Source: a virus. Taken from it: 38,032 nt of DNA. This document shows, one piece after another, positions 1 to 38,032 of this stretch. Under the pieces are notes generated by a model. The model searched no databases and was not told the DNA's origin. It was given only the letters and a program-made list of their open reading frames with translations. Location: the IMG/VR virus record IMGVR_UViG_3300031825_000048, positions 1-38,032 of that record; one strand, given 5' to 3'. The position numbers and the translations under genes were made by a program. Within the stretch, counting starts at the first letter, position 1; every line of letters starts with the position of its first letter.

Positions 1-1796
1 CGGCGGGCTTGGCCCTGCCCGTAGTCCATCATTACTGCCGCGCCGCGGGTGGTGCCGACCGAGAGCGCGTGCAGGAACGTGTTACGGGTGATCGCGATGT
101 CTTTTAGGTCATGCGTCAGCAACATGAGCCACGCGTCGCCTTCGGCGCCGATATCGGTGAACAGGTTGTTCGTGGCCAACACACGCTGCACATGCACATT
201 GGTCCCGGTGGGGACGTAGGAGTTGTCGTAGGCTTGCAGGTTCAACCCGCGCGGCGAGTTCCGCACCACGTTCCACCGGAACGTCACGTCGGTGGTCCCC
301 TCCCACATACACCCGGTCCCACACGAGTCGGTCGTGCTCTTGATCACGATCGCCATGCCCACCTGGGCGTCCACCCAGTTGTTCTCGAACACGTTCCCCT
401 CGACCAGCACCCGCCGCGCGTTCTTGAGCTCGAGGAGGTTCTTGACGGTCCAGACGCCTTTCCAACTCACGGGCTTCGTGATGTGATTCCTTCGAATCGT
501 GATATCGCTTGGCGAGAGCCCCACGATACCCGGATCAGCGCCGCCGGCCATCACGTTCTCACCCGCGCCCGCGAGCGTGTTGTTCTCGATCAGGTACGGC
601 CCGGGGCCGTTCCACATCTCGATCGCCTGCGAGTCGAATCCCTTGCCGTGGCAGTCGTCGAGCCACGAATCGCGGACGGCGGTCTCGGCCGAGTTGAGCG
701 CGAGACAGCGCGACGTGTTCGTGGAGTCGTGCCCGTGGAGGTACAGGCGCTCGAGGGAGAAGTTGCGGGGCGTGAGGGCCAGCGTGTTTTGGATGTCGCC
801 GCCAGCGACCCATCCACCGTCGCCGAGTTTGAGGAGCCCGTAGTTCTGCCGCACGCCGCGGGGGGCGGCGGTCGGGGTGGCCGAGAGGTCCAGAGCGAGC
901 AGGCGCCAGTTACACGCAGGGCCGGCGGTGCGGAGCGCCGCCTCCGTGTTCGGCGTGAGGATCTTGGCGAGTGCGAGTGCTGCCGCCTTCGTCGGCGTCA
1001 TCCGGCTGCCGGCCGGGGGCAGCAGCGAATCGGGGATGTCGGTCCGGAGCGTGATCGTCCCCGCGCCGCACGCGGTGCCGGGGATAGTGAAGTTCCCGAT
1101 CCACGTGGCGCCGCGCGCCAGCGCAATCGTTTGGCCAGGCTGCGCCGTATTCAGGGCCGCCTGCAAGTCGCCGCCCACTCCGACGCGGATCGTGGTGCCG
1201 GTGGACGCGGGGAGCGCTGGCGGCACACTCCGCGGCAGCTCCGGCGGCGTGGCCAGGGTGACCGTGGTATCCGCGGGCGGCGGTGGGGTGACCACCGAGT
1301 CAACCGGCACCACGACGGGCGCCGGCACCGTGAACGTCCGTGAGGCCGCGGCGGTGCGCCCCAAGGAATCCCTGACGGTGAGTCTCGCGGTGCGCGGGCC
1401 TTCGTGCGGGTACTGGAACGAGAATGCCGGGACGTTGCCAGGCGAACAGTCGGGAAGCGCGCCGCACGATTGCCACTGGTACGCGATCCGCGCGCCCGTG
1501 CTCGCCCCCGCGTTGAAGGCGCACGTGAGGTTGGTCCCGCACACGACCACGAACGAGGCGACGGGCGCCGGTGGCGGCGTCGGGGCTGGAGTCACCGCCC
1601 CCCTCAACAGGGTATCCATCCGCGCGCGGATGCGGGTCTGCGCGCGCTTCGAGTACTGCGGCGCGCTCTTATCCCGCGCCAGCGTATCCATGTCCATCCG
1701 CGTGCGCGCCACGAACGCGCTGTCGCGGGCCGTGGGGGCTTGGGCGGGGAGCGAGGGGGCGGCGAGCGCGAACACCAGCACAATGAGATGTCGCAT
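1..1796 (-). CDS. Secreted PKD plus beta-helix protein (partial)
   Basis: The minus-strand frame starting at ATG 1796 stays open to the left edge of the window (598 codons seen, C-terminus missing). Residues 1-20 form a signal peptide: a basic MRH start, hydrophobic LIVLVFALAAPSL, then a PAQA cleavage region. A PKD/Ig-like domain follows at about residues 75-160 (ends in TARLTVRDSLGRT), then a Pro-rich linker. From about residue 200 there are repeated short strands with Asn ladders (IENNTLAG, ITIRRNHIT, VEGNVFENN, ATNNLF), typical of right-handed parallel beta-helix (pectate-lyase-like) proteins. Inferred role: an exported polysaccharide-binding or -degrading protein. A Sec signal is unusual for a virion depolymerase, so it may instead alter the host surface. 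The Shine-Dalgarno sequence is weak. The exact substrate cannot be told. Confidence 0.8.
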   Translation of the reverse strand, partial: MRHLIVLVFALAAPSLPAQAPTARDSAFVARTRMDMDTLARDKSAPQYSKRAQTRIRARMDTLLRGAVTPAPTPPPAPVASFVVVCGTNLTCAFNAGASTGARIAYQWQSCGALPDCSPGNVPAFSFQYPHEGPRTARLTVRDSLGRTAAASRTFTVPAPVVVPVDSVVTPPPPADTTVTLATPPELPRSVPPALPASTGTTIRVGVGGDLQAALNTAQPGQTIALARGATWIGNFTIPGTACGAGTITLRTDIPDSLLPPAGSRMTPTKAAALALAKILTPNTEAALRTAGPACNWRLLALDLSATPTAAPRGVRQNYGLLKLGDGGWVAGGDIQNTLALTPRNFSLERLYLHGHDSTNTSRCLALNSAETAVRDSWLDDCHGKGFDSQAIEMWNGPGPYLIENNTLAGAGENVMAGGADPGIVGLSPSDITIRRNHITKPVSWKGVWTVKNLLELKNARRVLVEGNVFENNWVDAQVGMAIVIKSTTDSCGTGCMWEGTTDVTFRWNVVRNSPRGLNLQAYDNSYVPTGTNVHVQRVLATNNLFTDIGAEGDAWLMLLTHDLKDIAITRNTFLHALSVGTTRGAAVMMDYGQGQAR

Positions 1797-1869
1797 ACCT
1801 AATCCATCAGAAGGGGCCGAAACCCCGACCGACCCGCGCACGCGGAACGGCCGGAGCCTTCGGAGATCG

Positions 1870-2121
1870 TCAGGTGGCCGGCTCGAGCGTGATGTAGTAG
1901 TCCTTGCCCACCTCGAACTCGGCCAGCGCGCGCTCGTTGATCGTCGCGAACTCGATCTGGCCGCCGGGCGTGTAGGTGTAGAACTGCTTCATCTCCTCGT
2001 ATGCCGGGTCGTTCTGGTCCGGCATGACGGGGCCGAGCTTCACCGTGCCGACGAACTTGTTCTCGCCGTAGCCGATGTTCGTGCCCTTGTGCTGGCACCG
2101 GAACCGCAGTCGCGTAGCCAT
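1870..2121 (-). CDS. Small hypothetical protein, 83 aa
   Basis: An 83-residue soluble protein starting MATRLRFRCQHKG. A good Shine-Dalgarno (GAGGA, 5 nt before ATG 2121) supports the start. It looks like a compact mixed alpha/beta protein: an N-terminal strand, a middle segment rich in acidic and aromatic residues (YEEMKQFYTYTPGG) and a C-terminal strand (DYYITLEPAT). No catalytic motif is seen. It lies between the spanin-like gene and the secreted beta-helix gene on the same strand, with 83 nt before it and 73 nt after it, so it may belong to the lysis/envelope transcript. Function unknown. Confidence 0.75.
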   Translation of the reverse strand: MATRLRFRCQHKGTNIGYGENKFVGTVKLGPVMPDQNDPAYEEMKQFYTYTPGGQIEFATINERALAEFEVGKDYYITLEPAT

Positions 2122-2204
2122 GCTGTCCTCTTGTGTTCGATGTGGGCCTGCCGATGGGAACCGCGAGGCTCCGCCCTCGCTCGCCGGTCGTGGATACCGG
2201 GCAT

Positions 2205-2852
2205 TCAGAACGTCACCCGCGCCCCGACGAGGGGCGTGAAGGTCTGGGGGGCCGTCGTGTACTGGAGAGCGCCGACGAGGCGAATCGGGCCGAACAGGCG
2301 TATTTCTAGGCCGCCTCGCGCCACCATCGTTTGCGCGGCGAACGGATTCACCAGCGCTTCCACATACGGCAGCACCCGCGGGTTCGCGCGGGCGAGCTGC
2401 ACGCGGAACAAGGCGGCGTCCGTGGCGCGCTGTTGGGCGCTGAGCGCGAGCAGGGAATCGCGCTGTGCGACACGGGTCTCACACGTGGTGAGCGCCACGC
2501 GGCACGCGCGGATGGTGGTGTCCGATGCGGTGACGAAGCGCTCGACGAGCAGCGTATCGGTACGGTGGATGAGTACGGAATCCCTGAGCGTTTCGTAGCG
2601 CGTGACTGCGCGCGTGAGGTGGATGGTGTCGGTGATGTACTGGGTATCGGTGCGCGCCGCCTGCCGTGCGTACGCCGCACTGTCTCGTTGGAGCTTCGCG
2701 ACGCGCTCTTTCAGGGCGCCCTCGCGCTCACTGGCGCCCCGGTCCCGCCAGACCGCGAACGCGATCAGCGCAACGCCCGCGATGCCGATGCCCACGGCCC
2801 GCACGTACGGCCACGCGGCCACGCGGCGGAGCAGGGCGGGGAGCGGGGTCAC
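2205..2852 (-). CDS. Spanin-like: TM, coiled coil, OMP-like C-terminus
   Basis: A 215-residue protein. The start is GTG 2852, because it overlaps the previous stop as GTGA, the junction style used throughout this phage. One inner-membrane helix lies at residues 17-35 (VGIGIAGVALIAFAVW). Residues about 40-160 are a charged, heptad-like helical region (EGALKERVAKLQRDSAAYA and on). The last ~38 residues (GLEIRLFGPIRLVGALQY, then TPLVGARVTF) alternate polar and hydrophobic residues and end in Phe, like the final beta-hairpin and beta-signal of an outer-membrane barrel protein. Its place just after the endolysin genes suggests a spanin that links the inner and outer membranes. Known spanins use a lipoprotein partner or lipobox; neither is seen here. 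Gene function is inferred from architecture and position only. Confidence 0.72.
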   Translation of the reverse strand: MTPLPALLRRVAAWPYVRAVGIGIAGVALIAFAVWRDRGASEREGALKERVAKLQRDSAAYARQAARTDTQYITDTIHLTRAVTRYETLRDSVLIHRTDTLLVERFVTASDTTIRACRVALTTCETRVAQRDSLLALSAQQRATDAALFRVQLARANPRVLPYVEALVNPFAAQTMVARGGLEIRLFGPIRLVGALQYTTAPQTFTPLVGARVTF

Positions 2853-3355
2853 GGGGAGATGGAGAACGTCTGTGTCGGCAGCGACATCGATGTGCTGCCG
2901 CTCGATGTCCACACGTAGGCCCGCGGCCGATTCACGTACTCGTACGTCTCGCGGTCAAGCGTTAACAGGTCGGCGCGATAGTGGAGTCCGATTTCGTTGG
3001 GGGCGCCAGAGTCCGGCGCGAGATACGAGAAGTTGACGACATGACGCTCGATGAAGTCGCCAACCGCGTTATGTATGCGCGTTGCGCAGTTGAGCGGCCA
3101 GTATGGCCATTCCCGGTCGAACGCGAGATGACAGCCGTATGCCTGTTCAAAGGCAAACAGCGGCATCCCGACCGTCACCCACAGCGGCCACGCCCACCAC
3201 GGCGCTTTGCAGTACCCGTGTTTCGCGTCGCGTTCAGCGCGTTCGTGCCACGGCGCGTACATGGCCCACGTCGAGCGGACGGACATCCATCCGCTCGCGA
3301 AGCAGCATCGCAGCACAAACCAGATCGAACGCGAGCGCCATTCGTTGTCGGTCAT
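2849..3355 (-). CDS. Membrane-associated hypothetical protein, 168 aa
   Basis: A 168-residue Trp-rich protein, ATGA-coupled to the metallopeptidase-like gene before it and GTGA-coupled to the spanin-like gene after it. A membrane segment is likely at about residues 53-70 (WWAWPLWVTVGMPLFAFE), and a weaker amphipathic aromatic stretch lies at 11-35. The C-terminal part holds HYRADLLTLDRETYEYVNRP and ends in a Ser/Thr-rich tail. No family is recognised. The position inside the lysis block suggests a role at the envelope, but that is inference. Confidence 0.7.
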   Translation of the reverse strand: MTDNEWRSRSIWFVLRCCFASGWMSVRSTWAMYAPWHERAERDAKHGYCKAPWWAWPLWVTVGMPLFAFEQAYGCHLAFDREWPYWPLNCATRIHNAVGDFIERHVVNFSYLAPDSGAPNEIGLHYRADLLTLDRETYEYVNRPRAYVWTSSGSTSMSLPTQTFSISP

Positions 3356-3753
3356 CGGACTGAGAGAGAAGGGAACTGCTCTGCACTCATGGTCGCGAAC
3401 TTCCGCGCCACCACTTCGACGGGAGCGTTGCGGTAGCCGTATCGCGCGTACTGGTACAGGCACTGCGCGACGGCCACGGGAATCGACAGCCGGTGCATGT
3501 CGAGCGAATGGGAGAACTCGTGTGCGCGCGATTCGCTCGTGATCTCGTGGCCCCGCACGAAGCAGTGGCGGCCGAGCGTCAGCTTCCAGTTGCCGAGCGG
3601 GTTGTCGGACATGCGCGCGACGAGCCGACCGATCCACGACCCGAAGTGGTACGTGATGTCGCCCGGCTCAGGCGCGCCCCGGAGCCACGCGAGCGTGCGG
3701 CCGGCGAGGTAGAGCACGGTGAGGGTGAGGAGGGCGATGACGAGTGTGGTCAT
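3352..3753 (-). CDS. Membrane-anchored HExxH metallopeptidase-like
   Basis: A 133-residue protein, ATGA-coupled to the endolysin before it. Residues 3-26 are an N-terminal transmembrane helix (LVIALLTLTVLYLAGRTLAW). The zinc site HEFSH lies at residues 78-82, preceded by a GHEI strand (69-72), and a likely third ligand, Glu113, lies in the GYRNAPVEVVAR segment. The layout GH(E/V)I, HExxH, ~30 residues, GYRxxPxExxAR matches a known group of minimal zinc-peptidase-like proteins; no family name is asserted. If active, it would cut an envelope protein or peptide on one side of the inner membrane. It sits directly between the endolysin and a membrane protein, so a lysis or superinfection-exclusion role is possible. 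Confidence 0.75.
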   Translation of the reverse strand: MTTLVIALLTLTVLYLAGRTLAWLRGAPEPGDITYHFGSWIGRLVARMSDNPLGNWKLTLGRHCFVRGHEITSESRAHEFSHSLDMHRLSIPVAVAQCLYQYARYGYRNAPVEVVARKFATMSAEQFPSLSVR

Positions 3754-4238
3754 AGCGCACCACACACGCGCCACAGTTCCACGATCCCTTCCTCTTTGTA
3801 GAGTCGGATCGCTTCATCGGACGGCGACGGCTTCACGGTCCCGAACTGCCAGTGCGGCCAGTCCTTGAACGAGTGCCAGTCGCCGCCCCAGTCGAGCCCG
3901 GCCGCCTTCCCGGCCTCCACCACCACGCCGCGCCAGTCCTGCGCGCCCTGATCTTCGGCATCCCACGGCGCCCACCCGCGCGTCGGGTGGATCACGTCAA
4001 CAGCGAGCCCGTAGAAGTGCCACGTGCGCCAGCCGTCGTTTGCCTTGCTCACACCTAACGCGTGGTACATCCGCGCCAGCCGGTGCGAGCGCATGGTCTC
4101 GTAGACCGTGGCGACGTAGCCCTTCGTCGCGGCGCGGTTGAGCATGTCGCGCACGCGGTCCTCCATCTTCGGCGCGAGCAACCGCAGGTCCGCGTTGACG
4201 AGCTTCCGCGCGTCAGCGTCCGTGACGGCGAGGGCCAT
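3750..4238 (-). CDS. Endolysin, M15 (VanY-like) L-Ala-D-Glu/D,D-peptidase
   Basis: A 162-residue single-domain peptidoglycan hydrolase. Zinc ligands are visible: H74 and D81 in WHFYGLAVDV (H-x6-D) and H129 in DWPHWQ, with D126 close by, the typical M15 signature. The SHRLARMYHALGVSKAND segment is typical of phage M15_4 endolysins. There is no signal peptide or TM, so it needs a holin to reach the wall. The next gene upstream is holin-like (stop and start share one base, TGATG); the next gene downstream is a metallopeptidase-like gene (ATGA overlap). Family call is firm; which peptide bond is cut is not determined. Confidence 0.92.
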   Translation of the reverse strand: MALAVTDADARKLVNADLRLLAPKMEDRVRDMLNRAATKGYVATVYETMRSHRLARMYHALGVSKANDGWRTWHFYGLAVDVIHPTRGWAPWDAEDQGAQDWRGVVVEAGKAAGLDWGGDWHSFKDWPHWQFGTVKPSPSDEAIRLYKEEGIVELWRVCGAL

Positions 4239-4537
4239 CAGAGCACGCCACGGTCAGGGACACCGAGGTCGGGGCGCGGGGTTGGCGCCCCCGGCGGCGG
4301 CTCCTCTTGCCCGCTCGCCGGCATCTCGCGCCACTTCTGGACTTTCTGGTACGTCGAGACGCCGGAGAGCGCGAGCGACGCGCCCAAGAGCATCGCGAGC
4401 ACACCTTCCGCGATGTTGTCCTGCTTCCCGGCCACCATCATCCCGAGCGGGACGAGGATCACCAGCGTCGACAACGCCATCCCGAGCGCGATTTGCGCGT
4501 TCGTGGTCGGGAAGTCCTCCAGCCATTTCCAGTTCAT
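4238..4537 (-). CDS. Putative holin, two TM helices
   Basis: A 99-residue protein with two predicted membrane helices at about residues 17-36 (ALGMALSTLVILVPLGMMVA) and 43-62, and a charged, Pro-rich C-terminal tail. Size, topology and position directly upstream of the M15 endolysin fit a class II-type holin. It is ATGA-coupled to the TM/coiled-coil gene before it. There is no sequence proof of pore formation; it could also be an antiholin, with the neighbouring 154-aa TM protein as the partner. Confidence 0.75.
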   Translation of the reverse strand: MNWKWLEDFPTTNAQIALGMALSTLVILVPLGMMVAGKQDNIAEGVLAMLLGASLALSGVSTYQKVQKWREMPASGQEEPPPGAPTPRPDLGVPDRGVL

Positions 4538-4998
4538 CCCGGCTCCTCGGTGAGTGGTGGGTCATCACTGCGCCGCCCCTTCCGTCTCCGCTCCTCCCCC
4601 TGCCAGCCGCCACCTTGCAGCGCGCCCCGGATTTCCCCGATGTCTTCCCCGTGGTCGCGGATATCCTGGTGCAGGGCCTGGAGCGTCGAGTCGAGCCGCT
4701 TGACGGCGGTGGTCATCTCCGACACGACCCCGCTCATCCGGGGGATCTCCCGGAGCGCGATGCCGTGCGCTTCGACGGCGGATTGCAGCATCACGAGGGT
4801 GTCGCGGTGCGCCTCCGCGAGCGCGGTGGTGGCGTGCATGGTGGTCAGTTCATCCCGGAGCGCCATCCCGACGAGGCGCTGGAAGGTCCACCACAGGGGC
4901 CAGCGGATGAGGGCGTAGAGAAAGCCGAGCACGACGATGATCCCGCCGGCAATCTCCAGTTGGTCCTTCGTCGGCACGGGCTGTCCGCCGCTCTGCAC
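4534..4998 (-). CDS. TM plus coiled-coil protein in lysis cassette
   Basis: A 154-residue protein, GTG start at 4998 (TAG of a 10-codon mini-ORF lies just upstream). One membrane helix at about residues 16-37 (EIAGGIIVVLGFLYALIRWP) is followed by a long charged helical region (about 45-120) and a very basic/acidic tail. This is the shape of many phage proteins annotated as holin-associated or i-spanin-like. It is the first gene of the lysis block and overlaps the holin-like gene by ATGA. Alternatives: a second holin/antiholin, or a membrane tether for lysis timing. Confidence 0.7.
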   Translation of the reverse strand: MQSGGQPVPTKDQLEIAGGIIVVLGFLYALIRWPLWWTFQRLVGMALRDELTTMHATTALAEAHRDTLVMLQSAVEAHGIALREIPRMSGVVSEMTTAVKRLDSTLQALHQDIRDHGEDIGEIRGALQGGGWQGEERRRKGRRSDDPPLTEEPG

Positions 4999-5002
4999 CG
5001 GG

Positions 5003-5035
5003 CTACCCCATCACGGGTTGCGGTCCCTCAGTCAT
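5003..5035 (-). CDS. 10-codon mini-ORF before lysis block
   Basis: ATG 5035 has a good Shine-Dalgarno (GAGG, 5-6 nt upstream) and encodes MTEGPQPVMG before a TAG. The GTG of the 154-aa gene follows 4 nt later. It may be a leader peptide that couples translation of the lysis block to an upstream hairpin, or simply a chance ORF. Confidence 0.25.
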   Translation of the reverse strand: MTEGPQPVMG

Positions 5036-5054
5036 TGGCACCTCACAACGAAAA

Positions 5055-5087
5055 GGCCGCCCAATGCGCGCAGTGCGCAGGGCGGCC
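5055..5087 (-). terminator. Rho-independent-type terminator hairpin (leftward)
   Basis: Arms GGCCGCCC (5055-5062) and GGGCGGCC (5080-5087) pair perfectly, and the loop itself pairs (TGCGC 5065-5069 with GCGCA 5075-5079), giving about 13 bp with a 2-nt bulge. On the minus strand the stem is followed by TTTTCG. It would stop leftward transcription after the tail genes, before the lysis block, or act as an attenuator. Confidence 0.65.
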
Positions 5088-5105
5088 GGTGGGACTGGCG
5101 TCGGG

Positions 5106-5144
5106 GGTGGCCAGCGGCCACCGATGTCTGGGGCCTGTGGCCCC
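5106..5144. other. Two adjacent perfect hairpins
   Basis: GGTGGCC-AGC-GGCCACC (5106-5122) and GGGGCC-TGT-GGCCCC (5130-5144) lie side by side in the 200-nt divergent region between the lysis block (minus) and the membrane cassette (plus). With the terminator at 5055-5087 this makes three strong stems within 90 nt. No T-run follows these two. They may be regulatory RNA structure or protein-binding sites; no clear promoter could be recognised here. Confidence 0.5.
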
Positions 5145-5235
5145 TTAGGAAAATACAGGGATTCACGGGCTGGCGCTAATGGTTTCTGCGCCCCTGCTGG
5201 ACAACCGGCGCGCTCTACCCGCATCATCGCCCCGC

Positions 5236-5481
5236 ATGGGACTCCTCATCCTGTTCATCGCGTGCGGCATCATGGCGATCATCGGCGCCCAGATGCTCGA
5301 GAAGCACGGGCGGGCCGGCACGGGCGCCGTGCTCGGGTTCCTCTTGGGACCGATCGGCATCCTGATCGCGTTCCTGATGGCCGAAGGGCACGCGAGGGAG
5401 AAGCGGGAGCGAGAGGAGCGGGAGCGGGACCGGGCGGCGTGGGCGGCGGTGCTGGCGAAGCGGGAGCCGCCGGAGCGATAG
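5236..5481 (+). CDS. Small membrane protein, two TM
   Basis: First gene of the plus-strand cassette; 81 residues from ATG 5236 (an ATG at 5179 would add 19 non-hydrophobic residues and is less likely). Two membrane helices: residues 2-20 (GLLILFIACGIMAIIGAQM) and about 27-48 (AVLGFLLGPIGILIAFL), followed by a highly charged basic/acidic tail (EKREREERERDRAAW). It resembles small bacterial membrane proteins with a Gly-rich second helix, often paired with zinc-ribbon membrane proteins. No Shine-Dalgarno is obvious. Function unknown. Confidence 0.7.
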   Translation: MGLLILFIACGIMAIIGAQMLEKHGRAGTGAVLGFLLGPIGILIAFLMAEGHAREKREREERERDRAAWAAVLAKREPPER

Positions 5482-5486
5482 CCCCC

Positions 5487-5675
5487 ATGCCCCTCAAACC
5501 CTGCCGCGAGTGCCGGAAAGAGGTGAGCACGCAAGCCCGGACGTGCCCGCAGTGCGGGGCGCAATGGCCGACCGAGAAGGCGAGTCGCGTGGAAAGCGCC
5601 AATGCCGTCCGCCAGTTCGCGGTCATCGTGTTCCTTGCCATCGCGCTCGCGTATCTGCTGATGGCGGTCTGGTAA
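5487..5675 (+). CDS. Zinc-ribbon membrane protein, 62 aa
   Basis: ATG 5487, 5 nt after the previous stop. An N-terminal zinc ribbon with CREC (6-9) and CPQC (20-23) is followed by a polar linker and one C-terminal membrane helix (residues 42-61, FAVIVFLAIALAYLLMAV). This tail-anchored 'zinc_ribbon plus TM' layout is common in bacterial chromosomes and rare in phage structural regions, which hints at a host origin. The cytoplasmic ribbon could bind a partner protein at the membrane. Confidence 0.78.
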   Translation: MPLKPCRECRKEVSTQARTCPQCGAQWPTEKASRVESANAVRQFAVIVFLAIALAYLLMAVW

Positions 5676-5758
5676 CCCCGCGTGCGGCGGGTCACTGGCG
5701 GGGCCTCGTAGTTGCCCGAGTGGCCGGTGTCGGCCCCGTGTGCTATCATCGGCGGCCT

Positions 5759-6634
5759 ATGCGTTCCCGCATCGTCCAGGCCCTGCTCGTCGTTGTGGCG
5801 CTCGCCGGGCTGCTGATCCCACGCGCGGCGAACCGCGCGGACCAACTGCTGATCGCGGCGCCACTGGCGATTGCGGCCGTCTGGCAGCGCTACGACCGCC
5901 GCTTCCTGCTGTGGTCTCTGTACGCGCTCGGGTACGTGCTGTTCGTCACCACGCGCGGCTACGCCCACACGCTCGGGATGCCGGTCCACTGGGACTACGT
6001 GATCGCGGTGGGCCGCGCGATCGGCTGGGGCGAACTGCCGACGCACCGGCTCCAGCGGTGGCTCTACCGGCCGGGCGAGCCCGGACTGCACGACTACTTC
6101 TCGGTGATCGTGCACGGCTCGTTTTTCTTCCTCCAAACCGCGCTCGCCGCCGTGCTCTGGTACGTGCGCGCCCCCCACTGGCCGCGGTACATCAAAGCGT
6201 CGGTGATGACGTGGGCGGTGAGTCTCGCGCTCATCATTCTGGTGCCGACCGCGCCGCCGTGGATGGCCGGGAGCGCGGGCCGGATCGCGCCCGTCTCGCG
6301 CGTCCTCTACGATCTGATCACCCACACCGCGCCGCGCGTGTACGAGTACGGTGTGGGGATCGCCGGAGACAACCCGGTCGCCGCGATGCCGTCGCTGCAC
6401 TTCGCGGGTGCGCTCCTCGTCAGCCTCGGTCTCTGGCACTGGCACTGGACCGCGCGACTGCCGGCCGTTCTCTACTCCGCGTGGATGGCGTTCGCGCTTG
6501 TGTATCTGGGCGAGCATTACGTGGCTGACCTGCTGGTCGCGGGACTCATCGTGGCGGGTGCGTGGACGGCGGCCGGTCGCGAGCGCTGGCCCCAATGGCT
6601 GCGCGGCGCGTCATTGCCACCCGCCCCACGCTGA
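5759..6634 (+). CDS. PAP2_3-type lipid phosphatase/transferase, membrane
   Basis: A 291-residue polytopic membrane protein with about six hydrophobic helices. PAP2 superfamily motifs are present in order: PTAPPWM (164-170), AAMPSLHFA (208-216, catalytic-type Ser/His) and YLGEHYVADLL (249-259, His253 nucleophile-type and Asp257). This pattern matches the PAP2_3 / inositol-phosphoceramide-synthase-like branch, which moves or removes phosphate head groups on lipids. In a phage it could change host phospholipids, recycle or block undecaprenyl-phosphate lipids, or exclude other phages. It is the largest gene of the plus-strand cassette; a small GC hairpin precedes it (5722-5735). Activity and substrate are not provable from sequence. 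Confidence 0.85.
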   Translation: MRSRIVQALLVVVALAGLLIPRAANRADQLLIAAPLAIAAVWQRYDRRFLLWSLYALGYVLFVTTRGYAHTLGMPVHWDYVIAVGRAIGWGELPTHRLQRWLYRPGEPGLHDYFSVIVHGSFFFLQTALAAVLWYVRAPHWPRYIKASVMTWAVSLALIILVPTAPPWMAGSAGRIAPVSRVLYDLITHTAPRVYEYGVGIAGDNPVAAMPSLHFAGALLVSLGLWHWHWTARLPAVLYSAWMAFALVYLGEHYVADLLVAGLIVAGAWTAAGRERWPQWLRGASLPPAPR

Positions 6635-6638
6635 TCCG

Positions 6639-7040
6639 ATGGCCACGCACTATCCCCTCAAATCCCCGCGCGTCGGCGCGATGTTCGTCGCCGGCTACGC
6701 GGTGGTCGGTGTCGTCGCGTGGCTCGTGCTCCGCCGACCGCAACCGGGCAGGCCGACCGGGGAGTGGCGCAGTGTGATTGTGGACGCGGCGGGCGACACG
6801 TCGGTTCGCACGCTGGGCTTCGCGTGGCCCGACGGCGGCGTCTACGAGTGGCGGAAGAGCGGGCTGCGCCTGCATTATGCGGAGTTCCGCGCCGCCGTGC
6901 GCCAGCCCAACGGCGCGTTCTGCCTGGAGATCCCGTCCCATCCCCGCGAATGCCTGGACATGCGGTTGTACGTCCGCGACGACTCCGTGGTGGTGACGCA
7001 CGGCGATACGGTGCACTGGGTGTTCCACCGGGCACGCTAG
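6639..7040 (+). CDS. N-terminally anchored periplasmic-type protein
   Basis: 133 residues from ATG 6639, 4 nt after the PAP2 gene, so likely co-translated. A membrane anchor at about residues 12-31 (VGAMFVAGYAVVGVVAWLVL) is followed by a soluble beta-rich domain (GEWRSVIVDAAGDTSVRTLG to TVHWVFHRAR) with two Cys (C95 and C104 by rough count) that could form a disulfide outside the cytoplasm. No family recognised. The context suggests a partner of the lipid enzyme. Confidence 0.68.
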   Translation: MATHYPLKSPRVGAMFVAGYAVVGVVAWLVLRRPQPGRPTGEWRSVIVDAAGDTSVRTLGFAWPDGGVYEWRKSGLRLHYAEFRAAVRQPNGAFCLEIPSHPRECLDMRLYVRDDSVVVTHGDTVHWVFHRAR

Positions 7041-7085
7041 GATGTGGTGCTCCCGCCGGCTCGCAGTCCCTCTCACACTCACCCG

Positions 7086-7214
7086 ATGCCTCACACTGAT
7101 CATCCGCTGACGTGGCGGTGGTGGCTGCTCGCCGGGCTGCTGCTGTACCTCACGGTCAACGCTCTCGTCTGGCTCATCGAACGCGCCAGCGTGCCGGGGG
7201 TGTGGTGGCGGTGA
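7086..7214 (+). CDS. Single-TM micro-protein, 42 aa
   Basis: ATG 7086 to TGA 7214. A short polar N-terminus, one Trp/Leu-rich helix (about residues 11-31) and a short basic tail. It ends 6 nt from the convergent stop of the tail-region gene at 7221, so it is the last gene of the plus-strand cassette. Size and topology fit a small membrane regulator or toxin-like peptide; nothing more specific can be said. Confidence 0.55.
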   Translation: MPHTDHPLTWRWWLLAGLLLYLTVNALVWLIERASVPGVWWR

Positions 7215-7220
7215 GCGCGC

Positions 7221-7625
7221 TCATCCCCGCCTCACGATCCACCGCAGGATGAACCGCACGGCGCGTAGCAGGAACCGGAACGCCTGTTGACGTTCTGCGA
7301 CAGTCAAGTCGGTCCCACCGTCCAGCTTCGCGAGCAGGGTGTCGAGTTGGCCTAACGCCTGCTCGACTTGCTGTCGGTCTTGGAGGTAGCGGCCGGGTGG
7401 GTTCGGGGTGACCGGAACGCCGTCCTTGGTCAGTACCCCGCCGCGCAGCCCGTAGCGGTCGCGCTCCGTCAGTAGCGAGTCCACGAGCGGGGCGTTGGTC
7501 TCCGTATCGAAGTCGAGGGTCTCGGCGGGCTCGGTGGCCATGACTCGCTGCCAGCGTGCCGCTTCGCCCGGCATCACATCTTCCATGCCGGCGATGGCTC
7601 CGTCCGCGCGCGCAAATAGTCGCAT
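7221..7625 (-). CDS. Tail-region hypothetical protein, 134 aa
   Basis: Starts at ATG 7625 directly after a CCTAACG heptamer; last gene of the leftward structural block. The first half is acidic and Pro-containing (GEAARWQRVMATEPAETLDF); the second half is helical, with a basic amphipathic C-terminal helix (FRFLLRAVRFILRWIVRRG) that could contact membrane or nucleic acid. Its position after the fibre genes suggests a minor tail or fibre-assembly protein. Confidence 0.65.
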   Translation of the reverse strand: MRLFARADGAIAGMEDVMPGEAARWQRVMATEPAETLDFDTETNAPLVDSLLTERDRYGLRGGVLTKDGVPVTPNPPGRYLQDRQQVEQALGQLDTLLAKLDGGTDLTVAERQQAFRFLLRAVRFILRWIVRRG

Positions 7626-7642
7626 CGTTAGGTATCGGCGGA

Positions 7643-8179
7643 TTAAATGGCTATGACGACGAGCGTGCGATAGTAGTAGCTGAACGTCGAGCCGTCGACG
7701 CGATACTTCATCGTGAAGGTGTTGGAGCCGGCCGTGAGGCCGGTGATCTTGAAGGCTTTGCTCGCGGATACCGGGAAGCCGGAGTTTATTCCGACACAAC
7801 TCGCCCCATTCACATCGGTCGCGGCAATCGTTGAGGCACCGGAGACCTCCACGCCAATGAAGCCGGTGTTCCCCGAGCCCGATACCCGGTAGATGTTGGC
7901 GGACGCGATCACGATGACCGAGGTGCCGGTCGTGAGCGTAACCGCCGGACCCGACGTCGTGAGATTGGTGTAGGTCGTGCTCGACGTGCTTTGATCGGTG
8001 TCGACCCTGGCACTGTCGATCGCGGTAACGACCCCGCCGCCGGTCTGGTCCGCCCACTCGGCCCGGTCGTTCGCCGCGTTCCACGTCGGCACTTGCCCGT
8101 CCGTGGGCGTGCCGTGGACGCCTACGTACGGATCACCGGCTGCATTTACGGGGTCGGGGTTGAACTGTTCTTTGGCCAT
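7643..8179 (-). CDS. Putative minor tail/fibre protein, 178 aa
   Basis: Starts at ATG 8179, 2 nt after the fibre stop. The N-terminus (DPYVGVHGTPTDGQVPTWNA) is the type seen in short phage fibre and head-fibre proteins. The rest is a Thr/Ser/Gly-rich beta-sandwich-like domain (TTGTSVIVIASANIYRVSG and on). Such small proteins after a tail hub usually decorate the tail tip or appendages. No enzymatic motif. Confidence 0.7.
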   Translation of the reverse strand: MAKEQFNPDPVNAAGDPYVGVHGTPTDGQVPTWNAANDRAEWADQTGGGVVTAIDSARVDTDQSTSSTTYTNLTTSGPAVTLTTGTSVIVIASANIYRVSGSGNTGFIGVEVSGASTIAATDVNGASCVGINSGFPVSASKAFKITGLTAGSNTFTMKYRVDGSTFSYYYRTLVVIAI

Positions 8180-8181
8180 CG

Positions 8182-11100
8182 TTAGGGCAGGTCCGGGTAC
8201 GTCAGCTTGAACCACGCGTGCATTGCCAACAGTTCGGCGTCGGTGAAGTCGATGCCCGGCGCGACGAACAGCAGGGGGTCGCCGAAGTCCATGCTGTCGG
8301 GGCCTTGCGCGAAACTGAGGTTGGTCCCCGGCCACCCGAAATCGATGTAGGTGCCGGTCGCGGTCGTCGGAATCGTGGCTGCGGCAACGTCGCCCTCGAC
8401 GACGCCGTTGACGACGCACTTGACGCGCGTGCCGGTGTAAATCAGACCGACCTGGTGCCACGCCCCGTTGGCCATCGGGGTCGTGCCCACCGCGGTCCCG
8501 CTACCACCGATGCGCGCCGACGGGACGCGCCCGGCCGTGTTGTCGTAGAAAAACCACGCGACGCGCCCCCCACTCGGGTTCACAATCCCGAACACCGACT
8601 TATCGCCGGGGCCGGAATTGAGGTACATCGGCATGAAGATGGCGAAGCCGTTTTGCAACGCCGCCGCCTCGCCCGCTGAGAAGACGTACCGGCAGTACGT
8701 GTGCTCGAACGACGGGAGCGCCGGACACTGCATGCGGCGCGGCCCAGCCGCCCACGTCGTGTCGTAGGTGTCGGCGCCTGTCGAGTTTCCGAGCACGAGG
8801 TCCCGCGTCGGCCCTTCGGCCACCTTGTTCGCCACCGTCTGCCCCGATCCCTCAGTGAGCGCCCAGTAGGCGAAGGCGGACGGCGTCCACGGGATATCCA
8901 CCGGTGGCGTCCCCGACGCACTCACCACCGCCCCAATCAACGCGAGGGAGCCGAAGGCGGGGTCCGCGGCGGCGTCGCCGCCCACGGAGACGAGGCGGCA
9001 GAGTTGGAGGCCACGGGCGTCCGCCTCGGTGGTCACCAGGGAGCCGATGATGTCCCCGGTACTGGTGAGCGAGAGTTGCGGGCCGGAGGTGCCGTCCAGC
9101 GCGCGCCACGTCGAGTCCGACGTGCGGAAGTACTCGACGCGCAGGTAACTCCCCGAGTTCCCCGCCGTGACCACCCGGCCCGTGAGGTTGTGCTTCTCCC
9201 CGATCTGGACGTAGCGGCGTAGCCTAACGTCCACCTCGGTCACCGCCGCCGGGACATCGGGGATGAGGCACTGACTGCCCCCCTGCGCCCGGATCTCCCA
9301 CCGTGTCGGCGCCTGCGCAATCGCGGTCGGCGGTGGTGGGGCAGGGGAACCGGGGGTGGAGCCCCCGCCCGGTGGGGTGCCCGTGCCCGACCCACCACCG
9401 CCCCCCGACACGCTGACCGTGGTGGTGCCCGCGGAACCGCTGAGCAGGAACTCACTCAACAGCTTGGTCTTCGTCGCCAGCGTCAGCGTGGTGCGCTTGG
9501 GGGTCAGGTAGTCAATCAGCGGCTTCTCCACGATCCGAACGAGGGTGTTCGCGACACCTAACGCGGATTCGTTGATACGGGCGTAGGCCCCGATCAGCAA
9601 TTCGTCATACACACTCTCCCCCGCCCGCTCCAAGTCATCGCACTCCACCTCGTAGGTGGCCACCGGGTCCCGGTTCAACTGGAGCGCCAGCACCCCCGCC
9701 GCCCACAACGCATTCGCCGCCGAGTACTCCACCCACCGCCCGGCCGGCGTCAGCCCGACCTCGAGTTGCACGGCGTCGACGTAGACCTCCATCCCGACGC
9801 CGGTGGCCGAGATGAACACCGCCACGCCACTGCTGTTGTACGCCCCGAGGTCGATCCCCTGTACGGTCAGCGTCTGCCACGACCCGGCCGCCACGGCGGG
9901 GGACGTGGTCACCGTGGGGAAATCGGGGGGCACCACGATCACCGACGCGCCGGGGATCTGCGTCGAGACGTTGCCGGTGTAGAGTTGGAGGGTGAACGTG
10001 GAGGACCCCGAGAACGCCTTGAAGAACACGCGGGCGGTCAGGGTGAAGAACTGCGCCCCGGTGACCGCGCGCGGGTAAATGGGATCGGAGTAGAAGGTGG
10101 TGCGGGGGCCAGAGGACGCGATCTTGACCGACGAACCACCGTAATCGGTGTACAGCGCGTCGGTGTTCTGGGTGAGCTGTGAGGGGTTGAGCACCACGGT
10201 CCACCCGTCCGGCACCCCGGCGGTCCACGTGCGGAACCACGGGCGCCGGACGAGGTTCCGAATGCCGACCAAATCACCCCGCTCGACCGTCCCGACCTTC
10301 GTGCCGTAGGTGGTGATCGCCGAGGGCGAAGCCACAGAGGTGACCAACGTCCCGGCGCTGTCGGCCCGGAGCTCGTACTGACGCCCTGACGTGATGCCCG
10401 TTGATGAAGCAAGGGTCACCGTTGCCGGTGACCCTGCCGCACTATCCGTGATCTGGACCAGCGGGTTGGTCCCATCCGGGACCACATAGCACCCATTCAG
10501 TTGATCATCCTCGAGCACCGGGCTCGGCCCGCCTTCCGGATCGGTGATCTCGTACGTCGTACCACTCGCGAGCGTCAGCGTCCACGCGGCGCGGGCGACG
10601 GTGGAGGAGACGCCATCGGCGTCGGTGGCCCCGAACGGGTACACGACGGTGGCCTGCTGTTGGGCCGAGCGAGTGTAGGAGAGGCGGCGGAGGTTCTTGC
10701 GGGCGCGAAGGTCGGGAATGGCCGCATCGCCATTCACCTCCGTCACCACATCGATGTAGTACCCAGTCGTCCCATTCCTCCGCACCCGGAGTTCCGCGGG
10801 CCGCTTCGTCGTCGGGTCCCGTGCAAGGTCACAGAGTGTGCGGAGCAGGGCGAGCGGGGTCGCGCGCTCGAATACGACGTCGTACTTCGCCGTCGGATCG
10901 ACGGTCCCACGCGCGAAGTAATCGTATTCGGCCGGCAGCTTCGCGATGATGTAATCGTCGATGACTTCCGTCAGGGTCACCTGCGAGAGGCCGATGTCGA
11001 AGTCCACCACACCGCTGCTCTGTGTCTCCGAGATGACGGTGGCATCCGCGAGGTCAAAGAGCGGGGACACGGCGACAACAGTGACCCTCCCACCCTCTGC

Positions 11101-11349
11101 CTGCTCCCGCCCGTCATCCTGGATGCGCCATTCGGTGAAGGTGGCGTCCGAGAACACCAAGCGGAGGACCCTGCGGGTCCTCAGCACCGCCACCGCCTGG
11201 TCCGTCGCGGGCGTGACCACAGTTACCCGATCATTCCCGTCCAGACTCTCGCGCCCCTCGCACTCCAGCACTTCGCGGAACACCGCCAGCCGCACGCCGT
11301 CCGCACACTCGTAATTACTCCACACTTCGGCCCGCGCGAGGAGTGCCAT
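8182..11349 (-). CDS. Tail hub / receptor-binding protein, 1055 aa
   Basis: Starts at ATG 11349, overlapping the distal-tail stop (TAATG). Residues 1-360 resemble siphovirus hub proteins that follow Dit (opening MALLARAEVWSNYECAD; GTVDPTAKYDVVFERATP segment). About residues 364-545 look like a CBM4/9-type jelly-roll: LVRRPWFRTW start, GSSVKIASS, then YVDAVQLEVG. A Gly/Pro-rich flexible linker covers about 635-675. The C-terminal ~180 residues are LamG/concanavalin-like (NGFAIFMPMYLNS, GAWHQVGLIYTGTRVKCVVN). This is the best candidate for host recognition, probably glycans. Enzymatic residues for cutting sugar are not evident. Confidence 0.85.
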   Translation of the reverse strand: MALLARAEVWSNYECADGVRLAVFREVLECEGRESLDGNDRVTVVTPATDQAVAVLRTRRVLRLVFSDATFTEWRIQDDGREQAEGGRVTVVAVSPLFDLADATVISETQSSGVVDFDIGLSQVTLTEVIDDYIIAKLPAEYDYFARGTVDPTAKYDVVFERATPLALLRTLCDLARDPTTKRPAELRVRRNGTTGYYIDVVTEVNGDAAIPDLRARKNLRRLSYTRSAQQQATVVYPFGATDADGVSSTVARAAWTLTLASGTTYEITDPEGGPSPVLEDDQLNGCYVVPDGTNPLVQITDSAAGSPATVTLASSTGITSGRQYELRADSAGTLVTSVASPSAITTYGTKVGTVERGDLVGIRNLVRRPWFRTWTAGVPDGWTVVLNPSQLTQNTDALYTDYGGSSVKIASSGPRTTFYSDPIYPRAVTGAQFFTLTARVFFKAFSGSSTFTLQLYTGNVSTQIPGASVIVVPPDFPTVTTSPAVAAGSWQTLTVQGIDLGAYNSSGVAVFISATGVGMEVYVDAVQLEVGLTPAGRWVEYSAANALWAAGVLALQLNRDPVATYEVECDDLERAGESVYDELLIGAYARINESALGVANTLVRIVEKPLIDYLTPKRTTLTLATKTKLLSEFLLSGSAGTTTVSVSGGGGGSGTGTPPGGGSTPGSPAPPPPTAIAQAPTRWEIRAQGGSQCLIPDVPAAVTEVDVRLRRYVQIGEKHNLTGRVVTAGNSGSYLRVEYFRTSDSTWRALDGTSGPQLSLTSTGDIIGSLVTTEADARGLQLCRLVSVGGDAAADPAFGSLALIGAVVSASGTPPVDIPWTPSAFAYWALTEGSGQTVANKVAEGPTRDLVLGNSTGADTYDTTWAAGPRRMQCPALPSFEHTYCRYVFSAGEAAALQNGFAIFMPMYLNSGPGDKSVFGIVNPSGGRVAWFFYDNTAGRVPSARIGGSGTAVGTTPMANGAWHQVGLIYTGTRVKCVVNGVVEGDVAAATIPTTATGTYIDFGWPGTNLSFAQGPDSMDFGDPLLFVAPGIDFTDAELLAMHAWFKLTYPDLP

Positions 11350-12179
11350 TACCAGTAATTCGCGCGGTACGTGGCGGTGGCGGACGACACGGTACCCGCC
11401 GTGACAGTATACGCCAACGTGCCCCAATCGGGCGTTAGCGTGTCCGCGTCCGCCGGGTCGAGCGCGATGAAGTCGCCGGCAGTCAACAAGGCGATGCCGT
11501 CCGCATCGCTGCCCGTGTTGTGCACAATGGTACGCCGGGCGCAGTCGATCTCGACGTAGTGGGCGGCGTTGGCGAGCGTGACGGTGAGGGTGAACGAGCC
11601 AACCGTGGAACCCGCACTGTTCTTGTACGTGACGGTCGGGTTGGTGTAGGCCCCAGTCAGCCGGATCACGGGTCGGGACGGGGCCTCCCCGATCGGCATG
11701 TCCGTCGCCGACCCCGTGAACGTCACCGCGGAGAGCGACGTCGATTGCCAGTAGGGCTTGAGCGCCTGGAACGTCAGCGTGACGCGCGCGGCGGGATGGA
11801 CGCCATTCGGCGAGAAGTGGACGACCGGCGCCCCGACCTGATCCACCTCCACGAACGTGTTGGCGTCGAGCGCCAGCAGCTTGAGCGCCACGGCCCGCAC
11901 CGCCCATCCCTTGAGTTGCCGGAGGCTCGTCAGCATCGCGGCCTTCGTCGCGCCCGTGACGGTGCCGACGATCTGGATCTCGCCCGGCTTCACCGTGGGC
12001 GACGTGGACAGTTTCACGGTTTCCACGTTCCCCGGCACGTTCGCGGTGGCGAAGGTGCGCGCCGGCCCCGAGAGTGCGTCGGTCCACGATTCCACGGTGA
12101 ACGAGAAATCGGCGACGTCCTTGTACGTGCCCGTAACACTCGTCACGGCCACGCTCACGATCCCGCTCCGGGCTCTCAT
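11349..12179 (-). CDS. Distal tail protein (Dit-like)
   Basis: 276 residues, ATGA-coupled to the tape measure before it and TAATG-coupled to the hub after it. All-beta composition with a first half rich in Thr/Val strands and a second galectin-like half (PSRPVIRLTGAYTNPTVTYK). The 'RPVIRLTG ... NPTVT' pattern and its position between tape measure and hub are those of siphovirus Dit proteins, which form the hexameric ring at the tail tip. Confidence 0.8.
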   Translation of the reverse strand: MRARSGIVSVAVTSVTGTYKDVADFSFTVESWTDALSGPARTFATANVPGNVETVKLSTSPTVKPGEIQIVGTVTGATKAAMLTSLRQLKGWAVRAVALKLLALDANTFVEVDQVGAPVVHFSPNGVHPAARVTLTFQALKPYWQSTSLSAVTFTGSATDMPIGEAPSRPVIRLTGAYTNPTVTYKNSAGSTVGSFTLTVTLANAAHYVEIDCARRTIVHNTGSDADGIALLTAGDFIALDPADADTLTPDWGTLAYTVTAGTVSSATATYRANYW

Positions 12180-15100
12180 GACACCGCCACCAGCCCGCGG
12201 GTGCGCGAGGCGGAGACCGCTTCCTCAGTGAGGATCCGCGAAATCCGGAGCGCCAAGCGCCGCGCCGCCGCGTCCCCGATCTCCTGGCCGGTCGTCGCGG
12301 GGTCCGTGGTGACCCCGGTGACCGTGACGGGTACCGCCCCGGCGGCAATCACCACGCTGACGCCACCACCACCCACCACCGCCCCGGCGCCTAACGCGTT
12401 GGAGAACGAGGGCGCCTGGATCGGCGCCACCGGCGCCCCCCCGAGCGCGCGGATCGCCTCCACCTCTTGCCGCCCGAGGATGATGAGGGTGGCGAGGTAG
12501 TCGGCCATGCGGTTCCCCGTGACTTCCGTCAGGGCTTGGGCCGCGTTGGCGATCGCCGACCGCTCCCCGCCACCGCCACCGCCGGCGCCGCCCACGGCGT
12601 CGGCCACGTCGTCCCCGAGCCCGCGCACGCTCTGGATGAGGGCCGCGATGAGGCGCTTGGTCGCCTCATCCTGGGACTCCGTAAACGCCTTCTGGAGATC
12701 GGCGATGGTGCGCGCGCGCCCCTCCTCGCTGGCGAGGTCGGCGCCCCCGAGGCCGAACGCCGTGAGCTTCTTCCCGAGCGTCTCCGCCGCCGACTCCCCG
12801 AACACCTGGCCCTCGAGGTCGATCTCGTCGAAGGCGGCGTTGAGCTGGTCGACCATCGACACCAGGCCATCCGTGAACCCCGTGAGCGACCCGGCGGCGT
12901 CGGTGGCCGCACCGGAGAGCGCGAGGAGCACGTCGACCAGCTTCTGCTCCTCGTCCGTGATCCCGCCCTCGCGGAGGGTCTCGAACAGGGCGTTGAGCCG
13001 CTCGCGGAACGCGTTGATCCCTTCGGCGGTCCCGAGGTCCAGCCCGTCGGCGATCCCGGCGAGTTCCGAGAACTGCGCGGCGAACGCTTCGGTGAGCCGC
13101 TGGAGCCGCTCGAGCGGTAGCGCGTCCCCGAGCTCGAACGAGGCCTCGAGTTCGGCGATCGCCTTCCGCTTGGCCTCGTCCAGATTCGCCGCCTCTTGCT
13201 CGAGCGCGGTGGCCAGTTCGTCCTCGATGCCGCCCAACTCGCCGAACAGGCGGGAGAGGATGTCCCGTAGCTCGGGGAACGAGAGCCCGTTGAGGAGCGC
13301 GGGGTCGAGCGTGCCTTCGCGCAGTTGCGTGAAGATCGCGCGCACCATCTCGCGCGCCGCCTCCCGGCCTTCCTCGGTCCCGAGGTCCAGCCCGGAGAGC
13401 GCCTTGAAGATCGCGGGGGCGCCCACCTTCTCGTCCGTGAGAAGCTTGGTCAGGGCCTCCGCCCGCTTCTCCGCCGTGTCGAAGTCCTTCGGGAATAACT
13501 GGAACTGGAGTTCGAGCGCCTTGAGCTGGCCGGCGAACGTACCGGCGAACCCCTTGAAGTCCAATTCCACGAGCGCCTGCTTGAGGAGCTTGATCTGGTC
13601 GATGCCTAACGGGCCGGACAGGTCGACGCCCGTCAGCTCCTCGAGGTCCTTGAGGGTGATGCCGGCTTGTTTCAGGGCGGCCCGGAGGAGCGCCGCGGCC
13701 CCCGTGTCCCCGGCCAGCCCGCGCCCCTCGAGCCCGCTGAGGTCGACCCCGGCCACCGCCCGCCGCGCCCGTGTGATCACGTCGCCCGAGAGGGAACTGT
13801 CCGCGAGGTCCCCCACCGCGTTGCGCAGGCGGTCCAGTGCCTCCACCAGTCGCTCTGTCTGCTCCGCCCGCGCGCGGTCCTGTGGCGACTCGCCGACCAC
13901 CGCATCGATCGCCCCGATCCCGCCGATGATCTGACCGATCCCGGGGAGCGCGGAGAGAATGCCGGACGCACTCGAGAACAATGTCCCGAAGCCGCCGGCA
14001 TCCTTCGCCAACTTGAACAGGTCACCGAGTCCGCCGGCCGCGTTCGCGATCCCGCCGATCATCTGCGTAATCGCGTCGTTCGCGCCGAAGAGCGCGGTGG
14101 CCAGCCCGAGCGCCACGTTCGCCGCCGCGCCGATCTTCGTGGCCGCGTTCGCCGCGTCGTCGGCCAGCACCTTCGTGGCCGCCGCCGCCTTCTCCTGCAA
14201 CTCCACGATCCGCGCGTCGATCTTCGCGATGTCCTCGCGGATCTTGAGACGCGTGGCGTCGTGCTCGGCCCCCTTGTCGGCGAGGTCCGCCAGCTCCTGC
14301 TCGAGCTGCTTCCGGCGCTCCAGCAGCGAGGCCGTCTCCTTAAGCGGGACGATGCCTCCCGCGCGGCCTTCGGCGAGGGCCGCGTCCAACCCCTCGCTCG
14401 CCGCCGTGGCCGCAATCAATTCCTGGTGGAGCGCGGTGATCTGGTCGATCTGCGCCTGCGTGGCGCCCTTGGCCCGCATCGTCCGCTGCAACTCGGCGAG
14501 CGCGAGCCGCAGGTCGTCGACCGCCGTGGTGGTGAACGTGGCGAGCAGCCGCTGCATCTCGTCCCCGAGTTGCGCGGCGTCGAACCCGCTGGCCGCCTGC
14601 CGGAGCTCGACCAGCCGCGCCGACATCGCCGACAGGTCGTCCGCGAACTCGGGGAACTTCGTGCGGGCCGCGACCACTTCGGCCACGAGGTCCGCGAAGG
14701 TGGACTCGGAGAGCTTGTTTTCGCCGGAGAGGATCTGTTGGGCGCTCCCCAGTTTGGCGATCTTCTCCGCGAGCTGGTCCACCTCCGCGCGCGCCTTCTT
14801 GGCGGCTTCCTCTTGGGCCTTGAGTTCGTCGGCCGTGGGCCCGCCGCCCCCGCCCCTGCCGCCGACGAGCGGCCCGCTCGCGGCCCGCGCTTGCTTCGTC
14901 AGTTCGTTGAGCCGCGCGAGGGTCGCTTCCACGTCCTCGGCCTTCAGCACACCGACCTTCACGAGATGCTCGATCCCGGCGGCCACGGCCTCGGCGCCTT
15001 CGGTGGTGGTGGCCACGACATCCAGCGACCCTGTGGCGAGGGTCTCGGAGAGCCGTTTGGCGGCGCGCACGAAACTCCCCGCCTGGAGCTCCAGCACTTC

Positions 15101-16108
15101 CGTGTTGTGCCGCGAGGCTTCCGCGAACTTGGCCCCCAAGTCGGTGAGTCCGAGGTCCGAGATCCGCTCGGCCCGGGCACCGGTGAGGAACTCGATCATG
15201 TTCACAAAGTCGCGCAGTTGCCGCGTCACCGGGGGCAGGATCACCCGCCCGAGGTCGAGCAGGATGTTCTGAAAGTCGGTCAGCGCGCGCTTGTTCAGTT
15301 GCTCCGCCGAGTTGTTGAAGTCGTCGGCCGCCTTTCGCATTTCGGCGAACCCGTCGGCCGCCGCCGGCGTGGAGTCCGCGAGCTTCTGGATCGCGGCGCG
15401 CCCCGTGGCCCCCGACTCCGCGAGCTTGTTCAGTTCGGACGCCGCCTGCTTGGCACTCAGTCCCTTCTCGCCTAACGCGACCAGCGCGCGGGCCGCCGTG
15501 TCGAGGTCGAGCTTGAGGCGGTTGATGGCCGGGGCCGCGGCCTGGAGTTGGGCGAACAGGTCGGAGAGGGAAGTGCGCCCCTTCGCGGCCGCGAACAGGG
15601 TGCCGAGGGCGCGGGCCGCGTCCTCCGACGCCCCGCCGAACAGGTCGAGGGTCTGGTCCAGCCCCTCCACCACGCCCCCGAACTCCTCCCCCGTCGCGTC
15701 CACGGCGGTCTGCACGGCCTTGAGCCGCTGGACCGCTTGCTCGGGACCTTCGACACCAGCGCGGGCAATCTCCTGCAGGTTCCTGGCTAGTTCGGCCTGC
15801 GACTTTCCGGTGTCGCGGGAGACGGAGGCGATCCCGTCGCGCAGCTTGTCGAGCCCGGCGATGCCGTTCGGGACCGCGTTGGCGACGCGGCGTAACTGCG
15901 TCTCCACCTCCGCCGCCATCCGCGCGGCCTGGATCGCCACCCCGGCGACCGCGACGCCTAACGCGGTGATCGCGGCAACGGGGTTCGCCTTGACGAACTC
16001 CGAGAGCTTCCCGAATTGTTTCTCGGCGCCTTGGAGGTCCCCCTGCAATCCCGAGGTGCGCGCGCGCACCTCGTAGAAAAGTTCCGCGAGGAGGCGTTTG
16101 GGCGCCAC
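12176..16108 (-). CDS. Tape measure protein, 1310 aa
   Basis: GTG start at 16108, one base after the TAA of the chaperone gene. The N-terminal ~300 residues match the phage tail tape measure domain (FVKANPVAAITALGVAVAGV; AELARNLQEIARAGV; LAESG). A long Ala/Glu/Lys-rich helical middle and a hydrophobic Gly/Ala stretch (about 710-770) follow. A repeated unit containing DL(G/A)(T/S)xEG and an LREG-type helix occurs near residues 905, 1020 and 1120. By the usual 1.5 angstrom per residue rule the tail would be near 200 nm. It sets tail length and enters the cell on ejection. Confidence 0.95.
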   Translation of the reverse strand: MAPKRLLAELFYEVRARTSGLQGDLQGAEKQFGKLSEFVKANPVAAITALGVAVAGVAIQAARMAAEVETQLRRVANAVPNGIAGLDKLRDGIASVSRDTGKSQAELARNLQEIARAGVEGPEQAVQRLKAVQTAVDATGEEFGGVVEGLDQTLDLFGGASEDAARALGTLFAAAKGRTSLSDLFAQLQAAAPAINRLKLDLDTAARALVALGEKGLSAKQAASELNKLAESGATGRAAIQKLADSTPAAADGFAEMRKAADDFNNSAEQLNKRALTDFQNILLDLGRVILPPVTRQLRDFVNMIEFLTGARAERISDLGLTDLGAKFAEASRHNTEVLELQAGSFVRAAKRLSETLATGSLDVVATTTEGAEAVAAGIEHLVKVGVLKAEDVEATLARLNELTKQARAASGPLVGGRGGGGGPTADELKAQEEAAKKARAEVDQLAEKIAKLGSAQQILSGENKLSESTFADLVAEVVAARTKFPEFADDLSAMSARLVELRQAASGFDAAQLGDEMQRLLATFTTTAVDDLRLALAELQRTMRAKGATQAQIDQITALHQELIAATAASEGLDAALAEGRAGGIVPLKETASLLERRKQLEQELADLADKGAEHDATRLKIREDIAKIDARIVELQEKAAAATKVLADDAANAATKIGAAANVALGLATALFGANDAITQMIGGIANAAGGLGDLFKLAKDAGGFGTLFSSASGILSALPGIGQIIGGIGAIDAVVGESPQDRARAEQTERLVEALDRLRNAVGDLADSSLSGDVITRARRAVAGVDLSGLEGRGLAGDTGAAALLRAALKQAGITLKDLEELTGVDLSGPLGIDQIKLLKQALVELDFKGFAGTFAGQLKALELQFQLFPKDFDTAEKRAEALTKLLTDEKVGAPAIFKALSGLDLGTEEGREAAREMVRAIFTQLREGTLDPALLNGLSFPELRDILSRLFGELGGIEDELATALEQEAANLDEAKRKAIAELEASFELGDALPLERLQRLTEAFAAQFSELAGIADGLDLGTAEGINAFRERLNALFETLREGGITDEEQKLVDVLLALSGAATDAAGSLTGFTDGLVSMVDQLNAAFDEIDLEGQVFGESAAETLGKKLTAFGLGGADLASEEGRARTIADLQKAFTESQDEATKRLIAALIQSVRGLGDDVADAVGGAGGGGGGERSAIANAAQALTEVTGNRMADYLATLIILGRQEVEAIRALGGAPVAPIQAPSFSNALGAGAVVGGGGVSVVIAAGAVPVTVTGVTTDPATTGQEIGDAAARRLALRISRILTEEAVSASRTRGLVAVS

Positions 16109-16109
16109 G

Positions 16110-16946
16110 TTAGGCCGCCCCCTGCTTGCGCTCGGCCTTCGCCCTGGCCTCCGCCTCCGCCCGCCCGCGCGCGTGCTCCGAGGCGGTCGCGACCAGGGAC
16201 AAGAGGCCCCGGTCCCGCATCAGCACCGGCGTCGGGGTCTTGGTCTCGAACTCCATCCCCGACCAGAACACGGACCAGTCGGGGCGCGTGCGCGGCGCCG
16301 TGGAGGACTCCAGCGCCGCGAACGGCGCCACGTTCACCCGCTGGAACGCCTGCGCCAGCAGGTAGAAGTCGAGCGGGGAGAGGTCCGCGAGCGCCGCCGG
16401 CACCTCGGGCCGCACCTCGTCCTCGCCGAACGGCAGGCGCGGGCCCGCCGTGGTCGCGATCCACACGATGACGCGCTGGAGGTAGGACTGCTCGTCGAGC
16501 ACACGCACCAGCAGCTCCAGATCCTCCCGCGCCCCGTGCGCGGTGAGGGCCGCGTACGCATCGACCAACTCCGCCAGTTGCAGGTTGAGCCCGTGGATGC
16601 GCCGGAGCGCGACGTCCCCCTTCTGGTAGGCGGTGAGGGTGCGCGGGGCGCCGTCGGCGTCCCGGCTCACCAACTCCACCACCTCGGGGGTCTCGGCGAT
16701 CGCGTCGAGGACCGCCGCGCGCTTGCCGGCGGTGGTGCGATCGTTCTGGCGGTCCTTGATCTCCACGCGGCGCGTGAGCCCCAACAGCAGCCCATACGCT
16801 CGCGCCCATCCCCGGAGATGCTTCTTATCGTTCTTCGCGCCGCCCGGATAGCACTCCGTGATTTCTTCGGCGGTGGCGAGACGCCCGGCAAGCAACTGAT
16901 CCCGATACGTCTCGCACGCCGCCTTGAACTCTTGGATCAACGACAC
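16110..16946 (-). CDS. Tail assembly chaperone-like protein, 278 aa
   Basis: GTG start at 16946, 4 nt after the major tail protein stop; ends against the tape measure start (TAAcGTG). It is mostly alpha-helical (LQLAELVDAYAALTAHGARE; DLSPLDFYLLAQAFQRVN). The slot between tail tube and tape measure is where siphoviruses encode assembly chaperones (lambda G/GT type). A G5 run at the 3' end could allow a -1 slip that would add about 50 basic residues. The assignment is mainly by position. Confidence 0.65.
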   Translation of the reverse strand: MSLIQEFKAACETYRDQLLAGRLATAEEITECYPGGAKNDKKHLRGWARAYGLLLGLTRRVEIKDRQNDRTTAGKRAAVLDAIAETPEVVELVSRDADGAPRTLTAYQKGDVALRRIHGLNLQLAELVDAYAALTAHGAREDLELLVRVLDEQSYLQRVIVWIATTAGPRLPFGEDEVRPEVPAALADLSPLDFYLLAQAFQRVNVAPFAALESSTAPRTRPDWSVFWSGMEFETKTPTPVLMRDRGLLSLVATASEHARGRAEAEARAKAERKQGAA

Positions 16947-16950
16947 GGGG

Positions 16951-17682
16951 CTACGGCGTCCAGATCCGCTGATGGAACGCGGTCACCTTCGCGTTCAGCG
17001 TCATGCCGTCGGGGTTCGCCGCGCCGATGGTGATGTTGTTGTTGATCTCGACGGTCGCCTGCACGAAATCGACCTGCACGATGCGACCATCGTACAGCAC
17101 GCCTTCCGCGCGGTAGCAGTGCAGCCCCTGCGTGCCGACCGTGTTGGAGTCGATGACCACGGCATACGGCGCCGACGCGGTGCCCGACCCGGTCTCGCTT
17201 TCGGTCGCGCCGAAGACCGCCTGCAGGTTCAGGTTGTTGTACCCGAGCAGCGGAGCGGTGAGCGTCAGCGTGGTGGACTCGCCGAAGAACGCGATGGCCG
17301 TGCGCGAGGTCGCCGCCTTGATCTCGGTCAGCGTCGACGAGCCGCCGAACTGGATGCCGCCCTCGGCGACGTGGCCGAGGTCGATCCGCTGCGCCTCCAC
17401 GAACCGCGCACCGGACGACTGCGCGACCAGGAACGGCCGGGTGACCGGCATCGGCGTCGTCGCGGGCGTGCCGATGGTTTGGATCTCGACGCCGCCGTCG
17501 CCGTCGATCATCACGAAATCCGCCGCCGTGAAGTTCGTGATGGCGGTGACATCCACATCCGTGTCGCCGGCCGTGATCGCCCCGGCGGTCGTCGTGTCAC
17601 CGGGCGTCGTCGGCTGGATGACGAACTTGTAGAACTTGTTCAGGTACTGAAACAGCTCCGAGCCAGATCCGCTGCGTGGCAT
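16951..17682 (-). CDS. Major tail (tube) protein
   Basis: 243 residues. A strong Shine-Dalgarno (AGGAG, 7 nt before ATG 17682) fits a highly expressed product. Beta-rich with a Gly/Thr-rich first half (TTAGAITAGDTDVDVTAITN) and a VEINNNITIGAANPDG strand pair. Size and position, after the tail terminator and before chaperone and tape measure, fit the tube subunit. A hairpin pair precedes the gene. Confidence 0.82.
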   Translation of the reverse strand: MPRSGSGSELFQYLNKFYKFVIQPTTPGDTTTAGAITAGDTDVDVTAITNFTAADFVMIDGDGGVEIQTIGTPATTPMPVTRPFLVAQSSGARFVEAQRIDLGHVAEGGIQFGGSSTLTEIKAATSRTAIAFFGESTTLTLTAPLLGYNNLNLQAVFGATESETGSGTASAPYAVVIDSNTVGTQGLHCYRAEGVLYDGRIVQVDFVQATVEINNNITIGAANPDGMTLNAKVTAFHQRIWTP

Positions 17683-17708
17683 GGTGGGGCTCCTAGTGGT
17701 GGTGGAAC

Positions 17709-17770
17709 GAGCCGAACCGGCTCAGGGGGTGGGGCGGGGATGTGCGAAGGGCCAGCGCGGAGGCTGGCCC
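17709..17770 (-). terminator. Two hairpins upstream of major tail protein
   Basis: GAGCCG-AAC-CGGCTC (17709-17723) and GGGCCAGC-N6-GCTGGCCC (17749-17770), both perfect, lie in the 118-nt gap between the tail terminator and the tail tube gene. There is no clear T-run on the minus strand, so these may be leaky terminators, RNA processing sites or 5' stabilisers rather than full terminators. Confidence 0.5.
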
Positions 17771-17800
17771 GTGGGGGTACGTGATTGCGTGGTTAGGCAT

Positions 17801-18241
17801 CTATTGCGGCGCCGTCACTTTGATCAGGAGGTCCAGGTCGGAGCGCGCGGTGGCGGTGGGCGAGGTGTCGTCCCCGTCATCATCCCCGTCGCGGTCGGTG
17901 AGCTCGAGGACCACCGCGTCCAGCGACGGGGTCAGGGCCTGGAACGCCGTAGGCGTCAGGATTTCCCGGAGGCGCTGCGTCATGGCCTCCACCTTGGCCT
18001 GCGCCCCGGTCCCTTCCGCGAACGCGGCGGTGAGGACCTGCACGCGGCGCTGGTCGCCGATCCCGCCCGTGCGGTTGTTGGCGGCGAGTTGGTAGGCGAT
18101 GACGGGCTTTTGGGCCGCCACCGCCGTGCGCCACGGGAGAATCAGGTTCGTGGTGCGGCCGCACAGGGTGCGCATCGTGGTGTCGGCGTTCGTGATCGTG
18201 GTGATCGCGTTGCGGACCAGCGTCGAGCAGGAGGTGGGCAC
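17801..18241 (-). CDS. Tail terminator / completion protein
   Basis: 146 residues, GTG 18241, 3 nt after the previous stop (TAA ccc GTG). An N-terminal helix region, then strands (KPVIAYQLAANNRTGGIGDQ, RRVQVLTAAFAEG) and an acidic run DRDGDDDGDD near the C-terminus. The 'PVIAYQL ... R(V)QV ... AFAEG' pattern is typical of DUF3168-like or gpU-type tail terminators that cap the tube. Confidence 0.72.
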   Translation of the reverse strand: MPTSCSTLVRNAITTITNADTTMRTLCGRTTNLILPWRTAVAAQKPVIAYQLAANNRTGGIGDQRRVQVLTAAFAEGTGAQAKVEAMTQRLREILTPTAFQALTPSLDAVVLELTDRDGDDDGDDTSPTATARSDLDLLIKVTAPQ

Positions 18242-18244
18242 GGG

Positions 18245-18763
18245 TTAGGTGCCTCCTATCTTCGCCGTCACCACCGCCCGCTGACTCTCGGCCACCAGCA
18301 CCTCGGTCATCTGCTGCTGCGCATTCTCCAGCGCCGGCCGCGCGTGCGGGCGTGGGGCCATGTGGTGGCCTTTGCGCGGCTTCGTCATCCGCCCCTTGTT
18401 CTTCCCCTTCTGGTTCTTGAACAACCGCGCCGGCTTCGGCGGCGAGTCGACCCCGTACTCCAGCATCCACGTCCGGAAGTCGGAGGAGCCGACGCGGCGC
18501 ACGCCCCGCACGACCGCTTGACGGATCGAGCGCCAGAGACGCCCGCTCTGCCGGCGGGGCGGGGCACCGGGGGCCGATGGCTTGCCGCCGCCCTTGGTGC
18601 CCAGCAGCCGCCGCCACTCCTTCTGCAGCACCCCGGCCGCGGCCTTCACGGGCTCGGAGTCCGCGCCCGAGATGTCGCGCGTCAGGCGCATGGCGTCCTT
18701 CGTCGCCGCCTGCAGCCCGCGCTGCAGCTCGCCCCGCTGGAGGGCGTTGATGGTGCGGGACAT
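18245..18763 (-). CDS. HK97 gp10-like neck/tail completion protein
   Basis: 172 residues, ATG 18763 overlapping the previous TAA (TAATG). Helical N-terminus, basic middle (GKGKNKGRMTKPRKGHH region) and C-terminal helix (ARPALENAQQQMTEVLVAES). The 'H-x-x-x-P-R-P-(H/F)-x-R-P-A' element is the hallmark of the HK97 gp10 family, found between head-tail connector and tail terminator genes. Confidence 0.78.
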   Translation of the reverse strand: MSRTINALQRGELQRGLQAATKDAMRLTRDISGADSEPVKAAAGVLQKEWRRLLGTKGGGKPSAPGAPPRRQSGRLWRSIRQAVVRGVRRVGSSDFRTWMLEYGVDSPPKPARLFKNQKGKNKGRMTKPRKGHHMAPRPHARPALENAQQQMTEVLVAESQRAVVTAKIGGT

Positions 18764-19020
18764 TAGCGGGGCAGGAAATCGAGACGGCACGGCGGCGCTT
18801 CGATGGCATTCGATCCACCGAACCCCATCACGCGCGGAAGGTCAGCGTATCGGCACTGTTGCTTCGCGCATTCCCACTCCGGGCCACGCGGCTGATAGCC
18901 GAACGTTGCCGCGATATGTCGCACCATCGGCTCGCCGCAGTACTCGCAATCGGGCGGGAACGTGCGGCGGTTGGTGCGCCACACACGCCACGCGCGCTGG
19001 ATCGTTTCACGCCACGTCAC
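18763..19020 (-). CDS. Zinc-knuckle small protein in neck cluster
   Basis: 85 residues, GTG start 19020 overlapping the previous stop as GTGA. Basic N-terminus (TWRETIQRAWRVWRTNRR), CEYC and, after 24 residues, CAKQQC, a likely zinc site. It sits between two neck genes. Many phages lack a gene here. It may be a regulatory nucleic-acid-binding protein or a minor assembly factor; function unknown. Confidence 0.65.
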   Translation of the reverse strand: MTWRETIQRAWRVWRTNRRTFPPDCEYCGEPMVRHIAATFGYQPRGPEWECAKQQCRYADLPRVMGFGGSNAIEAPPCRLDFLPR

Positions 19021-19352
19021 CCGATCGCCTCCGTCGTCGCCGCGAGCGCGAGCTGCGTGAACCGCTTGAACGGCTTCGCGGCCGTGACCCGGAACCGCGT
19101 GCCGGCGTACGTGCCGGCCGAGACCACGAGCCCGTCCTTCTTCCGGATGTCCAGCGCCGTGAGCGCCATCGTCTCGACCTCGACGTCCGCCCCGAACACC
19201 TTCCGCGCGATTTCGTCGATGACCGGGTAGAGCTCGAGCTTGACGTCCGCGAGCGCGGTCACGGCGGTCCATGTGACCGCATCGTTCCCGTCCGTGGGGC
19301 GGTAGACCGAGAGCGTGGAGCCCCGGATCGCGTTCCGCCCCTCGACGCTCAC
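19017..19352 (-). CDS. Head-tail joining / stopper-like protein
   Basis: 111 residues, GTG 19352 overlapping the previous stop (GTGA). A beta-rich small protein (GSTLSVYRPTDGNDAVTWTA; GTRFRVTAAKPFKRF) of the size of head completion or head-closure proteins. Gene order (connector, this gene, gp10-like, terminator) supports head-tail joining. Sequence family not certain. Confidence 0.62.
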   Translation of the reverse strand: MSVEGRNAIRGSTLSVYRPTDGNDAVTWTAVTALADVKLELYPVIDEIARKVFGADVEVETMALTALDIRKKDGLVVSAGTYAGTRFRVTAAKPFKRFTQLALAATTEAIG

Positions 19353-19918
19353 AGCGCCCTCGCGTGCGCGGCGACCGCCATCTCCCACACCGGGTCGTCC
19401 TTCGGGAGTTTGGCCAACTGCTGGAACTGCCCGCCCACGGACTCCGAGAAGACGCCTTCGCTCCCGCGCTGCCGGTAGATCGCGGTGGCCACACGGAGGA
19501 CGGCCATCGCGGCATCCGTAGGGAGGTCCGCCTGCGCGGCGTACGTCACATGCACGTACCGCGGGGCGCCGAATCCGCCGAACACGCCGTCGGTGCGCAC
19601 CAGTCGGCGGGAACCGGCGGCGTAGAGGAGATCGGCGACAACCAACGTTTCATCCGGCTCCGCCGGATCGTACCCGAGCACCACGGAGGTGAGGGTGGAG
19701 ATGGCGTAATCGAGATGGATCACACTCGACCCCGTCCCGTCCCGCACCTCCACGCGCGTGGTCTGCGCCGCCTGAAACGGGATGTGCGTGCGCCCGCACG
19801 CGCGCTCGAACATGGCTTCCACCTGCTCGAGCATCGTCGTCCGCAGGGTGTTCTCCGCGGTGACCGCCCCACCGAGCCAGGTATCGAACTCGGTGAGGCT
19901 GACCAGATCCGCGGCCAC
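19349..19918 (-). CDS. Head-tail connector (gp6-like) protein
   Basis: 189 residues, GTG 19918 one base after the previous TAA. Mostly helical start (LVSLTEFDTWLGGAVTAENT, ERACGRTHIPF) with a C-terminal helix bundle (DAAMAVLRVATAIYRQRG). The 'L(V)SLTEFDTWLG ... ER.CGR' pattern is typical of gp6-type adaptor proteins that add to the portal after packaging. Confidence 0.75.
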   Translation of the reverse strand: MAADLVSLTEFDTWLGGAVTAENTLRTTMLEQVEAMFERACGRTHIPFQAAQTTRVEVRDGTGSSVIHLDYAISTLTSVVLGYDPAEPDETLVVADLLYAAGSRRLVRTDGVFGGFGAPRYVHVTYAAQADLPTDAAMAVLRVATAIYRQRGSEGVFSESVGGQFQQLAKLPKDDPVWEMAVAAHARAL

Positions 19919-19919
19919 G

Positions 19920-20318
19920 TTAGACGTAGTAGAGCACGAGCGTGAATGCGCCTTCGGTCGCGTCCTGCACGGCGATCGTGGCAGTCGGCGTGCGCGCGGC
20001 GGTGGTCTTCACCGCGGTGCTCCCCGTGGAGTCCGGGATGATGTCCTTCCGCCCGGTGGTCGACCACGGGGCGCCCGAGACCGCCGCCGCCGACACGATG
20101 TCGTTGGCCCCTTCGACGTGCAGCGCGATGGTCGCGGTGGAGTCCGCCGAGTCGGGGGTATCGGTGACATCGAGATAGCCCCCGGTTACCACCGACCCGA
20201 TGGGGATCGGGCCGTCCTCCGAGCGCAGGGCGATAGCACTCACGGCACCGCCCTGCGCCGCAAAGCTATACGTCCCCTTGTACACCTTCGGGACGCGAGT
20301 CCCTTCAATGATCGGCAT
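19920..20318 (-). CDS. Putative virion beta protein (head decoration type)
   Basis: 132 residues from ATG 20318 with Shine-Dalgarno GGGAG. An all-beta protein that matches a group of short proteins often found right after the capsid gene in tailed phages: VPKVYKGTYSF start, GGYLDVTDTP, VEGANDIVSAAAV, DIIPDSTGSTAVKTTAAR, ending LVLYYV. Likely a capsid-surface or minor virion protein; the exact role is unknown. Confidence 0.65.
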   Translation of the reverse strand: MPIIEGTRVPKVYKGTYSFAAQGGAVSAIALRSEDGPIPIGSVVTGGYLDVTDTPDSADSTATIALHVEGANDIVSAAAVSGAPWSTTGRKDIIPDSTGSTAVKTTAARTPTATIAVQDATEGAFTLVLYYV

Positions 20319-20330
20319 GGGAAACTCCCG

Positions 20331-20588
20331 TTAGGTCCTGAAAACGTTGACCGTGGCGTCGGACCCGCCCGTGCGGATCGCGTAGACGACATCGCCCGGC
20401 TTGAGTGTGAGCGTCACGCTGGCCCCGCCGGCGAGCGCGAAGCCCCCGGTGGCCACCACATCGGCGCCACCGAGGTCGCACGCATTCCCGCTCGTGTTCT
20501 TGATCACCAGCGTCTGGCCAGCGACGGACGACGTGTTGAGCGCCACCGCCTCATCCGAGACCGTGATGACTTCCGTCGTCACTGCCAT
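20331..20588 (-). CDS. Small beta protein after capsid gene
   Basis: 85 residues, ATG 20588, 2 nt after the capsid stop (TGAcgATG), so likely translated together with it. A Val/Thr/Gly-rich single beta domain (EVITVSDEAVALN, SVTLTLKPGDVVYAIRTGG). Position and fold type suggest a capsid-decorating protein. No proof from sequence alone. Confidence 0.6.
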   Translation of the reverse strand: MAVTTEVITVSDEAVALNTSSVAGQTLVIKNTSGNACDLGGADVVATGGFALAGGASVTLTLKPGDVVYAIRTGGSDATVNVFRT

Positions 20589-20590
20589 CG

Positions 20591-21844
20591 TCAGATCCCC
20601 GTCACGGAGCAGAACGCGGTCACGCGCGGGACGGTGAAGCACGCGCGGAGGTCGGCCCGGATGAGCTTCTTGCCTTCGGCGAACTGGGTGCCGGAATACC
20701 CGACCTGCACGTCCACACCGCGCCGCTCGCCGATGTAGCAGAAGTTCGCGAAGTCGCCGACGAGCCCAGTGTTCTCCGTGATGCCGTCGCAGATCACGAC
20801 CGGCACACCGAACAGCGTGGTCGCGCCCGGCGCCATCGGCGGGCCCATGATGTACTCGCCCGAGGCCGTCTTGGTCAGGCGGACATCCTGCCAGTCGTTC
20901 GGGTGCATGATGATGCCGCTCGGAATCGCGCGGCCCGTGAAGCGCACGAGCGTCATCGCCTTGAACACCGCGTCGAACGTCGCATCGCCACCCTTCGCCT
21001 GCGTCTGGATGCCGAAGCCGGAATCGAGGAACCCGCGGAGGTTCGGCGACGACCCATCCCCGACGAGCACCTGTGTCTCGAGCCGCTGACGCAGACCGAA
21101 AATCAGGCGGGAGTTGAGCACGCTCGCGATTTCCGGCGCGTCCTCGAGCTGCTCGTCGGTGACCGGGAGCGAGTCCGTGATCTTCTGCACCGGCGAGGTC
21201 TGCTCGGTCCACACGAACACGGACTCGGTGTACGCGACGCCCTCACCCTTCTCCGTCGCGTTATGCGTGCGGGTGGTCTCCGCCATGTACTTGTCGGTGT
21301 TCTGGTTGATCGGCCGCGTCGGGATGAGGTCCGTGAGCTGCAACGGACGCGTGACGCCTTCGACCATGAGCCCCGACCGCACCGACTGCGGCGCGAACCC
21401 GGCGCCGGTCTCGAACAGGGTCTTGAGGCTGATGTCGACGTTGACATCGATGCCCTGCGAGCCCTTCCACTTCGCGGCCGCCTTCGTCTGGAACTCGGGC
21501 GACGCGATGATGATCTCGCCGAACGAGCGGGCCTTGAGGTCCATCGGCTGATGGCGCATCAGGCCGGGCGCCGGCTGCTCCATCTCCTCCTGGCGCTCCT
21601 GATACTGCTCGCGCATCAGCTCGAGGTTCGCGCGCTTGAGGGCGAGGCCCAGGGACTCAGCTTCACCGTTCAGCGCGGACAGCTTCTCGAGCGCGTCCTT
21701 CTCGTTCGCGGCGCCGAGCTTCTCGAGGACGCCCTTCGTGGAGAAGTCGAGGTCTTTCCCGGCGAGCTTGTAGACCTCGCCAATGACCTCCTGCTTCGCC
21801 TTCAGCTCCTGCTGCTTCTCGACAACAACGGCGGGATCGGGCAT
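20591..21844 (-). CDS. Major capsid protein, HK97 fold
   Basis: 417 residues with a strong Shine-Dalgarno (AAAGGAG, 10 nt before ATG 21844). Residues 1-100 are a Lys/Glu/Gln-rich coiled coil, the delta domain that acts as scaffold and is removed by the protease. The rest has HK97-type features: LTDLIPTRPINQNTDKYMAE (N-arm/E-loop region), ITDSLPVTDEQLEDAPEIAS (spine helix), IMHPNDWQDVRLTK and VQVGYSGTQFAEGKKLIRAD near the end. Confidence 0.95.
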   Translation of the reverse strand: MPDPAVVVEKQQELKAKQEVIGEVYKLAGKDLDFSTKGVLEKLGAANEKDALEKLSALNGEAESLGLALKRANLELMREQYQERQEEMEQPAPGLMRHQPMDLKARSFGEIIIASPEFQTKAAAKWKGSQGIDVNVDISLKTLFETGAGFAPQSVRSGLMVEGVTRPLQLTDLIPTRPINQNTDKYMAETTRTHNATEKGEGVAYTESVFVWTEQTSPVQKITDSLPVTDEQLEDAPEIASVLNSRLIFGLRQRLETQVLVGDGSSPNLRGFLDSGFGIQTQAKGGDATFDAVFKAMTLVRFTGRAIPSGIIMHPNDWQDVRLTKTASGEYIMGPPMAPGATTLFGVPVVICDGITENTGLVGDFANFCYIGERRGVDVQVGYSGTQFAEGKKLIRADLRACFTVPRVTAFCSVTGI

Positions 21845-21902
21845 GACGGTACCACTCCTTTGGAAATAGGAAGTGGCCGTCGAATGGCCCGCTGAATTGT
21901 CG

Positions 21903-21920
21903 GGGTGCCGAACGGCACCC
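21903..21920 (-). terminator. Hairpin upstream of capsid gene
   Basis: GGGTGCCG-AA-CGGCACCC, a perfect 8-bp inverted repeat just after the stop of the Com-like gene and about 60 nt before the capsid ATG. No T-run follows on the minus strand. A leaky terminator, processing site or 5' stabiliser of capsid mRNA is possible. Confidence 0.5.
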
Positions 21921-21923
21921 GTG

Positions 21924-22118
21924 CTAACTGGCTTGCTTTACGTCAGCGGCAGGGACAAACACGTTGACCCACCCACAGGACTTACATCGCTGGCGCACTT
22001 CATCGGGATGTGCGCGCGACACCCGGCTCATTAGCGACGCCTTGAAGACGCCCGCCAATCGCAACGGGATGCGTGATTCACGAAGGAACATCGAACACGA
22101 ATGACAGCGCAGCGTCAT
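21924..22118 (-). CDS. Com-like double zinc-knuckle protein, 64 aa
   Basis: ATGA-coupled to the protease gene. RCHSCSMFL at residues 4-12 and RCKSCGWVNVF at about 44-54 resemble the two CxxC knuckles of Mu Com-type proteins, small zinc proteins that bind mRNA to switch on translation. The spacer between knuckles (about 35 residues) is longer than usual. It lies right before the capsid gene and its hairpin, so a role in translational control there can be imagined. Family call is tentative. Confidence 0.55.
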   Translation of the reverse strand: MTLRCHSCSMFLRESRIPLRLAGVFKASLMSRVSRAHPDEVRQRCKSCGWVNVFVPAADVKQAS

Positions 22119-22924
22119 CCGTAGAGGCGGATGTTGCGCTGGAATCGCTGAAACTCCTTTTGCGCGAGCTCGGTGAGCCGGGATCGCTCCTCGGCGGCCA
22201 ACTTATCCGCGGCCGCCTTCGTCTCCATCTCCTGACGCTGGCGCTCGGCCTCCGCCGCCTGACGCTGCGCTTCCGCGGCCACTTCCTCGGCAGCCTTCAT
22301 CTCCATGAGCGTCTTGGTGACCGCCGCGAGAATGTCCTGCTTCCGCTGTTCCTCGGCCGCAACGCGCGCCGCCTCCTCGTCGGCTAGACGCTTTGTCTCC
22401 AACTCTGCCGCTGCCGCCTCGTCGATCGTGTCGACATCACCGTCCTTGGTCGCGACCGTGAATGTCCCTTGATTCGCGCCGAGAAACACCGGGCTCGCCT
22501 CGAGCACGTTCATGCTGGCGATGAGACGCCGCGCGCCCTTCGCGCGCCACTCGTCGGTCATCGGGGCCGTCTTCACCCGCTTGGGGAACCCGATCGACCA
22601 CTCGGATTCCGCGCCGAGTTCTTTGACGGTCGCAAAGGCTTCCTGCGCGCGTTGCGTGGACATGAAGTACTTGCCGGACAGCACCGCGCGATCGCCCTGG
22701 ATGTGAATGACGCCACGGCCGACCGGAGACTTCCCCTCGGTCACGATGTCGTGATTGTAGCCCGAGAGCTTGACCACCGTGCCGTCCTTGATCGCGCCCG
22801 GCAGCACGACGTCGCCCTCCCGGTCGACCATGTTCAACACGCTGACGACCGCCGTGACCTCACCGCGATCGGCGTCCTTGATCTCGAACTCTGTGATGGC
22901 TTTCGTGCCGAGGTCGTCAGTCAT
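22115..22924 (-). CDS. Prohead protease (S78-type) with coiled-coil tail
   Basis: 269 residues. The N-terminal ~150 residues are an HK97-type prohead protease: GYNHD with His58, SEWSIGF with Ser110 and EASPVFLGAN, the three conserved blocks. Residues about 165-269 are a long Glu/Ala/Gln/Arg coiled coil that may act as an internal scaffold. The gene overlaps the upstream small gene by 8 nt and the next by ATGA. It cleaves the capsid delta domain during maturation. Confidence 0.9.
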   Translation of the reverse strand: MTDDLGTKAITEFEIKDADRGEVTAVVSVLNMVDREGDVVLPGAIKDGTVVKLSGYNHDIVTEGKSPVGRGVIHIQGDRAVLSGKYFMSTQRAQEAFATVKELGAESEWSIGFPKRVKTAPMTDEWRAKGARRLIASMNVLEASPVFLGANQGTFTVATKDGDVDTIDEAAAAELETKRLADEEAARVAAEEQRKQDILAAVTKTLMEMKAAEEVAAEAQRQAAEAERQRQEMETKAAADKLAAEERSRLTELAQKEFQRFQRNIRLYG

Positions 22925-23144
22925 CGCGCGCCCCCTTGGGATCGGCCTTGTCCATCGCAGTGAGATACGTCGCGATGAGTTGCTCGGTGGTCCCGATCAC
23001 GCCCGACGCGTGCGTCTGGACGAGCGCCTGTTGGCGTCGCTCCAGCGACTTCCCGTTGAAGGGCGCCAGCGCCCGCTCGAGCGCGGTGGCCATCGTCGGG
23101 TCCTTGATGAGCGGAACGGCGATCGTGGGCAGCTTCGAGGTCAT
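22917..23144 (-). CDS. Small hypothetical protein between portal and protease
   Basis: 75 residues, ATG 23144, 12 nt after the portal stop and overlapping the protease start by 8 nt. Helical in appearance (ATALERALAPFNGKSLERRQ, EQLIATYLTAMDKAD). No Shine-Dalgarno of note, so its translation may depend on the portal gene. No family recognised; might assist head assembly. Confidence 0.62.
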   Translation of the reverse strand: MTSKLPTIAVPLIKDPTMATALERALAPFNGKSLERRQQALVQTHASGVIGTTEQLIATYLTAMDKADPKGARDD

Positions 23145-23156
23145 GGCAGACTGGGG

Positions 23157-24521
23157 TTAGGCGTGCGTTCCGTTGCCGTTCATGCGCTCGGCGATGGCGT
23201 CAGGGATGTCATCGGCGGAGTCCTCCGGGGGCGGTGCCACTGACTCCGGCACTGGATCGCCCTGCTCGTCCACGACCGCCGAGGCGGTCGGGCGTAAGTA
23301 CACTTTCTGTGTTTCATCAACCTCCAGCCCGAGCGCGGCCTGTGCCCGATCCACGCGCATCACGCCGGCCGCCACGCGCTTGAGAATGCGATCCTCGCGC
23401 GCCGCCTCATCCTCGGGGAACATGGAGACGTCCGACGTATCGAAGCGGATGCGGAATCTCCGTGTCTGGGACACGAAGTCGGGGAGCAGTTGCGCGGTCG
23501 CCTGCTTCCCCATCGACGTTTGCATCGGCGTCAGGCACTGGACCCACGCCAATCGGCGGAGCTCACGCATCGTCGCGCCGACCTTCGTGGACTGGAGACC
23601 GGAACCGAACCCAACGACGGCGGCAGGAATCCCGAGCACCGCGCACACCCGCTCCTCCGCAATGTCGCGGAGGTTCCCGAGCATCAGCTTGTTGGGATCG
23701 AAACCGAATTGCGTGACTTCCGTGGGGATCTTCGTGACGACGGGTTTGCCGCGTCGATCGCCAGTGAATGCATTGTCCCAATAGTTCCGCATCTCCTTCA
23801 CGGCATCGTCGTTCGGCTTGAACCCCTCCACCTTCGGCGAGATCAAGAGGCCCGGCACCCCCATGTTGCGGAGGATCACCTCGGAGAACTGGGACGCCTG
23901 ATCGTCGGTGCAGATTTCGCGGATCAGCGAACGGAGCGGCGAGAGGCCGAGGCGCGGATTCTCCGGGTCGAGGCCGAACCGGAAGTGGACGATATCACGC
24001 GGCGCGATCTGCTCGGGTTGGCCGACCCCACTCCGGTACTCGTAATGCGAGATGAACTGTGATCCGTCCTGTGGCCCTCTCGGGCCGATCAGCCAGTGCG
24101 GGACATACCAGAGTTGCACGACGGTCCCGAACGCATTCCGGATTTTCCGCCAGTAGCCGTTGCCGCCTAGGACGTAGGAGACGCACGTCGCTTTCCAGAG
24201 CGCGTCACCGTCGTACGCTTCGTTGGGCCGGTCAATCAGGACTTCCGCGTCGTGGTCCGTTACCCATTCCCAGAGCCGCGGATCGACCCGCCGTTCCACC
24301 CGCGCCACGGCCTCCGTGAAGGTCCGCATGATCCACATCACCGGGGCCATCACGACGTTCGACGCAAGCCCGGTGACGGAACTGCCTAACCATTTCGGGG
24401 CGTTCTCAACGGGATAAAAGTTCTCCTCAATGTGCTGAATCGTGAGGGACTTCTGTGCGAATCCGTCCGAAACCGGTCCGGAGTACACAATTCTGTTGGC
24501 GACCGCGAACGGGTTAGCCAT
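23157..24521 (-). CDS. Portal protein, HK97 family
   Basis: 454 residues. HK97-type portal features: PKWLGSSVTGLASNVVMAPV start region, YVLGGNGYWRKIRN, DIVHFRFGLDPENPRLGLSP, AEERVCAVLGIPAAVVGFGS, ELRRLAWVQCLTPM and a wing/clip with VDRAQAALGLEVDETQ. The acidic C-terminal tail is typical. It starts with an 8-nt overlap with the small TM gene before it. It forms the 12-mer DNA gate and docks the terminase. Confidence 0.95.
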   Translation of the reverse strand: MANPFAVANRIVYSGPVSDGFAQKSLTIQHIEENFYPVENAPKWLGSSVTGLASNVVMAPVMWIMRTFTEAVARVERRVDPRLWEWVTDHDAEVLIDRPNEAYDGDALWKATCVSYVLGGNGYWRKIRNAFGTVVQLWYVPHWLIGPRGPQDGSQFISHYEYRSGVGQPEQIAPRDIVHFRFGLDPENPRLGLSPLRSLIREICTDDQASQFSEVILRNMGVPGLLISPKVEGFKPNDDAVKEMRNYWDNAFTGDRRGKPVVTKIPTEVTQFGFDPNKLMLGNLRDIAEERVCAVLGIPAAVVGFGSGLQSTKVGATMRELRRLAWVQCLTPMQTSMGKQATAQLLPDFVSQTRRFRIRFDTSDVSMFPEDEAAREDRILKRVAAGVMRVDRAQAALGLEVDETQKVYLRPTASAVVDEQGDPVPESVAPPPEDSADDIPDAIAERMNGNGTHA

Positions 24522-24810
24522 TGCGTGTCCGCGTTAGGCCGTAGAGTCCGTAGCTCGCGACCGTCCAGAGCATCCGCCATCCGCCGCACGAGAGGAGCAG
24601 GAGCCCGCCCGACAAGGGCCACACCTTCCACGTCGTGAACAGCACGAGCCCCCAGGTCACCAGCGCCCACCCGCCAAGCATCGCGGCAGTCAAGAGGATT
24701 TCGGCGCGCGCGCGAACGACCGCCCGCGCGATGAGCCAGATGATCGTCAGGACCGCCCGCCGTCGCCCGCCGGTCTCGGCCGCGGGCTCCACATTCACCG
24801 CCGCGCTCAC
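24514..24810 (-). CDS. Two-TM protein inserted between terminase and portal
   Basis: 98 residues, GTG 24810 overlapping the large terminase stop (GTGA). Two hydrophobic segments at about residues 20-55 and 58-75 (AEILLTAAMLGGWALVTWG; LLLLSCGGWRML) with many Trp. A membrane protein in the packaging module is unexpected. It could be a small membrane moron, an exclusion factor or a holin-like protein; no family recognised. Confidence 0.62.
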   Translation of the reverse strand: MSAAVNVEPAAETGGRRRAVLTIIWLIARAVVRARAEILLTAAMLGGWALVTWGLVLFTTWKVWPLSGGLLLLSCGGWRMLWTVASYGLYGLTRTRNG

Positions 24811-26573
24811 GCGAGCCACCCGGAATCGGCCGGCGGCGGCTCGAACAGCGCACGCGACAGGGCCATGATCAGCGCCACCGCACCGTCGATCTTCTGGTTC
24901 GCGGTCTGCTTGTTTGGGTAGACGTTGTCCTTTTTGTCGACGTGCGCGACCACGTTCGACACCATCCACTCGAGCACCGGGTCACCGTCATGGTGGAACC
25001 GTCCCTCGCGCACCAGCTTCTCGAGCGTCTTCATGGGCTCGGAAAAGTTCTTGACCGTGGCCCCGACCTCGATCATCGGGAACCCTTCCGAAAGGAGCTC
25101 CGTCGCGAACTTCGTCGCCTGGAACGGGTCGTACGCCACGGCGCGAATCGCAAACTCGCTCTTCAATTCGCGAAGCTCGTCCTGGATCAGGTTCTGGTCG
25201 ATCGTGTTCCCGTCCGTGGCCACGAGGCGGCCAGACGCTTCCCACCCTTGGTACTGGCTGTTGTCCGACTCCTCGATGACTTCCTCGGGCGCGTAGAACC
25301 GGCCGAACGCGTAGTAATGCACCACGCCGTCCACCAGCCGGTGGAAGAGCTGCACGCGCGCCGCGATGTCGATGTTGCTCGCGAGGTCGAACGCGATGAA
25401 CGACGGGTCGCCCGCGAACTGCGACGGCGTCAGGGTGCGATCCGCGCACCGCTCCCACGCCGCCATGTCCATCCACGGGCTGTCGGCGTTGACCCAGACG
25501 TTGAGATGCTTGGTCAGGAAGTTCGGCTTCGCCGATGGGAGCTGCTGCGCCTTCCGACACTTCCGCTCGAGGTCGTCGAGCTTGACGCTCACCCCGAGGT
25601 TCGGGTTCGCCTTCGCCCACTCGCGCGGGTCGGCCCACGCCTCTTCGTCGTCGATCGTGAACACGATCCCGAAGAACGTCTCGTCGTCGGTGTGCGCCCC
25701 GTCGGCGCGGAAGCCGAATCGCTCGCAGAGCGCCTGGTGCCGCAACAGCACGGACGTCAGGATCTGCGTGACGTAGGTCCGCACCTCGTAGCAGATGCCC
25801 GATCGGTTCGAGCCCGCCGTGGTGATCGTCCACAGGAGCGACTGGTCTCGGGCGCCCGATGCGGTCTCGAGCACGTCCCACACGCCCCGCGTCTTGTGCG
25901 CGTGGAGCTCGTCCACCGAGGAAAAGTGCGGGTTGAGACCGTCCAGCGAGTCGTCGTCCGCCGACAGGGCCTTGAACAGGGAATCCGACGCAGGCGCCGT
26001 GAGGCTGTGGGCGTTGACCTCAACCCCGAAGCGCTCACAGTACCCCGGCGTGCGGCGCGCCATCGCGCGGGCCACGTCGAAGACGATCTTCGCCTGGTCG
26101 CGCGTCGTGGCGGCCGAGTAGCATTCGGCCCCCTCCTCACCGTCCGGCGCCAGCATGTAGAGCGCGGTCCCGGCAGTCATCGTGGATTTTGCGTTCTTTC
26201 GCGCGACCTCCTTGTACGACGTGCGGAACCGGCGCGCCCCATCCTTCTCCCGCATCGCTTCGTCGGCGTGGCCCGCGGTGGCCCACACCCACGAGAACAC
26301 GGTCATGAAGATGAAGATCTGCCACGGCTCGAGGCGGATCGTCCGCGTCTTCCACCGGCCTTTGATGTGCGGGAGCAGTTCGATCGTGCGGCACACCTTC
26401 GTGCCGCGCTCCGGCTCGTACCGGAACGGGAAGCCGGGCGTCTCGCTGCGCGCCAAGTCGTCGAGCTGGCGCTGGCACGCCGCGATGACCCACTTGCACG
26501 CGACCTGCACCCCGCTCACCACGTCATGCGCGTACTGCAGCGCGATCGCGGCGTAGTCGCGGCGCTCACCCAT
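24807..26573 (-). CDS. terL: Terminase large subunit
   Basis: 588 residues. ATPase part: KEVARKNAKST at about 121-131 (Walker A of the Terminase_1 type), SVDELHAH at about 219-226 (Walker B plus catalytic Glu) and a SLLWTITTAG coupling motif. Nuclease part: FIAFDLASN, AVAYDPFQATKFA and NQKIDGAVALIMA supply the acidic residues. It overlaps the small subunit by 8 nt. It pumps and cuts phage DNA at the portal. Confidence 0.96.
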   Translation of the reverse strand: MGERRDYAAIALQYAHDVVSGVQVACKWVIAACQRQLDDLARSETPGFPFRYEPERGTKVCRTIELLPHIKGRWKTRTIRLEPWQIFIFMTVFSWVWATAGHADEAMREKDGARRFRTSYKEVARKNAKSTMTAGTALYMLAPDGEEGAECYSAATTRDQAKIVFDVARAMARRTPGYCERFGVEVNAHSLTAPASDSLFKALSADDDSLDGLNPHFSSVDELHAHKTRGVWDVLETASGARDQSLLWTITTAGSNRSGICYEVRTYVTQILTSVLLRHQALCERFGFRADGAHTDDETFFGIVFTIDDEEAWADPREWAKANPNLGVSVKLDDLERKCRKAQQLPSAKPNFLTKHLNVWVNADSPWMDMAAWERCADRTLTPSQFAGDPSFIAFDLASNIDIAARVQLFHRLVDGVVHYYAFGRFYAPEEVIEESDNSQYQGWEASGRLVATDGNTIDQNLIQDELRELKSEFAIRAVAYDPFQATKFATELLSEGFPMIEVGATVKNFSEPMKTLEKLVREGRFHHDGDPVLEWMVSNVVAHVDKKDNVYPNKQTANQKIDGAVALIMALSRALFEPPPADSGWLA

Positions 26574-26991
26574 TCGCGACCTCGTCCCACGGCGACGCGG
26601 CTGGGGCCGGCTTCGGTTGTGTGCGAAGCCGTGCGCGATCGGCGGGCGACATCCCGAACAGCGCCTCGTACTTGCGCATGTCCGCGCGCGCGCGTTCCGC
26701 GGTCATGAGTTCGGGGTGTCGCTTCTTGCCCTGTGGCGTCTCGACGACCCGACCCTCTTTCGCCACCACAGCCTCGGCCTCGATCGCGCGCTCGTACGCG
26801 AGGCAATAGCTCTCGAGCGCGCCAAGGTCGCTCTCGGTCAGCAGGTCGATGGCGATCAGCCGCTTCGCCGTCTGCCGCCAGATCCGGCGCGCGATGTCGC
26901 CGAGATTCTTCGGCGCCTTCGGCACCTTGGCGAGCGTGCCGGGCTGCGGCTCCGTGCCGCCGTGCCGGTCCGGGCGGAACGTCCCCCGCAT
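26566..26991 (-). CDS. terS: Terminase small subunit, P27-like
   Basis: 141 residues from ATG 26991; the typical MRG start of P27 proteins supports this start over upstream codons. The APKNLGDIARRIWRQTAKRL segment and LTESDLGALESYCLAYERAI helix match P27-family small terminases, which recognise packaging sites. The C-terminus is Pro/Ala-rich and overlaps the large subunit gene by 8 nt. Confidence 0.88.
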   Translation of the reverse strand: MRGTFRPDRHGGTEPQPGTLAKVPKAPKNLGDIARRIWRQTAKRLIAIDLLTESDLGALESYCLAYERAIEAEAVVAKEGRVVETPQGKKRHPELMTAERARADMRKYEALFGMSPADRARLRTQPKPAPAASPWDEVANG

Positions 26992-27028
26992 CCGGAGCAC
27001 CCTGGTCGGGGTCGGGGCCGGGCCGCGT

Positions 27029-27289
27029 CTACCCAAGGTCGGACATCCGAAACCTGACGGCGCACACGGAAGACGGGCGCACGGTCTTTTGGCCCCCACC
27101 CCCCGAAAGAAAACGCCCCTCGCGCCCGTCCTCGTTAGGTGACACCGTGTCACCCTGACACACCGTCGCGCCCGCGCCACACGTCGGATGTGGAAAAGTC
27201 GGGCTCACGCGTGGTCTTAGGCGAACAAGAACAGCTAAATTCGTTAGGCCCGAATCGAGGGCCTTAACGCCCGCATTCTGTCGGGTCAT
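27029..27289 (-). CDS. Possible small ORF between HNH and small terminase
   Basis: 86 codons from ATG 27289, which overlaps the HNH stop as ATGA, the usual junction of this genome. The product (opening MTRQNAGVKALDSGLTN) has low-complexity Gly/Arg parts and no known motif. The stretch also holds a 17-bp palindrome and two CGTTAGG copies, so it may be a non-coding control region instead. Low confidence. Confidence 0.3.
   Translation of the reverse strand: MTRQNAGVKALDSGLTNLAVLVRLRPRVSPTFPHPTCGAGATVCQGDTVSPNEDGREGRFLSGGGGQKTVRPSSVCAVRFRMSDLG
27138..27154. promoter_or_regulatory. 17-bp palindrome upstream of terminase genes
   Basis: GGTGACAC-C-GTGTCACC is a perfect inverted repeat with 8-bp arms, and a further half-site TGACAC follows at 27156. 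It overlaps a CGTTAGG copy (27133-27139) and lies about 150 nt before the small terminase start. It looks like an operator for a dimeric regulator, or a packaging-site element near terS. Confidence 0.55.
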
Positions 27290-27666
27290 CGCGGGGTAAT
27301 TCCGGACCGTCCGGAAATGGGACGCGGGGGCACCCTCAGGTTCCCGAACCCGCCGTCCGAGCGGGCCGTCTTGCGCGAGTGGCAGGAGTGGCACGTGCCC
27401 TGGAGGTTCGACGGGTCATCCGTACCTCCATCCGCCTTCGCCCTGATGTGGTCCACGTCGGTGCTCACCGCCTTGCGGCACATCACGCACAGCGGGTCGC
27501 GCGTGAGGATCTGGGCCCGGAGCTGCTGCCACGCGCGCCCGTAGCCACGCTGCGAGGATGACAGTCGCCCGGCGTCGTACGCCTGTTGGTGCGTCGCGCA
27601 GAAGCGCCCTGTGGTCGTGTGCGGGCACGCGGGGTGGTTGCAGGGGCGCGGGGGGCGGGTCGGCAC
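27286..27666 (-). CDS. HNH endonuclease beside terminase
   Basis: 126 residues, GTG 27666 sharing one base with the previous stop (TAGTG). An N-terminal zinc site (CNHPACPH, CATH) precedes an HNH domain: CVMC, VDHIRAKADGGTDDPSNLQG, CHSCHSRKT. HNH enzymes next to terminase genes help cut DNA during packaging in many HK97-type phages. The catalytic Asp-His pair (residues 72-73) is intact. Confidence 0.9.
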   Translation of the reverse strand: MPTRPPRPCNHPACPHTTTGRFCATHQQAYDAGRLSSSQRGYGRAWQQLRAQILTRDPLCVMCRKAVSTDVDHIRAKADGGTDDPSNLQGTCHSCHSRKTARSDGGFGNLRVPPRPISGRSGITPR

Positions 27667-28016
27667 TAGGCGGCCTTGCGCTTGCGGCCGCTGGTGGCGG
27701 GTTTCCGGGGACGGCCGTAGAGCCCGTACCCCGTGGGGTTCACATGGCGCCCCTTGTTCACCACATACTGACGGCGCTCGTTCTCTGGGTTTGTTAGGTC
27801 TGGGCGGGCGCAGTAGGTGAACCCGATCGGCCCTTCCAAGACACACGCCTCGGCTTCCGGCCCACCAACGAGCACGCCAGTGTCACTGTGATCACGCGGT
27901 AGGCCGTTCTGCCAATACCGCTCATCTTCCCGACTGAACGCACAAAGGGCCGCCGTGAGTGGCGGCCCTTCTTCGTCGATGTCGAGGTGAGGAAACTGCG
28001 TGAATGACCTAAGCAT
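27666..28016 (-). CDS. Hypothetical protein, basic C-terminal tail
   Basis: 116 residues, ATG 28016 with Shine-Dalgarno AGGAG close to the start. Acidic N-terminal part (FPHLDIDEEGPPLTAALCAF) followed by a Gly/Tyr region and a strongly basic tail (GRPRKPATSGRKRKAA) that could bind DNA. It precedes the HNH gene and likely shares its transcript. No family recognised. Confidence 0.65.
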   Translation of the reverse strand: MLRSFTQFPHLDIDEEGPPLTAALCAFSREDERYWQNGLPRDHSDTGVLVGGPEAEACVLEGPIGFTYCARPDLTNPENERRQYVVNKGRHVNPTGYGLYGRPRKPATSGRKRKAA

Positions 28017-28104
28017 GCGCTCCTGGTAGGCGTGCGGACACCTTCACGCCGTGCAATGTGGGGGCAAGCTCGACGGTGCGCCATTCACGGAAACGGGTAC
28101 ACGG

Positions 28105-28305
28105 TTAGGCAGCCAGCAGTTGCGGCGCATGCGCAATCACCCACCGCAGCGGGTTGGCTCGGCCCCCTGCGGCGCGGCAGACGTGCACACGTACCGTCTC
28201 CGGCGAGATGCCGAGCCGAGTGCCGATCTCCTTGTACGTGAGTCCTTGGCATAGGAGCGCCACGATCTCGCGCTGACGCGGGGTGAGTGTCGTGGGTTGG
28301 GTCAC
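28105..28305 (-). CDS. LuxR/GerE-type HTH protein, 66 aa
   Basis: The start chosen is GTG 28305, because GTGA overlaps the previous stop; an upstream GTG at 28329 is possible. LTPRQREIVALLCQGLTYKE and IGTRLGISPETVRVHV form the classic four-helix LuxR-type HTH. There is no receiver or ligand domain, so it is a DNA-binding domain alone. It is the last gene of the early chain, before the packaging genes, so it may switch on late genes. Confidence 0.85.
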   Translation of the reverse strand: MTQPTTLTPRQREIVALLCQGLTYKEIGTRLGISPETVRVHVCRAAGGRANPLRWVIAHAPQLLAA

Positions 28306-28430
28306 TGGGTAAGTCTCTGGTTTAGCCACTCCACCGCTCGCGTGGCCAGCCGAATCAGCGGTGCGTACGCGTCGGCAAGCGCGGATTTCAGGCGATCAAC
28401 CGCCTCGTGCAACGGCGGCGGTTCCGTCAT
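28302..28430 (-). CDS. Micro-protein, 42 aa
   Basis: ATG 28430 overlaps the previous stop (ATGA) and its own stop overlaps the next start (GTGA). Sequence is one amphipathic helical stretch (EAVDRLKSALADAYAPLIRL, ATRAVEWLNQRL). No family recognised; its place inside the coupled chain argues that it is translated. Confidence 0.6.
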   Translation of the reverse strand: MTEPPPLHEAVDRLKSALADAYAPLIRLATRAVEWLNQRLTQ

Positions 28431-28669
28431 TGGCCCTCCCTCGGTAGTTCCTCGCGGCACTTCCCGCAGTACACGTACAGCGCCTCCCTCGAGGTCGCGG
28501 CCCGCACCTCGCGCGGCTCGTGGGGACCACCAGCCGGGCACTCGTCTGGCTCGTCGGTGTCGTCGTTGAAACCATCGTAGACATCCGGGTCGTCGCGGAT
28601 CTCCGTGACGCGCTCGCGCGCATCCGCGCGCCCGTGCCACCACTCGCGGAGCCAGTGGATGGGGTTCAT
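28427..28669 (-). CDS. Small acidic protein with CxxC, 80 aa
   Basis: ATG 28669, ATGA overlaps at both ends. Opens MNPIHWLREWWHGRADARER, continues with an acidic run and ends with CGKCREELPREGQ. A lone C-terminal CxxC plus the upstream Cys could bind zinc. Function unknown. Confidence 0.65.
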   Translation of the reverse strand: MNPIHWLREWWHGRADARERVTEIRDDPDVYDGFNDDTDEPDECPAGGPHEPREVRAATSREALYVYCGKCREELPREGQ

Positions 28670-29031
28670 TCGGTGTGCTCGTACCGCATAACGCGAAGCT
28701 GCGGCCCCTGGTTGGCGATTTTCAACAGCGGGTAGTCGTGGTGCGCCGTGAACGTCACGGCCGTCTCGCGTACTGGCCAACGCCGAAGCACCCACGCCGG
28801 GAACCACCGCGCCTTCAGCGCGTCCCACCACGTTGCCGGGTAGCGGACGGTGGTGTCGGCGACGCGCCTACTGAAAACGTGCGCGTGCAGCGTGATCACC
28901 ATGTCGCCAAGGAGGTCGGTGAACACGTCGACATTCAGATCGTTGAGCTCCTCGAGCATGCCGGGCGACACGCGCTGCCGCACACGCACCAGCTCTTTTT
29001 GAAGCGTCAGTTCCGTGGTCGTCATTCTCAT
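28666..29031 (-). CDS. Hypothetical protein, 121 aa
   Basis: ATG 29031 (ATGA overlap) is preferred to the in-frame ATG 29025. The N-terminal half is helical with a leucine-rich stretch (LEELNDLNVDVFTDLLGDMV). The C-terminal half is Trp/Arg-rich (WWDALKARWFPAWVLRRWPV) with likely beta strands. No family recognised. Confidence 0.68.
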   Translation of the reverse strand: MRMTTTELTLQKELVRVRQRVSPGMLEELNDLNVDVFTDLLGDMVITLHAHVFSRRVADTTVRYPATWWDALKARWFPAWVLRRWPVRETAVTFTAHHDYPLLKIANQGPQLRVMRYEHTE

Positions 29032-29234
29032 TCGCCCCCCACGACCACGACATGCGTCCGCCCGGTGCGGAGCACCCGACGGACCACCACGCGGATCAGG
29101 ACGTCGTGCGCGGCGGCCGCCTCGCGCGCCCGCTCGCGGGCCGCATCCTGCTGCCACGCGCCGCGCAGGTACCCCAGCGCGCGGCGGCGCTGGGCCCAGC
29201 GGGACTGGGTGAGGAAGCGGGGGAGGGGGATCAT
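29028..29234 (-). CDS. Small basic protein, 68 aa
   Basis: ATG 29234 overlaps the previous stop (ATGA). Arg-rich throughout (QSRWAQRRRALGYLRGAWQQ) with a Val-rich C-terminal strand (VLIRVVVRRVL ... THVVVVGGE). Possible nucleic-acid binding; unknown family. Confidence 0.6.
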   Translation of the reverse strand: MIPLPRFLTQSRWAQRRRALGYLRGAWQQDAARERAREAAAAHDVLIRVVVRRVLRTGRTHVVVVGGE

Positions 29235-29644
29235 GGGGCGGGTGGACGCGGGATCTCGTTGTTGAGCAGCACGGCGACCGCCACGCTGATCGGATCGCCC
29301 GTCGCCGCACAGCACAGCGGCTTGCCGAGCTGCATCGCGACGGCGATTTCCAACCGCGCACCCTTCGACTTCTCGTAACCGGGGAGCAACGCGATTTCGT
29401 CCGCCTCACAAACGGCAGCGAGGTCGAGCGCGAACAGCTCGCACAAGAGCGGGTCGCCGTACTCGCATCGGTCTGACGCGGGGTCGAACGCGCGCCAGTG
29501 TTTCCGCTGCCACTCGCCGCGCGTGATGTCCGCGGGCGTCGTGACTTCATGGCCTAACGCACGCCAGCGGTCCGCCGCTTCATCGAACGCGGGGAAGTTG
29601 TACAGTTCGCGGCCAGTCATCGGCCCGGCGATATAGACCTTCAT
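29231..29644 (-). CDS. DUF4406 nucleoside deoxyribosyltransferase-like
   Basis: 137 residues. MKVYIAGPMTGRELYNFPAF and DRWRALGHEVTTPADI are the signature start of DUF4406 / nucleoside 2-deoxyribosyltransferase-like proteins. CEADEIALLPGYEKSKGARL and EIAVAMQLGKPL supply the conserved substrate pocket pattern (S/G-xG-A-xxE). Such phage proteins may adjust nucleotide pools or make modified nucleotides. ATGA overlaps at both ends. Confidence 0.88.
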   Translation of the reverse strand: MKVYIAGPMTGRELYNFPAFDEAADRWRALGHEVTTPADITRGEWQRKHWRAFDPASDRCEYGDPLLCELFALDLAAVCEADEIALLPGYEKSKGARLEIAVAMQLGKPLCCAATGDPISVAVAVLLNNEIPRPPAP

Positions 29645-30012
29645 CGGTCCTCCCCGCCCACACCCCCGCGCGCCGGGCCGGGGGCCATGAGGGACGCCAG
29701 CGTGTGCGCCACCGACTCGACCACGTTGGCGGTTCCGCTCAGGTGCTCCATGTATCCGTCACCGGCCTCGACGCCGTCCGTGCGACGGTAGACGTCACGC
29801 ATGACCGCCACGGCCTCGCGCAACTCGCTCACGGTGTCGTTAGAGAGATCGTCCAGCACGTCCGCGAGGGCGCGGAGACGGGCAGCCTCGGTAGCGCGAT
29901 ACGCGTTCTGCTCTGGCGTGCAGTGATCCGACGCGACGCGCGTTATGCGGTCCATCCGCGCCGCCAACCCCCGCAACAGCGCGGCGTCGGCTGGTGTCAC
30001 GTCCGCGCTCAT
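29641..30012 (-). CDS. Hypothetical helical protein, 123 aa
   Basis: ATGA overlaps on both sides. Highly helical and Ala-rich (DAALLRGLAARMDRITRVAS, AARLRALADVLDDLSNDTVS) with a possible HTH-free bundle. A single His/Cys pair (SDHCTPEQN) is seen near residue 30. No family recognised. Confidence 0.68.
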   Translation of the reverse strand: MSADVTPADAALLRGLAARMDRITRVASDHCTPEQNAYRATEAARLRALADVLDDLSNDTVSELREAVAVMRDVYRRTDGVEAGDGYMEHLSGTANVVESVAHTLASLMAPGPARGGVGGEDR

Positions 30013-30329
30013 CGCATCACCACCCTTGGCGCGCGTTGCGCCTTCTCACGTTCGAGCCGTTCGACTTCTCGCTTCATGGGGCCGAACATGCGCCACAGCC
30101 GATAGCGCCAGTACAGGCGCGGCACGGCACGCATCGCGTCCCATTCGCGCTTCGCGACGGCGTAGCGCTCCGACTGCTCGTCTTCGGGCAACTCGTCGCG
30201 CCACGCCCGCAGATAGTCGAGCAGCGCCAACCGGAACCGCTCGCCGGGCGGATCGGCGATGAGCAGCATCCCCGCAGACAGCGCGAGCCCGGCGGGGGCG
30301 AGGATCGCAACCCATGTGGTCCAGTTCAT
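30009..30329 (-). CDS. N-anchored membrane protein, 106 aa
   Basis: ATG 30329 (ATGA). Membrane helix at about residues 6-26 (WVAILAPAGLALSAGMLLIA) then a charged, Arg/Glu-rich cytoplasmic domain (LYWRYRLWRMFGPMKREVER). Unknown function; may recruit a phage process to the membrane. Confidence 0.68.
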   Translation of the reverse strand: MNWTTWVAILAPAGLALSAGMLLIADPPGERFRLALLDYLRAWRDELPEDEQSERYAVAKREWDAMRAVPRLYWRYRLWRMFGPMKREVERLEREKAQRAPRVVMR

Positions 30330-30673
30330 CCGCGCGCCCCCACGGTCGGGGCGCCGGTGGGGGCTGCCTCACTGCGTGCAATGGCGTCCAGGGCGTGGCG
30401 GCAGGCGTCTGGCCCACCCGCGCGAATCACGCGGATCGCCGCTTCGACATCGGGCGGGAGCGCATGCCGTCGGTTGTGGCCGTGGACGTAGCGCCGTCCG
30501 GGCACGGGGACGAGCGTGCCGCACCCGCATCGACAGGCCCGGGGCGCGCACTCCGAGCAGGTCACCCCCGCCACGTCAGGAGAGCACGCGACCTTCCGGG
30601 CGAGCAGCCCGCAGACGGTCCATCGGGATTTGCGGCGTCTCGCGTGCGTCGTGGATTCACGCAGTCGGATCAT
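30326..30673 (-). CDS. Cys-rich GHN-motif protein, 115 aa
   Basis: ATG 30673 (ATGA). Contains CSECAPRACRCGCG and the segment GRRYVHGHNRR. The 'CxCGCG ... GRR(Y/F)xxGHNxR' pattern is found in many phage HNH-associated zinc proteins and is probably a nucleic-acid-binding zinc module. The catalytic HNH half is missing. Ala/Pro-rich C-terminus. Confidence 0.68.
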   Translation of the reverse strand: MIRLRESTTHARRRKSRWTVCGLLARKVACSPDVAGVTCSECAPRACRCGCGTLVPVPGRRYVHGHNRRHALPPDVEAAIRVIRAGGPDACRHALDAIARSEAAPTGAPTVGARG

Positions 30674-30843
30674 GGGGTCTCCTGTTGGTCGTGGCCTCCG
30701 GCCACGGGGTGATCGGGGAATAGCTGCCGCTCGCGCGCCGCGAGCACCTGACGCGCCCACTGGGGTATCCGCGCGGCCTCGCGCCGCGCCTCGTCCAGCG
30801 AGGGCTTGAGCCAGCCGGTGGGGATGGGATCGGGCGTGCTCAC
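30670..30843 (-). CDS. Micro-protein, 57 aa
   Basis: GTG 30843 overlaps the previous stop (GTGA) and its stop overlaps the next ATG (ATGA). Mainly one helix (KPSLDEARREAARIPQWARQ, VLAARERQL). No family recognised. Confidence 0.58.
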   Translation of the reverse strand: MSTPDPIPTGWLKPSLDEARREAARIPQWARQVLAARERQLFPDHPVAGGHDQQETP

Positions 30844-31016
30844 GCGGCCTCCGTGGCGCCGAGAGGCGCCGTGTCCGCGTGCATCAGGCGCCATTGCCTG
30901 AGCGCGTCCTCGGAGGGCGGCAGGGTGAGCCCGGCCCATCGCCACACGTAGAGCGGCACCCGCCACGGCCGGCCGGGCTTCGGCGGGTCGCCGAGCAGGG
31001 AGAGTTGATAGGTCAT
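30840..31016 (-). CDS. Micro-protein, 58 aa
   Basis: ATG 31016 overlaps the VRR-NUC stop (ATGA). Opens MTYQLSLLGDPPKPGRPWRV, followed by an aromatic strand and a helical end (SEDALRQWRLMHADTAP). No family recognised; the QLSLLGD start looks like a short peptide motif of the kind that binds the clamp (QLSLL matches the QL[SD]LF/L consensus), which is interesting given the clamp-like gene upstream. Confidence 0.58.
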   Translation of the reverse strand: MTYQLSLLGDPPKPGRPWRVPLYVWRWAGLTLPPSEDALRQWRLMHADTAPLGATEAA

Positions 31017-31462
31017 TGCGCCCCCAAGTATTCCAGCAGTACGTCCCGCGCTTCCTCGAACCCCTTGCACACCTCCACCCGCAACCCCTGCTCCCTCAGC
31101 CACTCGTGCCACTCGCGTTGCTCCGGGGCGGTCGTGCCGCCCCGCTCGCGTTTGATCTCGATCCGGAGTCCGTGGTATCCACCACGCGCCACATCCAGCC
31201 CGATGTCCGGATAGCCCTTCCGGACGCCCTGCCGCACGGCCTCGATCACACGGAGCTTGTTCGCCGCGAACCCACCCGAGTAGCCGCCCGCGTTCATGAT
31301 CGCGTAGACGCGGCCGAGCGCGGGGATCAGGTGCGCGTTCTGGTCGCACCACTGGATCAGCCACTTTTGCTCCTGGCGCTCGGTGGGCACCGGAACCGCC
31401 TGACGCGGCGTTCGTGGCGTGGCGGGCCTCGTAGCGCGAACGCGGGGCATTCCGGGGCTCAC
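31013..31462 (-). CDS. VRR-NUC domain nuclease
   Basis: 149 residues; GTG 31462 is chosen because it overlaps the previous stop (GTGA). The VRR-NUC fold is clear: ERQEQKWLIQWCDQ helix, RVYAIMNAGG, GVRKGYPDIGLDVA (PD motif), LRIEIKRERGG (E-x-K) and EQREWHEWLREQGLRVEVCK. This stand-alone PD-(D/E)xK nuclease type acts on branched or structured DNA and is common in phage replication regions. Confidence 0.92.
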   Translation of the reverse strand: MSPGMPRVRATRPATPRTPRQAVPVPTERQEQKWLIQWCDQNAHLIPALGRVYAIMNAGGYSGGFAANKLRVIEAVRQGVRKGYPDIGLDVARGGYHGLRIEIKRERGGTTAPEQREWHEWLREQGLRVEVCKGFEEARDVLLEYLGAQ

Positions 31463-31641
31463 GAAAACCTGCCTGGTAGAATGCTGTCCACTTTCACGCA
31501 GCATGGGCCGATCTCACGCACGATGCCGCTCCACCATCCGGTCGGAGAGTCCGCGCTTTGCCAGCCGCACACCGATCCGATCGGGTGAGGCGACAGCGTA
31601 TGCACCCACTGCGGACTCGGGATCTTCAGTTCGTCCGTCAT
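31459..31641 (-). CDS. Small protein, 60 aa
   Basis: ATG 31641 has a good Shine-Dalgarno (GGGAGG, about 8-10 nt upstream). Opens MTDELKIPSPQWVHTLSPHP; Trp-rich with two Cys, likely a small beta-barrel-like protein (GWWSGIVREIGPCCVKVDSI). Stop overlaps the VRR-NUC start (GTGA). Confidence 0.65.
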   Translation of the reverse strand: MTDELKIPSPQWVHTLSPHPIGSVCGWQSADSPTGWWSGIVREIGPCCVKVDSILPGRFS

Positions 31642-31688
31642 CGCGTGTTCTCCCTCCCCACGCGCGGCCTGGTGGGGCGCGGGGTCAC
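31638..31688 (-). CDS. 16-aa basic mini-ORF linking two genes
   Basis: GTG 31688 overlaps the stop of the 128-aa gene (GTGA) and its TGA overlaps the ATG of the 60-aa gene (ATGA). The peptide VTPRPTRPRVGRENTR is Arg/Pro-rich. It may only relay ribosomes between genes; it could be chance. Confidence 0.28.
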   Translation of the reverse strand: MTPRPTRPRVGRENTR

Positions 31689-32071
31689 GGGGTGGACTGG
31701 GTGGGCGCAGGGTGATGCCGCGCGGCCCGCTCTGTGGCACGCCGAATCGCCTCACGCAGCGAACAGACGGGGCGCCGCTCAAGCCACTGGACGGCTGGCG
31801 ACGCTGTGGGGACCGGCGGGACGTCCGCTGCCTCCGGGTACATCTCCCGGAGCACGGCCACCATGCGCGAGTCGTCGGTGCCGACCCACGACAGGAGCCG
31901 CTCATCGCTCAAATGCTCGGCCAGCACGCGGTTGAGACGCGCGATCTCTTGGGCGGCGAAGTCCGACTGCGCGGGCGTAAGTGGGACACCGATCAGGCGC
32001 GCGATCAGTCCGCAGGTACATGGCTCGTCGGTGTTGTACGTGCAGCCCGGCGCGTGTCGTTCACCGTTCAT
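31685..32071 (-). CDS. Hypothetical protein with Cys/His N-terminus, 128 aa
   Basis: ATG 32071 with a strong Shine-Dalgarno (GGGGGAAGA upstream). First gene leftward of the AT-rich control region. HAPGCTYNTDEPCTCGL near the N-terminus may bind zinc. The rest is helical (TPAQSDFAAQEIARLNRVLA; SLREAIRRATERAARHH). No family recognised. Confidence 0.7.
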   Translation of the reverse strand: MNGERHAPGCTYNTDEPCTCGLIARLIGVPLTPAQSDFAAQEIARLNRVLAEHLSDERLLSWVGTDDSRMVAVLREMYPEAADVPPVPTASPAVQWLERRPVCSLREAIRRATERAARHHPAPTQSTP

Positions 32072-32215
32072 TCTTCCCCCTGTTCTTCGTGCCCGTCACC
32101 CTCGCCGGCCGCGCCCCGGTCCCGCAGCGTGGTGAGGTGACATGATTCGTTAGGCACGTTAGGCATGGGACTTGACAGGTGTGTTATATTTAATATGCCA
32201 CCTAACGAGGTCCCG
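32072..32215. promoter_or_regulatory. Divergent AT-rich control region
   Basis: This 144-nt gap separates a leftward gene chain from the only rightward gene of the early region. It holds a TTGACA hexamer (32172-32177), an 11-nt AT palindrome ATATTTAATAT (32186-32196) and three exact heptamers: CGTTAGG at 32148 and 32157 (9 nt apart) and its inverse CCTAACG at 32201. No textbook -10 is correctly spaced from TTGACA, so promoter class and direction are uncertain. Confidence 0.55.
32148..32163. repeat. Tandem CGTTAGG pair
   Basis: CGTTAGG-CA-CGTTAGG, two exact copies of the genome-wide heptamer in direct orientation with a 9-nt period. See the heptamer finding. Confidence 0.7.
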
Positions 32216-32428
32216 ATGGCATTCCGCTGCGAAGTAAAGACGCTGCGTGGTACGTGGATCATGATGGACGAGGAGCGCGGCACGGTCGGTCGTCGGTTGC
32301 CGTCCCGCGCGCAATACGAGCGGTCGGTTCTCCGCGCATTCCCGATCCTGCGGTTGCGGGAATACCGCATCGTGGAGTTCGAGGCGCCGAAGGTGCGCGT
32401 GCTGTTCACGATGTCGCTCCGCCTGTAG
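32216..32428 (+). CDS. Lone plus-strand small protein in early region
   Basis: 70 residues from ATG 32216, which has Shine-Dalgarno GAGG 5-6 nt upstream; an ATG at 32195 is less likely. Opens MAFRCEVKTLRGTWIMMDEE; basic and beta-rich, ending RLREYRIVEFEAPKVRVLF and a short tail. Its 3' end overlaps the end of the convergent gene by 23 nt. No HTH is seen. Its opposite direction and private control region point to separate regulation, for example an early regulator or host-takeover peptide. Confidence 0.6.
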   Translation: MAFRCEVKTLRGTWIMMDEERGTVGRRLPSRAQYERSVLRAFPILRLREYRIVEFEAPKVRVLFTMSLRL

Positions 32429-32849
32429 TCTCCTCTCCCGCGCCCCGGTCCCGCGCCGGTGGGGGTGAAGCGAGTGCGGTAGCACTGAGGCCCGCCAATG
32501 CATGCTCCAGATTCGGGAAGCGAGCCGCCAGCACTGCGCGCACATCACCGATGCACGAGCGATATGCCTGCACGACGCGATCAACCGCCTCGTTACCGGC
32601 AGAGCCCTGGGTGTTCCCCTTCGCCTTCGTCAGTTCCGCTTTCAATGCGCGCACACGCGGGGCGAGTTCGTCGTCGCCGTGGTGCTGGACCGCGAAGCCG
32701 AGCGCGTCATAGATGGCATCCAGATGGCGCCGCAACTGCGCGCGCTCCCCGAGCGCGGCCGCGATGCGCGCGTAGCGGGCGGCGGTGGCGGTGTGGACTG
32801 CGATGAAATCCTCAGCGGACCCGACACCCGTAAACGCGATACGCGTCAT
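32406..32849 (-). CDS. Hypothetical helical protein, 147 aa
   Basis: ATG 32849 (ATGA overlap) preferred over upstream codons. Mostly helical and Ala-rich (AARYARIAAALGERAQLRRH; LDAIYDALGFAVQHHGDDEL) with a low-complexity C-terminus. Its 3' end overlaps that of the plus-strand gene. No family recognised. Confidence 0.65.
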   Translation of the reverse strand: MTRIAFTGVGSAEDFIAVHTATAARYARIAAALGERAQLRRHLDAIYDALGFAVQHHGDDELAPRVRALKAELTKAKGNTQGSAGNEAVDRVVQAYRSCIGDVRAVLAARFPNLEHALAGLSATALASPPPARDRGAGEETTGGATS

Positions 32850-32965
32850 CTCAGCCAACCAAGCGCCTCCCGCTCCTGCTCCCGCAGCCACGTCACGTCC
32901 TCGCGCACTTCGTGCGCGCCCACCCGCGCCGCGTCCGGGGGAGGGGCCTCAGTGTCCGCGCTCAT
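32846..32965 (-). CDS. Micro-protein, 39 aa
   Basis: ATG 32965 overlaps the clamp-like gene stop (ATGA) and its TGA overlaps the next ATG (ATGA), so it fills the junction exactly. Opens MSADTEAPPPDAARVGAHEV and ends in a charged helix (WLREQEREALGWLR). Unknown function. Confidence 0.55.
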   Translation of the reverse strand: MSADTEAPPPDAARVGAHEVREDVTWLREQEREALGWLR

Positions 32966-33753
32966 GCGGCACCGTCCCGCTCGACGGTCGAGTCAAGCTG
33001 TTCCGCCTCGGGAGTGTTGTGTGACTCCGACCGCTTGCGCTTCGGTTCCGCATCCTCGCGCCGCATCGGCATCACGAGGCCGCGCGCGACGACGTACCCG
33101 ATCCCGTGTGCCGTGATGTCAATCGCCTTGTCCGTCCCGCGAAACTCCGTGTCAATCTTGAACGCCTCGCGGATCTTGCCGAGCGTCGCGAACATGCGCG
33201 GCGCGACCGTGAGGCCGCTCACGCGCTCCGACGCGTCGATGCCGAACTCCAGCGCGCGCCAATTCGGATATGGCGACTCATAGAGCTTGCAGTTCAGGCG
33301 CTGGCCGAACGCCGACAGACACAGCACCGATGGAGCGAGCGCTTCGCCAAGCGCCGGGCCTTCCGCTGGCTCTGCTGATTCGAGCGAAAGGGTGAGCGGC
33401 ATCAATTCGAGGTCTCCGGCAGCGGCGAGCGCGGCGCGGATGAACCCGACCGCGAACTTGTCGTGATCCATCACGACCACGCTCACGTCCGGCGCTTCGT
33501 CGATCTCCGGCCACGAAGTGTCGATGCCGTCCTGCAACGGCGCCCACGTGCGGAGCAAGATCGTGCCGTCCGTGGCGATGAACTGCACGCCGCGCGAGAA
33601 GAACTCGACGCTCATCGAGCGATAGAGCGTCGGTCGGTTCTCGTCTTGGCTGGTCGCGAGGAACGCGTTGAGCCACGCAGTCGCAGCAGCGCGCGCACCC
33701 AGTGTCGCGGTCGCGATGGGCTCGTGTTCGACAGTGATCGTTGCGGTGGTCAT
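32962..33753 (-). CDS. Divergent sliding-clamp (beta-subunit)-like protein
   Basis: 263 residues; ATG 33753 has Shine-Dalgarno GAGG at 10 nt. Clamp-like features: GVQFIATDGTILLRTW (compare the bacterial GLRLVATDGHRLA element), SPYPNWRALEF (compare FPDYRRVIP) and YVVARGLVMPMRR (compare the VVMPMRL terminus). It is ~100 residues shorter than bacterial beta and carries a ~45-residue charged tail after MPMR. Inferred role: processivity ring for a phage or host polymerase. No polymerase gene lies in the window. The call rests on motif resemblance only. Confidence 0.65.
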   Translation of the reverse strand: MTTATITVEHEPIATATLGARAAATAWLNAFLATSQDENRPTLYRSMSVEFFSRGVQFIATDGTILLRTWAPLQDGIDTSWPEIDEAPDVSVVVMDHDKFAVGFIRAALAAAGDLELMPLTLSLESAEPAEGPALGEALAPSVLCLSAFGQRLNCKLYESPYPNWRALEFGIDASERVSGLTVAPRMFATLGKIREAFKIDTEFRGTDKAIDITAHGIGYVVARGLVMPMRREDAEPKRKRSESHNTPEAEQLDSTVERDGAA

Positions 33754-33783
33754 TCTCAGGTTCCTCACAGGTTGATTCCTTGT

Positions 33784-33837
33784 TCATCCCCGCACCGCCC
33801 GGCCCCGGCGGCGGGGCGTTAGGCGGTGGGGGATCAT
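33784..33837 (-). CDS. 17-aa basic mini-ORF after methyltransferase
   Basis: ATG 33837 overlaps the methyltransferase stop (ATGA). Peptide MIPHRLTPRRRGRAVRG is Arg-rich. It ends 30 nt before the clamp-like start. Like the mini-ORF at 31638 it may serve only to keep ribosomes moving; could be chance. Confidence 0.25.
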   Translation of the reverse strand: MIPHRLTPRRRGRAVRG

Positions 33838-34871
33838 GCGACACCTTCGGTGATGTGGTTCAGCAGGCGCCCCGCGATCCACTGCACGACGGGCGACGCC
33901 ACGCCATTGCCGATCATCTTGTAGCGCGCCGCGTCGGACATGGGACGCCCGCCCGCCTTGCGTCGTCCGTTCTTCGCGCTTGGCGTCGTCATCACCAGCG
34001 TCCAATCATCGGGCCAGCCCATCAGGCGCTCGCACTCGCGCGGCGTGAGGCGGCGCGGCACACCCGCGAGCACGGCGGGGTATCCCTGACCCGGCTTGCC
34101 GCCGCCCGTCGAGAGCTGGTTGAACGTGTCGCCGAGCGTCACTTCAGCGCGTTGATTCTCGCTAAAGGCGAGCGGCGTTAGGCCGCCGCTCTCGCGCGCA
34201 GCGCCTGCTCGAGCACGGGCGGGAGCGCTTTCCCGCGCTTCTCGGCGCGGCGCAGGATTCCCGCGCACGCCTTCGGGCTCAAGTAGTACCGCGGCGGGAT
34301 CGACGCTGCCGGTTCGAGTACCGAGGACAAAGACGCGCAACCGGCGCTGTGGGGGACCGAACCACTGGCAGTCGAGACAGCGCCAAGCGGCCACGCCGGC
34401 CGGGCCAGCGACCACACCCGCACTTCGCCACCCGTCCGAGGGAACAGGGACGGCGGCTCCCACGAAGGCTCCCAAGACTGCGGCGAAATCTTGGCCGGCG
34501 TTCGAGGAGAGTGCCCCGAACACGTTTTCCCAGAGGCAGAGATCGGCATCGGTCTCGCGCCAGAGGCGCATTTGGTGGTGAAAGAGCGAGGACCGCGCGC
34601 CCGCGAGCCCGGCGCGCTTGCCCGCCACGCTCATGTCCTGGCACGGCGAGCCGCCCGTGAGTAGGTCGATGGGGCCGTGCGCCCGCACGAGCGCGGCGCC
34701 GTCAAGCGTCGTGACATCCCCGTAGAGCGGCGTGTCGGGCCATCGAGCGCGGAGCACGGCCCGCGGGTTCTCGTCCAGCTCCGCGTGCCACGCGCACGCG
34801 AAGCCCGCGCGCTCCAATCCGAGCGACAGGCCGCCCGCGCCCGCGAACAGCTCCCCGTATCGCAAGGTCAC
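33834..34871 (-). CDS. C5-cytosine DNA methyltransferase
   Basis: 345 residues; the GTG start at 34871 is fixed by the GTGA overlap and a strong Shine-Dalgarno (GAGGAGGG, about 5 nt upstream). C5-MTase motifs: I FAGAGGLSLG (9-18), IV GGSPCQDMS with catalytic Cys77, VI ENVFG (115-119), VIII QRRLRVF, IX RRLTPRECERLMGWPDDW and X IGNGVASPV. No restriction enzyme gene is nearby, so it is probably an orphan enzyme that protects phage DNA or marks it for regulation. Confidence 0.95.
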   Translation of the reverse strand: MTLRYGELFAGAGGLSLGLERAGFACAWHAELDENPRAVLRARWPDTPLYGDVTTLDGAALVRAHGPIDLLTGGSPCQDMSVAGKRAGLAGARSSLFHHQMRLWRETDADLCLWENVFGALSSNAGQDFAAVLGAFVGAAVPVPSDGWRSAGVVAGPAGVAAWRCLDCQWFGPPQRRLRVFVLGTRTGSVDPAAVLLEPEGVRGNPAPRREARESAPARARAGAARESGGLTPLAFSENQRAEVTLGDTFNQLSTGGGKPGQGYPAVLAGVPRRLTPRECERLMGWPDDWTLVMTTPSAKNGRRKAGGRPMSDAARYKMIGNGVASPVVQWIAGRLLNHITEGVA

Positions 34872-35254
34872 GTCAGCCCTCCTCGCCGTTCGGTCCCGAC
34901 GGGACCACCCGCCGCGCGCGCGGGGGACGGGGGAGCCCACGGAGCGCGATCCGCTCGAGCCGCGACCCGATGCCCCACCTGTCCCAGTAGACGCGTTAGG
35001 CCGGGACGTGCGTAAGTGATTGATTGCGGCTCCACTGTCCTACCTGTCCCATCTGTCTTAGAGGGATAAGAAACAAAGGAGATTTGCACTTTCGCTGTGG
35101 TGTGGACTCCAATGGGACAGCCGGGACGCGTCGCCGCATTCCGCTGTGAATTCAAAAGGCGGGGCACGTGGGACACGTGGGACAGTGGCGCGATTCCTAA
35201 CGACTTACACACGTCCTGGTGAAGTCGTTTAGGTGGGACAGGCGGGCCAGTCAT
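34868..35254 (-). CDS. Repeat-bearing ORF after primase-helicase, 128 aa
   Basis: ATG 35254 overlaps the primase-helicase stop (ATGA) and its TGA overlaps the methyltransferase GTG (GTGA). It reads through period-9 DNA repeats, which give PPVPPK and LSHVSHVPR in the protein. Low-complexity, with a TDGTGRTVEPQ segment. Similar repeat-derived ORFs are seen after phage primase genes. It may be coding only by coincidence with an origin; the perfect coupling at both ends argues for translation. Confidence 0.45.
   Translation of the reverse strand: MTGPPVPPKRLHQDVCKSLGIAPLSHVSHVPRLLNSQRNAATRPGCPIGVHTTAKVQISFVSYPSKTDGTGRTVEPQSITYARPGLTRLLGQVGHRVAARADRAPWAPPSPARAAGGPVGTERRGGLT
34972..35248. repeat. 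Period-9 inverted repeat blocks, putative origin
   Basis: Degenerate 9-mers with core CTGTCC occur at 34973-34990 and 35032-35058 (CCACTGTCC, TACCTGTCC, CATCTGTCT). The inverse core GGGACA occurs at 35111-35128, 35159-35185 (three units, two reading GTGGGACAC / GTGGGACAG) and 35231-35248. Between the two orientations lies an AT-rich stretch (about 35058-35096). This is the layout of an iteron-type replication origin next to a helicase gene. Confidence 0.6.
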
Positions 35255-36657
35255 GACGAGTCCCCCCACTCGGCACGCGGGTCGGTCCACTCCACGGCGT
35301 ATCGGGTGACGCGGTCGAATGCCTCGCGGCACTTCGGGAGCGGGGGGAATTCGTACTGATAGGGGCGCTTGCCGGTATTGAGATCGACCGTCTTCGCGCG
35401 GTTCCGCAGGACGCCTGGCGCGATGCCGCGGAGAAAGATTCCGAGCTGCACGTCACTGAGGATGCCACGTGTGTTGCGGCGCTTCGCGTGCTCGAGGTAG
35501 TGCTGGAAGAGCGCATCGGTGCGCGTTGTGCCGCTGCTGTCTCGGTCGCCGGGAAGCGCGCCGGCGTCCAGCACGTCAAGCCACCACAACATCTCCGGCC
35601 GCATCGACGCGATTTTCTGATCGCGGAGCGCCGTCGTGTGGAGTACTTGGTGGAGCGGGATGTCGGAGAGGTCGAGCGTTTGGAGGTAATGGAGTAGCGC
35701 ACGGCTCCCGCCGGCCGCCATCTCGCGGCGGATCTTGAGGAAGTACGCGGTGTTCTGGATCTGCTGTTCGCCGACGTCGAGCACCGAGAAACGGCGCTCT
35801 TCGTGGCCGGCCGGGACGACCCACTCGTTATTCGACGTGACGTGCACGCGCACATACGACCGCACGCGGATCGGCTCTTTCCCCTTGTACTCGATGAGTT
35901 GGTGCGTGCCGGTGATGATGTCCTTGAGCATGCCGGCCGCGGCGTGGTCACCGCCCCACGTCGCTTCCTCGAGCTGTAGCAGTAGGCAGTCGGACAGGTG
36001 CGAGTTGAACCGGCCCGTCACGAACCGCTCACTGGCAACGGGCCGATAGTGGCGCCCGAGCAGCTTGCCTATTTCATCCCCGACGATCGACTTGCCGACC
36101 CCTTGCGGGCCGCGGAACACGAGCGCGGTCCCGAGTTTCGTCTGGGGCTGTTGGATCATCTGCGCGAACCAGCCCATGACCCAAGCGAAGTGCGCCTCGT
36201 TCCCCTGACACACGTTCTCGAACACGTGATCGAGGAACCGTTGGCACGACGCGTTCGGGTCGGGCTCGATCGCGAACCCTTTCCACAGATTGTAGTACCC
36301 GTCGCGGATCTGACCGCTCGGCGCGAATTCGAGCCCGTGGTACTGCCGGCGGCTCTCCGAATCCAGCCAGATTTTACTGCTCGCCACCGGCCGGTCTTCG
36401 GTCCACGTCTTGTCGGGCCGTAGCCATTCCTGAAAGCCGGTGATACTCAGCAGGCGCACCGACGATCGGCCCTCCGCGTCGAAGCCCTCGAAGAGCACGG
36501 CTGGCCGATCACCGAGGAGCACCACGGCGTACTCGCGGTTCAGCCGCTCCACGGTCTGCTCCCGCTTCGACGGAGGCAGGGCGGCGATGGCGGCACCTTC
36601 CGACTTCGACGGCACGCGCGTGCCCAGGTTGTCTGCATAGCTCGGCACGGCCGTCAT
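35251..36657 (-). CDS. Primase-helicase (D5/DUF5906-type)
   Basis: 468 residues, ATGA overlaps at both ends. Central P-loop GPQGVGKS at 183-190, LLLQLEEATWGGD as Walker B-type acidic site, and RVHVTSNNEWVVPAGHEERR as the SF3 motif C/sensor and arginine-finger region; this matches DUF5906 phage primase-helicases. N-terminal ~110 residues carry no clear primase active site. The C-terminal ~100 residues may bind DNA. It is the likely replicative helicase, acting at the adjacent repeat block. Confidence 0.9.
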   Translation of the reverse strand: MTAVPSYADNLGTRVPSKSEGAAIAALPPSKREQTVERLNREYAVVLLGDRPAVLFEGFDAEGRSSVRLLSITGFQEWLRPDKTWTEDRPVASSKIWLDSESRRQYHGLEFAPSGQIRDGYYNLWKGFAIEPDPNASCQRFLDHVFENVCQGNEAHFAWVMGWFAQMIQQPQTKLGTALVFRGPQGVGKSIVGDEIGKLLGRHYRPVASERFVTGRFNSHLSDCLLLQLEEATWGGDHAAAGMLKDIITGTHQLIEYKGKEPIRVRSYVRVHVTSNNEWVVPAGHEERRFSVLDVGEQQIQNTAYFLKIRREMAAGGSRALLHYLQTLDLSDIPLHQVLHTTALRDQKIASMRPEMLWWLDVLDAGALPGDRDSSGTTRTDALFQHYLEHAKRRNTRGILSDVQLGIFLRGIAPGVLRNRAKTVDLNTGKRPYQYEFPPLPKCREAFDRVTRYAVEWTDPRAEWGDSS

Positions 36658-37037
36658 GCGCTCTTGCGTGTGAGTTGAGCGCGCGCGCTGGCGCGGGCAT
36701 CGTTGGCATAGTCCGTCTCGCCGCGCCGATCACATTCCGCGGCCGTGAGCTCCCACGCGGCGGCCACGTCGAGCGGCGCGTACTTCTTCGGCCGCTCCAA
36801 CACGACGCGTCGCCATCGTTCGAGCGCCGGCGCATCGTCCGCCATCGACGCGTCCGGTGTGGTCGACCGTGGACGCGCGCGCAGTTCGGCGAGGTACAGG
36901 CGCTGGGGCGCCGCATACAGGCGCTCGAATTCTTCGTCGGCCGCCTCACCGCACGCGGCCCAAAAGAGATCGTCCCACTGGTCGCGCGTACGGGTTCCCG
37001 CCGAGAGCTCGCGGCGTAGCTGTTCGCGCGCGCTCAT
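36654..37037 (-). CDS. Hypothetical protein, 127 aa
   Basis: ATG 37037 (ATGA overlap with the HNH-like gene). Helical and charged: SAREQLRRELSAGTRTRDQW, FWAACGEAADEEFERLYAAP, then AAAWELTAAECDRRGETDYA. No family recognised. Position directly before the helicase gene suggests a replication accessory or loader, but no ATPase motif is present. Confidence 0.68.
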   Translation of the reverse strand: MSAREQLRRELSAGTRTRDQWDDLFWAACGEAADEEFERLYAAPQRLYLAELRARPRSTTPDASMADDAPALERWRRVVLERPKKYAPLDVAAAWELTAAECDRRGETDYANDARASARAQLTRKSA

Positions 37038-37420
37038 GCCGCCCTCGCCAGGAACGGCGCAAGCGGCGGGAACTGGCGCCGGTTGCAGGGTTCGCACTCG
37101 ACGAGCCCGTTGCACGGCTGGTCGGAGCCACCGAACGCCACGGGCACGATGTGGCCGAACGTGAGCAGCGCGGTCGCGCCGCAATGGACGCACTTGTGTC
37201 CATACTGCCGGAACACGACGGCCTTCCAGCGGCCGTTGATCTTTCCTCGTCCTTCGACACGCAGCGGCTCGCGCCGCATCCACGCGCCGTAATGGGCGGG
37301 GCTGATGAACTGTTGCGGCGAGACGTCCATCGCGAACATCGCGTCCACGAACGCGGACGGCTCGCACTCTGGACACACGCCGCGGATCAACGGCCGCTCG
37401 CACACGGGGCACGGCGTCAT
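37034..37420 (-). CDS. HNH-like protein with double zinc sites
   Basis: 128 residues; ATG 37420 chosen for its ATGA overlap. N-terminal CPVC and CPEC knuckle pair (residues 4-7, 16-19), then an HNH-type core: CVHC (77-80), FGHIVPVAFGGSDQPCNG with His90, and CEPCN (109-113). The usual Asp before the catalytic His is Gly here (FGH instead of xDH), so activity may be weak or altered. Confidence 0.8.
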   Translation of the reverse strand: MTPCPVCERPLIRGVCPECEPSAFVDAMFAMDVSPQQFISPAHYGAWMRREPLRVEGRGKINGRWKAVVFRQYGHKCVHCGATALLTFGHIVPVAFGGSDQPCNGLVECEPCNRRQFPPLAPFLARAA

Positions 37421-37614
37421 GCGGCCTTCCGGTGTGCGATGTGGAGCAACAGGTCGATCACCGGCCGCGCCGAACAAGCGCAGTCGGTCGGGGTCAGGCG
37501 CGGCCAATAGGGGCACTCCGGGTCGTGCCGCAGCCACCGCGCTTGTCCGCGGGCCACGTCGGCGGACATGCGGGCGATGATGGCGCCGATGTGCTCGAAG
37601 CCGGGGGCCGTCAT
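37417..37614 (-). CDS. Small Cys/His protein, 65 aa
   Basis: ATG 37614, ATGA overlaps on both sides. RHDPECPYWPRLTPTDCACS holds possible zinc ligands (His, three Cys), followed by a helix ending LLLHIAHRKAA. No family recognised. Confidence 0.6.
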   Translation of the reverse strand: MTAPGFEHIGAIIARMSADVARGQARWLRHDPECPYWPRLTPTDCACSARPVIDLLLHIAHRKAA

Positions 37615-37838
37615 GCGACCGCCTCGTCCGCGTACCAGCGGACCTGTGGCGCCACCGATCGCGGGCGGTCAACGTGCAGCAGACGCGTGCAGCACCGCCC
37701 CTGCTTCCGTGCCCACAGCCGTCGCTCGGCGTTCGAGATGAGCGCACACCGCCGCCGGTGCGCCCGGCAGACCGGCACGCCGTACGCGGTCCCGACCACC
37801 GCGCGCGCGCATCCGGGGTACACGCAGCTGGCGCTCAT
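37611..37838 (-). CDS. Small zinc-knuckle protein, 75 aa
   Basis: ATG 37838. ASCVYPGCARAVVGTAYGVP and VCRAHRRRCALI give a Cx4C ... CxxH zinc pattern like the N-terminal module seen in phage HNH proteins (compare CNHPACPH in the gene at 27286). A CC pair and Arg-rich end follow. Possibly nucleic-acid binding. Confidence 0.62.
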   Translation of the reverse strand: MSASCVYPGCARAVVGTAYGVPVCRAHRRRCALISNAERRLWARKQGRCCTRLLHVDRPRSVAPQVRWYADEAVA

Positions 37839-38032
37839 GCGGCCCCCTTCGGCGTCGGGTGACCGAGCGACAGAGGGCGGGGTTTTGTGACCCTACTTGT
37901 GGCAGAGCGTGCCGAACTCGCGGGAGTCGCGTGACTCGCACGACTCGCGACCGGGCGAATTCGCGGGCTACGGCCCGTTACGTGACCGGCGAGCCCTCGC
38001 GCGGGTTGGTGGGTGTGATGTCCCGGATCACC
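37835..38032 (-). CDS. Possible 3' end of a repeat-bearing gene (partial)
   Basis: A frame open from the right edge ends in a TGA that overlaps the next ATG (ATGA 37838-37835). Its product is low-complexity Ala/Ser/Arg/Pro and reads through the period-9 array (37915-37950), much like the ORF after the primase-helicase. It may be the end of an upstream gene or non-coding repeat DNA. Confidence 0.3.
   Translation of the reverse strand, partial: GDPGHHTHQPARGLAGHVTGRSPRIRPVASRASHATPASSARSATSRVTKPRPLSLGHPTPKGAA
37915..37950. repeat. Period-9 tandem array, core GACTCGC
   Basis: Four adjacent 9-mers: AACTCGCGG, GAGTCGCGT, GACTCGCAC, GACTCGCGA. Same unit length as the array beside the primase-helicase gene but a different core. 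Confidence 0.7.

Follow-up and report, generated by a model that had tools for sequence, protein, structure and literature searches.

A candidate spanin-type lysis protein without a lipobox, encoded downstream of an M15 endolysin in a virus of a likely diderm host

The window analysed here is an entire IMG/VR virus record (IMGVR_UViG_3300031825_000048) of 38,032 bases. The candidate spanin gene lies on its minus strand at positions 2205–2852 and encodes 215 amino acids between a GTG start, which shares 4 nt with the stop of the upstream gene, and a TGA stop. The open reading frame, a homologue read in the same frame (L310:7063–7560) and the codon-position GC content together confirm that this is a real gene with the coordinates given in the preliminary description, which had been made from the sequence alone. 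Since codon-position GC is uniform from start to stop and the frame is unbroken, the C-terminus is not the product of a frameshift.

The gene is part of a late cassette that includes an M15 endolysin (Peptidase_M15_4; 3750–4238, minus strand; Pfam 3.2e-9, PHROG endolysins) located upstream and two genes in between, namely an unannotated gene directly upstream of the candidate (2849–3355, minus) and a gene for a protein with one TM and an HEFSH motif (3352–3774, minus). Small TM proteins of the HEFSH type may, on the comparisons made here, be a recurring cassette gene. In Riemerella phage RAP44, an annotated protease with an HEKIH motif adjoins the holin (L294:2295–2627). Two further minus-strand genes are found at 4238–4537, encoding a small two-TM membrane protein that is a holin candidate from its sequence and has only a sub-threshold DUF4231 match, and at 4534–4998, encoding a TM-plus-coil protein that is a candidate holin or spanin partner, likewise from its sequence, and that exhibits no significant similarity to the TM-coil genes of other cassettes. 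Downstream of the candidate spanin gene follow an 83-aa gene (1870–2121) and a minus-strand gene for an exported protein with a signal peptide and a beta-helix-like sequence (1–1797), which runs off the record end. A plus-strand block at 5179–6634, oriented against the late genes, encodes a two-TM protein, a zinc-ribbon protein and a PAP2-like membrane phosphatase, and probably consists of moron genes.

Hydropathy analysis reveals a single hydrophobic segment in the protein, corresponding to a putative transmembrane helix at residues 16–35 (2748–2807, minus), with the best 19-residue stretch at 17–35 (Kyte-Doolittle mean 2.07) and a modelled helix at 15–36 of low confidence. The N-terminal TM helix reported earlier is therefore present, as is the reported absence of a lipobox and of a C-terminal TM, the only hydrophobic segment being the N-terminal one. 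The following residues 36–156 (2385–2747, minus) form a putative periplasmic stalk, Asp-Thr rich at first and then helical, for which the single-sequence AlphaFold model predicts helices at 41–96 and 100–156, with pLDDT up to ~95 at residues 80–120. The ~120-residue coiled coil that had been proposed for this region is thus supported in its helical character, although Asp-Thr repeats are abundant in it as well. Within the stalk, a Cys motif, CxxAxxxCExRVAxRD, occupies residues 117–132 (2457–2504, minus), at positions identical to those in the L310 homologue. Because most spanins contain Cys (PMC6139136), this conserved pair was counted in favour of a spanin-type role.

The C-terminal module, residues 157–215 (2208–2384, minus), was characterised by an alternation test and by the frequency of its end motif, and comprises four alternating segments, the last of which ends in PLVGARVTF. 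The V/A/V/F residues at positions -7/-5/-3/-1, with G at -6, confirm the terminal GARVTF and the hydrophobic spacing described previously. The classical beta-signal reads polar-x-G-x-x-hydrophobic-x-aromatic; the G, hydrophobic and aromatic positions are matched by the GARVTF end, and the polar position is Leu (three of four positions). Ends of the type Gxx[hydrophobic]x[FYW] are rare, with 17 cases among the 18,350 ORFs of the collected loci, the motif having been chosen after the sequence was seen. In a test likewise chosen post hoc, the summed score for two-residue alternation over the last 59 residues exceeds that of shuffled sequences (p = 0.02); two stretches from elsewhere in the protein, used as controls, give p = 0.90 and 0.44. 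As for the ~38-residue last hairpin of a barrel that had been suggested, the alternation is indeed modestly non-random, but it fits better to ~58 residues in four segments. Trimeric autotransporter or TolC barrels contain four strands per subunit, and the module resembles these barrels and the ends of BAM-substrate outer-membrane proteins (OMPs) in its four alternating segments and its Gxx-hydrophobic-x-aromatic end; in contrast to OMP barrels, the protein has no Pfam match, a TM that is likely uncleaved, and no structural support. Overall, the resemblance to outer-membrane strands, read from sequence, is suggestive and not strong. The AlphaFold model loses all confidence after residue 166, with pLDDT <50 in the module, a separate model of residues 150–215 gives pLDDT ~49 and no fold, and a Foldseek search against BFVD returned no match at E≤0.001. 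The earlier proposal that the C-terminus enters the outer membrane is so far without support, given these pLDDT values and an L310 homologue that lacks the module, and the segments may instead form a soluble domain.

This homologue was recovered by scanning the viral collection with a degenerate DNA pattern for C-x3-h-x2-C-E-x-R-h-A-x-R-D, which yielded a single locus, L310. The gene at L310:7063–7560 encodes a 165-aa protein with a TM, an Asp-Thr stalk and the Cys motif, and matches the candidate spanin with an HMM E of 1.8e-10 and a BLASTP E of 2e-10. To allow for the choice of the locus by its motif, the two proteins were also compared with the motif excluded, giving a score of 79, where shuffled sequences reached at most 64 and 67 (2000 trials each); with the TM removed, the score is 74 against 59 for shuffles. 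The homology lies in the stalk, residues 36–156 of the candidate. The search for homologues that the preliminary description had called for has therefore produced one clear relative, but one without the C-terminal module: the two C-terminal ends score no better than shuffles, the L310 protein having an unrelated tail of 25 residues in this place, so that the module is not conserved across the family. In the L310 phage, the gene follows small membrane genes and overlaps an ORF for an Amidase_2 endolysin at the 3′ end of the latter. This phage is podovirus-like, with T7-type capsid and tail proteins related to those of Pseudomonas, Vibrio, Pelagibacter and Escherichia phages, and its nearest named relatives infect Gram-negatives. 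None of the other proteins of the window matches the L310 record, the candidate spanin being the sole similarity found. A lone gene common to two unrelated phages and adjacent to the endolysin in one of them has the expected appearance of a lysis module, which supports a spanin-type role.

No further relatives emerged. With the single protein as query, no match was obtained among phages, viral contigs, Pfam (no family at E≤1), PHROGs, NCBIfam and PDB sequences, 91 virus or host records searched with HMMs yielded no credible hit, and neighbour-gene scans based on the endolysin, the 83-aa gene and a tail protein revealed no close relative. An architecture scan of 293 loci returned only the gene itself and spurious ORFs, and a weak top score at L118 was rejected as an unrelated ORF, tail-fibre-assembly-like by eye. 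The candidate spanin likely represents a new family. The nearest phage, L123 (portal 76%), ends before its lysis genes. The packaging genes at 23157–26573 are mosaic, with a terminase 49–56% identical to that of many phages with an unrelated or only distantly related portal, and only 40% identical to that of L123, which is close in portal and capsid. Genomes carrying portal relatives belong mostly to Alphaproteobacteria, from which a diderm host appears likely.

The preliminary description regarded a lipobox o-spanin elsewhere in the genome as evidence against its reading. A lipobox scan in all frames, which recovered six of six known o- or u-spanins (lambda Rz1, T7 18.7, P2 LysC and the three u-spanins of RAP44, 11b and phi12:1), found no credible lipoprotein, o-spanin or u-spanin in the window, a result that applies to a record that could be incomplete and in which a partner could have been missed. 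The candidate at 5179–5481 was rejected because it has two TMs and is encoded on the opposite strand; that at 24514 is a short ORF with a TM, situated between the terminase and portal genes, and the remaining lax matches are short or antisense ORFs. The same scan of the 9-kb lysis region around the L310 homologue also gave no credible lipoprotein.

Among known systems, the i-spanin lambda Rz shares with the candidate an N-terminal TM, a helical periplasmic part with Cys and a nearby endolysin, and differs from it in that the candidate has a C-terminal alternating module and no lipoprotein o-spanin was found for it; no sequence similarity to Rz families was detected. The i-spanin features are recognisable, with the N-terminal TM and the lysis-cassette position present and the rest of the protein presumably periplasmic. 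Like the unimolecular spanins (T1 gp11 and those of Bacteroidetes phages), the candidate could possibly span the periplasm as one protein, but its anchor order is the opposite, without an N-terminal lipobox and without a C-terminal TM. Bacteroides phage B40-8, a relative of B124-14, encodes in its gene 11 a DUF6549 protein (PF20186) that, like the candidate, combines an N-terminal TM with a coil and adjoins the endolysin; in contrast to the candidate, which has no match to this profile, DUF6549 lacks a terminal aromatic strand. N-terminal-TM proteins adjoin the endolysin in both B40-8 and Croceibacter phage P2559S. The latter and B124-14 are listed as spanin-less in the main survey (PMC6139136).

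Proteins of similar layout occur in the lysis cassettes of Salinibacter phages M1EM-1, M8CR30-2, B2_17 and 11_1, where they follow a TM-coil gene. M1EM-1 gp20, B2_17_28 and the 11_1 ORF at 37575–38270 possess an N-terminal TM, Asp-Thr repeats and C-terminal alternating strands, as the candidate does, whereas their middle domain differs. The M8CR30-2 counterpart is 92% identical to M1EM-1 gp20, and two of the protein ends in this group give p = 0.002 and 0.026 in the alternation test. These proteins are related to each other; membership of the candidate in their family was rejected, as the B2_17 score of 80 with the TM falls to 49, a background value, without it. No lipobox protein was found in the 30 kb of M8CR30-2 searched. 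In M1EM-1, a lipoprotein gene, BamE-like by eye, is convergent with gp20 (L302:19677–20018), so that a partner is possible there. In phage 11_1 and ~180 relatives, the ORF (L298:37575–38270) is not annotated as one gene and two hypothetical genes appear instead.

Taken together, the best-supported reading, to which we assign a probability of about 0.5, is that the gene encodes a spanin-type lysis protein without a lipobox, for which we infer the topology, the outer-membrane contact and the fusion mechanism. The N-terminal helix would reside in the inner membrane in an N-in, C-out orientation, the helical, Asp-Thr-rich stalk with its conserved Cys pair would span the zone of the peptidoglycan, and contact with the outer membrane, or with one of its components, would be made by the C-terminal module. 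After removal of the peptidoglycan by the M15 endolysin, the stalk would cluster and collapse, bringing the membranes together as in known spanins, apparently with no need for a lipoprotein partner. The more specific proposal of a single-protein bridge from the inner membrane to a barrel, with insertion of the C-terminus, is possible but doubtful. Such a spanin would be anchored in reverse relative to T1 gp11, combining an inner-membrane TM with four strands per subunit, oligomerising into a small outer-membrane barrel that makes a lipoprotein unnecessary.

It is rather unlikely that the protein is an ordinary i-spanin, whose C-terminal strands would form a small soluble partner-binding domain and whose lipoprotein partner escaped detection or is encoded beyond the record. 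The N-terminal TM and helical stalk fit the Rz layout, i-spanins with predicted beta segments are known (PMC6139136), and the C-termini of the two homologues differ, as partner-binding ends do; against this, a scan that recovered all its controls detected no credible lipoprotein, either on the late strand or in the 9 kb around the L310 homologue. If the late operon instead encoded here an envelope protein unrelated to lysis, for example an exclusion factor, the position would be coincidental, in agreement with the two genes separating the candidate from the endolysin and with the following genes (1870–2121 and the exported beta-helix protein), which are non-lysis by annotation. This, too, is rather unlikely, given that the L310 homologue overlaps the end of an endolysin ORF although its phage is unrelated and no other common gene was found. 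A cleaved signal peptide, leaving an outer-membrane or periplasmic subunit (an OMP as o-spanin) with the TM-coil protein at 4534–4998 as inner-membrane partner, is very unlikely: AFA at residues 31–33 is a candidate signal peptidase site and the Salinibacter layout-alikes adjoin TM-coil genes, but the hydrophobic stretch of ~19 residues is long for a signal peptide and no clear AxA site is seen by eye in the L310 homologue.

That an OMP might serve as o-spanin has already been proposed as a possibility by Kongari 2018 (PMC6139136); our literature search found no polypeptide joining an OMP-type o-spanin to an inner-membrane anchor. In the main survey, ~13% of phages (91/677) have no recognisable spanin (PMC6139136), and the family described here, together with the Salinibacter layout-alikes, provides concrete candidates for this gap. 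If the C-terminus does insert into the outer membrane, the protein would represent a new way for one polypeptide to link both membranes.
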